A stretch of DNA of 48,195 nt from Syntrophomonadaceae bacterium (GTDB taxonomy: Bacteria > Bacillota > Dethiobacteria > DTU022 > UBA8154), in NCBI GenBank assembly GCA_003556225.1, contig PWRN01000043.1:1-48195 (forward strand), written 5' to 3'. The notes beneath the pieces were generated by a model. The model made no database searches. It saw only the letters and a program-made list of their open reading frames with translations, and was not told where the DNA came from. A program made the position numbers and the translations under genes. Of this stretch, positions 1 through 48,195 are shown piece by piece. Each line of letters opens with the position of its first letter. Positions within the stretch are counted from its first letter, which is position 1.

Positions 1-100
1 CATGGATATCCATGTTGCCGTCTCCAACTCCTTTGGTTTCGGCGGCACCAATGCCTGCCTGGTGGTGAAAACCTTTAACAGGGAGTCAAACCGTGCCTGA
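1..100 (+). CDS. fabF: 3-oxoacyl-ACP synthase II, C-terminal end (partial)
   Basis: Only the last 32 codons are present, read from base 2 to a TGA at 98-100. The residues SNSFGFGGTNACLV match the conserved C-terminal segment of beta-ketoacyl-ACP synthases of the KAS I/II type, which carry out chain elongation in cytosolic type II fatty acid synthesis. The stop overlaps the GTG start of rnc by 8 bases, so the two genes are probably co-transcribed and translationally coupled, as in many Firmicutes where the fab cluster precedes rnc. The assignment to fabF rather than another KAS paralogue rests on this gene order and on the short motif. Confidence 0.85.
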   Translation, partial: MDIHVAVSNSFGFGGTNACLVVKTFNRESNRA

Positions 101-797
101 AGCTGGCATCGCCACGCTGCTGCAGAAATTACAATGGCCCGCGCGGGATCACGCTTTATACGAAGAGGCCTTAACCCATTCGTCATATGCCCATGAAGCC
201 GGGTGGGGGGCGAGCAACGAACGGCTGGAATTCCTGGGTGACGCCGTGCTGGAACTCGTTGTCTCGGATTACCTCTATCAACGCTTTCCCGCGTATCCTG
301 AAGGAAGATTAACACAGATACGCCACTGCATCGTGAATGAGCATGCCCTGGCCGAGATGGCTCGCGACTTTAACCTGGGCGCATTTTTGAAGCTGGGAAA
401 AGGCGAACTCTCGAGCGGGGGTTCGAGGAAAACCTCCCTGCTCGCAGACGCATTGGAAGCGCTGTTTGGGGCGCTTTTTATTGATCTGGGTTATGAAAAA
501 ACCCGTGAGCTGTTGGTACAGCTGTTGGGCAGGGCCCTGGAAGAGGTCACGCAGGGTGCGTATCCCCTCTCCGATCATAAAACGGTACTGCAGGAATTAT
601 GCCAGTCCCACCTGGGGAAGGTGCCCGCGTACCGCATCGCGGTTGAAAAGGGGCCACCCCACGAGAGGGTTTTTGAAGCCGAGGTCATCTTAAACAAGCG
701 CGTCGTTGGCCGCGGAAAAGGCAAGAGTAAAAAAGAGGCAGAGCAAGCGGCTGCCAACCTGGCTTGCAAATGGTTTCGGGACCATTATGAAACATAA
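93..797 (+). CDS. rnc: Ribonuclease III
   Basis: This 234-residue protein is the dsRNA-specific endonuclease that processes rRNA precursors and structured mRNAs in the cytosol. The RNase III signature NERLEFLGDAVLE lies at about residues 42-54 and the second acidic motif DALEALFGALFID at about 119-131, giving the acidic residues (D50, E122) expected for two-metal catalysis. The C-terminal 70 residues form a double-stranded RNA-binding domain rich in KKEAEQAAA. Length is normal for the family. The GTG start overlaps the fabF stop; a purine-rich GGGAG lies just upstream. The gene is followed by smc and ftsY, the standard Firmicute arrangement. Confidence 0.96.
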   Translation: MPEAGIATLLQKLQWPARDHALYEEALTHSSYAHEAGWGASNERLEFLGDAVLELVVSDYLYQRFPAYPEGRLTQIRHCIVNEHALAEMARDFNLGAFLKLGKGELSSGGSRKTSLLADALEALFGALFIDLGYEKTRELLVQLLGRALEEVTQGAYPLSDHKTVLQELCQSHLGKVPAYRIAVEKGPPHERVFEAEVILNKRVVGRGKGKSKKEAEQAAANLACKWFRDHYET

Positions 798-799
798 GT

Positions 800-821
800 A
801 GCCTGCCGTTCCCGGCAGGCT
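800..821 (+). other. Hairpin downstream of rnc
   Basis: AGCCTGCC and GGCAGGCT form a perfect 8-bp stem around the loop GTTCCC, 2 bases after the rnc stop. There is no T tract, so it is not a canonical intrinsic terminator. It may protect a 3' end, attenuate read-through into smc or serve as an RNase III site. A second, weaker stem (CCCTGG/CCAGGG, 835-840 and 852-857) follows before smc. Confidence 0.4.
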
Positions 822-880
822 GCTGCTAGAGAACCCCTGGGTCCTCGCTTACCAGGGCAAGATCTTTGGGTGGTGAAACG

Positions 881-3800
881 GTGAAACTGAAGAGCATTGA
901 AATAACCGGTTTCAAATCTTTTCCAGAAAAAACAGAAATTCAACTGTCTTCGGGGATCACGGTGATCGTTGGGCCCAACGGCTGTGGAAAAAGCAACCTT
1001 GTTGATTCCATTCGCTGGGTCCTGGGTGAGCAGAGCGTGAAGCTGATGCGGGGGAACCGCATGGAAGAGTTGATCTTTAGCGGCACCGCCCGGCGAAAGC
1101 CATTAAACTTTGCAGATGTTACAGTGCTTTTTGATGAAGCGCATCACTATTTGCCTCTTGAATACCAGACGGTTTCTGTTTCTCGCCGCATCTACCGTTC
1201 GGGGGAAGGGGAATATTTTTTGAATAAAAAGCCCTGCCGCCTCAAAGACATTACCGAGCTCTTTATCGACACAGGAATCGGTGTGGAAACTTATTCGCTC
1301 ATCGGCCAGGGCCGGGTTGAACAGATGATCACGGCCAGGCCGGAAGAACACCGCGCGCTCTTTGAAGAAGCGGCCGAGATCCACCGCTACAAGCAGCGCA
1401 AGAAAGAAGCCCGGGCCAGGCTGGAGGAAATGCATCGTAATCTCCTGCGGGTGGATGACCTGCTCGCGGAGTACGAGGGCCAGCAGGAACACCTGGCAGA
1501 GAGAGCCGCCCGCGCCAGGCAGGTGAAAACATTGCTGGCTGAGCTAAAGTCCGTAGAAAAGCGGCTGTTGGTCAGGCAGTGGGCGCAGCATCAAGAGGCC
1601 TATGAAAAAATCAACAAAGACGTGCTGCGCATGAACCACACGGCCCTGGAGAAGGACCGACTGATGCAGCAGTTGACCGCGAAGCTGGAAATCTTCCAGG
1701 GGGAAAGGCACACGGCGGTCAAAGACCTGGAAAAAGCGAGAGAACACTTCCAAAAACATAAAGAAGAGATCGACACCCTGCAAAACCAGGTTTTCCTGCT
1801 GCGCGAAAAAATCAAGCACGCCGGGGAACTCCGGGCGTACAAGGAAGAATCCCTGGAGGAAGTGCAGGGCCGGATGGCCGGCCTGGGCGATACGCTCCGG
1901 GAGAATGAAGGGCAGCTGCTCGCGGTCCAGGAAGAACAGGAAGCGTTAAGTAAGCGGGTAGATTTCTTAACTGCCCGGTTGGAAAAGGCCCGGGAGGCAG
2001 AGCACCTGGAGCTCCTGGAAGCAGCCCGCACGTCTCTCTCGGAACACAACCAGGAAATTGCTCTCTGCAAACAAAGAATAGAGGACGACCGGCAAAGAGC
2101 CCGGGAAAACCGGCAAAAACGAACAGCGGTCGCCCACGGGATCGAGGAAAAAGAGCAGCGTCTCCGAAGTCTGCAGGGGCAAAAAACGGCCGGACTTGCA
2201 GCCAGGAAACGGCTGCAGGAAGAAAGGGCCACACTGGAGCAACACGGGCAGCACCTGGACAGCTCGGTTGAGAAAGTCCAGGCCACTGTGGGGAAGAAGC
2301 GGCAGCTCGTCCACGACCTGCACCGCGAAATGGAAAACAAAAAGGCCCGGTACAAGTATCTCAAGGAAAGTGATGAAGACTTCAGTTATTTTCAGCACGG
2401 CGTGAAGGCCGTGATGCAGTGGGCCCAGGGGGCTACGACCGTTGAAGGAATCTATGGACCGTTTATTCAGCTGATCCAGGTGCTGCCCCAGTATGATAAA
2501 GCCATTGAAACCGCCCTGGGGACCTCCGGTCAATTTATCGTGGTCGCTGACGAAAACAGGGCCAGGCAGGCCATTGAATACTTGAAGTCCAAGCAGGCCG
2601 GCAGGGCAACCTTTTTGCCCCTGAGCAGGTTGAGGCCAGCAAAAAAAGAACTGCCCTCCAGGCCCCTGGAAGGGGTGATTGAGCGGGCCAGCCAGCTGGT
2701 TGATGCACCGGCACCCTATCAAAAAGCCGTTGACTACCTGCTGGGGGGAACCCTGGTGGCCAGGGACCTGGAGCTTGCCGTCAAAGCAGCACGACAGGCC
2801 GCGGCCGGGTGGAAAATCGTCACCCTGGAGGGGGAAATGATTACGCCCGGAGGGGCAATTTCCGGCGGCAGTTCATCCCGGCAGGCCGGGAGTTTCCTGG
2901 CCAGGAAGCGAGAGCGTGAAACCCTTGCCCGGGAGATCAAGAGGCTTGAAGAACGAGAAGCTGCCGAAATGGAACAGTTGAGGCAGCACGAGGAACGCAT
3001 GCAAGACCTGGAGGAAAAAAGAAATGCCGCCCGGCAGCAGCAAGCTGCCCTGGATTCTGCCCGGGCCCAGCAGGACCATGAACTTGCACGCCTGGCAGAT
3101 GACCTGCAGAAGGTGCAGGAAGAGCTGGCGGTGCTGCAGGAAGAACGGCAAGAACTGGACAGGGCCTGGGAAACGCTGGAGCGGGCAAGGAATACCCGGG
3201 AAGAGGCGCTGCAGTCCGCGGAAGAAGCTGTCCGGGAGTTACAGGATCGCCTCCAGGAACTAGGCCGGCAGGCACAGCGGGAAGAAAGCCAGCACAAGAA
3301 AATCCAGGAAGAGCGGATCGAGCTGCGGGTGAGATTTTCAGCCTGCCAGGAAAAAGAAAGCGCCCTGCAGCATAACCTGCTGAAGCAGCGGGAAGAGCAG
3401 GAGCATCTCCAGGAACTGGCAAATTCCCTCCAACAGGAGAGCGAGCGTTTGCAAACAGAGCTGAACCAGAGCCAGGAAAAGGAAAGGACGCTGCTCCAGC
3501 AAATAGCAGTAGAAAAAGAGCAAGGCGCCCTTCTGGATCAAGAGGTGGACAGGCTGGAGACAGCAAGGCGGACAATGGAGTTGGAAGCGGCAGATACGGA
3601 AGCGCGGCTGGAGAAAGAAAAGCGCTCCCTGGAACGTTTGCAAAAGCGGACCCAGCAGGGTGAACTCGAAGGGGTGCGCTACAGGGAAGCCAGCCGTTAC
3701 TTGGGCGAACAGCTCCTGGAAAAATACCAGCTGGATACCCGCGCTCTCTCCTGGGAAGAGGATAAAGACGAGGGCAGTGAAGAAGCCTTGATCCAGGAAA

Positions 3801-4435
3801 AACAGCGCCTGGAAGAGGAACTGGCCGCAAAAGGAGAAGTGGACCTTCGTGTCATCGATGAGTTTGAAAGGCTGCAGCAGCGGACACGGTTTTTGCAGGA
3901 GCAGCGCAAAGACCTGGTGGAAGGAGAAAAAGGGGTCCGGAGTGTCTTAAGCGAACTGGACCGGCACATGGAAAAACGTTTTTTGGAAGCGCTCCGCGCC
4001 ATCGAAATGCACTTCCAGGACAGTTTTCAACATCTTTTCGGCGGCGGCCAGGCACTCTTGAGGTTAACGGATCCAGATCATGTCCTGGAATCGGGCATCG
4101 AGATCGTGGCCCAACCCCCGGGTAAAAAACTGCAGACCCTCTCCCTGCTGTCGGGAGGGGAGAAAGCGTTAACCGCCATCGCCCTGCTCTTTGCCTTGCT
4201 GAAGTATAAACCGGTACCTTTTTGTGTCCTGGATGAGATCGATTCCTCCCTGGATGAGAACAACCTGGCCCGGTTCCTGGATTTTCTACGAGCCCATACG
4301 GAAAAGACCCAGTTCGTTGTGATCACCCACAAGAGAAGAACCATGGAAGAAGCGAATGTTTTATACGGCGTGACCATGGAAGAGCAGGGCGTGTCCAAGG
4401 TCATTTCGCTCCATGTATCGCAAAAAGCTGGATAA
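881..4435 (+). CDS. smc: Chromosome segregation ATPase SMC
   Basis: About 1184 residues, the full length of a bacterial SMC, which works with ScpA/ScpB to compact and segregate the chromosome. The N-terminal head has the Walker A motif GPNGCGKSN near residue 31. Two long coiled coils rich in E, Q, K and R flank a hinge (about residues 500-660) that contains GAISGGSSS. The C-terminal head has the ABC signature LSGGEKALTA and Walker B CVLDEIDSSLDENN. The signature carries K where many SMCs have R. I chose GTG at 881 because the product then begins MKLKSIEITGFKSF, matching the family; an in-frame TTG at 866 would add five residues. The stop overlaps the ribosome-binding site of ftsY. Confidence 0.97.
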   Translation: MKLKSIEITGFKSFPEKTEIQLSSGITVIVGPNGCGKSNLVDSIRWVLGEQSVKLMRGNRMEELIFSGTARRKPLNFADVTVLFDEAHHYLPLEYQTVSVSRRIYRSGEGEYFLNKKPCRLKDITELFIDTGIGVETYSLIGQGRVEQMITARPEEHRALFEEAAEIHRYKQRKKEARARLEEMHRNLLRVDDLLAEYEGQQEHLAERAARARQVKTLLAELKSVEKRLLVRQWAQHQEAYEKINKDVLRMNHTALEKDRLMQQLTAKLEIFQGERHTAVKDLEKAREHFQKHKEEIDTLQNQVFLLREKIKHAGELRAYKEESLEEVQGRMAGLGDTLRENEGQLLAVQEEQEALSKRVDFLTARLEKAREAEHLELLEAARTSLSEHNQEIALCKQRIEDDRQRARENRQKRTAVAHGIEEKEQRLRSLQGQKTAGLAARKRLQEERATLEQHGQHLDSSVEKVQATVGKKRQLVHDLHREMENKKARYKYLKESDEDFSYFQHGVKAVMQWAQGATTVEGIYGPFIQLIQVLPQYDKAIETALGTSGQFIVVADENRARQAIEYLKSKQAGRATFLPLSRLRPAKKELPSRPLEGVIERASQLVDAPAPYQKAVDYLLGGTLVARDLELAVKAARQAAAGWKIVTLEGEMITPGGAISGGSSSRQAGSFLARKRERETLAREIKRLEEREAAEMEQLRQHEERMQDLEEKRNAARQQQAALDSARAQQDHELARLADDLQKVQEELAVLQEERQELDRAWETLERARNTREEALQSAEEAVRELQDRLQELGRQAQREESQHKKIQEERIELRVRFSACQEKESALQHNLLKQREEQEHLQELANSLQQESERLQTELNQSQEKERTLLQQIAVEKEQGALLDQEVDRLETARRTMELEAADTEARLEKEKRSLERLQKRTQQGELEGVRYREASRYLGEQLLEKYQLDTRALSWEEDKDEGSEEALIQEKQRLEEELAAKGEVDLRVIDEFERLQQRTRFLQEQRKDLVEGEKGVRSVLSELDRHMEKRFLEALRAIEMHFQDSFQHLFGGGQALLRLTDPDHVLESGIEIVAQPPGKKLQTLSLLSGGEKALTAIALLFALLKYKPVPFCVLDEIDSSLDENNLARFLDFLRAHTEKTQFVVITHKRRTMEEANVLYGVTMEEQGVSKVISLHVSQKAG

Positions 4436-4450
4436 GGAGACAGACGACTC

Positions 4451-5356
4451 ATGCTGGAACAATTTAAGAAGGGGCTCCATAAAACGAGAGAAGCCTTCAA
4501 GGGCAGGCTGGATCACCTCTTCAAAAAGACGGAAATCACCCCGGATTTTTTCGATGAGCTGGAAGAGGTCTTGATCTCGGCCGACGTCGGTGTCACCACA
4601 TCCCTGAAGCTGATCGAAGAGCTGCGGCAGCGGATCCAGGAGAAAAAAATTAAAGAAGGCGCTGCCGCCCGCGAGGAATTAAAGGGGCTGCTGGTGGAAC
4701 TGCTGCAGGAAGGTGGCAGTAGCGAACTGCATTTTCCCGAGACGCCTCCGTGTGTTTACCTGATCCTCGGTGTAAATGGGGTCGGGAAGACAACCACCAT
4801 CGCCAAGATGGCGCACCATTATACACAGAAAAACAAAAAGGTGCTGCTGGCAGCCGGCGATACCTTTCGCGCTGCGGCCATTGACCAGCTCAGCCAATGG
4901 TCCCTCGCGACCGGCGTTGACCTGATTAAGCACCATCCCGGGGGAGATCCTTCAGCGGTGATTTATGACGCGGTGAACGCTGCCGTGGCCAGGAAGTCCG
5001 ACCTGCTCCTTTGCGATACGGCGGGGAGGCTGCACACCAAGTCCAACCTGCTCGATGAAATCAAAAAAATGAACCGGACCATTGGCAAGGTCTTGCCCGG
5101 CGCTCCCCATGAAACATTGTTGGTGCTCGATGCCACCACGGGGCACAACGGGATTGCCCAGGCCAGGATTTTCCACGAGGCGGTTCCCCTTACGGGTATC
5201 GTTCTGACCAAGTTGGACGGTACCGCACGCGGGGGGATCGTGATCGCTGTGAAAGATATGACGGGTATTCCCGTCAAACTCGTAGGTACGGGCGAGAGAA
5301 AAGAAGATTTGCATCCCTTTAATCCTCTCGCTTTCGCCGACGCGTTGCTCACGTAA
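4451..5356 (+). CDS. ftsY: Signal recognition particle receptor FtsY
   Basis: A 301-residue SRP receptor GTPase that docks SRP-ribosome complexes at the membrane. It has a short N domain (about residues 1-85) and a G domain with G1 GVNGVGKTT near 107-115, DTAGR at 189-193 and TKLDG at 252-256 followed by TARGG. It lacks the long acidic A domain of enterobacterial FtsY, as is usual for Firmicutes. ATG is preceded by AAGGAGA, which overlaps the smc stop, so translation is coupled. The next gene is its partner ffh. The small gene ylxM, which often sits between them in Firmicutes, is absent here; a promoter occupies the gap instead. Confidence 0.97.
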
Positions 5357-5375
5357 AGGAAAAGCCGACCGGCTC

Positions 5376-5404
5376 TTTACTTTATGCCCTTGATCGTGTA
5401 TAAA
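5376..5404 (+). promoter_or_regulatory. Candidate sigma-A promoter for ffh
   Basis: TTTACT (5376-5381) and TATAAA (5399-5404) are separated by exactly 17 bases, matching 4/6 and 5/6 of the consensus hexamers. The site falls in the 115-bp gap between ftsY and ffh, so the ffh-rpsP-rimM-trmD-rplS group may be transcribed apart from smc-ftsY. Read from sequence only. Confidence 0.5.
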
Positions 5405-5471
5405 TAGTAAGGGAGCGGGTTTGGAACAGGCATGATTATGAACATGAAGGAGGGAATCCCGATCTTCCGGG

Positions 5472-6821
5472 TTGAGCAGATTGATTTTTAGCGGTCTTTC
5501 CGAGAAGCTGCAGGAAACATTTGACAAACTGAAAAAGAAGGGCAAACTGACCGAGAAAGATGTGAACGCGGCCCTGCGTGAAGTCAGGATGGCGCTGCTG
5601 GAAGCGGACGTCAATTACAAGGTTGTCAAGAACTTGACATCATCGCTGACGGAGCGGGCCGTGGGGGCCGAGGTCTTAAAAAGCTTGACCCCCGGCCAAC
5701 AGGTGATCAAAATCGTGCATGAAGAACTGGTCAAGCTCATGGGGGAAAGCCAGAGCAAGTTGGCCCAACCGGAGAACCCTCCCCAGGCGGTGATGCTCGT
5801 GGGGCTGCAGGGCTCCGGTAAAACGACGACCGCGGCCAAGCTGGCCCTGCATTTGAAAAAAAAGGCCCACCGGCCTCTCCTGGTGGCGGCGGATATCTAT
5901 CGGCCGGCCGCCGTTGACCAGCTCCATGTCCTGGGCAAGGACACTGAAGTGCCCGTGTTCAGCAAGGGGAAAGAGGCACCCAGGACCATCGTCGCCGAAG
6001 CGTTTCAGCAGGCGAGAAGCGGGGGCCATGATTACCTGGTCATCGATACCGCGGGTCGGCTTCATATCAATGAAGAACTCATGCGAGAACTGGAAGAGCT
6101 GAAACAGGACTTTCGCCCGCTGGAGATCTTACTCGTTGTGGATGCCATGACCGGACAGGATGCCGTCAATGTCGCCAAATCATTTCATGAACAGCTGGGC
6201 TTAACCGGGGTCATTTTAACCAAGCTGGATGGCGACACGAGAGGGGGCGCTGCCCTGTCTGTCAGGGCGGTGTCCGACTGCCCCATCAAGTTCGCGGGGA
6301 CGGGTGAAAAGCTGGACGCTTTTGAGCCCTTTTATCCCGATCGCATGGCTTCCCGCATCCTGGGCATGGGCGATATGCTCACCTTGATTGAAAAGGCCCA
6401 GGGGGTCATGGATGAAGAAAAGAGCCGGGAATTGGAAAAAAAGATGCGCAGCCAATCCCTGACCTTCGAGGACTTTTTGGATCAGCTTCAGCAGGTGAAA
6501 CAAATGGGCCCCCTGGAAAACCTGGTCGAAATGATCCCGGGTTTAAATAAAGCAAGCAAAGGCCTGGGAAGCCTCTCCCTCGATGAAAAACAGCTGGCCC
6601 GGGTGGAAGCAATTATTAAATCCATGACCCGCGAAGAGCGGCAGAGGCCCGAAGTTTTAAACAGCAGCCGTCGCCAGCGTATTGCCCGGGGGAGCGGGAC
6701 CTCGGTCCAGGATGTGAACCGCATTATTAAGCAGTTTGAGCAGATGAAAAAATTGATGAAGCAGGTTGGTTCCCTGGAAAAAGGGAAAGGCAAGAAAAAG
6801 AAAGGGTTATTCCCCTTTTAG
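5472..6821 (+). CDS. ffh: Signal recognition particle protein Ffh (SRP54)
   Basis: This 449-residue GTPase binds SRP RNA and signal sequences on nascent membrane proteins. The NG domain contains GLQGSGKTTT, DTAGR and TKLDGDTRGG. The C-terminal M domain is methionine-rich and ends with the RNA-binding stretch RRQRIARGSG and a lysine-rich tail. TTG at 5472 is the first possible start after an in-frame TGA; TTG at 5481 is the alternative. The AGGAGGG ribosome-binding site (5448-5454) is 17 bases before TTG 5472, unusually far. A small CCCG/CGGG hairpin (5458-5471) lies in the spacer and could shorten the effective distance. Confidence 0.97.
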   Translation: MSRLIFSGLSEKLQETFDKLKKKGKLTEKDVNAALREVRMALLEADVNYKVVKNLTSSLTERAVGAEVLKSLTPGQQVIKIVHEELVKLMGESQSKLAQPENPPQAVMLVGLQGSGKTTTAAKLALHLKKKAHRPLLVAADIYRPAAVDQLHVLGKDTEVPVFSKGKEAPRTIVAEAFQQARSGGHDYLVIDTAGRLHINEELMRELEELKQDFRPLEILLVVDAMTGQDAVNVAKSFHEQLGLTGVILTKLDGDTRGGAALSVRAVSDCPIKFAGTGEKLDAFEPFYPDRMASRILGMGDMLTLIEKAQGVMDEEKSRELEKKMRSQSLTFEDFLDQLQQVKQMGPLENLVEMIPGLNKASKGLGSLSLDEKQLARVEAIIKSMTREERQRPEVLNSSRRQRIARGSGTSVQDVNRIIKQFEQMKKLMKQVGSLEKGKGKKKKGLFPF

Positions 6822-6848
6822 TCTGAACACACAGGAGGTGGATGGCAG

Positions 6849-7100
6849 GTGTCAGTGCGAATTCGATTGAAAAGAATGGGAGCGAAAAAAAGGCCTTTCT
6901 ACCGCGTCGTTGTCGCCGATTCAAGATCTCCCAGGGATGGGCGTTTTATCGAAGAGATCGGCTACTACAACCCCACGACCGATCCCAAAACGATCAAGAT
7001 TGATCGGGAAAAAGCGGAAAAATGGCTTTCCCAGGGCGCGCAACCCTCTGAAACAGTAAAAAGTTTGCTTGCGCAGGCGGAGAATCTTGAAAACAAATAA
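6849..7100 (+). CDS. rpsP: 30S ribosomal protein S16
   Basis: An 83-residue protein beginning [19 protein letters not shown], the conserved start of bacterial S16, followed by [20 protein letters not shown]16 helps assemble the 5' domain of 16S rRNA. The GTG start has a strong AGGAGGTG site 8 bases upstream. The gene is 27 bases after ffh and opens the rpsP-khpA-rimM-trmD-rplS cluster, whose products all act on ribosome or tRNA maturation. Length is normal for the family. Confidence 0.97.
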
Positions 7101-7115
7101 AGACCGGGAGCGTGG

Positions 7116-7352
7116 TTGCAGGTGAAGGAACTGGTTGAACACCTGGCAAAAGCCCTCGTGGATCACCCGGAACAAGTCGAAGTACGGGAAATCGAGGACG
7201 AGCGTGCCATTGTCCTGGAACTCCGGGTTGCCGTGGAGGATATGGGAAAAGTCATCGGTAAGCAGGGCCGGATTGCCAAGGCGATACGAACGGTGGTCAA
7301 TGCGGCGGCACTCAAAGAAAACAAGCGGGTATTGGTGGAAATCGTCGAATAA
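7116..7352 (+). CDS. khpA: KH-domain RNA-binding protein KhpA
   Basis: A 78-residue protein that consists of little more than one KH domain, with the GKQGR loop (GxxG type) after VGKVIG-like sequence and the ending KRVLVEIVE. KhpA (YlqC) forms a complex with KhpB/Jag, binds RNAs and influences cell elongation in Gram-positive bacteria. Its place between rpsP and rimM is conserved. TTG at 7116 sits 5 bases after GGGAG; GTG at 7122 is an alternative that would start the protein [12 protein letters not shown], closer to most homologues. Confidence 0.92.
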
Positions 7353-7364
7353 GGAGCAGCGTCC

Positions 7365-7880
7365 ATGGCTTCTCAAATGGTCACCATCGGCAAGATCCTT
7401 GCCCCTTTTGGCGTGCATGGGGAAGTGAAAGTGCTGCCGTACTCTGATCAACTGGAACGCTGTTACCTGCTGGAAAAAGTAAAAATTGAAGGGGCCGCCG
7501 GCGATGCATATATGCATGTGCGCCGGGCACGGATCCACAAGCAGATGTGGCTTTTGCAGCTTGCAGACTGCCACACCCGCCAGGAAGCCAGCCGGCTGAA
7601 GAATTCCCTGGTCAAGATAGACGCTTCCGAGAGGCTGCCTCTGCCCGCGGGGCGGTATTATTTCGACGAGATTATCGGCCTGGAGGTTTATACCGTGGAA
7701 GGGTGCTACCTGGGCAGGGTGCGGGAGATCCTGCAGCCGGGCGGGAATGACGTTTACCGGGTTGTGAACGAGGTTCGCCACACCGAAGTCCTGATCCCGG
7801 CCCTGGAAAAAGTCGTGAAAGAAATTAACCCGGCGGAAAATAAGATGGTCATCGAACCGCTGCCCGGCCTCCTGGATTAA
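7365..7880 (+). CDS. rimM: Ribosome maturation factor RimM
   Basis: A 171-residue protein with the RimM N-terminal barrel (VTIGKILAPFGVHGEVKV) and a PRC-like C-terminal barrel that contains YYFDEIIGLEVY and ends VIEPLPGLLD. RimM binds S19 and assists 16S rRNA 3'-domain assembly. ATG follows AAGGAGC, which overlaps the khpA stop. It lies next to trmD as in most bacteria, and the pair is likely co-transcribed. Confidence 0.96.
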   Translation: MASQMVTIGKILAPFGVHGEVKVLPYSDQLERCYLLEKVKIEGAAGDAYMHVRRARIHKQMWLLQLADCHTRQEASRLKNSLVKIDASERLPLPAGRYYFDEIIGLEVYTVEGCYLGRVREILQPGGNDVYRVVNEVRHTEVLIPALEKVVKEINPAENKMVIEPLPGLLD

Positions 7881-7934
7881 ATCTTCCAGGTGACCTGGTT
7901 TTTTCCATACAACGGGATGAAGGTGTGCAGGAGC

Positions 7935-8630
7935 GTGCTAATCGATATCGTTTCGGCTTTCCCGGAAATGTTTCAAAGTGTTTTTGGGGAGAGCATGATT
8001 AAACGCACGGTAGGAAAAGGACTCGTGACCATCCGAATCCATGATTTAAGGGATTATACCGCCGACAGGCACAGGCAGGTTGACGACTGTCCTTTCGGTG
8101 GAGGCCCCGGGATGGTGATGAAGCCCGAACCGTTTTTCGAGGCCGTTGAGGCCGTGCGCCAGGGAAAAACAGGTGCGATGGAAAGCAGGGTCCTCTTAAT
8201 GTCGCCCCAGGGAAGCACCTTGACGCAAGCAAAGGTGCGGGAACTGAGCAGGATCGATCACCTGGTTATCCTCTGCGGACATTATGAAGGCGTCGATGAA
8301 CGGGTGCGTCTCTACCTGGCCGATGAGGAGATTTCCATCGGTGACTATGTTTTGACCGGGGGAGAGCTGGCGGCCATGGTCGTGGTTGACAGCTTGGTTC
8401 GCCTGGTTCCCGGCGCCCTGAGGGTTTCTTCCCTGGAAGAAGAATCGTTCTCCAGGGGCTTGCTGGAATACCCCCAGTATACCCGTCCCCGGGAATACAG
8501 GGGCATGGGTGTGCCGGAGATTCTTCTCTCGGGGGACCATGAAAGAATCCGCCGGTGGAGAGAACAGCGGGCACTCCAAAAAACCCGGGAACGCCGGCCC
8601 GACCTGTTGGGAGGGCAGGATGAAAAATGA
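7935..8630 (+). CDS. trmD: tRNA (guanine-N1)-methyltransferase TrmD
   Basis: This SPOUT-fold enzyme methylates G37 of tRNAs using SAM and prevents +1 frameshifting. Visible motifs are [16 protein letters not shown] near residue 50, [11 protein letters not shown], and [13 protein letters not shown], which forms the trefoil-knot SAM site. The start is uncertain. GTG at 7935 gives [13 protein letters not shown], the family N-terminus, with AAGGTG 9 bases upstream. In-frame ATG 7917 and GTG 7890 would add 6 or 15 residues. The gene runs into rplS 40 bases later. Confidence 0.95.
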
Positions 8631-8670
8631 CAAAGAATAGGCGTAAAGAACCGAAAGGAGCTGCAGCGAG

Positions 8671-9027
8671 ATGGATTTAATCAAACAGGTTGAAAATGAA
8701 TACATGAAAAGTGACGTTCCCTCCTTTTCTGTGGGCGATACCGTGAAAGTTCATTTCAAGGTCGTGGAAGGCAACCGGGAACGGATCCAGGTCTTTGAAG
8801 GTGTGGTTATCAAGCGAAAAGGCGGAGGCGTGGGGGAATCATTTACGGTCCGCCGCGTCTCGTACGGTGTTGGCGTGGAGCGGGTTTTCCCCCTCCATTC
8901 TCCCAAGATTCACCAGATCCAGGTGGCGCGACGAGGACACGTGCGGCGCTCAAAGCTCTACTACCTGAGACAGTTAAGGGGTAAAGCCGCCCGGATTAAA
9001 GAAATGAAGCAAATACCCCCCAGGTAA
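8671..9027 (+). CDS. rplS: 50S ribosomal protein L19
   Basis: A 118-residue protein with the L19 core [16 protein letters not shown] and [16 protein letters not shown], and the C-terminal [21 protein letters not shown]19 lies at the 30S-50S interface. ATG follows AAAGGAGC with normal spacing. It closes the rpsP-rplS cluster and is followed by lepB and rbgA. I looked for an L19-type leader in the 40 bases upstream and saw none; the gap is too short. Confidence 0.97.
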
Positions 9028-9103
9028 CGGCGGCGCTTCACCTGGAGAGGCAGAACAGAGAACCGGGGAGTGTCTTCACCCAGGAGAAAATGGGGCTTAA
9101 TTT

Positions 9104-9667
9104 ATGGAGCATGATTTATTTGAGGAGCAATCCCGTCAACAAAAGGTGAAAAAAGAAGTGGGCGAATGGGTTCGTTCCATCGTCCTGGCGGTGGTCATCG
9201 CCATCGTCATCCGCATGTTTTTTTTCGAAACCTTCCTTGTGGACGGAACATCCATGTATCCGACGCTGCAGCATAACGAACGCCTGGTGGTGAATAAAGC
9301 AGTCTATTATTTCCGGGAGCCACAAGAGGGAGAAATCATTGTCTTTAATTACCAGCCCCGGCCGCGGCGGGATTTCATCAAGCGGGTCGTTGCCACGGAA
9401 GGCGATACCATCGAAATCCGGGAAGGCTTCCTTTATATCAACAATGAACGGCGCGACGAACCCTACCTTGTCAATGCATCGGGGGGTGATTTCGGCCCTG
9501 TTGATATCCCCGAAGATCACTTCTTTGTTCTGGGAGATAACCGCCAGAACAGCATGGACAGCCGGGATCGTGAAGTCGGAGCCATATCCATTGAGCAGGT
9601 GAGAGGAAAGGCCCTGGTGGTTTTCTGGCCCCTCTTTGACGCGCGGATCCTGGAAGCGGGGACATGA
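9104..9667 (+). CDS. lepB: Signal peptidase I
   Basis: A 187-residue type I signal peptidase that removes signal peptides from exported proteins at the outer face of the membrane. One transmembrane helix spans about residues 24-41 (IVLAVVIAIVIRMFFF). The catalytic Ser is S50 in GTSMYPTL and the general-base Lys is K93 in RDFIKRVVA. The GDNRQNSMDSR box near the C-terminus confirms the family. Like Gram-positive SipS-type enzymes it has a single N-terminal anchor. The nearest AGGAG lies about 17 bases upstream of ATG 9104. Its stop overlaps the ATG of rbgA (ATGA). Confidence 0.95.
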   Translation: MEHDLFEEQSRQQKVKKEVGEWVRSIVLAVVIAIVIRMFFFETFLVDGTSMYPTLQHNERLVVNKAVYYFREPQEGEIIVFNYQPRPRRDFIKRVVATEGDTIEIREGFLYINNERRDEPYLVNASGGDFGPVDIPEDHFFVLGDNRQNSMDSRDREVGAISIEQVRGKALVVFWPLFDARILEAGT

Positions 9668-10512
9668 GTCCCCGGAGAGATGGCGGAACTGTGCACAAAG
9701 AGGACAAACATGTATTCGAGCATGTAAAACAGGTCGACCTGGTGGTAGAGGTGCTGGATGCGCGCCTGCCCCGGACGAGCCGCAATGATCGCCTTTACCA
9801 TGCCCTGGCAGGCAAAAGTCGGTTGGTTATGCTGAATAAAGCGGACCTGGCGGATAAAACGGAAACGGGCCGATGGCTGAGTTACCTGGCTGAAGAAAAC
9901 GGGCCCGTTTTGGCATTTTCCAGCAAGGGCCTGGCGGACCTGCCGCGTTTTGAAGCCTTGCTCCGGAAAGAGCGTCCCCGACAGGTTAAATTCAAACGTC
10001 CCCTGCGCTTGATGGTGGTGGGAATCCCCAACGTAGGCAAATCATCCGTGATTAACCGCCTGGCCTACAAACTCGCCGCCAAGACGGGAAACACGCCTGG
10101 CATTACCCGGGGCGCCCAGTGGATCCGCTTACGTGCCGGCTGGGAAATGCTCGACACCCCGGGCATTCTCTCTCCCCACCTCGATCCCGAGAAGCTTTCA
10201 CCGGGACTGGCCGTGATTGGAGCGGTTTCTCCGCAACTCTACGACGTTGAGACCGTCGCCTTGTGGTTGGTAAGCCGCCTACAGGAGAAGAAGCGCTACC
10301 TGGACTTGCTGTTCAAACATTATCAGCTTGGCGCGGTTCCCGGAGATGCCAGCCTGGAACAGTACCTGGAGCGCATCGCATCTTCCCGCGGCTTGCTCAA
10401 GAGAGGAGGGGGAGCCAGCCGGGAAAAAGCAGCACAGCTCTTGCTGAGCGATTTTCGGAAAGGAGCACTGGGGCGCATCACCCTGGAAGTCCCCGAGGAT
10501 CAAGATGCATAA
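9664..10512 (+). CDS. rbgA: Ribosome biogenesis GTPase RbgA (YlqF)
   Basis: A 282-residue circularly permuted GTPase: the G4 motif NKAD (residues 58-61) precedes G1 GIPNVGKSS (about 119-127) and G3 DTPG. RbgA is needed for late 50S assembly (L16 incorporation) in Bacillus subtilis. The N-terminal HVFEHVKQVDLVVEVLDAR is typical. It overlaps lepB by 4 bases and rnhB by 8 bases, so the three genes are probably translationally coupled. The order rplS-lepB-rbgA-rnhB is widespread in Firmicutes. Confidence 0.95.
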   Translation: MSPRRDGGTVHKEDKHVFEHVKQVDLVVEVLDARLPRTSRNDRLYHALAGKSRLVMLNKADLADKTETGRWLSYLAEENGPVLAFSSKGLADLPRFEALLRKERPRQVKFKRPLRLMVVGIPNVGKSSVINRLAYKLAAKTGNTPGITRGAQWIRLRAGWEMLDTPGILSPHLDPEKLSPGLAVIGAVSPQLYDVETVALWLVSRLQEKKRYLDLLFKHYQLGAVPGDASLEQYLERIASSRGLLKRGGGASREKAAQLLLSDFRKGALGRITLEVPEDQDA

Positions 10513-11293
10513 CGGCAATCTACGAAGGTTCTCTTCCTGGACGATCCAGGAAATCCGCTACTACCTGCAAGATCAAACGGAATTGGATGGCACGACCATG
10601 CGAGAGCTGCAGGAAGACGGTCGCAAGGGGGTGCGGGACCTGGTCGCGCGCTACCAGAAAGAGAAAAATGCCCGATCCCGGGCAGCAGAACGCTGGCAGC
10701 GCCTGACACAAAAGGAACGCGCACTCCAGCGAGCAGGGTTTCATCTCATTGCCGGCGTGGATGAAGCAGGCAGGGGCCCGCTGGCGGGGCCGGTGGTTGC
10801 CGCTGCGGTGGTGCTCCATCCCGGGGACGCGCTGCTGTGGCAGCAGGTCAACGATTCCAAGCGGCTTACCCCCCGGCAGCGTCGGGAACAGTTCGAACTC
10901 ATCTTGCGCCATGCACGGGCCGTGGGAATAGCCGCGGTCGAGGCGGAGCAGATCGACAGGATGAACATTCACCGGGCTTCCCTGGCAGCCATGGTACAGG
11001 CCGTGCAGGGACTCAAAATCCAGCCGGATTACCTGCTCATCGACGGGTTTCCCCTTCCCGGGGTCGAAATTTCCCAGGAGGCCATCACGGGCGGCGACGC
11101 GCTGTGTCTTTCCATTGCGGCCGCTTCCATTATCGCCAAGGTCACCCGGGATGAGATCATGAAAACATACAGTGATCTTTACCACGGATACGGGTTTGAA
11201 AAACACAAAGGCTACCCCACGGCTGCGCATAAAGCGGCGATTAAAGAGCTGGGCCTGACGCCCATCCACCGGAGGAGCTTTTCAGCAGACTAA
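10505..11293 (+). CDS. rnhB: Ribonuclease HII
   Basis: A 262-residue enzyme that cleaves RNA in RNA/DNA hybrids and single ribonucleotides in DNA. The catalytic domain begins after an N-terminal extension of about 80 residues, as in Bacillus RnhB, with GVDEAGRGPLAGPVVAAAV containing the first Asp-Glu pair; later acidic residues lie in LLIDGFPLP and the KVTRDE segment. The C-terminus has GYGFEKHKGYPT, conserved in RNase HII. The start overlaps rbgA by 8 bases. Confidence 0.95.
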   Translation: MHNGNLRRFSSWTIQEIRYYLQDQTELDGTTMRELQEDGRKGVRDLVARYQKEKNARSRAAERWQRLTQKERALQRAGFHLIAGVDEAGRGPLAGPVVAAAVVLHPGDALLWQQVNDSKRLTPRQRREQFELILRHARAVGIAAVEAEQIDRMNIHRASLAAMVQAVQGLKIQPDYLLIDGFPLPGVEISQEAITGGDALCLSIAAASIIAKVTRDEIMKTYSDLYHGYGFEKHKGYPTAAHKAAIKELGLTPIHRRSFSAD

Positions 11294-11308
11294 ACGGAGG
11301 AGAAAGGT

Positions 11309-11695
11309 TTGACAGAGGGGAAAAAGCGGCATACATACAAGAAAAACATCGGAAAAGCCGGGGAAGAGGCCGCTGTAAGCTACCTGCAGCAGCGAGAGGG
11401 ATGGCACCTCGTAGAAACCAACTATACCTGCCCCCTGGGAGAGATCGATATCGTGGCCCGGGAGGGGGAGACCCTGGTTTTTATTGAAGTCCGTTCGACC
11501 GGTTCCGCCCATTTTGCATTGATCGAGGAATCCATTACCCGGCGTAAACAAAAAAAAATCAAACAGGTCGCCGCCTATTACGCCAAGGAGAGGAAGGTGG
11601 CCAATGCACCGTGCCGCATCGATGTTTTCCTGGTCGAAATAGATCCGGAAACCCTGGATGAGCGGGAGATCAGATGGATCGAGAATGCCTTTTAA
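11309..11695 (+). CDS. yraN: UPF0102 family endonuclease-like protein YraN
   Basis: A 128-residue protein with the UPF0102 pattern NIGKAGEEAAVSYLQ, followed by LGEIDIVAREGETLVFIEVR. This resembles the D-ExK nuclease fold of Holliday-junction resolvases, but the cellular role is not established. The TTG start is preceded by GGAGGAGAAAGG. It sits between rnhB and comM as in many bacteria, consistent with a link to DNA uptake or recombination. This is the last gene of the first + strand run. Confidence 0.88.
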   Translation: MTEGKKRHTYKKNIGKAGEEAAVSYLQQREGWHLVETNYTCPLGEIDIVAREGETLVFIEVRSTGSAHFALIEESITRRKQKKIKQVAAYYAKERKVANAPCRIDVFLVEIDPETLDEREIRWIENAF

Positions 11696-11724
11696 GGCGA
11701 CGAAGCGGACCGAAGCGGATGATC

Positions 11725-11749
11725 CTGCCGGGGACCGGTCCCGGGGCAG
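11725..11749. terminator. GC-rich hairpin between convergent genes
   Basis: CTGCCGGGGACC and GGTCCCGGGGCAG form a nearly perfect stem with one bulge between yraN (+) and the minus-strand PhoU-like gene. It has no clear T tract on either strand, so termination is an inference from position and stem strength only. Confidence 0.35.
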
Positions 11750-11773
11750 TCTCCCGGGGCCACGGGGAAGCGC

Positions 11774-12382
11774 CTAGAGTTCCTTGAGGTCCGTCGCCAC
11801 CGCGTTTAAATGCCAGAGGATGTCTTCAAAGGCGTCCAGCATCTGGATGAACACCGTCGAGGCTTTGGCCGGGCAAATTCCCTGGCGCAGCCTTTCTTCA
11901 TGTTCAATGGCGTAGCGGCGAGAGATCAGTTCGTACTTGTTGGTTTCACGAAAGATGTAGCGGAAGAGAACGGGGTTCCTGCTGATCAACAAGTCGTTCA
12001 GGTAGCTGTAAATGGCCCGCACGCCCTGGAACAGCCCCTCCATTTCCACGGCTGCCGTATGGGTGAAACGGACCGCATTGTTGTTTTTGATGCGGGTGAT
12101 GTTGATCAGTTTATCATGGTCGAATTTTAGCTTCTGCATATGGCGCAGCAGCGAATACAAGAGAGCATATTCTTCCCGCGTAACGTCCGTGAGCTCCTTT
12201 AGTTTCTGGGAAAGCACGTTTGCGAAAACGAAGATTTCCCGGTTCTTCTCTTCCGCGCTTTCCAGGGCTTCCTCGTTGCGGTTCATATACCCCTCGAACG
12301 TGTCATTCATGATCTCATTGGCACTGGAAGCGATGCTTTTTAGTAAGTCGACGATTTCTTTGTTGGTAAAAATGGTCACCAT
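11774..12382 (-). CDS. PhoU-like all-helical protein (function unknown)
   Basis: A 202-residue, predicted all-alpha protein with no signal peptide or membrane segment. Its pattern (IVDLLKSIASSANEIMNDTFEGYM, here split: residues 9-32; then heptad-like helices with EEALESAEEKN and a histidine in LKFDHDKLINITR) resembles PhoU domains and the helical tails of Na/phosphate symporters, but the similarity is weak and I do not claim the function. ATG at 12382 has GGGAGG 8 bases upstream; GTG 12391 abuts that site. It is transcribed against both neighbours (yraN, comM) from its own promoter, so it is probably monocistronic. Confidence 0.55.
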   Translation of the reverse strand: MVTIFTNKEIVDLLKSIASSANEIMNDTFEGYMNRNEEALESAEEKNREIFVFANVLSQKLKELTDVTREEYALLYSLLRHMQKLKFDHDKLINITRIKNNNAVRFTHTAAVEMEGLFQGVRAIYSYLNDLLISRNPVLFRYIFRETNKYELISRRYAIEHEERLRQGICPAKASTVFIQMLDAFEDILWHLNAVATDLKEL

Positions 12383-12402
12383 CAGCCACACCTCCCGTCA
12401 AA

Positions 12403-12431
12403 ATTATAACACAAACGCGATGACTTTTAAA
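12403..12431 (-). promoter_or_regulatory. Promoter for the minus-strand PhoU-like gene
   Basis: On the minus strand TTTAAA (12431-12426) and a perfect TATAAT (12408-12403) are spaced by 17 bases, about 20 bases upstream of the ATG. The AT-rich patch stands out against the GC-rich surroundings. Confidence 0.6.
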
Positions 12432-12478
12432 CCGTCCTTTGCACGTACAAAGCTAATCGCATAGACCGCAGAAAGAGG

Positions 12479-14026
12479 GTGTCAGCACTGCTTTCAAAAG
12501 TAATGACCTGTACACTGCTTGGCCTGGAAGGCCACGAGGTATCCGTAGAAACAGATATCGCCAATGGGTTGCCTAATTTTGGCCTGGTCGGCCTGGCTGC
12601 CCCGTCTATTAAAGAGGCAAGAGAGCGGGTCAGGGCTGCCATGAACAACAGCGGGTTCCAGTTTCCCGCGAAACGGATCACCGTCAACCTGGCCCCGGCG
12701 GACATTAAAAAAGACGGGACTTCTTTCGACCTGGCCATGGCCGCGGGGATCCTGGCCGCCACGGGCCAGGTTCCCGAGAGCGCGGTGAAAAACAAGATCT
12801 TTGTCGGAGAGCTTTCGCTCGACGGCCAGCTGCGTAATATTCCGGGGGTTTTGGCCATGGCCCTCTCCCTAAAAACCATCAACGGCGCCGGGGAATGGAG
12901 CCTGGTCCTCCCGGCAGGCAATGCCGAAGAAGCTTCCATGGTGCAAGGAATCCCCGTGATCGGTGTGAACAGCCTGCAGGAACTGGTCCATTATTTGCGG
13001 GGAGAATTGGTCATCCCCGCCTGGGAGGGCAGCCCGGACCATCTCTTTGGGCATCGCGACTGCCCCCAGCAGGCGGACTTCCAGGACGTCAAAGGGCATT
13101 TATCCGTGAAGAGAGCCCTGGAGGTCGCCGCAGCAGGAGGCCACAACCTCCTTTTAACGGGTCCACCGGGTACCGGAAAAACCATGCTGGCCCGGAGAAT
13201 CCCGTCTATCCTGCCTTCCATGACCCTGGAGGAATGCCTGGAAGTGACCCGCATCCACAGCGTCGCCGGCCTGATTAAGCCGGATCAGCCCCTGCTCATT
13301 GCGCGTCCTTTTCGTTCCCCCCATCACAGCGCGACCGTGGCCAGCATTTTGGGAGGGGGAAGAATTCCCCAACCAGGCGAGGTCAGCCTGGCCCACCGCG
13401 GGGTGCTCTTCCTGGATGAATTTCCCGAATACGCCCGGGAAGTGCTGGAAGGGCTCAGGCAACCCCTGGAAGACGGGGAAGTACACCTGGCCCGGGCGGA
13501 GCTGACCCTCACATACCCGGCCCAGTTCATGCTGGTTGCCTCCAGGAACCCCTGTCACTGCGGCTATTATGGGCACCCAAAGGTGCTCTGCAGCTGTTCG
13601 CCGGCGCAGGTCGCGCGCTACCATCAGAAATCTTCCGGTCCCCTCTTGGACCGGGTCGACCTGCACATCGAAGTCCCGGCCCTGGAATACCGGGAACTGG
13701 AGGAGACGGGTGCCGGTGAATCCTCATCCGTGATCCGGCAACGGGTGGAAAAGGCACGGCAGCTCCAGCGGGAAAAATACCGCAAAATCAACGCGGCATG
13801 CAATGCCCATCTCTCGCACCGCCAGCTGCAGAGATATTGCCCCCTGAACGAAAAAGCGCGCGCCATCCTGCGCCGGGCTTTTGATACCCTGGCCCTTTCC
13901 ATGCGGGCCCATGACCGGGTGATCAAGGTGGCACAGACCATTGCGGACCTGGAGGGTGCGGAAGGCATCGATGCTACTCACATCGCCGAGGCGGTGCAGT
14001 ACAGAAGCCTGGACCGGCGGGAGTAA
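12479..14026 (+). CDS. comM: ComM/YifB family Mg-chelatase-like AAA+ ATPase
   Basis: A 515-residue protein with an N-terminal Lon-protease-like domain (residues 1-170, including VNLAPADIKKDGTSFDLA), Walker A GPPGTGKT at 228-235, FRSPHHSAT, Walker B GVLFLDEFPEY, and a cysteine cluster CHCGYYGHPKVLCSCS typical of the Mg-chelatase subunit I-like group. ComM is a hexameric branch-migration helicase that helps integrate DNA during natural transformation in Gram-negatives; in Firmicutes the role is inferred. dprA, another transformation gene, lies 20 kb downstream, whereas in many relatives the two are close. GTG 12479 is the chosen start. Confidence 0.93.
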   Translation: MSALLSKVMTCTLLGLEGHEVSVETDIANGLPNFGLVGLAAPSIKEARERVRAAMNNSGFQFPAKRITVNLAPADIKKDGTSFDLAMAAGILAATGQVPESAVKNKIFVGELSLDGQLRNIPGVLAMALSLKTINGAGEWSLVLPAGNAEEASMVQGIPVIGVNSLQELVHYLRGELVIPAWEGSPDHLFGHRDCPQQADFQDVKGHLSVKRALEVAAAGGHNLLLTGPPGTGKTMLARRIPSILPSMTLEECLEVTRIHSVAGLIKPDQPLLIARPFRSPHHSATVASILGGGRIPQPGEVSLAHRGVLFLDEFPEYAREVLEGLRQPLEDGEVHLARAELTLTYPAQFMLVASRNPCHCGYYGHPKVLCSCSPAQVARYHQKSSGPLLDRVDLHIEVPALEYRELEETGAGESSSVIRQRVEKARQLQREKYRKINAACNAHLSHRQLQRYCPLNEKARAILRRAFDTLALSMRAHDRVIKVAQTIADLEGAEGIDATHIAEAVQYRSLDRRE

Positions 14027-14033
14027 TCTAGAA

Positions 14034-14286
14034 CTTGGTGATCAAGCTTACTCAGGCATAAACCCTTGTTTCCCTGCTTGCCCTCAGCGAACAACGGATT
14101 TGCCTGCTTCAAAAGGCGCGCAGGGGTTTCAGCAAAGCCGCCTCAACCTGTTTGAGCGAGCGTAGCGAGGGAGTATTTGAGGCGGCCTGAAACCTCGAGC
14201 TCCGGGACAAGCCTTGCCGCAAATCCCGTGACTGAGGGCAAGCAGGGAAACGGCGGCGAAACCTGGCTCAACTTAATAGCCAAAAT
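14034..14286. repeat. Palindromic intergenic element, copy 1 (core in orientation A)
   Basis: GTTTCCCTGCTTGCCCTCAG (14068-14087) and its exact reverse complement (14232-14251) enclose a 144-bp core. Inside the core GCCGCCTCAA and TTGAGGCGGC, bracketed by GGTTTCAG/CTGAAACC, make a second nested hairpin whose loop holds GAGCGAGCGTAGCGAGGGAG. Outer flanks also pair partly (CAAGCTTACTCAGG with CCTGGCTCAACTT). No open reading frame of note and no transposase gene. A TATAAT (14288-14293) follows directly, 24 bases before the thioesterase gene. It can fold into a very long hairpin in RNA or single-stranded DNA. The second copy is at 47876-48124. Confidence 0.85.
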
Positions 14287-14316
14287 ATATAATTTACAAC
14301 AAAGGATGGTGCCGGC

Positions 14317-14718
14317 ATGGATTACTGTGAAGAAGTCCTGGCGAAATACGAGCAAGACCTGTTCCCCCGGGGGTTGGGTATTCGTATCCTGGAGCTGAAA
14401 CCGGGGGAGTGCCGGGTTGAAATGACGGTCAGGGAAGAAATGACCAACTTTCACGGGATTACCCACGGCGGCGCCATTTTTGCCCTGGCCGACACCGCTT
14501 TCGGGTTGGCTTCCAATTCCCGGGGCCCGGCCGTGGCCCTGCAGGTGAGCATGAACTTTCTTGCCCCTTCCCGCCAGGGGGAGGTCCTGCGAGCGGAAGC
14601 CCGGGAAGAGTGCCTGACAAACTCCACGGGCATTTACAGCGTCAGCGTGAAAAAAGAAAAGGGAGAGCCGGTGGCGCTTTTTCGCGGGACCGTCTATCGC
14701 ATCAAGGGCAGGGGATAA
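14317..14718 (+). CDS. PaaI-type hotdog-fold acyl-CoA thioesterase
   Basis: A 133-residue single hotdog domain with the PaaI signature NFHGITHGGAIFALADTAFG (residues 44-63), where the HGG turn and the following Asp form the catalytic pocket. The family hydrolyses aryl- or acyl-CoA thioesters in the cytosol; the substrate cannot be told from sequence. ATG has AAAGGATGG 8 bases upstream. It is the first gene after repeat copy 1 and ends in a strong terminator, so it appears to be a single-gene unit. Confidence 0.85.
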   Translation: MDYCEEVLAKYEQDLFPRGLGIRILELKPGECRVEMTVREEMTNFHGITHGGAIFALADTAFGLASNSRGPAVALQVSMNFLAPSRQGEVLRAEAREECLTNSTGIYSVSVKKEKGEPVALFRGTVYRIKGRG

Positions 14719-14741
14719 AACCGCCTTTTGCCCTCCTGTGC

Positions 14742-14771
14742 AGCCCGACAGGCGGGCTTTTTCTCTTTTTG
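14742..14771 (+). terminator. Intrinsic terminator after the thioesterase
   Basis: AGCCCG-ACAGG-CGGGCT stem-loop (14742-14758) followed by a T-rich run to about 14770. This is a canonical rho-independent terminator 23 bases after the stop. Confidence 0.85.
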
Positions 14772-14848
14772 ACCGCAGTTTTATCTTTCCAGCGGCAGGA
14801 TTACGTGATAACATAGATCAAACATACGCTCATGATGGGGGAAAGAAG

Positions 14849-15151
14849 ATGCAAGGGCAAACCTGGAAAGAAGCGAAGGGAAATCGGATCATTATCAGCG
14901 TGATTGGCCCGGACAGGGTGGGAATCATCGCCGGAGTCGCCAATGTCCTGGCTTCCAACGAGATTAACATCCTGGATATCAGCCAAACGACGCTGCAGGA
15001 ATACCTGGCCATGGTGCTGATCGCCGACCTGAAAAAAAGCCGCATCGACCTGGATACGCTGAAAGACCAGCTGCACCAAAAAGGCCAGGAACTGGGGGTT
15101 CGTATCGACGCGCAGCATGAAGACGTGTTTCAGTTCATGCACCGAATCTAA
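14849..15151 (+). CDS. ACT-domain protein, UPF0237 family
   Basis: A 100-residue protein formed by one ACT domain ([21 protein letters not shown], here split around residue 12-32) followed by [25 protein letters not shown] domains bind amino acids or similar small ligands and regulate partners. This gene is immediately followed by a UPF0210 gene, a pairing seen in many Clostridia and archaea, which suggests that the ACT protein is a regulatory partner; that is inference. ATG 14849 has GGGGGAAAG upstream. Confidence 0.88.
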
Positions 15152-15173
15152 TGCTGCGGATGGAGGCGAAAAG

Positions 15174-16532
15174 ATGTTAACCATTCAAGAAATCCTGGAA
15201 ACCATTAAGATGGTCCAGGAAGAGAAGCTGGATATCCGGACCATCACCATGGGGATCAGCTTACGAGATTGCAGCCATCCCGACCCGTACGCCGCCTGCC
15301 AGCTGATCTACGACAAGATCCTTCGCCTGGCATCCAACCTGGTGGAGGTGGGCGAGAAGATTTCCCGGGAATATGGTTTGCCCATTGTCAACAAGCGCAT
15401 CTCTGTTACACCTGTTTCCATGATTGCCGAACCCAGCCGCGTGGATTCATACCTTCCTTTCGCGCAGGCCCTGGACCGGGCGGCGAAGGATGTCGGGGTT
15501 AATTATATCGGTGGATTTTCCGCCCTGGTGCACAAAGGCTGCACCGCCGGGGACGACATCTTGCTGGATTCCCTGGCCCCGGCCCTGGCGGAGACTGAAA
15601 GGGTTTGCGGTTCCGTCAACGTGGCCACGACACGGGCGGGGATTAACATGGATGCGGTCTACAAGATGGGTCATGTGATCAAGGACCTGGCCCGCTTAAC
15701 AGCCCGGGAAAATGGCCTGGGCTGTGCGAAGCTCGTCGTCTTTGCCAATGTCCCCGAAGATAATCCCTTTATGGCCGGGGCGTTTCACGGGCCGGGCGAA
15801 CCGGAGTGCGTCATCCATGTCGGTGTCAGCGGGCCCGGGGTGGTGAAGCGCGCGGTGGAGAAGGTGCCTGGCGCCGACCTGGGCACCATCAGCGAAGAGA
15901 TCAAAAAGACGGCGTTCAAGATCACCCGCATGGGTGAACTGGTCGGTCGTTCCGCCGCGGAAAAACTCGGGGTTCCCTTCGGAATCGTGGATCTATCCCT
16001 GGCGCCGACACCGGCCGTGGGCGACAGCGTGGCCGAGATCCTGGAGGCCATGGGCCTGGAGCGCTGCGGCACCCACGGCAGCACGGCCGCCCTGGCCCTC
16101 CTGAACGACGCGGTAAAGAAAGGCGGCGCCATGGCCTCTTCCTCCATCGGGGGCCTTTCCGGGGCCTTTATCCCTGTCAGTGAAGATGCGGGGATGATCC
16201 GCGCCGTGGCCGATGGCTCCCTGGGCATGGATAAGCTGGAAGCGATGACCTGTGTTTGTTCCGTGGGCCTGGACATGATTGCCGTTCCCGGGGAGACACC
16301 GGCAGAGACCCTGTCAGCCATCATTGCCGACGAAGCCGCTATCGGGGTGATCAACCAGAAAACAACGGGTGTACGCATCATTCCTGTTCCCGGCAAGAAG
16401 GTGGGAGAAATGGTGGAGTTCGGCGGCCTACTGGGTCGGACCCCGGTGCTTCCGTTGAACCGTTATTCTTCTGCCGGCTTTATCGCGCGCCGGGGAAGAA
16501 TTCCGGCGCCCATCCAGAGCTTAACCAATTAG
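15174..16532 (+). CDS. UPF0210 (DUF711/PFL-like) family protein
   Basis: A 452-residue protein with the UPF0210 features [14 protein letters not shown], the central [14 protein letters not shown] and [17 protein letters not shown], and the end [16 protein letters not shown]. The fold is related to pyruvate formate-lyase-like barrels, but the family has no confirmed reaction and the glycyl-radical motif is not obvious to me. The start ATG 15174 follows GGAGGCG. It is 22 bases after the ACT gene and is followed 17 bases later by an orphan CxxC protein, so all three probably form an operon. Confidence 0.88.
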
Positions 16533-16549
16533 CAAGGGAGGGCTTTCCC

Positions 16550-17125
16550 TTGAGGCCAAAAGAAAAACGCCAGCTGCAGATCGTTCGAGAGGTGCTCGCG
16601 CTGTTGCAGGAATACCAGTCCGTGCGCAGGGAAAGCGAGATCGAGGGGGTCTCCGATGGTTTTATGTTCAAGTATTACAAGGAAATGGCCCGGCTGGCGG
16701 AAGAATTGGAGCACCAGCACCACACCCTTCCGCAAAGTCGTTACTGCAAATTTTGCAGGCAGGATGCGCTTTTCATGTCGATCATGCCCACGACCATCGG
16801 CGGGGTAGGGACAGTCAAGCCCGAGAGAGTTGCCGATTGGTACGAGTCCCGCTCCCTTTCCAGTGAAGGGCTGTGCAGGGTATGTGAACCCCAGGTGGCC
16901 CGGGAAATAGAAAAGCGGGGCCACGTGATCAACCAGTGCATGGGGAAGATTCAAAGCGAAAACAACCGGGAAACGTTGAAAAAACTGTGCACCCTGATCC
17001 TGGAGCATGCGGAATATCTTTCCGCCTTCGAGAAACAATCCATCTCTACCCTCGACCCGCCCCCTTCCGCTATCATCCAGGAGTACCGTGAATTGTACCG
17101 GGTCCTGGATGATGCCTCCAGCTAA
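16550..17125 (+). CDS. Uncharacterised protein with two CxxC pairs
   Basis: I do not recognise this 191-residue protein. It starts with TTG (16550) behind AAGGGAGGG, giving MRPKEKRQLQIVREVLALLQ. It is mostly helical, soluble, with C66xxC69 and C109xxC112 that could form one zinc-ribbon or iron site, and an EHQHH segment at about 54-58 that could add ligands. No signal peptide. Because it follows the ACT and UPF0210 genes with 17 bases of spacing, it may serve the same pathway. The 212-bp stretch after it contains no gene I can support. Confidence 0.6.
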   Translation: MRPKEKRQLQIVREVLALLQEYQSVRRESEIEGVSDGFMFKYYKEMARLAEELEHQHHTLPQSRYCKFCRQDALFMSIMPTTIGGVGTVKPERVADWYESRSLSSEGLCRVCEPQVAREIEKRGHVINQCMGKIQSENNRETLKKLCTLILEHAEYLSAFEKQSISTLDPPPSAIIQEYRELYRVLDDASS

Positions 17126-17337
17126 GAGCCGCGCGCGGACTGCATGCCCGCTGCCGGCACGGTGCAGGGAGCCCTTAAACAGTTTCTCACGGCAGGCTTG
17201 CGTTGAGAGAACACGCGGTCGGGATCAACCCACAGGAGCGCACAAAAGGCATGCGCTGCCTCAGCAAGCGTCATGATCGGTCCGTATGAAGAAATGGAAG
17301 TACATCTCATGATTTGCCAGGGCATTGATCTTGCGGA

Positions 17338-19344
17338 TTACCACGTCAAATCGTGATCATCGCTCTCCATCAACTGGTAGCAGTGGAGGGGGAGTTCACG
17401 CACGAACTGCGAAGGGCCCCCGACATAACGCTCCCATCCTCGAAAATTTTCTTCTGAAGCCGTCAGATAGAGATAATCCTTGGCCCGGGTAATCGCCACA
17501 TAAAACAGCCGCCGTTCCTCTTCCAGGTTCTTTTGACCCAGGGGTGAAGGAAACTGTCCCTCGTTGTTCCCGATCAGGAAAACCGTGCGCCATTCCTTCC
17601 CCTTGGCGCTGTGAATGGTGGAAAGGGTGAGAAAATCTCTTTCCCGGCTTGCTGCTTTCACGCTATCCAGGATCAACGCTTCTTCCAGGGCGAGAGATTC
17701 CAGGAATTCCCCCAGGCTGCTGCAGCGCTGGCCGTATGCCGCCAGGCGTTCGATGCCCAGGCTTCTTTCCGTGTAATCATCGGGATACCGGGTCTGCAGG
17801 ATCTGCTGGTAGGTGCTGTTCATGATCATGCGGATCAGGCCGGGAACATCCCCTTGATCCGCCTGGGCCAGCTCTTTCAATGTACGCGTGAGCGCAGACC
17901 AGCCTTCCCGGCCGCGCCCTGGAGTGACCCGCTCTTCCAGGACGGCCTGCAGCGGGTTGGGAAAAGCACGCAGTTTTTCCCAGGTCTTAGAGAAGGTGGC
18001 TTCACCGATTCCTTCGTGCAGCACGGCGACTCTTTGCCACGATAATTCATCCCGGGGATTTTCCAGGATTTTTAGCCAGGCCATGACATCTTTGATGTGG
18101 GCCCGCTGAAGAAATTTTAATCCTCCGAAGGTCAAATAGGGGACATTTCTCTTCATTAATGCCAGCTCCAGGTCCTGCGACAGGAAAGAGCTGCGGTAGA
18201 GTACCGCCATGTCCTGCAGGTCCTGCCCGTTGTTGTAGTGCTCGATGATCTTGTCGGCCACCCGGTTCGCTTCCTGGATATTATCCCGGGCGAGAAAGAA
18301 CCACGGTTTTTCCCCCGGTTCTCGTTGGGCGTAGAGTTCTTTGACGATTTGCTGCTCGTTCAGCCGGATGGAGCAGTTAGCCAGTTCCAGGATTTCGGGA
18401 ATGCTCCGGTAATTCTGGACCAGCTTAATTATGGAGCATCCGGGTTTTTTCCGGGGAAGGTTAAGGATGTTCCCCACTTCCGCACACCGGAAACTGTAGA
18501 TGGACTGGGCGTCATCTCCCACCAGGCAAATGGCGCTTTCGTCCCCCAGCAGCAGGACGAGCCGGTCCTGCACGGCGTTGGTGTCCTGAAATTCGTCGAC
18601 GAGAATATGTTGAAATTTTTCCTGGTAGTGTTTGCGCACGGGTTCGTTTTCTTCCAGTAAAGCCAGCCAGGTCACCAGCAGATCGTCGAAGTCAAAGACG
18701 TTGGCCGCACTTTTTTTCGCTTCGTAGGCCTCTGCAACCTTTCGGACCAGGGGCAGGTAGTCCACCAGGTGGGGCATCTGCGCTTCCAGGTATGTTTCGA
18801 GATCCAGGCAGGAGTTTTTGGCGGAAGAAATGATCTTCTGCAGCAGCCCGCGCTTCACGAAAAGGTTTTTTTCTTGCGGGTTCAGCGCGATTTTTAAAGA
18901 GGAGAAGGCGGACTTGAGCAGGGCTTCCGCATCCCCCTGGTCCAGGATGGAAAAACCGGGGGTGCGCTGGACCAGGGCAGCGTGCTGCCGCAGGATGCGG
19001 GCCCCGGTGCTGTGAAAGGTTCCGGCCCAGAGGCCCTGGGGAAAGAAGCCCAAAATCTGGTTGACCCGGCTGCGCATTTCTTCGGCGGCCTTATTCGTGA
19101 AGGTTACCAGCAGGATGTTTTCCGGGGAAACGCCTTTCTGGATTAGGTGGGCGACCCGGTAGGTCAGCGCCCTGGTTTTTCCGGAACCGGGCCCGGCTAC
19201 ACCCAGGATGACCGGGCTTTCCCCGGTCACAAATTGGTACTGCTCAGCGTTCAGTTCCGCTTGCAGGCGGTCCAGCCACGACCGGGAGTCCCCCCTTGTG
19301 CCCGTGGAAAGTTGCGGGTTGTTTGCCCGGTGGGCGGGTTTCAT
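17338..19344 (-). CDS. UvrD/PcrA-type superfamily 1 DNA helicase
   Basis: A 668-residue SF1A 3'-5' helicase. Motif I is GVAGPGSGKTRALTYR near residue 50, motif Ia LLVTFTNKAAEEMRSR, motif II HILVDEFQDTN, motif III GDDAQSIYSFR, motif IV VQNYRS, motif V TIHSAKGKEW and motif VI RRLFYVAITRAKDYLYL. It may act in repair or replication-fork clearance. It is somewhat shorter than PcrA (about 720-740 residues), so I give no symbol. It is transcribed against all neighbours from a divergent promoter and is probably monocistronic. Confidence 0.93.
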   Translation of the reverse strand: MKPAHRANNPQLSTGTRGDSRSWLDRLQAELNAEQYQFVTGESPVILGVAGPGSGKTRALTYRVAHLIQKGVSPENILLVTFTNKAAEEMRSRVNQILGFFPQGLWAGTFHSTGARILRQHAALVQRTPGFSILDQGDAEALLKSAFSSLKIALNPQEKNLFVKRGLLQKIISSAKNSCLDLETYLEAQMPHLVDYLPLVRKVAEAYEAKKSAANVFDFDDLLVTWLALLEENEPVRKHYQEKFQHILVDEFQDTNAVQDRLVLLLGDESAICLVGDDAQSIYSFRCAEVGNILNLPRKKPGCSIIKLVQNYRSIPEILELANCSIRLNEQQIVKELYAQREPGEKPWFFLARDNIQEANRVADKIIEHYNNGQDLQDMAVLYRSSFLSQDLELALMKRNVPYLTFGGLKFLQRAHIKDVMAWLKILENPRDELSWQRVAVLHEGIGEATFSKTWEKLRAFPNPLQAVLEERVTPGRGREGWSALTRTLKELAQADQGDVPGLIRMIMNSTYQQILQTRYPDDYTERSLGIERLAAYGQRCSSLGEFLESLALEEALILDSVKAASRERDFLTLSTIHSAKGKEWRTVFLIGNNEGQFPSPLGQKNLEEERRLFYVAITRAKDYLYLTASEENFRGWERYVGGPSQFVRELPLHCYQLMESDDHDLTW

Positions 19345-19417
19345 TTAGAGAACACCTCGTTCAGAAGTATTGATGCAGCACGGGTGCTTAGCACAGTGAG
19401 CAGAAAGACTTCTCTCT

Positions 19418-19446
19418 ATTATAGTGTAGAAAGGGGATTTTGTATA
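19418..19446 (-). promoter_or_regulatory. Promoter for the UvrD-type helicase
   Basis: On the minus strand TATACA (19446-19441) and perfect TATAAT (19423-19418) lie 17 bases apart. The -35 box overlaps the start codon region of the divergent SLOG gene, so the two genes share a compact 101-bp regulatory region. Confidence 0.55.
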
Positions 19447-19886
19447 TGGCCTACATCGGCGTAATCGGTTCAGGAAGTTGCGGGGCGGAAATCGGCCTGC
19501 TGGCCTACCAGGTGGGCGAGGAGATCGCCCGGCGGGGAGCGGTGCTGGTATGCGGGGGGAAAGGAGGGGTGATGGAATATGTCTGCCGGGGAAATGCAGA
19601 CGCGGGGGGCGTGAGCCTGGGGATTTTACCCGGTCTTCAGCGCAGCGAAGCCAACCCCCACGTGACCTATGCCTTAACCACGGGGCTGGGCGAACTGCGG
19701 AACTTTCTCGTGGTGCGCTGCAGCGATGCCTTGATTTCGGTCGCCGGTGAATACGGCACCCTTTCCGAGATGGCCATCGCCTTAAAAGAAGGGAAACGAG
19801 TCGTCGCCCTGCACCCCCCTTATCCCCTGGCGGGTTTAGTAATGGCTGCCACGGCAGGGGAAGCCGTGGACAAAGCCCTTTTCTAG
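19446..19886 (+). CDS. TIGR00725-type SLOG/LOG-like protein
   Basis: A 146-residue Rossmann-like protein beginning MAYIGVIGSGSC with VCGGKGGVMEYVCRGN and the family core PGLQRSEANPHV, followed by LISVAGEYGTLSE. The SLOG superfamily includes cytokinin-nucleoside hydrolase LOG and DprA; the GGxxGxM and PGxxGT-like positions are partly kept (AGEYGT). Members bind nucleotides, but the reaction of this subgroup is unknown. ATG 19446 follows AAGGGGA by 8-9 bases; an upstream in-frame TTG (19440) is less well placed. Confidence 0.8.
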   Translation: MAYIGVIGSGSCGAEIGLLAYQVGEEIARRGAVLVCGGKGGVMEYVCRGNADAGGVSLGILPGLQRSEANPHVTYALTTGLGELRNFLVVRCSDALISVAGEYGTLSEMAIALKEGKRVVALHPPYPLAGLVMAATAGEAVDKALF

Positions 19887-19955
19887 TTTTTAGCAGGATT
19901 TATTCACTCCAAATGGAATAGTGTAAATAGGTGATTGAATGAAGGAGACGGGATC

Positions 19956-20633
19956 ATGGTGGAGGCCTTTGAGATTATCAGCGGCGTCTATTGTGTGGGA
20001 GGAAGCCAGCTGTCGGCCCCGGAAGACGCCAGTGTCTACCTGCTGGGAGACGCCGACGAGCTGTGGTTGCTCGACAGCGGCTGCGGACCTTCCCTGCCGG
20101 CTATCCTGCAAAACGTGGCGCAGCTGGGGTTTGACCCGCAAAACATCCGCAAGGGGATTGCGACCCACTGCCACATAGATCACAGCGGGGGGTTGGCGGA
20201 ACTAAAGGCGCGCGTCAACCTGGAGGTTATTGCGCACCGGGGCGATGTAGATGCCCTGGAAGGCAAGGCCCCACAGAAAGTGGCAGCAGAGTTTTACGGG
20301 TTGACGTATCACCCGGTACAGGTGGACACGGTGCTGGAGCAGCCCCGGGAAATCTTCTACCTGGGCCCGCAAAAAATTACTCTCCAGCATGTTCCCGGCC
20401 ACACCCCTGGGAGCATCATCGCCTGGGGCGATTTTCTCCAGGGAAGGCTGCTCTTCGGCCAGGACTTGCATGGGCCGCTGCATCCCAACTGGGGGTCAGA
20501 TGAAAAGGCCTGGCGGAACTCCCTGCGGCAGCTCTTAGCCCTAAAGGCGGATATCCTGGCCGAGGGCCACTTCGGTGTGATTTCGCCGGCAGAAGAAGTG
20601 GAGCGGTTTATTCAAGGCTTCCTCTTTGCTTGA
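19956..20633 (+). CDS. Metallo-beta-lactamase fold hydrolase
   Basis: A 225-residue MBL-fold protein with a full set of metal ligands: H71xH73xD75H76 (THCHIDH), H149 (HVPGHTPG), D170 (GQDLHG) and H205 (EGHFG). This predicts a di-metal hydrolase; the family includes glyoxalase II, lactonases and thioesterases, and the substrate is unknown. No signal peptide. ATG 19956 is 8-9 bases after AAGGAG. It lies upstream of CoA-transferase genes, so a thioester hydrolase role is a possibility rather than a conclusion. Confidence 0.88.
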   Translation: MVEAFEIISGVYCVGGSQLSAPEDASVYLLGDADELWLLDSGCGPSLPAILQNVAQLGFDPQNIRKGIATHCHIDHSGGLAELKARVNLEVIAHRGDVDALEGKAPQKVAAEFYGLTYHPVQVDTVLEQPREIFYLGPQKITLQHVPGHTPGSIIAWGDFLQGRLLFGQDLHGPLHPNWGSDEKAWRNSLRQLLALKADILAEGHFGVISPAEEVERFIQGFLFA

Positions 20634-20683
20634 GGGCCGGGTGTTTCGTCATACCGGCAGGGAGACAGGCAGGTGTGGTTCCA

Positions 20684-20698
20684 GCGGTGCCCCCCGGG
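20684..20698 (+). repeat. 15-bp direct repeat, copy 1
   Basis: GCGGTGCCCCCCGGG occurs here and again exactly at 21606-21620, each time in the untranslated gap upstream of a CoA-transferase subunit gene and each followed by a CAGG-CCCGG segment able to pair with the CCGGG of the repeat. Confidence 0.6.
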
Positions 20699-20799
20699 TT
20701 GCAGGCCCGGTGTGCGAAAGGTGGCTGCCAGGCAGGTTCGCGCCGGCCTGGGCAGCGGCAAGTGCCCGGGGTAATTTAGCGAAAGGGAAGGGGAGTCAG

Positions 20800-21603
20800 A
20801 TGCCTGAGAAAAGCATGGAGATGGCGGATTTGAAAACGTATTTACGCGACGGCTTAAAGTTGGCCCTGGGAGGGCAATCTATCAGCATGAACCCCGTGCA
20901 GCTGGTGCGGCAGGTCTTGCTCGCCGGCTGCCGGGAACTGCAGCTGGTGGTATCTCCCGTCGGGGGGTTCGCTGCTGACCTGCTCATCGGTGCCGGGGTG
21001 GTGCAATCCATCGAGTTTGCCCAGATGGGTTTATGGGAGCACGGCCTGGCCCCCAACCTGCGGCGGTACGCCCAGGAAGGACGCATCACCTGTATCGAGC
21101 ATACGTGACCCAGCCTGCTGGCAGGGCTCCAGGCTGGGGCCATGGGAATACCTTTTATGCCGGTACGCGGTATCATTGGCACGGACTACCTGCAGATCCG
21201 ACCGGATTTCAAGGTCATTAATAATCCCTACGGGGAAGACAAAATCGTGGTGGTGCCTGCCAATGTGCCGGAAGTGGCCTTGATCCATGCCAAGAAAGCG
21301 GACCGGCAAGGAAACATCCTGGTCGACCGCTTTGAAAATGATCCCCTGTTGGCCCGGGCTTCCAAAAAGGTTTTCGCTTCCTGCGAAGAAGTCGTGGAAA
21401 ACGTCTACCGGGAGCTCACCCCGGAAGACATTGTAATCCCTTCCATCTATATCCGGGGTGTGATCGTTGCTCCCGGTGGGGCCGCTCCTACCCGGTGCCC
21501 GGGATATTATGAACTGGACGATGCAACCCTGCAGGCGTACGTCAAAGCATCCCGGGAGGAAAGCACCTTCTCCAACTACGTGCAGGATTTCCTGCAGGGG
21601 TAA
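20800..21603 (+). CDS. CoA-transferase subunit A, interrupted by an in-frame UGA
   Basis: The frame from ATG 20800 to TAA 21603 is open for 267 codons except for one TGA at 21106-21108 (codon 103). Sequence on both sides belongs to one protein of the glutaconate/3-oxoacid CoA-transferase alpha type: GGFAADLLIGAGVV and EFAQMGLWEHGLAPNLRR before the TGA, LLAGLQAGAMGIPFMPVRG and GTDYLQIRPDF after it. An ATG at 21142 exists but lacks a clear ribosome-binding site, so two separate proteins are unlikely. The UGA is followed at once by a perfect 9-bp hairpin. Options are selenocysteine insertion, a nonsense mutation (pseudogene) or a base error. The B-subunit gene downstream is intact. Confidence 0.7.
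21109..21138 (+). promoter_or_regulatory. Hairpin directly after the in-frame UGA (SECIS-like candidate)
   Basis: CCCAGCCTG (21109-21117) and CAGGCTGGG (21130-21138) are perfect complements around CTGGCAGGGCTC, beginning on the base after TGA. An alternative fold pairs CTGG (21118-21121) with CCAG (21129-21132), leaving CAGGGCT as apical loop above a 6-bp lower stem. Bacterial SECIS elements are stem-loops just 3' of UGA with G in the apical loop, so the placement is suggestive, but the region is GC-rich and chance is possible. Confidence 0.35.
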
Positions 21604-21605
21604 CG

Positions 21606-21620
21606 GCGGTGCCCCCCGGG
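21606..21620 (+). repeat. 15-bp direct repeat, copy 2
   Basis: Exact second copy of GCGGTGCCCCCCGGG, lying between the A and B subunit genes, 3 bases after the A-subunit stop. See 20684-20698. Confidence 0.6.
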
Positions 21621-21689
21621 CAGGTCCCGGCGGTAAAAACCGGTAGCGTCACCCGCATGCATCTGTCATTCAGGGAAGGAGGAATCAGC

Positions 21690-22424
21690 ATGACGCTTCA
21701 ATACACGGTAGAAGAGTTGATGGCAGCGGTGATTTCCCGTGAAATCCAGGACGGCGAAGTTGTGGCGGTGGGCACCATTTCCCCGGTGCCGGCAGCAGGG
21801 GCCATCCTGGCCAAGCTGCACCACGCGCCCGGCGCAGAGCTGGCCGTCTGGATGGTCCGTGAATACTGGCCATTCTCTGAAGGAGTCAAGGAATTCTTTG
21901 ACCTGGCCCAGAAAGGGGCGGTAGACCTGTTTTTCCTGGGCGGGGCCCAGATTGACCAGTTCGGTAACACCAACCTGCACGTGCTGGGCGATTATGATCG
22001 ACCCAAGGTACGCTTGCCTGGCGGCGCCGGCAGCGGCACCCTCTATTATACGGTTCCCCGCGTAATTCTCTTCAAGACGGACCACACGAACCGTTCCTTC
22101 GTGGAAAAAGTGGATTTTGTCACCGGGGCGGGGCAGTCCCCCCCCGAAGTACGGCGCCAGGGGCACGCGGAGAAGTGCATTACACCCCTTTGTGTTTTCC
22201 GGTACAACCCCGGCACAGGCCGCCTGGAGTTGGACAGCGTGCACCCCGGGGTTGAACTCCAACAGGTCGTGGAAAACACCGGCTTTGACCTGGGCGAGAT
22301 CGAACAGGTGCCGCAAACCCGGGCGCCGGAAGCGGAAGAGTTGGAAATCCTGCGCACGGCGGTGAAAGAAAAATTGCGGACCACTTATCCTCATTTTGTT
22401 CAAACAGCCTTTCATTCTGCTTGA
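21690..22424 (+). CDS. CoA-transferase subunit B
   Basis: A 244-residue protein of the glutaconate CoA-transferase beta type (family I). Visible family features are GEVVAVGTISPVPAAGAILAK (split across residues 22-42), LFFLGGAQIDQFGNTN, RLPGGAGSGTL and VDFVTGAG. The canonical SENG-type active-site motif is not obvious; by position E58 in VREYWPF is the best candidate for the CoA-thioester-forming glutamate, which I infer from spacing only. ATG 21690 follows GGAAGGAGGAATC. It should form a heteromer with the interrupted subunit A upstream; substrate unknown. Confidence 0.82.
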   Translation: MTLQYTVEELMAAVISREIQDGEVVAVGTISPVPAAGAILAKLHHAPGAELAVWMVREYWPFSEGVKEFFDLAQKGAVDLFFLGGAQIDQFGNTNLHVLGDYDRPKVRLPGGAGSGTLYYTVPRVILFKTDHTNRSFVEKVDFVTGAGQSPPEVRRQGHAEKCITPLCVFRYNPGTGRLELDSVHPGVELQQVVENTGFDLGEIEQVPQTRAPEAEELEILRTAVKEKLRTTYPHFVQTAFHSA

Positions 22425-22426
22425 GC

Positions 22427-22441
22427 CCAGGCCCGGCCTGG
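22427..22441 (+). other. Hairpin after CoA-transferase B
   Basis: CCAGGC-CCG-GCCTGG is a perfect 6-bp stem 3 bases after the stop, followed only by TTTGAG. It could be a weak terminator or an mRNA-stabilising hairpin before the ADP-ribosylglycohydrolase gene. Confidence 0.35.
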
Positions 22442-22465
22442 TTTGAGATCGGAGGAGGTGAGAAG

Positions 22466-23431
22466 GTGATTGCCCTTGTGGAAAAATTTTGTGGTACCCT
22501 GTTGGGAACGCACACCGGTGATGCCCTGGGGATGCCGCTGGAAGGGGCTTCCCCGGGATCCATTCAAAAGAACTACGGGCAGGTTCGAGAGATGCTCGAT
22601 GCGCGCCTGGGGGTGGGCACCTATACCGACGATACGGAAATGATGATTGCCCTGGCGGAAAGCCTGGTGCGGTGCCGGGGCGTAAACGGCGCCGACCTGG
22701 CCCAGGCCTACCTGGAAAATTTCAACCCCCTGCGGGGCTACGGAGCGGGGACCCGGAAGGCCCTGGAACTGCTGCGCTCCGGGGTCAGCTGGGAAGAGGC
22801 GGGGAAACGGGTTTTTGAGCAGGGTTCTTACGGCAACGGCGCTTCCATGCGCATCGCCCCCGTGGGCTGCTTGTATTCCCGGGACCTGGAGAAGCTCAAA
22901 GAAGCGGTTCATCTTTCCAGCGTGATCACCCACGCCCATCCCTGGGGAGAGGAAGGTGCACTGCTGCAGGCCTACGCGGTCGCCCTGGCCGTGCAGGCCG
23001 ACCCCTGGCAAGAAATCGACGTGGATCATTTCCTGGCCTCCCTGGAATCGGTCCTGGATGAAGGTTCCCCTTTTCGGGAAAAACTGCAGGCCATGCAGCG
23101 CTTGCTGCCGGGGGAGCCCGGCATCGAAGAGGTGGTTTTAGAGCTGGGAAACGACAGCAGGACCGTGACTTCGGTCCCGGCGGCGATATTCTCTTTTCTT
23201 AAAAACGCCGCGGACTTTGAAGAAACCGTGGTATACGCCGTGGGGTTGGGCGGTGATACCGATACCATCGCCGCCATGGCCGGGGCCATTGCCGGCGGGT
23301 TTCACGGCAAGCCCGCCATTCCGGAACGCTGGTTAACCAGGCTGGAGAGGGGAGCAAAAGGCGCCGACTATATCGAACGGTTGGCCCGGGAACTTTATGA
23401 TTTGTACACGGATTTTTATCCCCACGCGTAG
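22466..23431 (+). CDS. ADP-ribosylglycohydrolase family protein (DraG/ARH-like)
   Basis: A 321-residue enzyme of the ADP-ribosylglycohydrolase fold. The metal-binding TDDT motif is at about 54-57 (GTYTDDTEM), preceded by GTHTGDALGMPLEG, and the second acidic motif GGDTDTIAAMAGAIAGG lies near the C-terminus. Family members remove ADP-ribose from arginine, serine or other groups; DraG reactivates nitrogenase reductase, but no nif gene is nearby and the target here is unknown. GTG 22466 has a near-perfect AGGAGGTGA. Its stop codon overlaps the cimA promoter. Confidence 0.9.
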   Translation: MIALVEKFCGTLLGTHTGDALGMPLEGASPGSIQKNYGQVREMLDARLGVGTYTDDTEMMIALAESLVRCRGVNGADLAQAYLENFNPLRGYGAGTRKALELLRSGVSWEEAGKRVFEQGSYGNGASMRIAPVGCLYSRDLEKLKEAVHLSSVITHAHPWGEEGALLQAYAVALAVQADPWQEIDVDHFLASLESVLDEGSPFREKLQAMQRLLPGEPGIEEVVLELGNDSRTVTSVPAAIFSFLKNAADFEETVVYAVGLGGDTDTIAAMAGAIAGGFHGKPAIPERWLTRLERGAKGADYIERLARELYDLYTDFYPHA

Positions 23432-23457
23432 ACAGGCCCGAGGCCTTATAGTATAAT
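23429..23457 (+). promoter_or_regulatory. Strong sigma-A promoter for cimA
   Basis: TAGACA (23429-23434, 5/6) and TATAAT (23452-23457, 6/6) with a 17-base spacer. The -35 box begins in the TAG stop of the preceding gene. The 60-base leader that follows has a short CTTGA/TCAAG hairpin but no T-box or terminator. Confidence 0.75.
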
Positions 23458-23523
23458 GATTCTTACTTGATTCACTGGACTCAAGAAAAAAACAGAAAAC
23501 CTGCGGAGGGCTTGAGGTAGCTT

Positions 23524-25167
23524 ATGAGTAAAATCTTTTTATACGATACGACCCTGCGCGATGGGGCGCAAAGAGAAGGCATCTCCTTTACCGTGGGGGA
23601 TAAACTGCAGATCGTGAAGCTGCTGGATGAATTTGGAATTGACTATATCGAAGGCGGCTGGCCGGGCTCAAACCCCAAGGACATGGAATTCTTCCACCGT
23701 GTCAGGGAGCTTCCCCTCAAGCACGCCCGCGTCGTGGCCTTTGGGAGTACGCGGCACGCCCACATCAAGGCTGAATCCGACGCCAATGTCCGGGCGCTCC
23801 TGGAGGCCAGGACACCGGTGATCACCGTTGTGGGCAAAAGCTGGGATTTTCACGTCCATCATGCCTTGAACACCACCCTGGAAGAAAACCTGGCCATGAT
23901 CTCGGACACCGTTTCCTTTTTGAAGAGCAAGAAACGGGAAGTGATCTTCGATGCCGAGCATTTTTTTGACGGCTACAAGGCCAACCCCGGGCACGCCCTG
24001 GCTACCGTGCGGGCCGCAGCGGATAGCGGGGCGGATACCGTTGTCCTGTGCGACACCAACGGCGGGACCCTGCCGGGAGAAATTCATTCCATCATCCGTG
24101 AAGTAAAGAGCCTGGTGGAAATTCCCCTGGGCATCCACGCCCACAACGACACCGGCATGGCCGTGGCCAACTCCATTGTCGCCCTGCAGAGTGGAGCCAC
24201 CCATGTCCAGGGGACGATTAATGGCTACGGGGAGCGCAGCGGGAACGCGGATCTATGTGTGATTATTCCCAACCTGCAGCTGAAGCTGAAGCTGGAGGTG
24301 CTGCAGCCCGGGCAATTGAAACAGCTTACCCGTGTTTCCAAGGTGGTGGCCGAATTCGCCAACATGATCCCCCAGGACAGCCAGCCTTACGTGGGCCGGA
24401 ACGCTTTTGCCCATAAGGGCGGGATCCATGTCGATGCCATGGCCAAGCACGTGCGCACTTACGAGCATGCCAATCCCGAGGCCATCGGGAACAAGCGCAG
24501 GGTGCTGATCTCTGAACTGGCCGGCAAGAGCAGCATTCTCTTGAAAGTAAAGGAAAACCGCAGCCAGCTGCTAAAGGATTATCCCGAGGCCAAGGAAGTG
24601 CTGCAGGTTCTTAAAGAAATGGAGCACCAGGGCTACCAGTTCGAAGGCGCCGAGGGATCTTTCGAGCTGTTAATTTGGAAGACCCTGAAGGCTTACCAGC
24701 CGCTTTTTGACCTGGAAGGCTTCCGGGTGATCGTGGACAAGCAGCGCCGGGAAGAGGACTTTTACGTGGAGGCCACCGTCAAGCTCCGCGTAGGAGGGCG
24801 CCTGGTGCACACGGCGGCGGAAGGAAACGGGCCGGTTAACGCCATGGATATGGCCCTGCGCAAAGCCCTGGAAGAGTTTTATCCCGAGTTAAAGGAGATC
24901 AAGCTAGTTGACTACAAGGTGCGTGTTTTGGACGGCAAGGACGGGACGGCCGCCAAGGTTCGCGTGCTGATTATTTCCAGGAACGGGAACAAGCGCTGGG
25001 GCACAGTGGGTGTCTCGGAAAACATTATTGAAGCCAGCTGGATCGCCCTGGTGGACAGCATTGAATACGGCTTGCTCTGCCATGACGCTCCGTCAATCAG
25101 ACATCTAAAAAATGCGCTGAAAGAACTGGCCTGGGTGGAGGAAAACGTGATCAAAAGCTCGCCTTAA
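23524..25167 (+). CDS. cimA: (R)-citramalate synthase
   Basis: A 547-residue HMGL-like enzyme of the CimA/TIGR00977 type that condenses pyruvate and acetyl-CoA to citramalate, the first step of the threonine-independent isoleucine route. The start SKIFLYDTTLRDGAQREGIS and the longer GWPGSNPKD pattern distinguish it from LeuA (2-isopropylmalate synthase). The barrel carries HAHNDTG (metal-binding histidines near 206-208) and GNADLCVIIPNL; the C-terminal 130 residues form the LeuA-type allosteric dimer domain, often inhibited by isoleucine. GAGGT lies 5 bases before ATG. No leuCD or ilv gene is in the window. Confidence 0.93.
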   Translation: MSKIFLYDTTLRDGAQREGISFTVGDKLQIVKLLDEFGIDYIEGGWPGSNPKDMEFFHRVRELPLKHARVVAFGSTRHAHIKAESDANVRALLEARTPVITVVGKSWDFHVHHALNTTLEENLAMISDTVSFLKSKKREVIFDAEHFFDGYKANPGHALATVRAAADSGADTVVLCDTNGGTLPGEIHSIIREVKSLVEIPLGIHAHNDTGMAVANSIVALQSGATHVQGTINGYGERSGNADLCVIIPNLQLKLKLEVLQPGQLKQLTRVSKVVAEFANMIPQDSQPYVGRNAFAHKGGIHVDAMAKHVRTYEHANPEAIGNKRRVLISELAGKSSILLKVKENRSQLLKDYPEAKEVLQVLKEMEHQGYQFEGAEGSFELLIWKTLKAYQPLFDLEGFRVIVDKQRREEDFYVEATVKLRVGGRLVHTAAEGNGPVNAMDMALRKALEEFYPELKEIKLVDYKVRVLDGKDGTAAKVRVLIISRNGNKRWGTVGVSENIIEASWIALVDSIEYGLLCHDAPSIRHLKNALKELAWVEENVIKSSP

Positions 25168-25186
25168 GCCATCGAGGAGGGGAGAG

Positions 25187-26290
25187 ATGGAGATGAAGCA
25201 GCCCTGGAACTTTGTATACGGAACGGTTACCGCCATTGGAAGCATGCCCTACCAGGATGCAGAAACGGCCCTGGCCCTGGTCCGACGCACGCTCCCAGAG
25301 GCGCCCCACTGGCCCCAGCTGCCCAAGCGCGGTCGCCAGGAAAGTTTTATTCGACAGTATTTAACACCCCTGGTCCGCCTGGGGCTGATCGATATCCAAT
25401 CGGGGGATTCCGCGGTTTTTACAGACGATGCGCCCGACTGGCTGGAGAAGGTGGAAAAGTTTTACCAGTATTTTTTGGACTTCGAAACGGGGATTCCAGA
25501 AGAGCAGGACCGGGTCCTGGCTTTTTTTGGTTTCCCGCCCGAGGCAGCTTCCGGGTTTCACCTCTTCATGCAGCAGGACTGGCAGATCGACGGCCGGCCT
25601 CCTGTTTTCGTCAAGGGTCACATCAGCGGCCCCTTGACCGTGGGTCTCCAGGTTTTTGCCCGGGATCAATCCGCAGCCTTTTACCGGGAGGATCTCCGGG
25701 ATATCTTAACCAAAACCCTGGCCCTGATCGCCGCCTACCAGGTTCGCGAGATGGAAAAACACGGCGTCCCGGTGGTGATCTTTATCGATGAACCAGGCCT
25801 GTTGACGTTCGGGCAGTCCTCGTACGTGTCCCTCTCACGGCAGGATATTTCTGCCAGCCTGGCGCAGGTCGTGGAGGGCGTTACCCGCTCCGGGGGTTAC
25901 GCCGGGGCGCACTGCTGCTCGGGTGTGGACTGGTCCATCCTGTTTCAACTGCCTTTGCAAATCGTCAATTTCGATGCCTACGGCTTCTTCGATTCCATGC
26001 TGGTGTACGCCCGGGACCTGGAGACCTTTCTCGCCGACGGGGGCTGCCTGTCCTGGGGGCTGGTCCCCACTTCCGACGAGGTTGCCCGGGAAGACGTCGA
26101 CTCTCTGCAAGAGCGCTTTTTCCAGGGAGTGGAACGCCTGGCCCGGCAGGGGGTCAGCAAAAATCGCCTGCTGGAACAGTACATGATCACGCCCAGCTGC
26201 GGAGCGGGGACATTGAGCGAAGCGCAAACGGAACGGGTTTACACCCTGGCCCGGGAACTGCAGGAGGCACTGCAAAAGGCCGTGTCCTGA
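25187..26290 (+). CDS. Core-MetE-like (cobalamin-independent methionine synthase C-domain) protein
   Basis: A 367-residue single-barrel protein of the MetE/UROD superfamily. Candidate zinc ligands are H242 and C244 in HCCSG and C338 in PSCGAG, the positions used by MetE to bind homocysteine thiolate. It lacks the duplicated N-terminal barrel of full MetE (about 750 residues). Short core-MetE proteins in anaerobes take methyl groups from corrinoid proteins or act in other methyl transfers; which applies here is not known. ATG follows GAGGAGGGGAG, 19 bases after cimA, so it probably shares the cimA transcript. Confidence 0.75.
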   Translation: MEMKQPWNFVYGTVTAIGSMPYQDAETALALVRRTLPEAPHWPQLPKRGRQESFIRQYLTPLVRLGLIDIQSGDSAVFTDDAPDWLEKVEKFYQYFLDFETGIPEEQDRVLAFFGFPPEAASGFHLFMQQDWQIDGRPPVFVKGHISGPLTVGLQVFARDQSAAFYREDLRDILTKTLALIAAYQVREMEKHGVPVVIFIDEPGLLTFGQSSYVSLSRQDISASLAQVVEGVTRSGGYAGAHCCSGVDWSILFQLPLQIVNFDAYGFFDSMLVYARDLETFLADGGCLSWGLVPTSDEVAREDVDSLQERFFQGVERLARQGVSKNRLLEQYMITPSCGAGTLSEAQTERVYTLARELQEALQKAVS

Positions 26291-26339
26291 CGTCGTTTTT
26301 CACCATACCAGGGACGCTGAACAAGGGAGGTTGAACCTG

Positions 26340-27386
26340 TTGGAGCTGCGTGTTTTACTCCAGGAAATATCGCAAAGAGATGGTGTTTCAGGGTTTGAGC
26401 AGTTATTGGCGAGCTACCTGAGCCAGCAGTTCGAGGTTTTTGTGGACGAAACACGAACGGATCACCTGGGGAACCTGATCATGCTGAAAAAGGGCAGCAA
26501 AGGTTTTCCCCGGGTTATTTTATGCGCCCACATGGATGAGATCGGTCTCATGGTGACCAAGGTGGAAAAGGGCGGTTTTTTGCGCTTTACCTCCCTGGGC
26601 GGCTTCGATGTCCGGACCCTTCCCGGCCAGGTTGTGACCCTTTACGGGACCAGGAAGGTCAAAGGGATCATCGGCTTTACAGCCCCTCACCTGCAGACCG
26701 ACACGGAAAAAAAGAAAAGCGCCGAGATGGATCAATTATTTATCGATACGGGATTTCCCGAGGAGCAGGTCAAAGAGCTCATTCCCGTCGGCTCTGTGGC
26801 CGCCCTGCAGCGCAGCGTGGTGGAGCTCATGAACCAGTCTTGCGCCGGCAAGGCCATGGATGACCGGGCGGGAATCGCCGTGCTCTGGCAGTGCGCCACC
26901 GAACTGCAGAAATTGACCCACGAGGCGGACGTTTATTTTGTCGCCACGGTCCAGGAAGAGGTGGGGGTGCGAGGTGCGGTGGTCTCAACCTATGGGTTAA
27001 CCCCGGACCTGGGGGTAGCCGTCGATGTCTGCCACGGCAATATTCCGGGTGCCCAGGAGCACCAGGTTTCCGAACTCGGCAAGGGCCCGGTGATCACCTC
27101 CGGCCCGAATATTCACCCGGTCATCACAAGGAAGCTGACCACCATCGCGAAGGATTACCGCCTTCCTTTCCAGAAAGATGTTTCTCCCGGGCCCACAGGG
27201 ACGGACGCCCGGGCGATCCAGGTAAGCATGGAAGGCGTCCCGGTCGGCCTGCTCTCCATCCCCCTGCGCTACATGCATACCTCGGTGGAGCTGTTGGACC
27301 TGGATGATGTGAAGCAGGGCGGGAGACTCCTCGCTTATTTCGTTTCCAGCCTGGACAAAAACCTGGTGGAGGAACTGTCATGCTGA
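26340..27386 (+). CDS. M42 family aminopeptidase, first of three
   Basis: A 348-residue metallo-aminopeptidase of the M42 (TET/FrvX/YsdC) family with all expected metal and catalytic residues: AHMDEIG, MDDRAG, QEEVGVRG, the Asp in VAVDVCHG and the final His in RYMHTS. M42 enzymes assemble into hollow dodecamers that trim short peptides in the cytosol. TTG 26340 is 9 bases after GGGAGG; TTG 26331 touches that site. The stop overlaps the next M42 gene, and the three genes form a likely translationally coupled set. Confidence 0.92.
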   Translation: MELRVLLQEISQRDGVSGFEQLLASYLSQQFEVFVDETRTDHLGNLIMLKKGSKGFPRVILCAHMDEIGLMVTKVEKGGFLRFTSLGGFDVRTLPGQVVTLYGTRKVKGIIGFTAPHLQTDTEKKKSAEMDQLFIDTGFPEEQVKELIPVGSVAALQRSVVELMNQSCAGKAMDDRAGIAVLWQCATELQKLTHEADVYFVATVQEEVGVRGAVVSTYGLTPDLGVAVDVCHGNIPGAQEHQVSELGKGPVITSGPNIHPVITRKLTTIAKDYRLPFQKDVSPGPTGTDARAIQVSMEGVPVGLLSIPLRYMHTSVELLDLDDVKQGGRLLAYFVSSLDKNLVEELSC

Positions 27387-28414
27387 TCCAAGAACTCTCC
27401 AACCTGCCGGGTGTCTCGGGAGATGAAGGGAAGGTCCGCGAGTTTATCCGCGGGCAGTTAACCCAAATGGGGATCCAGCACCACGTGGACACCATGGGAA
27501 ACATCTACGCCAGGAGCCGCGGGCCGGAAAAAGAGGGCCTGGATCCCGGCCTGATGCTCTCGGCCCACATGGATGAAGTAGGATTAATGGTCGCCTGCGT
27601 GGAGAAGAGCGGACACCTGCGCTTTTACCCGGTCGGGGGGGTCAATCCCTGGTCCCTGGTTTCCAAGCCGGTGAAAATTGGGAAAGAAGAGGTACCCGGG
27701 GTGATCGGGGCCAAGGCCATTCACCTGCAAAAAGCGGAGGAACGCAAAAAAGCCCTGGAGATTGAACAGCTCTATATCGACATCGGCGCGAAAAACAAGG
27801 AAGATGCCGAGAAAAAAGTGCAGCCGGGTGACTATGCCTGCTTTGATACCCGCAGCGATACCCTGGCGGACGGAAAGATCATTACGGGGAAAGCCCTGGA
27901 TAACCGGGCCGGCTGCGCGGCCCTGCTGGAGCTCCTGCGCCGGGATTACCCTGCTTCTTTCACGGCAGTTTTTACGGTCCAGGAAGAGGTTGGATTAAGA
28001 GGAGCCCGGGTGGCCGCCTACCGGGTCAACCCCCAGGTGGCCCTGGTGCTGGAAACGACCACGGCAGCAGATCTCCTGGAAGTCAAGGAAAAAGATTTTG
28101 CCACGACAGTCGGTCGAGGACCGGCCTTGACCATCCGGGATGGCTCGGTGGTAACACACCCCCGGGTCCTGGAGCGCTTAATCGAAACGGCCGAAAAAGA
28201 AGCCCGGCCGTACCAATTCCGCCAGTTTACCGGGAGCTTTACCGATGCAGGCGTTATTTCCCTTTCCCGGTCAGGAGTGAAGGCGGGAGTGATTTCCACG
28301 CCCTGTCGCTACCTCCATACGGCTGCCTCCCTGCTGCACCGGGAGGACTGGGAGCATTTAGTGGAAATTGCCGACGGTTTCGTGCGGTCAGTTCATGAAA
28401 AGGGGTTGGAATAG
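27380..28414 (+). CDS. M42 family aminopeptidase, second of three
   Basis: A 344-residue M42 enzyme with AHMDEVG, LDNRAG, QEEVGLRG and RYLHTA. Where the first and third copies have Asp as the second-metal ligand (VDV), this one has Glu in LVLETTTAAD, a conservative change known in some M42 subfamilies and possibly linked to different metal or substrate preference. The start ATG overlaps the previous stop by 7 bases. Sequence divergence from its neighbours is high enough that they look like old paralogues rather than a recent triplication. Confidence 0.92.
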   Translation: MLIQELSNLPGVSGDEGKVREFIRGQLTQMGIQHHVDTMGNIYARSRGPEKEGLDPGLMLSAHMDEVGLMVACVEKSGHLRFYPVGGVNPWSLVSKPVKIGKEEVPGVIGAKAIHLQKAEERKKALEIEQLYIDIGAKNKEDAEKKVQPGDYACFDTRSDTLADGKIITGKALDNRAGCAALLELLRRDYPASFTAVFTVQEEVGLRGARVAAYRVNPQVALVLETTTAADLLEVKEKDFATTVGRGPALTIRDGSVVTHPRVLERLIETAEKEARPYQFRQFTGSFTDAGVISLSRSGVKAGVISTPCRYLHTAASLLHREDWEHLVEIADGFVRSVHEKGLE

Positions 28415-28415
28415 C

Positions 28416-29408
28416 ATGGAAGCGCTGCTGGAGAAACTTACAAAGACCTTTGGGCCGGCGGGATCGGAAGAAACCATCCGGGCGGTCATCCTGGAAGAAA
28501 CCAGGCCCTTTGCCGATGACGTGATGACCGACAACCTGGGCAACCTGGTGATTTCCCGGGGGAAGATGGATCAAGAAACAGTCCTGGTTGCCGCCCACAT
28601 GGACGAAATCGGGATCATGGTCACGTATATCGAAGAAAAAGGATTTTTACGCTTTACCAACGTGGGCGGTGTGAGGATTGAAACGCTCTTGGGCAGCCGC
28701 TTCGTTTTTCGCAACGGGACCACGGGTGTGATCGGCCTGGAAAAGCAAAAAGAGAAAAAAGATCCGGGGTTCAGTGCCTACTACCTGGACATCGGCGTAC
28801 GAGATGCTGACGAGGCCAAAAAACAGGTGCAGATAGGCGACACCGCCTGCTATGAACCTTCCTTTGGCCGGCAAGGCCGCCGGGTCATGGCAAAAGCGTT
28901 GGACAACCGGGCCGGCTGTGCCGTGTTAATCGAAGCCCTGAAAGCCCTGCCCCGCTCCCTGCCCCTGGGAGTCCATTTTGCCTTTACCGTGCAGGAAGAG
29001 CTGGGCCTGCGGGGGGCTACACCGTTGGCGTACCGGCTGAACCCTGCCTACGGTCTGGCCGTCGACGTGACGCGGGTCGGGGATACTCCCGAACCCGAAT
29101 ACAAAATGGGCGTTTCCCTGGGACAGGGGCCCGCTGTGAAGGTAAAGGACTCCTCGGTGATTTGCCACCCTGCCGTGGTAGAAAAACTGAAGTCCACGGC
29201 GGAAAAACAGGGCATTCCATACCAGATTGAAGTCCTGGAACGGGGAGGTACCGACGCGGGCGCCATACACCTCTCCCGGGAAGGCGTCCCCTCGGGCGTG
29301 CTTTCCGTCCCCTGTCGCTATATCCATAGCCCCGGGGAAATGGTGGACCTGGATGACATGGAAAACGCAGCCTCCCTGCTGCAGAGCCTGCTGCAGGAAC
29401 CCTGGTAA
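28416..29408 (+). CDS. M42 family aminopeptidase, third of three
   Basis: A 330-residue M42 enzyme with AHMDEIGIMV, LDNRAGC, QEELGLRG, the Asp in LAVDVTRVGD and RYIHSP. The N-terminus MEALLEKLTKTFGPAGSEE matches the family without a signal peptide. AGGGG lies 8-12 bases before ATG 28416, immediately after the second copy. A GC-rich stem with a T-rich tail follows the stop, so the transcript that starts at cimA may end here. Confidence 0.92.
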   Translation: MEALLEKLTKTFGPAGSEETIRAVILEETRPFADDVMTDNLGNLVISRGKMDQETVLVAAHMDEIGIMVTYIEEKGFLRFTNVGGVRIETLLGSRFVFRNGTTGVIGLEKQKEKKDPGFSAYYLDIGVRDADEAKKQVQIGDTACYEPSFGRQGRRVMAKALDNRAGCAVLIEALKALPRSLPLGVHFAFTVQEELGLRGATPLAYRLNPAYGLAVDVTRVGDTPEPEYKMGVSLGQGPAVKVKDSSVICHPAVVEKLKSTAEKQGIPYQIEVLERGGTDAGAIHLSREGVPSGVLSVPCRYIHSPGEMVDLDDMENAASLLQSLLQEPW

Positions 29409-29440
29409 GCCAGGCCAGGGCGGGTTTTTCCTTTTTCTTT
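29400..29440 (+). terminator. Probable intrinsic terminator after the M42 genes
   Basis: CCCTGG (29400-29405) and CCAGGG (29415-29420) form a 6-bp stem that includes the stop codon in its loop, followed by CGGG and T-rich sequence to about 29440. The offset of the T run lowers confidence. Confidence 0.5.
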
Positions 29441-29506
29441 AACCGGGTCATTTGAACCGGCAGGGAAACCTGGCGAAACTTCAGCGCAGAAACTTCTTTT
29501 CGTACC

Positions 29507-29535
29507 TTGCGCTGTTTTCTGCAACGTGATAAAAT
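29507..29535 (+). promoter_or_regulatory. Promoter of the pantothenate operon
   Basis: TTGCGC (29507-29512) and TAAAAT (29530-29535) are 17 bases apart, with an extended TG (29527-29528) before the -10. Predicted transcription start is near 29542, giving a leader of about 174 nt before the first codon. Confidence 0.65.
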
Positions 29536-29541
29536 ATCGTG

Positions 29542-29715
29542 GGCGGGAACTTGCACCTGTACCATGAGAACTGCCGGATCATGAAACTGCATAGGAAAAA
29601 AGCGATTGCTCTGCCTGGAGCCGAGAGGACCGGGACAGCAGGTACATCAGCCAAGGGAATTATGTGCCTTTCTGCCTGCCGGAAAGGCACTTATTATTTA
29701 TAAGGCCTGGTGATC
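29542..29715 (+). ncRNA. Structured, riboswitch-like leader of the pan operon
   Basis: The leader can fold into a three-way junction: P1 TGTACC (29558-29563) with GGTACA (29641-29646); P2 ATGA/TCAT (29564-29567 with 29579-29582, one more pair if C29563 leaves P1) closing a loop with GAACTGCCGG; P3 TGCT..CCTGG with CCGGG..AGCA (29607-29640) ending flush with P1. The 3' strand of P1 plus one base, GGTACAT (29641-29647), can instead pair with ATGTGCC (29662-29668), which overlaps the 5' arm of the terminator at 29664-29690. Thus P1 and the antiterminator exclude each other. I cannot match it to TPP, THF, SAM, purine, lysine or c-di-GMP consensus elements; the orphan 'pan' motif is a candidate by context only. 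Confidence 0.5.
29664..29700 (+). terminator. Intrinsic terminator (attenuator) before the DUF2520 gene
   Basis: GTGCCTTTC (29664-29672) and GAAAGGCAC (29682-29690) form a perfect 9-bp stem, followed by TTATTATTTA. It lies downstream of the promoter at 29507 and only 15 bases before the first gene, so it is a regulatory attenuator rather than an end-of-operon terminator. Confidence 0.7.
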
Positions 29716-30618
29716 ATGAAAAGAATTGCCGTGATTGGCGCAGGAAATGTGGGGAAAGTACTGGGATTGGCCCTGTCCAGGCAGGGTTATTCCCTGGTGG
29801 GGGTGGTTACCCGCCGGACGGAGACCCTGGCCGCCGCGGGCGAGCTGCTGCAGTGCCCGGTCTATGAAGAACCCCACCTGGCCTCCCGGGAAGCGGAAAT
29901 TGTCCTGATGACGACCCCTGACGGGATGATTGCGGAGGTCTGCAGGAAGGTTGCGGACAACAGCGGTTTCTACCCCGGGCAGGTGGTTGTGCACTGCAGC
30001 GGTGTCCACAACTCGGGAATTTTGCAAGCAGCCCGGGAAGCCGGAGCCCTTGTTTTATCCATGCATCCGCTCCAGACTTTTCCGGGAACGGAAGCGGGGC
30101 TGCGGGGGCTTCCTGGCACTTTTTTTGCCGTGGAAGGGGACCGGGAGGCCTTGCCGGTGGCGGAAGAACTGGTCAGCGCCCTGGGCGGCAAGATCATGTC
30201 CATTCCCACGGAGATGAAGACCCTGTATCACGCTGCGGCCTGTATCGCCTGCAACTACCTGGCAACCCTGCTGGACGGCGCCCTCCGGCTTTACCAGCAC
30301 ATGGATGTCCCCGGGGAAGAGGCCATGGAAGCCCTTTACCCCTTGGTCTCCATGACCCTGGAAAACATCAAGGAGGTGGGCCCGGAGCAGGCGTTGACGG
30401 GACCTATCGCCCGGGGAGATGCGGCAACCGTCCAGTCTCACGTCGCAGAACTCAGCCGCTCTTTTCCCAGCTTGCTGCCCCTCTACAGGACCCTGGGACA
30501 GGAAACCGTCAGGTTGGCGCTGCGCAAGGGCACCCTGGACGCGGAACAGGCAGAAAAAATCTACCAATGTCTAGAAGGAGGCTCCACTGAACATGACGGA
30601 TCGCTATTCCATCGTTGA
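29716..30618 (+). CDS. Rossmann/DUF2520 oxidoreductase, candidate ketopantoate reductase
   Basis: A 300-residue protein with an N-terminal NAD(P)-binding Rossmann fold (GAGNVG at residues 8-13) and a C-terminal helical DUF2520 domain (from about residue 150, KTLYHAAACIACNYLATLL). This layout resembles 6-phosphogluconate-dehydrogenase-like reductases such as ketopantoate reductase. It is the first gene of the panBCD operon and overlaps panB by 26 bases, and no panE is seen, so ketopantoate reduction (a PanG-like role) is a reasonable inference. ATG 29716 is preferred over GTG 29710. Confidence 0.75.
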   Translation: MKRIAVIGAGNVGKVLGLALSRQGYSLVGVVTRRTETLAAAGELLQCPVYEEPHLASREAEIVLMTTPDGMIAEVCRKVADNSGFYPGQVVVHCSGVHNSGILQAAREAGALVLSMHPLQTFPGTEAGLRGLPGTFFAVEGDREALPVAEELVSALGGKIMSIPTEMKTLYHAAACIACNYLATLLDGALRLYQHMDVPGEEAMEALYPLVSMTLENIKEVGPEQALTGPIARGDAATVQSHVAELSRSFPSLLPLYRTLGQETVRLALRKGTLDAEQAEKIYQCLEGGSTEHDGSLFHR

Positions 30619-31432
30619 TTTCCGGGAGATGAAAAAAGAAAAGAAGCAGATCGCCATGCTGACCGCCTACGATTTTCCCACAGCACAGCTGGTGGACGAA
30701 GCGGGGGTGGAGATCATCCTGGTGGGAGACTCCCTGGGCATGGTGGTCTTGGGTTACGAGGATACTCTCTCGGTCACCCTGGATGACATGATTCACCACA
30801 GCAAGGCGGTAGTTCGCGGCAGCAAGCGTTCTTTTGTCGTGGTGGATATGCCCTTCCTCACCTACCATATTAACGAAGAAGAAGCCCTGCGCAATGCCGG
30901 GAGAATCATGCAGGAAACCGGGGCCCAGGGCGTTAAGGTGGAAGGCGGCGTGGAAATCATCAAGGCGGTACGCGCCATCACCTCCGCCGGGATTCCCGTG
31001 ATGGGGCACTTGGGCCTGACCCCGCAGTCTGCCGGCCAGCTGGGAGGATTTAAGGTCCAGGGCAAGGATCCCCGGGTTGCCAGGAAAATGATCGATGATG
31101 CCCTGGCCCTGGAGTCAGCCGGTGCTTTCTCCCTGGTGCTGGAATGCGTGCCCTGGCAGCTGGCCCGGGTGATTACCGAGAAGGTTTCCATTCCCGTGAT
31201 CGGCATCGGCGCCGGCAAATATTGCGACGGGCAGGTGCTGGTCTATCACGATGTGATGGGGCTTTTTACGGGGAAACGCCCCAAGTTTGTAAAGCAGTAC
31301 GTGGACGCCAGGAGCGAGATGGTCAAAGGCGTCCAGGAGTACATGAAAGAACTGAAGGAAGGTATGTTTCCTGCCGAGCAGCACACCTTTACCATGACGG
31401 AAGAGGTGCTGGAAGAGGTCTTGAAGGAATAG
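30593..31432 (+). CDS. panB: 3-methyl-2-oxobutanoate hydroxymethyltransferase
   Basis: A 279-residue barrel enzyme that transfers a hydroxymethyl group from 5,10-methylene-tetrahydrofolate to ketoisovalerate, making ketopantoate. Motifs include AMLTAYDFPTAQL, LVGDSLGMVVLGY (Mg-binding Asp), GGVEIIKAV, VMGHLGLTPQ and GIGAGKYCDGQVLVYHD. AAGGAGG lies 12 bases before ATG, inside the preceding gene. It is followed by panC after 9 bases. Confidence 0.97.
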   Translation: MTDRYSIVDFREMKKEKKQIAMLTAYDFPTAQLVDEAGVEIILVGDSLGMVVLGYEDTLSVTLDDMIHHSKAVVRGSKRSFVVVDMPFLTYHINEEEALRNAGRIMQETGAQGVKVEGGVEIIKAVRAITSAGIPVMGHLGLTPQSAGQLGGFKVQGKDPRVARKMIDDALALESAGAFSLVLECVPWQLARVITEKVSIPVIGIGAGKYCDGQVLVYHDVMGLFTGKRPKFVKQYVDARSEMVKGVQEYMKELKEGMFPAEQHTFTMTEEVLEEVLKE

Positions 31433-31441
31433 GAGGTCATC

Positions 31442-32287
31442 ATGCAGGTCATTGAAAGGAATTCCGACCTGAGAACCGTCCTGGGCGAGGTGAAGAAAAA
31501 AGGCCTGCGCGTCGGCTTTGTGCCCACCATGGGATTCTTGCATGAAGGGCACCTTTCCCTGGTCCGGGCCGCCCGCCAGGAAAACGACTTCGTGGTGGTG
31601 AGCATTTTTGTCAATCCCATCCAATTCGGGGCCGGGGAAGACTACCAGGATTATCCGCGGGACCTGGAGAGGGACTGCAAGCTGGCTTCGGCCGAGGGGT
31701 GCGATCTGATCTTTTCCCCGCCGGTGATCGAGATGTACCCCCCCGGCTACGCCACCTTCGTTGAGGTGGAAAACTTAACGGAAACCCTTTGCGGCGCTCG
31801 TCGGCCCGGCCACTTTCGCGGAGTCACCACGGTGGTTGCCAAGCTTTTCAACCTGGTGGCACCGGACCAGGTTTATTTCGGGCAAAAAGACGCGCAGCAG
31901 GCCCTGGTCTTAAAAAAGATGGTCACGGACCTGAACATGGACCTGCAGTTTCACATCCTGCCCACCATCCGGGAAGACGATGGACTGGCCATGAGTTCCC
32001 GGAACAAGTATTTGTCGCCGCGGCAGCGCCGTGAGGCCGCGGTTTTGTATCGCAGCCTGCAGGAAGCAGAAAGGTTGATCCAGGGCGGCGTTCGCTCCGC
32101 ACAGGATGTCAAGGCAGCCATGGTCAGCTTGATCGCCGGGGCAGAAGAGGCCGAAATAGACTACGTGGAAATCGTGCAAGCCGCTAACCTGCTGCCGCTG
32201 GAGCGGCTGCAGGGCGCGTGCCTGGTTGCCCTGGCCGTCAGGTTTGGCAAAACCAGGCTGATCGACAACATACTTTTGGAGGTGTAG
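31442..32287 (+). CDS. panC: Pantothenate synthetase
   Basis: A 281-residue enzyme that condenses pantoate and beta-alanine with ATP. It shows the nucleotidyl-transferase HxGH-type motif (PTMGFLHEGHLSLV), FVNPIQFG, the LCGARRPGHFRGVTTVV segment, YFGQKDAQQ and SSRNKYLS (KMSKS-equivalent). AGGAGGTCATC precedes the ATG. panD begins 3 bases after its stop, so panB, panC and panD are clearly co-transcribed. Confidence 0.97.
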   Translation: MQVIERNSDLRTVLGEVKKKGLRVGFVPTMGFLHEGHLSLVRAARQENDFVVVSIFVNPIQFGAGEDYQDYPRDLERDCKLASAEGCDLIFSPPVIEMYPPGYATFVEVENLTETLCGARRPGHFRGVTTVVAKLFNLVAPDQVYFGQKDAQQALVLKKMVTDLNMDLQFHILPTIREDDGLAMSSRNKYLSPRQRREAAVLYRSLQEAERLIQGGVRSAQDVKAAMVSLIAGAEEAEIDYVEIVQAANLLPLERLQGACLVALAVRFGKTRLIDNILLEV

Positions 32288-32290
32288 TGT

Positions 32291-32656
32291 TTGATCCGGA
32301 CGATGTGTAAATCCAAGATCCACAGGGCGACGGTCACCGATGCCAATTTAAACTATGTCGGCAGCATTACCATCGACCAGGAACTCCTGGAAAAGGCCGA
32401 TATTCTGCCCTACGAAAAAGTCCAGGTAGTGAACAACAACAACGGTGCCCGCCTGGAAACCTATACCATTCCCGGGGAGCGCGGAAAAGGGGACATTTGT
32501 TTAAATGGAGCCGCCGCCCGACTGGTGCAGCCGGGGGATATCGTAATTATCATTAGCTATGCCCAGTACACCCGGGAAGATCTCCGCGACTATACACCTA
32601 AAGTGTTGCTGGTCGATGAACAAAACCGCATTACCCGGATCGCCTCGGAGGGATGA
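32291..32656 (+). CDS. panD: Aspartate 1-decarboxylase
   Basis: A 121-residue pyruvoyl enzyme precursor that makes beta-alanine from aspartate. Self-cleavage at the Gly-Ser bond in YVGSITID (about residue 28) generates the pyruvoyl group. Other family marks are [12 protein letters not shown] and [17 protein letters not shown]. The TTG start at 32291 is 7 bases after GGAGGT; ATG at 32303 is an alternative giving MCKSKIHRA. With panB and panC it supplies complete pantothenate synthesis apart from ketopantoate reduction. Confidence 0.96.
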
Positions 32657-32699
32657 TGGAGTCGCCCGGCAGGGAATGGAAATATCAGGAACCGTTCGG

Positions 32700-32728
32700 T
32701 TTACAGCCTTTTCAATCTATGTTATAAT
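32700..32728 (+). promoter_or_regulatory. Strong sigma-A promoter for the aminomutase gene
   Basis: TTTACA (32700-32705) and perfect TATAAT (32723-32728), 17-base spacer. It is followed by an AT-rich leader with GGAGGG before the GTG start at 32807. The gene is therefore a unit separate from panBCD. Confidence 0.75.
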
Positions 32729-32806
32729 AACGACAATTTTGCAGGGAAATTTTGAAAAGTTCCCGGTAAAACGGGGCTTAATTTAATTTATGGAGGGAAC
32801 GCAAGG

Positions 32807-34048
32807 GTGAAGAGTAGTGAAGAGGGACGGAAAATCTCGTTGCAGCGGGCTGAAGAATTAAAGGCCAGTATTGCCGATTACCTGGAATTTCGCCAGGAGA
32901 TCCCCACGGGGTTCACGGAATGGGAAACCATCCAGGAACGGCAGGAAGCCATCAAAGCCCACTTCGGGGCTTCCGAAGAAGCATGGAAGGATTGGGGCTG
33001 GCAGCTGGATCACCGTATCCACGATGCCGAGACCCTGGGCAAATTCCTAAACTTAACGGTCCGGGAAAAAGAAGAAATCAGCCTCACGGGCAGCAAGTAT
33101 CGCTGGGCCGTTGTGCCCTACTACTTGAGCCTGATTGACCCGGATAACCCCCAGGATCCGGTGCGCCTGCAGTGCATCCCCACCCGCCGGGAGTATGACG
33201 ACCAGTGCGGTGTGATGGATCCCATGGCCGAGGAATTCACGTCTCCCGCACCGGCCATTACGCGGAGATACCCGGACCGCCTGATTATCAATATTACCAA
33301 CCAGTGCGCCATGTACTGCCGTCACTGCCAGCGCCGCAGAAACATTGGTGAAACAGACCACCAGACGCCCCAGGAGGAAATTGAAGCGGCCCTGCAGTAT
33401 ATCGCGGAAAACGAAGAAATTCGCGATGTGCTCCTCACGGGCGGTGATGCCTTCATGCTCACCGATGACATGCTGGACTGGATCTTAACCGAACTGGACA
33501 AGATTCCCCACGTGGAGATCAAGCGCCTGGGCAGCCGGACGCCGGTTACCTTACCCTACCGGGTTACCGATAATCTCTGCCGGGTTTTGGGCAAGCACCT
33601 GCCCCTCTACGTGAATACCCATTTCAACACGCCCCAGGAGGTGTCCCCGGCTTCAAGAGACGCCTGCTTCGCCCTGGCCAGGGCGGGGGTGGCCCTGGGC
33701 AACCAGGCGGTGCTCCTCAAGGGGGTCAACAACCACCCCCTGGTGATGCGCAAGTTGAATCACGAACTGTTAAAGATCATGGTCCGTCCCTATTATATTT
33801 TCCACGCCAAGGGCGTCCAGGGCACCAGCCATTTACGCACCCGCGTGGAAGAGGGAATCGAGATCATGGAAAAATTGCGGGGCTATACCTCGGGGCTGGC
33901 CATTCCCACCTATATCGTAAACGCGCCCCAGGGATACGGAAAGACACCCATGCTGCCGGAATATTTATTATCCATGGGCACAGAAAAGATGGTTATTCGC
34001 ACCTGGGAAAGAAGGGTGCTGGACTATGAAAATGACGAGGAAATCTAG
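32807..34048 (+). CDS. eam: Glutamate 2,3-aminomutase
   Basis: A 413-residue radical-SAM, PLP-dependent aminomutase. The 4Fe-4S motif is C167xxxC171xxC174 (CAMYCRHC) and the PLP lysine is K379 in APQGYGK. The KAM family splits at two positions: lysine 2,3-aminomutase has Asp residues (D293 and D330 in the C. subterminale enzyme) that bind the substrate side-chain amine, whereas the glutamate enzyme has Lys and Asn. Here they are K335 (FHAKGVQG) and N372 (IVNAPQG), so the substrate is predicted to be L-glutamate and the product L-beta-glutamate, a compatible solute. The protein is monocistronic with its own promoter and terminator. Confidence 0.87.
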   Translation: MKSSEEGRKISLQRAEELKASIADYLEFRQEIPTGFTEWETIQERQEAIKAHFGASEEAWKDWGWQLDHRIHDAETLGKFLNLTVREKEEISLTGSKYRWAVVPYYLSLIDPDNPQDPVRLQCIPTRREYDDQCGVMDPMAEEFTSPAPAITRRYPDRLIINITNQCAMYCRHCQRRRNIGETDHQTPQEEIEAALQYIAENEEIRDVLLTGGDAFMLTDDMLDWILTELDKIPHVEIKRLGSRTPVTLPYRVTDNLCRVLGKHLPLYVNTHFNTPQEVSPASRDACFALARAGVALGNQAVLLKGVNNHPLVMRKLNHELLKIMVRPYYIFHAKGVQGTSHLRTRVEEGIEIMEKLRGYTSGLAIPTYIVNAPQGYGKTPMLPEYLLSMGTEKMVIRTWERRVLDYENDEEI

Positions 34049-34079
34049 AACCACCTGCAGCAAGGTAAACGCACTGAAG

Positions 34080-34110
34080 CCATGAGTTTACTGACTCATG
34101 GTTTCTGCTT
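34080..34110 (+). terminator. Intrinsic terminator after eam
   Basis: CCATGAGT-TTACTG-ACTCATGG is a perfect 8-bp stem, extended by GAA/TTC across one mismatch, followed by TTTCTGCTT. The in-frame ATG within it is unlikely to be the dprA start. Confidence 0.65.
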
Positions 34111-34171
34111 GTCTCGAGGAATCCCGGTTAGAGGGCTGCAGGGAACCTGGCATGTGGGCGAGGTGCAGATC

Positions 34172-35317
34172 ATGCAGAAGAGAGATGAACGGGCAAAATA
34201 TATCCATGCCTGGAACCAGGTGAGCGAAATCGGCCCCCGGCGGCTGCAAAAGCTGCTGGATATCTTTGGCTGCCCCCGGAGGGCCTGGGAAGCGCCGGAG
34301 CAAGAACTCCGGCGCGTGGAGGGTTTCAGCAAGAATCTCGCGGAAAAGGTGCACCGGCAGAAACAGGCCCAGGAACCGGCGAAGCTCTGGGAGGAGATTC
34401 GCGCCAGCGGTGTTTCCCTGCTGCTCTCCAGCGATGCCCAGTATCCCCCTGACTTAAAGCAGATCTACGATCCGCCCGCCATTTTATACGGCCTGGGCAA
34501 CCTGGCGCTGCTGCGCACACCCATGGTGGCGGTGGTCGGAAGCCGTCGGCATACCCATTACGGGAAGCAGGTCGCCCGCAGGCTGGCGGCGGAACTGGTT
34601 TCCCGGGGCATCACGGTGACCAGTGGGATGGCCCGGGGGATCGATACGCATGCCCATGAAGGAGCCCTGGAGCAGGGAGGAAAGACCATCGCGGTCCTGG
34701 GATGCGGGCTGGATATCTGTTACCCTCCGGAAAACAGGGCGTTGAAGCAACGCATCCAGGAACAGGGGCTTGTGATCAGCGAATTTCCCCCGGGGACAAA
34801 GCCGGCTCCCTTGAACTTCCCCCGGCGCAACCGCATCATTAGCGGCCTGTCCGCGGGCACCGTGGTGGTGGAGGCCGGTGTCAAAAGCGGCGCCCTCATT
34901 ACAGCGGAATTTTCCCTGGAACAGGGGCGAGAGGTTTTCGCCGTTCCCGGGTCTGTCGAGAGCCCGTACAGCAGCGGCTGCCACAAGCTCTTGAAGGAAG
35001 GAGCCAAGCTGGTGGAATCAGCCGCCGACATCCTGGAAGAGCTGGCGCTTTTTGGCCCGGGGCATCACGGGCCAAACGGGGCGGGGGCAGCGTTTCCCGG
35101 CGGCCCGTCCTCCCGGGAAACGCTGCCCCTGGAGGCCGGCGAAGCAGAACTGCTGGAGATCCTGCACTACGAACCGGTTTCGCTGGAAGAACTGGCGGGG
35201 ATGAGCCAGGTGCCCCTGCCGGGCTTAAACTATCTCCTGCTGGAAATGGAAATGAAAGGCCTGATCAAACAGCTGCCTGGAAAATACTTTGTACGGAATA
35301 CCCCCGGAGGTGTTTAG
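34172..35317 (+). CDS. dprA: DNA-processing protein DprA
   Basis: A 381-residue protein that loads RecA on incoming single-stranded DNA during transformation. N-terminal helix-hairpin-helix-like segment (VSEIGPRRLQKLLDIFG), then a Rossmann core with VVGSRRHTHYG, SGMARGIDTHAHEGAL, TIAVLGCGLDICYPPEN, and FPRRNRIISGLSAGTVVVEA, and a C-terminal winged-helix-like domain from about residue 320. ATG 34172 has AGGTG 6 bases upstream; an earlier ATG at 34082 lies in the eam terminator. It abuts topA, whose ATG directly follows its stop. Confidence 0.94.
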   Translation: MQKRDERAKYIHAWNQVSEIGPRRLQKLLDIFGCPRRAWEAPEQELRRVEGFSKNLAEKVHRQKQAQEPAKLWEEIRASGVSLLLSSDAQYPPDLKQIYDPPAILYGLGNLALLRTPMVAVVGSRRHTHYGKQVARRLAAELVSRGITVTSGMARGIDTHAHEGALEQGGKTIAVLGCGLDICYPPENRALKQRIQEQGLVISEFPPGTKPAPLNFPRRNRIISGLSAGTVVVEAGVKSGALITAEFSLEQGREVFAVPGSVESPYSSGCHKLLKEGAKLVESAADILEELALFGPGHHGPNGAGAAFPGGPSSRETLPLEAGEAELLEILHYEPVSLEELAGMSQVPLPGLNYLLLEMEMKGLIKQLPGKYFVRNTPGGV

Positions 35318-37435
35318 ATGAAGCTGGTTATCGTTGAATCCCCGGCCAAGGCAAGAACCATCAGCCGCCTGCTCGGCAGGAATTACCAGGTAAAGGCTTC
35401 CATGGGACACCTGGTAGACCTGCCCAAGAGCCGGCTGGGCATTGACCTGGAAAATAATTTTCAACCCCGCTATATCACCATCCGCGGGAAAGGAAAAATC
35501 CTGCAGGAGCTCAAAGAAGCCGGGAAAAAAGCGGATTACGTCTACCTGGCTACCGATCCGGATCGAGAAGGGGAAGCCATCAGCTGGCACCTCAGCGAGA
35601 CCCTGGGACTGCAAAAAGACAAGCCCTGCCGGGTTGTCTTTCATGAAATCACGAAGGATGCGGTGAAAAAGGCCTTTTCCCGTCCCCGGCTGCTGGATCC
35701 CCACCGCTTTGAGGCCCAGCAGGCCAGGCGTATCCTGGATCGCATCGTCGGGTATTCCATCAGCCCCCTGCTCTGGAAAAAAGTTCGCAAGGGCTTGAGT
35801 GCCGGACGTGTACAGTCCGTCGCCCTGAAACTGATCTGTTCGCGGGAACGGGAAATCCAGGCCTTTGAACCGCAGGAATACTGGACCCTGGAAGCGGCCC
35901 TGCGGGAATTAAAGGACCACCAGAACTTTTCTGCAAAATTCTACGGGAAAGCGGGAGAGAAGCTCGATCTTTCTTCCGAGGAGGACGTACAGACCATCCT
36001 GGCCGGGCTGGAAGAGGCAGAGTACCGTGTCAAAAGTGTGCAGGTCAGCGAGCGGAAGCGCCACCCCTCGCCGCCCTTTACCACGAGCACCCTGCAGCAG
36101 GAAGCCTCCCGCAAGCTGGGTTTCACCACGAAAAAGACCATGACGGTGGCACAGCAGCTTTATGAAGGCATTGAAATGGGCAAAAAAGGGGAGTCCAGCG
36201 GGCTGATCACTTATATGCGCACGGACGCGACGAAAGTCTCGCCCCAGGCCCAGGAGGAAGCCCGGCAGTTCATCGCGGAGAAGCACGGAAAATCGTACAT
36301 TCCGGAAAAACCCCGGCACTTTGCCACGCAGAAACGGGCCCAGGAGGCCCACGAGGCCATTCGCCCCACGGCGGTTTCCCGCGAACCCAATCTGCTCAAG
36401 CCCTACCTGACCCGGGACCAGTACAGGGTCTACAAGCTGATCTGGGATCGCTTCCTGGCCAGCCAAATGGCGTCTGCCCTGCTGGAACAGGTCCGGGTGG
36501 AAATCACCGCCGCCGACTACCTCTTTAAGGCGAGCGGCTCCACGATTAAATTCCCGGGCTTCATGGCCTTGTATATCGAGGGGGAAGACGAGGAACAGGA
36601 AAATGAACATGAACTGCCCCCGCTGCAGGAAGGAGAGCGCCTGGAACTCCGCTTTTTGAGCCCTGCACAGCACTTTACCCAGCCGCCCCCGCGGTACACG
36701 GAAGCGTCCCTGGTCAAGACCATGGAACGCCAGGGCATCGGGCGCCCCAGCACCTACTCGCCCACCATTGAAACCATCCTGGGCCGTGGTTATGTGCTCA
36801 AGGAAAAAAAGGCCTTGAAACCGACGGAATTGGGTTTTATCGTTTCGGACCAGCTGGAAGATTATTTCCCGGAAATTATCGATGTGGATTTTACGGCCCG
36901 GCTGGAAGATCAGCTGGACAAAGTGGAAGTAGGGGAGTTGTCCTGGCTCCACGTGCTCCGGGAGTTTTATGAGCCTTTCCAGGCCCGGCTAAAAAACGCC
37001 GAAGAAACCATGCAAAAAATCGCCATTGAAGATGAAGAAACCGGGGAAGTGTGCCCTCGCTGCGGGAAGAACCTGGTCAAAAAACACGGGCGCTACGGGC
37101 CCTTCTATGCCTGCCCCGGATTTCCAGATTGCCGTTATACCATGCAGCCCCGGGCAGAAACGGGGGTGGCCTGTCCCCAGTGCACTGGGGAAGAGGGGAG
37201 CATCGTGGAGCGACGCAGTAAAAAGGGGCGCATATTTTTCGGCTGCAGCCGCTACCCGGAATGCAAATTTGTGCTCTGGGACAGGCCCGTGGAGACCGGC
37301 TGTCCACAGTGCGGCTATCTCATGGTCGAAAAGAACAGGAAAGGCGCGGGGACGGTCATCCGCTGTGCGGATAAAGGCTGCGGCTACCAGGAGAAAAAGT
37401 CCCCTGTGAAAGCCTCCAGCAAAAGGAAATCCTGA
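35318..37435 (+). CDS. topA: DNA topoisomerase I
   Basis: A 705-residue type IA topoisomerase that relaxes negative supercoils. TOPRIM domain at the N-terminus (MKLVIVESPAKARTI and YLATDPDREGEAI), catalytic Tyr near residue 299 in SGLITYMRTDATKVS, and GIGRPSTYSPTIETI. Three C-terminal zinc-ribbon modules of the four-Cys type follow (CPRCG..CPGFPDC, CPQC..CSRYPEC, CPQCG..CADKGC). Length and domain order are as in other Firmicutes, and trmFO follows. Confidence 0.97.
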   Translation: MKLVIVESPAKARTISRLLGRNYQVKASMGHLVDLPKSRLGIDLENNFQPRYITIRGKGKILQELKEAGKKADYVYLATDPDREGEAISWHLSETLGLQKDKPCRVVFHEITKDAVKKAFSRPRLLDPHRFEAQQARRILDRIVGYSISPLLWKKVRKGLSAGRVQSVALKLICSREREIQAFEPQEYWTLEAALRELKDHQNFSAKFYGKAGEKLDLSSEEDVQTILAGLEEAEYRVKSVQVSERKRHPSPPFTTSTLQQEASRKLGFTTKKTMTVAQQLYEGIEMGKKGESSGLITYMRTDATKVSPQAQEEARQFIAEKHGKSYIPEKPRHFATQKRAQEAHEAIRPTAVSREPNLLKPYLTRDQYRVYKLIWDRFLASQMASALLEQVRVEITAADYLFKASGSTIKFPGFMALYIEGEDEEQENEHELPPLQEGERLELRFLSPAQHFTQPPPRYTEASLVKTMERQGIGRPSTYSPTIETILGRGYVLKEKKALKPTELGFIVSDQLEDYFPEIIDVDFTARLEDQLDKVEVGELSWLHVLREFYEPFQARLKNAEETMQKIAIEDEETGEVCPRCGKNLVKKHGRYGPFYACPGFPDCRYTMQPRAETGVACPQCTGEEGSIVERRSKKGRIFFGCSRYPECKFVLWDRPVETGCPQCGYLMVEKNRKGAGTVIRCADKGCGYQEKKSPVKASSKRKS

Positions 37436-37466
37436 GCAGCGGACGGAGAAGCAGGGGGAATAGAAG

Positions 37467-38792
37467 ATGATTTCTGAAAAAGTCCTTGTTGTGGGTGCCG
37501 GCCTCGCCGGCGCTGAAGCCGCCTGGCAGCTGGCCCAGCGGGGCGTGCCGGTTCATCTTTACGAAATGCGTCCCCATAAAATGACACCGGCCCACCAGAC
37601 CGGTGATTTTGCAGAGCTGGTTTGCAGCAATTCCCTGCGAGCCATCTCTCTCCAAAATGCCGTGGGGCTGCTCAAGGAAGAAATGGGGTACTTCAACTCC
37701 TTGATTATGCAGGCCGCCTACGCGGCGAGGCTGCCCGCGGGAGGAGCATTGGCCGTGGACCGGGAAGACTTTGCCCGGCGGATCACCCATCTCCTGGGCG
37801 CGCATCCTCAGATCACCGTGATCCACGAAGAACTCACGGAAATGCCGGGGCACAGGCCGCTGATTATCGCCACGGGGCCCCTGACCTCGCCCGCCCTGGC
37901 AGCCCAGCTGGAAGCCTTTACCGGGCGAGGGAAGCTCTATTTCTATGATGCCGTGGCCCCCATCGTTACCCTGGAGTCCGTCGACCTGGAGAAGGCCTTT
38001 TTTGCCTCCCGCTACGACAAAGGCGGAGATGATTACCTGAACTGTCCCATGAATGCCCAGGAATACGAGCGATTCTGGAACGAGCTGGTCCGGGGGGAGG
38101 TCAACCTGCCCCGGGCTTTCGAGAAAGAGATCTTCTTTGAGGGCTGTATGCCCGTGGAAGTCTTGGCTACCAGGGGGAAAGACACTTTGTGCTACGGCCC
38201 CTTGAAACCCGTGGGTTTGGCGGGACCCACCGGCCACGAAAAATACCACGCGGTGGTGCAGCTCCGGAAGGATAACAAGGAAGGCACACTTTACAACATG
38301 GTGGGCTTTCAAACGCGTCTCAAGTGGTCCGAGCAAAAGCGCATTTTTCGACTCATCCCCGGCCTGGAGCAGGCGGAATTCCTGCGCTACGGGGTGATGC
38401 ATCGCAACACGTTTATCAACGCACCCCTGCTGTTGGACCCCACCCTTGAAATGAAGGACCATCCCGGCCTGTTTTTCGCGGGCCAGATGACCGGGGTGGA
38501 AGGATACGTCGAATCCGCGGCCACGGGGTTGATCGCGGGATTGAACGCCCTCTGTGCCCTGCGGGGCACACCGCGGCTGATCTTCCCCCGGGAAACCGCC
38601 ATGGGCTCTCTCACCCACTACATCACCACGGCGGATCCCGACAGCTTTCAACCCATGAATGTAAATTTTGGCCTCTTCGCCCCTTTGACCGAGAAAGTCC
38701 CCAAAAAAATGCGAAAAGAACGGATGGCTGAGCGCAGCCTGGAGTCAATGTCGCAATTTCGAAAAAATTTCCAGCACTTGCTTGCAGAATAA
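37467..38792 (+). CDS. trmFO: Methylenetetrahydrofolate-tRNA-(uracil-5)-methyltransferase
   Basis: A 441-residue flavoprotein that forms T54 in tRNAs using methylene-THF and NAD(P)H. The N-terminal FAD-binding motif is VVGAGLAGAEAAWQLA; the conserved EMRPHKMTPAHQTGDFAELV and CSNSLRA (with the active-site Cys region) follow, and ITTADPDSFQPMNVNFGLF lies near the C-terminus. It is the Gram-positive replacement for TrmA. Order topA-trmFO-xerC is standard in Firmicutes. Confidence 0.97.
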   Translation: MISEKVLVVGAGLAGAEAAWQLAQRGVPVHLYEMRPHKMTPAHQTGDFAELVCSNSLRAISLQNAVGLLKEEMGYFNSLIMQAAYAARLPAGGALAVDREDFARRITHLLGAHPQITVIHEELTEMPGHRPLIIATGPLTSPALAAQLEAFTGRGKLYFYDAVAPIVTLESVDLEKAFFASRYDKGGDDYLNCPMNAQEYERFWNELVRGEVNLPRAFEKEIFFEGCMPVEVLATRGKDTLCYGPLKPVGLAGPTGHEKYHAVVQLRKDNKEGTLYNMVGFQTRLKWSEQKRIFRLIPGLEQAEFLRYGVMHRNTFINAPLLLDPTLEMKDHPGLFFAGQMTGVEGYVESAATGLIAGLNALCALRGTPRLIFPRETAMGSLTHYITTADPDSFQPMNVNFGLFAPLTEKVPKKMRKERMAERSLESMSQFRKNFQHLLAE

Positions 38793-38810
38793 TGAGGGTT
38801 ATGCTAATAT
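38782..38810 (+). promoter_or_regulatory. Candidate promoter for xerC
   Basis: TTGCAG (38782-38787) and TAATAT (38805-38810) with a 17-base spacer and an extended TG before the -10. It overlaps the trmFO 3' end. Confidence 0.4.
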
Positions 38811-38828
38811 TGAAAAAGGAAAAAAACT

Positions 38829-39719
38829 ATGGATAATTTGCTTGATCATTTTAAGCAGTTCCTGAAAATCGAAAAAAATGCATCACCCTTGACCATCCGT
38901 CATTACGAAAGAGATATTCAACAATTCTGGCGTTTTATTGATGAAAGCGCGATCGAGATCCAGCAGATTAACCACGTGCACCTGCGGCAATTTTTAGGTC
39001 TCTTGAAAGAACAGGCATATGCACGAACATCTGTGGCCAGAAAGCTTTCTGCTGTTCGGGTTTTTTTACGCTACTTGAAGCGGGAGCATGTTCTCCAGAA
39101 CAACACCTGGGAAGTGATTACGACCCCGAAGAAAGAGAAGAAGCTTCCCAAGTTTCTCTACGTGGATGAAGTGCTGGACCTGCTGGATGCGCCGGCGAAG
39201 GGTTCGCCCCTGGGTTACCGTGACCGGGCCATCCTGGAGCTCTTTTACGCTACGGGCATGCGTGTGCAGGAAATGGCCGATCTGCACCTGCGTTCCATGA
39301 ACTGGGAAGAAGCTTCCCTGCGGGTTAAGGGTAAAGGATCCAAGGAGCGGATTGTCCCCGTGGGGCGCTATGCCCTGCAGGCCTTGGCCCGGTACCTGGA
39401 AAAAGCAAGACCCCTTTTGGTGGCAAAAAGCGAAGAAGAAACCGGCGCGCTGTTTTTAAACAGGCAGGGGGGTCCCCTGTCCGACCGGAGCATGCGCAGG
39501 TTGGTGCGGAAGTACGGACAGAAAGCCGCGGCAAGCCAGTCCGTTAGCCCCCATGTTTTGCGGCATAGTTTTGCCAGCCATTTACTGAATGCCGGGGCAG
39601 ACTTGCGCACCGTCCAGGAACTGCTGGGGCACGTGAGCATTTCCACGACGCAGATCTACACCCATATCACCCGGGAAGAGCTGAAGCGGACATACCAAAA
39701 AACCCATCCCCGGGCTTAA
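38829..39719 (+). CDS. xerC: Tyrosine recombinase XerC (CodV-like)
   Basis: A 296-residue tyrosine recombinase that resolves chromosome dimers at dif with a second Xer protein. Catalytic residues are R145 (TGMRVQE), K169 (VKGKGSK), H242 and R245 (SPHVLRHSF), H268 (LLGHVSISTTQ) and nucleophile Y277 (QIYTH). The N-terminal SAM-like DNA-binding domain spans about 1-90. It lies upstream of hslVU-codY, the place of codV in Bacillus, which supports a housekeeping rather than a phage origin. The promoter-proximal AAGGA lies 8 bases before ATG. Confidence 0.95.
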   Translation: MDNLLDHFKQFLKIEKNASPLTIRHYERDIQQFWRFIDESAIEIQQINHVHLRQFLGLLKEQAYARTSVARKLSAVRVFLRYLKREHVLQNNTWEVITTPKKEKKLPKFLYVDEVLDLLDAPAKGSPLGYRDRAILELFYATGMRVQEMADLHLRSMNWEEASLRVKGKGSKERIVPVGRYALQALARYLEKARPLLVAKSEEETGALFLNRQGGPLSDRSMRRLVRKYGQKAAASQSVSPHVLRHSFASHLLNAGADLRTVQELLGHVSISTTQIYTHITREELKRTYQKTHPRA

Positions 39720-39726
39720 TTATAAA

Positions 39727-39755
39727 TTGAATTATCGAAAGCTTTTCTATATTTT
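39727..39755 (+). promoter_or_regulatory. Candidate promoter for hslV-hslU-codY
   Basis: TTGAAT (39727-39732) and TATTTT (39750-39755) separated by 17 bases in an AT-rich patch that stands out from the surrounding GC-rich sequence. It would drive hslV, hslU and codY independently of xerC. Confidence 0.45.
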
Positions 39756-39762
39756 GGAAATT
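39748..39762 (+). promoter_or_regulatory. CodY-box-like sequence over the hslV promoter
   Basis: TATATTTTGGAAATT matches 11 of 15 positions of the CodY consensus AATTTTCWGAAAATT. It overlaps the -10 of the candidate promoter, where binding would repress. CodY itself is encoded at the end of this transcript, so autoregulation is an inference. Confidence 0.35.
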
Positions 39763-39789
39763 AAATGAGCGAAAAGGGAGAATTGTTTC

Positions 39790-40320
39790 TTGTTCCAATC
39801 CACCACCATTGTCGCAGTGAGCAAAGATGACCGGGTGGCCATCGCCGGCGACGGTCAGGTTACGCTCTCGGGCAACTATATCATGAAGCACCAGGCCAGC
39901 AAAGTCAGGCGCTTGTTTCATGAGCAGGTTATCGTCGGGTTTGCGGGTTCCGTGGCCGACGCCTTCACGCTTTTTGATAAATTTGAAAACCAGTTGGAGA
40001 ACTACCGGGGTAACCTGCGCCGTGCCGCGGTTGAGCTGGCCAAGGAATGGCGCACGGATCGCTACTTGAGAAGGTTGGAAGCGCTGTTGATCGCGGCATC
40101 CTCGGACGGTGTCCTGGTCATTTCGGGCACCGGCGAGGTGATTGAACCCGATGATGGCATCGCTGCCATCGGATCGGGTGGCCCCCTGGCGCTGGCTGCC
40201 GCCCGGGCACTGGCGAGAAAAACCGACCTGGCCGCTGCGGCGATTGCCCGGGAAGCCCTGCTGGTTGCCGCGGAGATCTGTGTCTATACAAACGAAGTCG
40301 TGCGGGTTGAAGAACTATAA
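39790..40320 (+). CDS. hslV: ATP-dependent protease peptidase subunit HslV (ClpQ)
   Basis: A 176-residue proteasome-like peptidase. After removal of the first residues in [13 protein letters not shown], an N-terminal Thr (T5) would be the nucleophile, as usual for Hsl[35 protein letters not shown] and [15 protein letters not shown] are family motifs. The TTG start has AAAAGGGAG 9 bases upstream. Bacillus ClpQ uses an N-terminal Ser and has a different leader; this protein looks like the Thr type. hslU follows. Confidence 0.95.
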
Positions 40321-40413
40321 CCGGTTGAGGGTCCACCGGTTTTCAGAATCCAGCGGGTATACCGGGGGTATGTCATGCCCCGGCAGGTTGAGGGAGGTGC
40401 ATCCTGAACAACG

Positions 40414-41844
40414 ATGCAGCAGCATAAAGGGGAACTAACGCCCAAAGAAATTGTGGCAGAACTGGACAAGTACGTGATCGGGCAATTTGAAGCAAAAAAA
40501 AGCGTCGCCATTGCCCTGCGCAACCGCTACCGCAGAAAATTGCTGGAACCAACCATTAAAGATGAAGTTATCCCCAAAAATATCATCATGATTGGTCCTA
40601 CAGGCGTGGGAAAGACGGAAATTGCCCGAAGGTTGGCCCGCCTGGTGAGCGCCCCGTTTGTGAAAGTGGAAGCGACGAAATTTACCGAAGTGGGTTACGT
40701 GGGGCGGGATGTCGATTCCATCGTGAGAGACCTGGTGGAGGTCTCCGTGCGCATCGTCAAAACGGAAAAGATGCAGGAACTGGAACCCAGGGCCGCGGCC
40801 CTGGCCGAAGAACGTCTTTTAGAACTGCTTTCCCCTCTCCCCGGGAAAACCCAGGCAGCTGCGAATCCCCTGGACTTTTTATTCCAGGCCTCCCGGGGTT
40901 TGGGTGCATCGGCGCCGGCGGCAGAAGAGGACCGCGCCTACGAGGAAGAACTGAAACAGGCCCGGAACGACCGGCAAATTATGAAGCAGAAACTGCTTCG
41001 GGGCGAACTTGAAGACCGCCTCGTGGAAGTGGAGGTAGAGGACCGCCCTCCACCGGTGATGGACATGTTTGCCGGCATGGGCATGGAAGAGATGGGCATG
41101 AACATGCAGGATCTCTTCGGCAGCATGATTCCGAAGAAGAAAAAGAAAAAAAAGCTGCCCGTGAAGCAGGCCCGCCGCATCCTGCAGCAAGAGGAAGCTG
41201 AAAAGCTCCTGGATATGGATGAGATCACCAGCGAAGCCGTGGAAAGAGCGGAACAGTCCGGGATCGTTTTCCTGGATGAAATTGATAAAGTAGCCGGCAA
41301 GAACGCTGCGCAGTCGGGGCCCGACGTTTCCCGGGAAGGCGTGCAGCGGGATATCCTGCCTATCGTGGAAGGATCGACCGTCATGACCAAGCACGGGCCC
41401 GTGAAAACCGATTACGTCTTATTTATTGCGGCGGGGGCGTTTCATTTTACCAAGCCCTCGGATCTCATCCCTGAACTGCAGGGGCGCTTTCCCATCCGCG
41501 TCGAACTGCAAAGCCTGGAAAAGCAAGATTTCATCAACATTCTGATAGAGCCGGAAAATGCCTTAACAAAACAATATACTGCCCTGTTAATGACGGAGGG
41601 GGTGAACGTGGAGTTTGCCGAAGATGGAATAGAGGAGATCGCTGCTGTAGCCTGCACTTTGAACGATGAAATGGAAAACATTGGAGCACGCCGCCTGCAC
41701 ACCATCATGGAAAAACTGTTTGAAGATCTTTCCTATGAAGCTGCGGAAATACAGGGCCAATCCTTTTGTATTGACAGGGAGTATGTGAAGAATAAATTAA
41801 GAGATATTGTTAAAAACAAAGACTTAAGCAAGTACATTCTGTAG
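40414..41844 (+). CDS. hslU: ATP-dependent protease ATPase subunit HslU (ClpY)
   Basis: A 476-residue AAA+ unfoldase that feeds substrates to HslV. Walker [13 protein letters not shown], pore-loop region [15 protein letters not shown], an insertion (I) domain from about residue 110 to 240 rich in Met and Lys, Walker [11 protein letters not shown], and [12 protein letters not shown] as sensor region. The C-terminus ends DLSKYIL, typical of the tail that inserts into HslV. ATG 40414 is the first codon possible after an in-frame TGA; GGGAGGTG lies 14 bases upstream. Confidence 0.97.
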
Positions 41845-41921
41845 GGCAGGCCGGATCAGGATAGAGGATTTCCCTGGTGGGTAATCGTTGAAGTTTTCAA
41901 TAACTGAAAGAGGTGATTAAG

Positions 41922-42722
41922 ATGATTTCGTCTCCTTTGTTAGAAAAAACAAGGCGGATCAACAAAATCCTGCAAAAAACCGCGGGGCAGCGGGTTGATT
42001 TTGCCGAAGTAGCAGAAGTCTTGAAAAATGTGATTCATGCCAACGTGTATATTGCGGGGCGAGATGGTACGATCCTGGGCTATGCCCTGGTGGATGAATT
42101 TGAATGCGAGATCATGGTCAGCCAGGTTTTAAAGAGCGATGTCTTCCCTGAACGCTATAACGAATTCCTGCTCCGCGACGACGAACCCCGGGTCAACCTG
42201 CCCCAAAAAACCAATGACTGTGTGTTTGTGGACGATGAAAACTGCCTTTTTACCAATAAAATTTCCACCGTGGTACCCATCATGGGTGGCGGTAAGAGGC
42301 TGGGCACATTGTTGCTGGCCCGCTTCGCCGAATCGTTCAACGCTGAGGATTTGATCCTGGCCGAAACCGGCGCCACGGTTGTCGGCATGGAGATATTGCG
42401 TTCCAAGGCGGAAAAGATTGAAGAAGAAGCCAGGAATAAGGCGGTGGTGCAGCTGGCCATCGGGACCCTTTCTTATTCGGAACTGGAAGCGGTCGAGCAC
42501 ATCTTTGAAGAACTGGACGGAGACGAGGGCCTGCTGGTCGCCAGTAAAATCGCGGACCAGCTGGGAATCACCCGCTCGGTGATCGTGAACGCCCTGAGAA
42601 AATTTGAAAGCGCGGGTGTGATTGAATCACGTTCCCTGGGCATGAAGGGGACGTATATCAAGGTGCTGAATCCCTACCTCCTGGAGCAGCTGGCCAAGAA
42701 GAAGAAGACCTTTCACAAGTAA
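41922..42722 (+). CDS. codY: Global transcriptional regulator CodY
   Basis: A 266-residue branched-chain-amino-acid and GTP-responsive repressor. The N-terminal GAF domain binds Ile/Val (segment [15 protein letters not shown] and [16 protein letters not shown]) and the C-terminal winged helix-turn-helix is [20 protein letters not shown], followed by [19 protein letters not shown]. CodY controls stationary-phase metabolism in low-GC Gram-positives; its presence supports a Firmicute origin. ATG 41922 follows AGAGGTG; in-frame GTG 41913 is within that site. A strong terminator ends the unit. Confidence 0.96.
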
Positions 42723-42761
42723 AGCGGCCTCACGCAGCTGGCGAGAGGCAAAAAGAGCAGC

Positions 42762-42799
42762 GAGGAACCCCTGTCCATGACCGGTGGTTCCTCATTTTT
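42762..42799 (+). terminator. Intrinsic terminator after codY
   Basis: GAGGAACC (42762-42769) and GGTTCCTC (42786-42793) form a perfect 8-bp stem with additional pairing in the loop, followed by ATTTTTT. Confidence 0.85.
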
Positions 42800-42826
42800 T
42801 GCCCGGAAAAGCCCGGGGCGGCATCA

Positions 42827-42855
42827 TTGCTATTTAACAGGTTCTGTGTTATACT
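42827..42855 (+). promoter_or_regulatory. Promoter of rpsB-tsf
   Basis: TTGCTA (42827-42832) and TATACT (42850-42855) with 17-base spacing and an extended TG at 42847-42848. Predicted start of transcription is near 42862, so the leader is about 106 nt. Confidence 0.65.
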
Positions 42856-42861
42856 ACCTAA

Positions 42862-42967
42862 TGGCTTTATTACCCACACTGCTGAAGCTCCAAAAGGGGT
42901 GCCTGCAGCGTGCAGGTTTTTTCGAGCGATGATGCAGTGGAGGACTAACCAACCAGGAGGTTTTGCA
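42862..42967 (+). promoter_or_regulatory. rpsB leader with terminator/antiterminator pair
   Basis: CCTGCA-GCG-TGCAGG (42902-42916) followed by six T is an intrinsic terminator downstream of the promoter. An upstream CACACTGC (42875-42882) can pair with GCAGCGTG (42905-42912) with one mismatch, which would break the terminator; a CTCC-AAAA-GGGG hairpin fills the loop between them. The arrangement suggests transcription attenuation of rpsB-tsf, perhaps by S2 itself; the ligand is inference. Confidence 0.5.
42902..42922 (+). terminator. Attenuator hairpin in the rpsB leader
   Basis: Perfect 6-bp stem CCTGCA/TGCAGG with loop GCG and TTTTTT directly after it. It lies 46 bases before the rpsB ATG. 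Confidence 0.65.
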
Positions 42968-43822
42968 ATGCCGGTCGTAACCATGAAACAACTTTTGGAA
43001 GCCGGGGTGCACTTCGGACACCAAACGAGGCGCTGGAACCCCAAGATGAAGGAATTTATTTTTACGGAGCGAAACGGGATCTACATCATTGATTTACAGA
43101 AGACCGTGCGCTTGATGGATGTCGCCTACAACTTCGTGAAAGAACTGGCGTACAACGGGGAAAAGGTTTTGTTTGTGGGGACCAAGAAGCAGGCGCAGGA
43201 ATCCATTTCCGATGAAGCAAACCGGTGCGAGATGCCTTACGTGAACCAGCGCTGGCTGGGGGGCATGCTCACGAACTATGCCACGATTAAAAAGCGCATC
43301 GACAGGCTTTTTGAGCTGGAAAAAATGGAAGAAGACGGTCTTTTTGACGTTCTACCCAAGAAAGAAGTCATCAAGCTCAACCACGAGAAAGAGAAACTAA
43401 ACAAGTTCATGGGGGGAATCCGCACCATGAAAGATCTGCCCGCGGCGGTTTATATCGTGGATCCCCGGAAGGAAAAAATCGCGGTTGCCGAAGCCCGGAA
43501 GCTGGAAATCCCGATCATCGCGATCGTGGATACCAACTGCGACCCCGACGAAATTGACTATATCGTCCCCGGCAATGACGATGCCATCCGGGCCGTGAAA
43601 CTGATCACCTCGAAAATGGCGGAAGCGGTCCTGGAAGGCAAGCAGGGCTTGCAGGAAGCGGAAGCGGCTGCGGCCCACGCTGCGGCCCAGGCAAAAGCCC
43701 AGGCAGAAGCCGAGGCGGAAGCGGCCGCGGCCGCAGAAACGGCAGGTGAGCCGGAAGCCGGCGCGGAAAGTAGCGAAGCGGCGGAAGAAGTCTCGGTCAC
43801 CCGGGAGCTGGAAACAGAGTAA
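42968..43822 (+). CDS. rpsB: 30S ribosomal protein S2
   Basis: A 284-residue S2 with [40 protein letters not shown] (split), [20 protein letters not shown] (20 residues) and [18 protein letters not shown]2 joins 30S late and contacts S1 in bacteria that have it. The last 50 or so residues form a low-complexity Ala/Glu/Gln tail ([20 protein letters not shown]), longer than in Bacillus S2. ATG 42968 has AGGAGG 7 bases upstream. tsf follows after 78 bases. Confidence 0.97.
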
Positions 43823-43900
43823 GAAAAGCCGTAGCAGCAGCTAACCCGCTGCAGGCAGGCTGAAAATGGATCAAACGATCTACGTGGAGGATGTGAAATC

Positions 43901-44521
43901 GTGATCACTGCAGAAATGGTAAAAAAACTCAGGGAAAAAACAGGGGCCGGAATGATGGACTGCAAGAATGCCCTGGTCGAAACAGGCGGAAATGCAGAGA
44001 AGGCCGTGGCCCTGCTTCGGGAAAAAGGTTTAGCCAAAGCCGCAAAACGGGCCGGAAGAACCGCTTCGCAGGGTGTTGTCGACGCCTATATCCACCTGGG
44101 CGGCAAAGTCGGCGTCATGGTGGAAGTGAACTGCGAAACCGATTTTGTAGCCCGCAACGCAGAATTCAAGACCTTTGTACGTGATCTTTGCCTGCAGGTC
44201 GCTGCGACAAACCCTGCTTATCTCAGCCGGGATGATGTGCCGACGGATGAGATAGAAAAGGAAAAGGAAGTTTTGAAAAACCAGGCCCTCCATGAAGGGA
44301 AACCGGAAAAAATCGTGGAGAAAATCGTCGCCGGCAAAATGGAGAAATACTACGAAGAGAACTGCTTGCTGGAGCAGCCCTTTGTCAAGGATCCAGATCA
44401 GAAAGTAACGGATCTTCTTTCCAATCTCATTGCCAAGATCGGTGAAAACATTGTGATCCGACGCTATGTCCGCTACGAAATGGGTGAGGGGTTGGAACAA
44501 CCGGAGACCTGCTCGATTTAA
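43901..44521 (+). CDS. tsf: Elongation factor Ts
   Basis: A 206-residue nucleotide exchange factor for EF-Tu. It has the UBA-like N-terminal domain ([20 protein letters not shown]) and the core [19 protein letters not shown], but only one full dimerisation subdomain, like the short EF-Ts of many Clostridia and Thermus. GTG start with GGAGG 10 bases upstream. A strong intrinsic terminator follows, separating rpsB-tsf from pyrH-frr. Confidence 0.96.
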
Positions 44522-44537
44522 CCGCCACCTGGCGAGA

Positions 44538-44566
44538 AAGAACACTTTGCGAAGTGTTCTTTTTTA
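44538..44566 (+). terminator. Intrinsic terminator after tsf
   Basis: AAGAACACTT-TGCG-AAGTGTTCTT is a perfect 10-bp stem ending in a run of seven T. Classic rho-independent terminator. Confidence 0.92.
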
Positions 44567-44598
44567 AAATAATACGCTGCTTACCGGGAGGTTAGGTG

Positions 44599-45324
44599 AT
44601 GACGGTACCCGTCTATAAAAGGGTCATCTTGAAGTTGAGCGGAGAATCTTTGGCTGGTGAGCGAGGCTTCGGGATCAACCACGATGTGCTGAAGGATATT
44701 GCGGAGCAGATCAAGGAAGTGAGAAAGTACAATGTGGAAATCGCCGTTGTTGTCGGCGGGGGCAATATCTGGCGGGGCGTGCAGGGCGGAGAGCGGGGCA
44801 TGGATCGGGCCACCGCGGATTACATGGGGATGTTGGCCACGGTGATCAATGCCCTGGCTTTGCAGGATGCCCTGGAGAACATCGACGTGGATACCCGGGT
44901 GCAGTCCGCCATCGACATGCGACAGGTTGCGGAGCCCTATATTCGCCGGCGGGCCATTCGGCACCTGGAAAAAGGACGGGTCGTGATTTTTGCCGGGGGA
45001 ACCGGGAACCCCTATTTTTCGACCGATACAACAGCGGCACTGCGGGCGGCAGAAATTGAAGCCGAGGTTATCCTTTTGGCCAAGGGGAAGGTAGACGCGG
45101 TCTACAACATGGACCCCCTGGTCAATCCCGACGCCTACAGGTACAAGGAGCTTAATTATATCGACGTGATCAAGTCGGGTTTAGGGGTCATGGACTCCAC
45201 GGCGGCTTCTTTGTGCATGGATAACCAGATTACGCTGGTTGTTTTTGGGCTGAACTTGTCGGGGAATATCAAGCGGGTGATCATGGGAGAAAAAATTGGA
45301 ACCATCGTGCGGGGAGGCGTATGA
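44599..45324 (+). CDS. pyrH: UMP kinase
   Basis: A 241-residue amino-acid-kinase-fold enzyme that phosphorylates UMP with ATP in pyrimidine nucleotide synthesis; it is hexameric and GTP-activated in many bacteria. Motifs: [49 protein letters not shown] and [13 protein letters not shown] 44599 is 7 bases after GGGAGG; in-frame GTG 44596 is less well spaced. Its stop overlaps the frr ATG (ATGA). Confidence 0.97.
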
Positions 45325-45881
45325 TCATGGAGGAGATTTTTGCCAGTGCCGAAACAAGAATGCAAAAAAGTGTGGAGTCTTTCAGTAAAGAGCTCGCCAC
45401 CCTCAGGGCCGGTCGGGCCGTGCCCACCTTGCTGGACAAGATCACGGTCGACTACTACAATACGGCCACACCGTTAAACCAGCTGGCCACCATCACGGCT
45501 CCGGAGCCCCGGCTGCTGGTGATCCAACCCTGGGACAAGACCTCGCTGAAAGAGATCGAAAAGGCGATTATGAAGTCAGACCTGGGCCTCACGCCGAACA
45601 GTGACGGCAGTGTGATCCGCCTGACCATTCCGCAGCTCACAGAAGAGCGGCGGAAAGAGCTGGTTAAGATGGTCCGGAAAAAGGCGGAAGAAACCCGGGT
45701 CGCCATCCGCAATATTCGACGGGATGCCAACGACCAGCTGAAGTCCCAGGAAAAAAGTGGAAGCCTCTCGGAAGACGAACTGCATATCGCCCAGCAAGAA
45801 GTCCAGGACTTAACGGCCAGGCAGACGGATCAGGTGGATAAAATGCTGGAAGCCAAGGAAAAAGAAATCATGGAAGTCTAG
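45321..45881 (+). CDS. frr: Ribosome recycling factor
   Basis: A 186-residue protein that, with EF-G, splits post-termination ribosomes. Typical features are the helical [20 protein letters not shown] near residue 16, [16 protein letters not shown] and the C-terminal [16 protein letters not shown]. It overlaps pyrH by 4 bases. An internal ATG at 45327 is also possible, behind the weak AGTATG context. The pyrH-frr-uppS-cdsA-dxr order is universal in Firmicutes, with one small extra gene here. Confidence 0.97.
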
Positions 45882-46006
45882 ACTGAACGAAGCTTTCCGC
45901 TCCGCGTTTCGGCCCCGGGATCGATTCCCTCGCAGTGATCCCGCGGCCGCGGCGGCCAGCCGGGCTGTTGTTGCAGTCGTTTGGATAGAATACTCGCGTT
46001 CTGGGT

Positions 46007-46243
46007 GTGATCAAGTTGCACATTCCCGATGTGACGGCGTACCGGCTGGATGAAGCCAGGCGGTTGCTGGACCAGCAGGGGCTCGACTATTATATCAAGA
46101 AACCCATTCCTGCCGGGGCCCCCGGGGCAACGAGCGTTCCATGTGCACCGCAAAATTACCGCGTGGTCAGGCAGGTGCTGACGGAAGATGGAATCACGGG
46201 CTTGCTTGTCGCACCGGAAGTACATGCCTACAACCAAAGCTAA
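46007..46243 (+). CDS. Small single-PASTA-like protein
   Basis: A 78-residue protein beginning MIKLHIPDVTAYRLDEARR. The opening IPDVTAYRLDEARRLLDQQG and the later RVVRQ resemble one PASTA repeat (VPDVxG..EAxxxLxxxGL), the domain that senses muropeptides in PrkC/PknB kinases and some penicillin-binding proteins. Here it has no signal peptide, transmembrane helix or partner domain, so binding of cell-wall fragments is not established. GTG start lacks a strong ribosome-binding site. It is inserted between frr and uppS, next to undecaprenyl-phosphate synthesis. Confidence 0.6.
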   Translation: MIKLHIPDVTAYRLDEARRLLDQQGLDYYIKKPIPAGAPGATSVPCAPQNYRVVRQVLTEDGITGLLVAPEVHAYNQS

Positions 46244-46248
46244 ATTGT

Positions 46249-46265
46249 GCCCCCTGACCGGGGGC
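46249..46265 (+). other. Hairpin upstream of uppS
   Basis: GCCCCC-TGACC-GGGGGC is a perfect 6-bp GC stem 5 bases after the PASTA-like gene and 23 bases before the uppS ATG. No T tract follows (AACTTTATAAGG), so termination is doubtful; it may shape the uppS translation start. Confidence 0.35.
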
Positions 46266-46288
46266 AACTTTATAAGGTCAGGTGGATC

Positions 46289-47059
46289 ATGGTCGATCAA
46301 CATAACAACGGCAAGGGTAAATGGAAACAGCTCCTGGCCCAGGTGCAAAAGAATGAGCTCCCGCGACATATTGCTGTGATCATGGACGGAAATGGGCGCT
46401 GGGCCAAAAAACGGGGTCTACCCAGGATTGCCGGGCACCGTTCCGGGATGCAGTCCTTAAAAAATATGATTTCCTTTTCCCATGAATTAGGTATTCAAGT
46501 GATCACCCTCTTCGCTTTTTCCACGGAAAACTGGAAGCGGCCCCGCTGGGAAGTGGATTTTTTAATGCGGCTGCCCGAAGAGTACCTGCAAAAAGAACTC
46601 CCTGCCCTGATAGAAAAAAACACCGTGATCCAGGCCATGGGTGACCTTTCCCAACTGCCGGAAAGCACCCTGGCAGCCGTGGAGAACGCCATCACGGAAA
46701 CACGCCACAATACCGGGATGGTCTTAAATTTTGCGTTAAATTACGGGGGGCGGGCGGATATCCTGCAAGCCGTCCGAAACCTCTGCCGGGAGGCTAAGGA
46801 GGGCCAACTCGACTGCCGGGAGATCGACGAAGCACTGTTTTCCCGCTATCTCTGCAGCCGGGACCTTCCCGACCCGGACTTGCTCATTCGTCCCAGCGGG
46901 GAGTTTAGAATCAGCAATTTCTTGCTCTGGCAGATGGCGTACACGGAGTTCTGGTTCTCCCAGGTCCTCTGGCCGGATTTTGACCGGGAACACCTCCTGC
47001 AAGCTATTTTGGATTATCAAAACCGCGAAAGGCGTTTTGGCGGGATCAAGAATACCTAG
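46289..47059 (+). CDS. uppS: Isoprenyl transferase (undecaprenyl diphosphate synthase)
   Basis: A 256-residue cis-prenyltransferase that makes the undecaprenyl diphosphate lipid carrier for cell-wall synthesis. Conserved HIAVIMDGNGRWAKKRGLPR with the catalytic Asp, GHRSGMQSL, TLFAFSTENWKRP, NFALNYGGRADI and DPDLLIRPSGEFRISNFLLW (20 residues). ATG 46289 follows AGGTGG; a GTG at 46247 would extend it by 14 unconserved residues. cdsA follows 11 bases later. Confidence 0.97.
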   Translation: MVDQHNNGKGKWKQLLAQVQKNELPRHIAVIMDGNGRWAKKRGLPRIAGHRSGMQSLKNMISFSHELGIQVITLFAFSTENWKRPRWEVDFLMRLPEEYLQKELPALIEKNTVIQAMGDLSQLPESTLAAVENAITETRHNTGMVLNFALNYGGRADILQAVRNLCREAKEGQLDCREIDEALFSRYLCSRDLPDPDLLIRPSGEFRISNFLLWQMAYTEFWFSQVLWPDFDREHLLQAILDYQNRERRFGGIKNT

Positions 47060-47070
47060 GGGTGGCAGCG

Positions 47071-47865
47071 TTGTTAAGAACGAGAGTACTCACAGCCCTG
47101 GTCGGCGTGCCCCTCCTGCTTTTTTTTGTTTACCTGGGAGGCTACGTTTACGGATCCCTGGTGACGGTCCTGGCCCTGCTGGGACTGCGGGAGTACTTCC
47201 AACTGGTGGAGAAGGCGGGGTGGGTTCCGGCGAAACTGCCGGGGTTTCTCTTCCTTCCCATCCTGTTCGGGGCCGTATTGCTGGAGAACTATTTCCTGGT
47301 GTTTCTCCTCTGGGTTTTCCTCTACTTGTTCTTCACCCTGCTGCCCATATTTTTTCCTACCACGTTTACGTACTGGGGAACGGCGGCTTCCTTCTGGGGG
47401 TTGGTCTACCTGGGAGTCTTGCCGGGCTATTTACTGCTCCTTCGCTCCCTGGAGACAGGCTTCTACCTGACCGTTTTCTTGTTGGTCCTGGTCTGGATCA
47501 CGGATATCATGGCTTTTTTTGTGGGACGTTCCCTGGGAAAGCGGCCCCTGGCGAAAAAAATTAGCCCCAACAAAACGGTGGAGGGGACCGTAGGGGGAAT
47601 CGCGGGAAGTTTCCTGGCCGGGATGCTGCTGGGTGCGGTCTTGCCTGTTTCACCCCTCACCTGGTTGAGCGGCGGCCTATTGGGGCTGCTGGTCGGGGGG
47701 GCAGGAACCCTGGGCGACCTGGCCCAATCGGCACTGAAGCGGAGCGTAGACGTCAAGGACACGGGCACCTTTCTTCCCGGTCACGGGGGGATGCTGGATC
47801 GCTTTGACAGCCTGCTCTTCGCGGCCCCGGTCTTCTACTATTGTTTCTATTTTCTGACCTTCTAA
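47071..47865 (+). CDS. cdsA: Phosphatidate cytidylyltransferase
   Basis: A 264-residue integral membrane enzyme that makes CDP-diacylglycerol, the branch point for phospholipids. About seven to eight hydrophobic segments are visible (for example ALVGVPLLLFFVYLGGYV and FLLWVFLYLFFTLLP). The C-terminal signature is SALKRSVDVKDTGTFLPGHG followed by GMLDRFDSLLF. TTG 47071, 8 bases after AGGGG, gives the family start MLRTRVLTALVGVP; a GTG at 47062 would overlap that site. Repeat copy 2 lies just downstream. Confidence 0.95.
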   Translation: MLRTRVLTALVGVPLLLFFVYLGGYVYGSLVTVLALLGLREYFQLVEKAGWVPAKLPGFLFLPILFGAVLLENYFLVFLLWVFLYLFFTLLPIFFPTTFTYWGTAASFWGLVYLGVLPGYLLLLRSLETGFYLTVFLLVLVWITDIMAFFVGRSLGKRPLAKKISPNKTVEGTVGGIAGSFLAGMLLGAVLPVSPLTWLSGGLLGLLVGGAGTLGDLAQSALKRSVDVKDTGTFLPGHGGMLDRFDSLLFAAPVFYYCFYFLTF

Positions 47866-47875
47866 TAGGTTACGA

Positions 47876-48124
47876 AGTGATGAAGCTTGCCCAGGCATCA
47901 ACCTTTGTTTCCCTGCTTGCCCTCAGCCCACGGGATTTGCAACATCGTTTGTAGCGGTGCTCGGGGTTTCAGGCCGCCTCAAAACTCCCTCGCTACGCTC
48001 GCTCAAACAGATTGAGGCGGCTATACTGAAACCCCTGCGCGCCTTTTGATTCAGGCAAATCCGACGTTCGCTGAGGGCAAGCAGGGAAACGGCAGCGAAA
48101 CCTGACTAAACTTGATCGCCAAAC
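47876..48124. repeat. Palindromic intergenic element, copy 2 (core inverted relative to copy 1)
   Basis: The same 20-bp arms as copy 1 are at 47907-47926 and 48071-48090, again around a core of exactly 144 bp (47927-48070). The outer flanks match those of copy 1 in direct orientation (about 25 of 30 bases left, 28 of 33 right), but the core matches the reverse complement of the copy 1 core; in its last 85 bases about 78 are identical with no gap. It fills nearly all the 296-bp gap between cdsA and dxr and ends just before an extended -10 for dxr. Confidence 0.85.
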
Positions 48125-48126
48125 TA

Positions 48127-48135
48127 TGTTATAAT
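48127..48135 (+). promoter_or_regulatory. Extended -10 promoter element before dxr
   Basis: TGTTATAAT, a perfect -10 with the TG extension, 27 bases before the dxr ATG. A 17-base-spaced -35 would be TAAACT (48107-48112), a weak match lying in the flank of repeat copy 2, so the element may contribute to the promoter. Confidence 0.5.
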
Positions 48136-48161
48136 AAATTCAGGGATTAAAGGAGCATTTT

Positions 48162-48195
48162 ATGGTTCGTGGGATTCTGATCCTGGGTTCTACCG
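48162..48195 (+). CDS. dxr: 1-deoxy-D-xylulose 5-phosphate reductoisomerase, N-terminal start (partial)
   Basis: Only 11 codons are present, giving MVRGILILGST, which matches the NADPH-binding start of DXR (ILGSTGSIG). DXR converts DXP to MEP in the isoprenoid pathway. AAAGGAG lies 8 bases before the ATG. Position directly after cdsA, as in most Firmicutes, supports the call. The gene continues beyond the window. Confidence 0.82.
   Translation, partial: MVRGILILGST

Follow-up and report, generated by a model that had tools for sequence, protein, structure and literature searches.

Comparison with related genomes places the leader in front of the DUF2520-panBCD operon in the pan motif (RF01749), a class described in 2010 (Weinberg et al., 2010; PMC2864571), and it is likely that this leader acts as a transcription attenuator in which the operon is turned off when an effector holds the second of two hairpins (H2) closed. 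The DNA analyzed, hereafter the window, is a stretch of 48,195 nucleotides. As an identity the result is ordinary, pan being a known orphan class; its usefulness is that it provides a concrete, testable switch for the class.

The default Rfam scan of the whole window was empty because the pan score of the leader lies under the gathering threshold. A sensitive scan of the leader gave RF01749 as the sole credible match, covering 29540-29642 and the whole model (1-92) with 32.7 bits against a gathering score of 36.2 bits, a value that is a search threshold and no structural feature; the low score is due to a family variant of hairpin 1 (H1) that has lost two apical pairs. A covariance model trained on 27 leaders of the window's family and class, the window excluded, scored the leader at 53.8 bits (E = 2.8e-11), matched nothing else in the 48 kb of the window at E up to 10 and had in this leader its only credible match in the genome. 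The motif was present in 20 of the 23 genomes of the window's family, 17 of which exceeded the Rfam cut-off with pan placed before the DUF2520-pan operon as in the window, and also in 39/98 genomes of the class and 158/398 genomes sampled across the phylum; among 20 DUF2520 loci from Planctomycetes and other phyla, none had it. Given these 17 genomes and the score of the window-free model, the leader is, on comparative grounds, a true pan member that had been missed. An earlier note on this DNA had named it an unassigned riboswitch-like leader, a label superseded by both the Rfam scan and the window-free model; its choice of pan as the first motif to compare was right, and its view of a structured cis-regulatory leader before a pantothenate operon was borne out by the conservation of pan in relatives. 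Of the Rfam comparisons it had proposed, pan gave the sub-threshold match described above, whereas THF and TPP gave none; T-box likewise had no match in the leader (E up to 10), and the other Rfam classes gave no credible one.

The strings quoted in the earlier note all lie at the positions it gives. At z = -0.67, the folding energy of 29542-29715 is unremarkable, and a perfect 6-bp match like that of the helix named P1 in the earlier note appears in about 15% of shuffles. The significance of the leader was therefore sought in relatives, and it stems from conservation, not from folding energy.

Table 1. Features of the pan leader and the downstream operon in the window.
Feature	Position	Strand	Sequence and evidence
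Predicted sigma-70-type promoter	29507..29535	+	TTGCGC-17-TAAAAT; sequence
pan hairpin 1 (H1)	29540..29564	+	TGGGCGGG-A-AC..CACCTGT-A-CCA; Rfam pan match, 144-locus parse, A2 covariation
pan hairpin 2 (H2)	29611..29638	+	CTGCCTGG-A-GCC GAGA GGACCGGG-A-CAG; Rfam pan match, window-free model, 144-locus parse, A2
Antiterminator 5' strand	29636..29647	+	H2 base CAG (29636-29638) and flank GGTACAT (29641-29647); cross-family swap test
Antiterminator 3' strand (predicted)	29662..29674	+	ATGTGCC and CTG, overlapping the terminator 5' arm; predicted folding
Intrinsic terminator hairpin	29664..29690	+	followed by TTATTATTT (29691-29699); terminator scan and folding
Rossmann/DUF2520 protein, first operon gene	29716..30618	+	Pfam PF10728, PF10727
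panB, ketopantoate hydroxymethyltransferase	30593..31432	+	TIGR00222
panC, pantoate--beta-alanine ligase	31442..32287	+	TIGR00018
panD, aspartate 1-decarboxylase	32291..32656	+	TIGR00223

As read from 144 oriented pan loci (the window and 143 relatives, from 130 genomes), the architecture of the leader is that of two tandem bulged hairpins and not the three-way junction of helices P1, P2 and P3 drawn in the earlier note. Both bulged A's of H2 (A29619 and A29635 in the window) are invariant in 144/144 loci, and those of H1 (A29548 and A29561) are kept in 140/144 and 143/144. The linker between the hairpins, 46 nt in the window, ranges from 10 to 75 nt across the loci (median 34) with no preferred length, and its sequence varies freely among orthologues; few unpaired nucleotides are invariant. 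Double-sided changes were found at 7 of the 21 pairs of alignment A2, nearly all within H1, and the covariation score of this alignment (0.226) exceeded that of shuffled alignments (0.139), with 0/500 shuffles reaching it; when partners were slid, pairing fell to 33-49%. Most H2 pairs are too conserved within the class for covariation testing, and across the wide set the second base pair of H2 is C-G in 80 loci, T-A in 55 and T-G in 7. The leader shares with RF01749 a tandem of stems that both carry two bulged A's, and a location before a panB/C/D operon in Firmicutes. It departs from the model in H1, where the family variant GGGAAC..ACC, without the two apical pairs, replaces GGUAUC..GAACC, and in H2, where the U-A beside the bulge is G-A. 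This pair, adjacent to the 5' bulged A (29619-29630 in the window), is U-A or G-A and hardly ever other (G-A in 57/144 loci), an alternation that suggests that the pair is non-canonical and touched by the effector.

Downstream of H2 the terminator anticipated in the earlier note was recovered, its 9 perfect pairs extending to 11 (29664-29690) and its U tract being weak and interrupted. The antiterminator proposed in the same note was also upheld: GGTACAT (29641-29647) and ATGTGCC (29662-29668) form 7 pairs, one of them U-G, an extended version typical of the window's family only, and together with the base of H2 the helix (29636-29647 with 29662-29674) has a pairing energy of -11.8 kcal/mol. 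Taken in the window alone this helix is statistically not striking, as 3% of random 13-mers pair equally well with the terminator arm. Equilibrium folding of growing transcripts, which is thermodynamic and not kinetic, gave the antiterminator a probability of 0.89-0.98 for 3' ends at 29668-29688 and the terminator a probability of 0.95 from 3' end 29692, a crossover predicted to occur during transcription of the leader.

Across the 144 loci, a terminator-like hairpin was called 3' of H2 in 142 by a crude detector, some of whose calls are wrong, and the base of H2 (CAG or CGG), together with the flank 3' of it, shows complementarity to the following terminator's 5' arm, as in locus L062, where CAGAGGGAT pairs with ATCCTTCTG. 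When one representative of each of 45 families, treated as independent, was used in a swap test, H2 base and flank paired with their own terminator arm at -10.25 kcal/mol vs -8.69 kcal/mol for arms swapped across families (0/10,000 permutations as good). The reversed flank (6,628/10,000 as good) and the 5' strand of H1 (4,209/10,000) were null, and pairing of the latter with the terminator arm, which folding had predicted as one intermediate in the window, was discarded. The flank without the H2 base gave a weak signal (333/10,000 as good); it is thus the H2 base that carries the signal, and this base is common to H2 and the antiterminator and contributes at least two of its three nucleotides to 93 of 113 antiterminators. 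Within the window's family the swap test was unsupportive (own -11.7 vs swapped -12.6 kcal/mol), tail and arm being almost invariant there. Folding of the window indicated that the 7-bp part of the antiterminator can coexist with H2, so that only the CAG/CTG extension or steric masking could make the two mutually exclusive. A putative expression platform alternating between two structures has support in the cross-family comparison and in predicted folding, but would be expected of a protein-controlled attenuator as well as of a metabolite riboswitch. In one ECF-coaX operon (L102) no convincing terminator was seen near H2, and the flank GGAGG sits as the Shine-Dalgarno sequence of the first gene, an arrangement read as the switch logic carried over to translation.

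The switch had been placed elsewhere in the earlier note, in a helix P1 at the foot of a three-way junction whose other arms are P2 and P3; stabilized by a ligand, P1 would release the terminator. The complementarity itself was verified (TGTACC 29558-29563 with GGTACA 29641-29646, perfect in the window and fully paired in 4 further of 20 family orthologues), but the helix was not: 13/20 orthologues carry an internal A-C mismatch, swapping partners gives stronger pairing (-6.3 kcal/mol) than the orthologues' own combinations (-5.9 kcal/mol, matched by 88% of permutations within the family), and P1 was absent among the relatives compared outside the family. P1 and the antiterminator were compared sequence by sequence, the MAFFT alignment of the flanks being too shifted for column counts, and two loci in which the automatic parse had misplaced H1 (L038 and L045) were inspected manually when P1 was counted. 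The ensemble probability of P1 did not exceed 0.05 at any transcript length tested, and the sequence proposed as its 5' strand already serves as the 3' strand of H1, where it covaries with the 5' strand of that hairpin. The P2 hairpin (CATGA/TCATG) was seen only in the window among the aligned leaders, in a linker that varies freely, and CTGCC, the linker partner of the suggested pseudoknot, was exact in the window only, among 20 aligned leaders. P1, P2 and the pseudoknot were rejected after these orthologue tests; the three-way junction is contradicted by the non-conservation and low probability of P1 together with the absence of P2 in relatives, and control through a ligand-stabilized P1 is accordingly highly improbable. 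What survives is the hairpin P3, which is H2, though not as an arm of a junction.

That the hairpins are elements of RNA stability or processing, followed by a terminator that is a fixed attenuator and whose complementarity with the H2 flank is incidental, is improbable. The frequency of equally good random 13-mers and the lack of a covariation signal within the window's family would agree with it, but the cross-family swap with its null controls argues against it, as does the consistently short distance at which the terminator lies 3' of H2. Attenuation by a leader peptide or a T-box, which the position of the leader and its terminator would suit as they would any attenuator, is scarcely credible: the Rfam scan had disclosed no T-box, and the short ORFs of the leader lack a run of amino-acid codons and cross the linker, which varies freely in orthologues. 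A leader peptide was rejected as no conserved or regulatory-looking ORF was found in the leader.

The pantothenate operon recognized downstream in the earlier note was confirmed by Pfam and TIGR matches, in the order DUF2520/Rossmann protein-panB-panC-panD (Table 1). PF08546, the C-terminal domain of classical ketopantoate reductase, is missing in 21/23 genomes of the family and DUF2520 is present in 21/23, which makes the DUF2520/Rossmann protein a strong candidate for, and probably, the ketopantoate reductase. Among the 144 pan loci the first recognized gene is DUF2520 in 88, panB in 23, panC in 11, panD in 1 and a PanS-like transporter followed by panC in 5; 128 loci precede pantothenate-synthesis or PanS genes. 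One further locus (L138) opens with an amidohydrolase, four have no recognized gene, and another 11 head operons of pantothenate transport-type and/or pantothenate kinase (CoaX, CoaW) genes. In these 11 loci, pan precedes BioY, BirA or ECF-S with the type III kinase CoaX (L075, L092, L096, L102, L141, L144, L158 and L167, the kinase being unconfirmed in L075 and L158) or an OPT transporter with the type II pantothenate kinase CoaW (L097, L098 and L145), and this association suggests that the kinase-linked transporters (BioY, ECF, OPT) carry pantothenate or its precursors. In L103, L105, L122, L159 and L168 a gene of the PanS-like bile-acid-symporter family lies between pan and panC, and no panB was recognized within the stretch read; such genes would fit a role in importing pantoate or ketopantoate. 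In its main text, the original description mentions operons with panB, panC and aspartate decarboxylase only (Weinberg et al., 2010; PMC2864571). The regulon thus appears wider than panBCD, adding CoaX/CoaW kinase operons and PanS, ECF or OPT transporter genes, and neither this extension nor the pair of exclusive helices, both read here from sequence, was found stated in that main text. The DUF2520 protein was also considered as a general RNA-binding regulator, a candidate discarded since panB, not DUF2520, comes first in 23 pan loci and since the Bacillus subtilis control genome has pan without a DUF2520 match.

The putative promoter of the window has a score of 8, with a -35 box that matches at 3/6 positions and a -10 box (TAAAAT) 4 nt before H1, and scores of at least 9 were obtained upstream of H1 in 71/144 loci vs 6% of shuffled controls; the transcript would start at or just before H1. 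In the attenuator model favoured here, H1 would be transcribed first and H2 next. With the pan hairpins unoccupied, the H2 base CAG and the flank GGTACAT are predicted, with comparative support, to capture the terminator's 5' arm by pairing and so delay the terminator, so the antiterminator would form first and the operon would be transcribed. An effector signalling enough pantothenate/CoA would bind the tandem hairpins, H2 would be held closed with its flank masked, and the terminator would form and stop transcription. The OFF polarity, which the mutually exclusive helix pair (H2 base vs antiterminator) predicts, as well as the nature of the effector and the steric masking, are what we infer; the same polarity had been assumed in the earlier note and is kept, with the base and 3' flank of H2 in place of P1 as the switching helix. 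CoA status rather than pantothenate would be the signal sensed, since an OFF switch responding to pantothenate would silence an enzyme that consumes it.

With respect to the effector, a trans-acting dimeric protein appears somewhat likelier than a directly bound metabolite. In the B. subtilis PyrR leader a hairpin is bound by protein, and antiterminator and terminator are mutually exclusive. Attenuators of this type and the favoured pan model are alike in logic; in the Rfam scan the leader did not match the PyrR site. A tentative possibility is that the tandem hairpins are themselves an aptamer for CoA, a phosphopantetheine intermediate or pantothenate, with the platform of H2, antiterminator and terminator unchanged. 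The mini-ykkC element, also a tandem of hairpins, turned out to be the guanidine-II riboswitch, so that a tandem of identical small hairpins does not by itself imply a protein; both it and pan place them before a switchable expression signal, a functional likeness at most, as the window shows no Rfam sequence match to guanidine-II, has other loops and other genes and is not a member. A regulon devoted entirely to pantothenate/CoA supply would suit an aptamer, and its kinase operons favour a downstream metabolite. On the other side, the scarcity of invariant unpaired nucleotides and the widely varying linker length leave little room for a pocket made by two hairpins, and no validated ligand, binding protein or mechanism for pan was found in the open-access papers searched. 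In addition, the main text of the original description reads pan as the binding site of a dimeric protein (Weinberg et al., 2010; PMC2864571). Among metabolite effectors, pantothenate would be less likely than CoA or a phosphopantetheine intermediate, because pan also controls pantothenate kinases. The specific proposal that pan is a riboswitch whose paired hairpins bind CoA or such an intermediate and close H2, so that pantothenate synthesis, uptake and phosphorylation are turned off together, is rather doubtful.

Other features were noted in the window. Three consecutive genes for M42-type aminopeptidases occupy 26331-29408, two assigned by Pfam and the third by sequence resemblance, and a glutamate 2,3-aminomutase gene (32807-34048; TIGR04368, above cut-off) lies directly 3' of panD. 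A local scan gave a sub-threshold match to the Rfam family t44 at 42855-42949 (33.1 bits, gathering score 44, E = 2e-5), which overlaps the 5' end of a listed ORF and stops about 20 bases short of the likely rpsB start (near 42970); it is probably a diverged leader of ribosomal protein S2.
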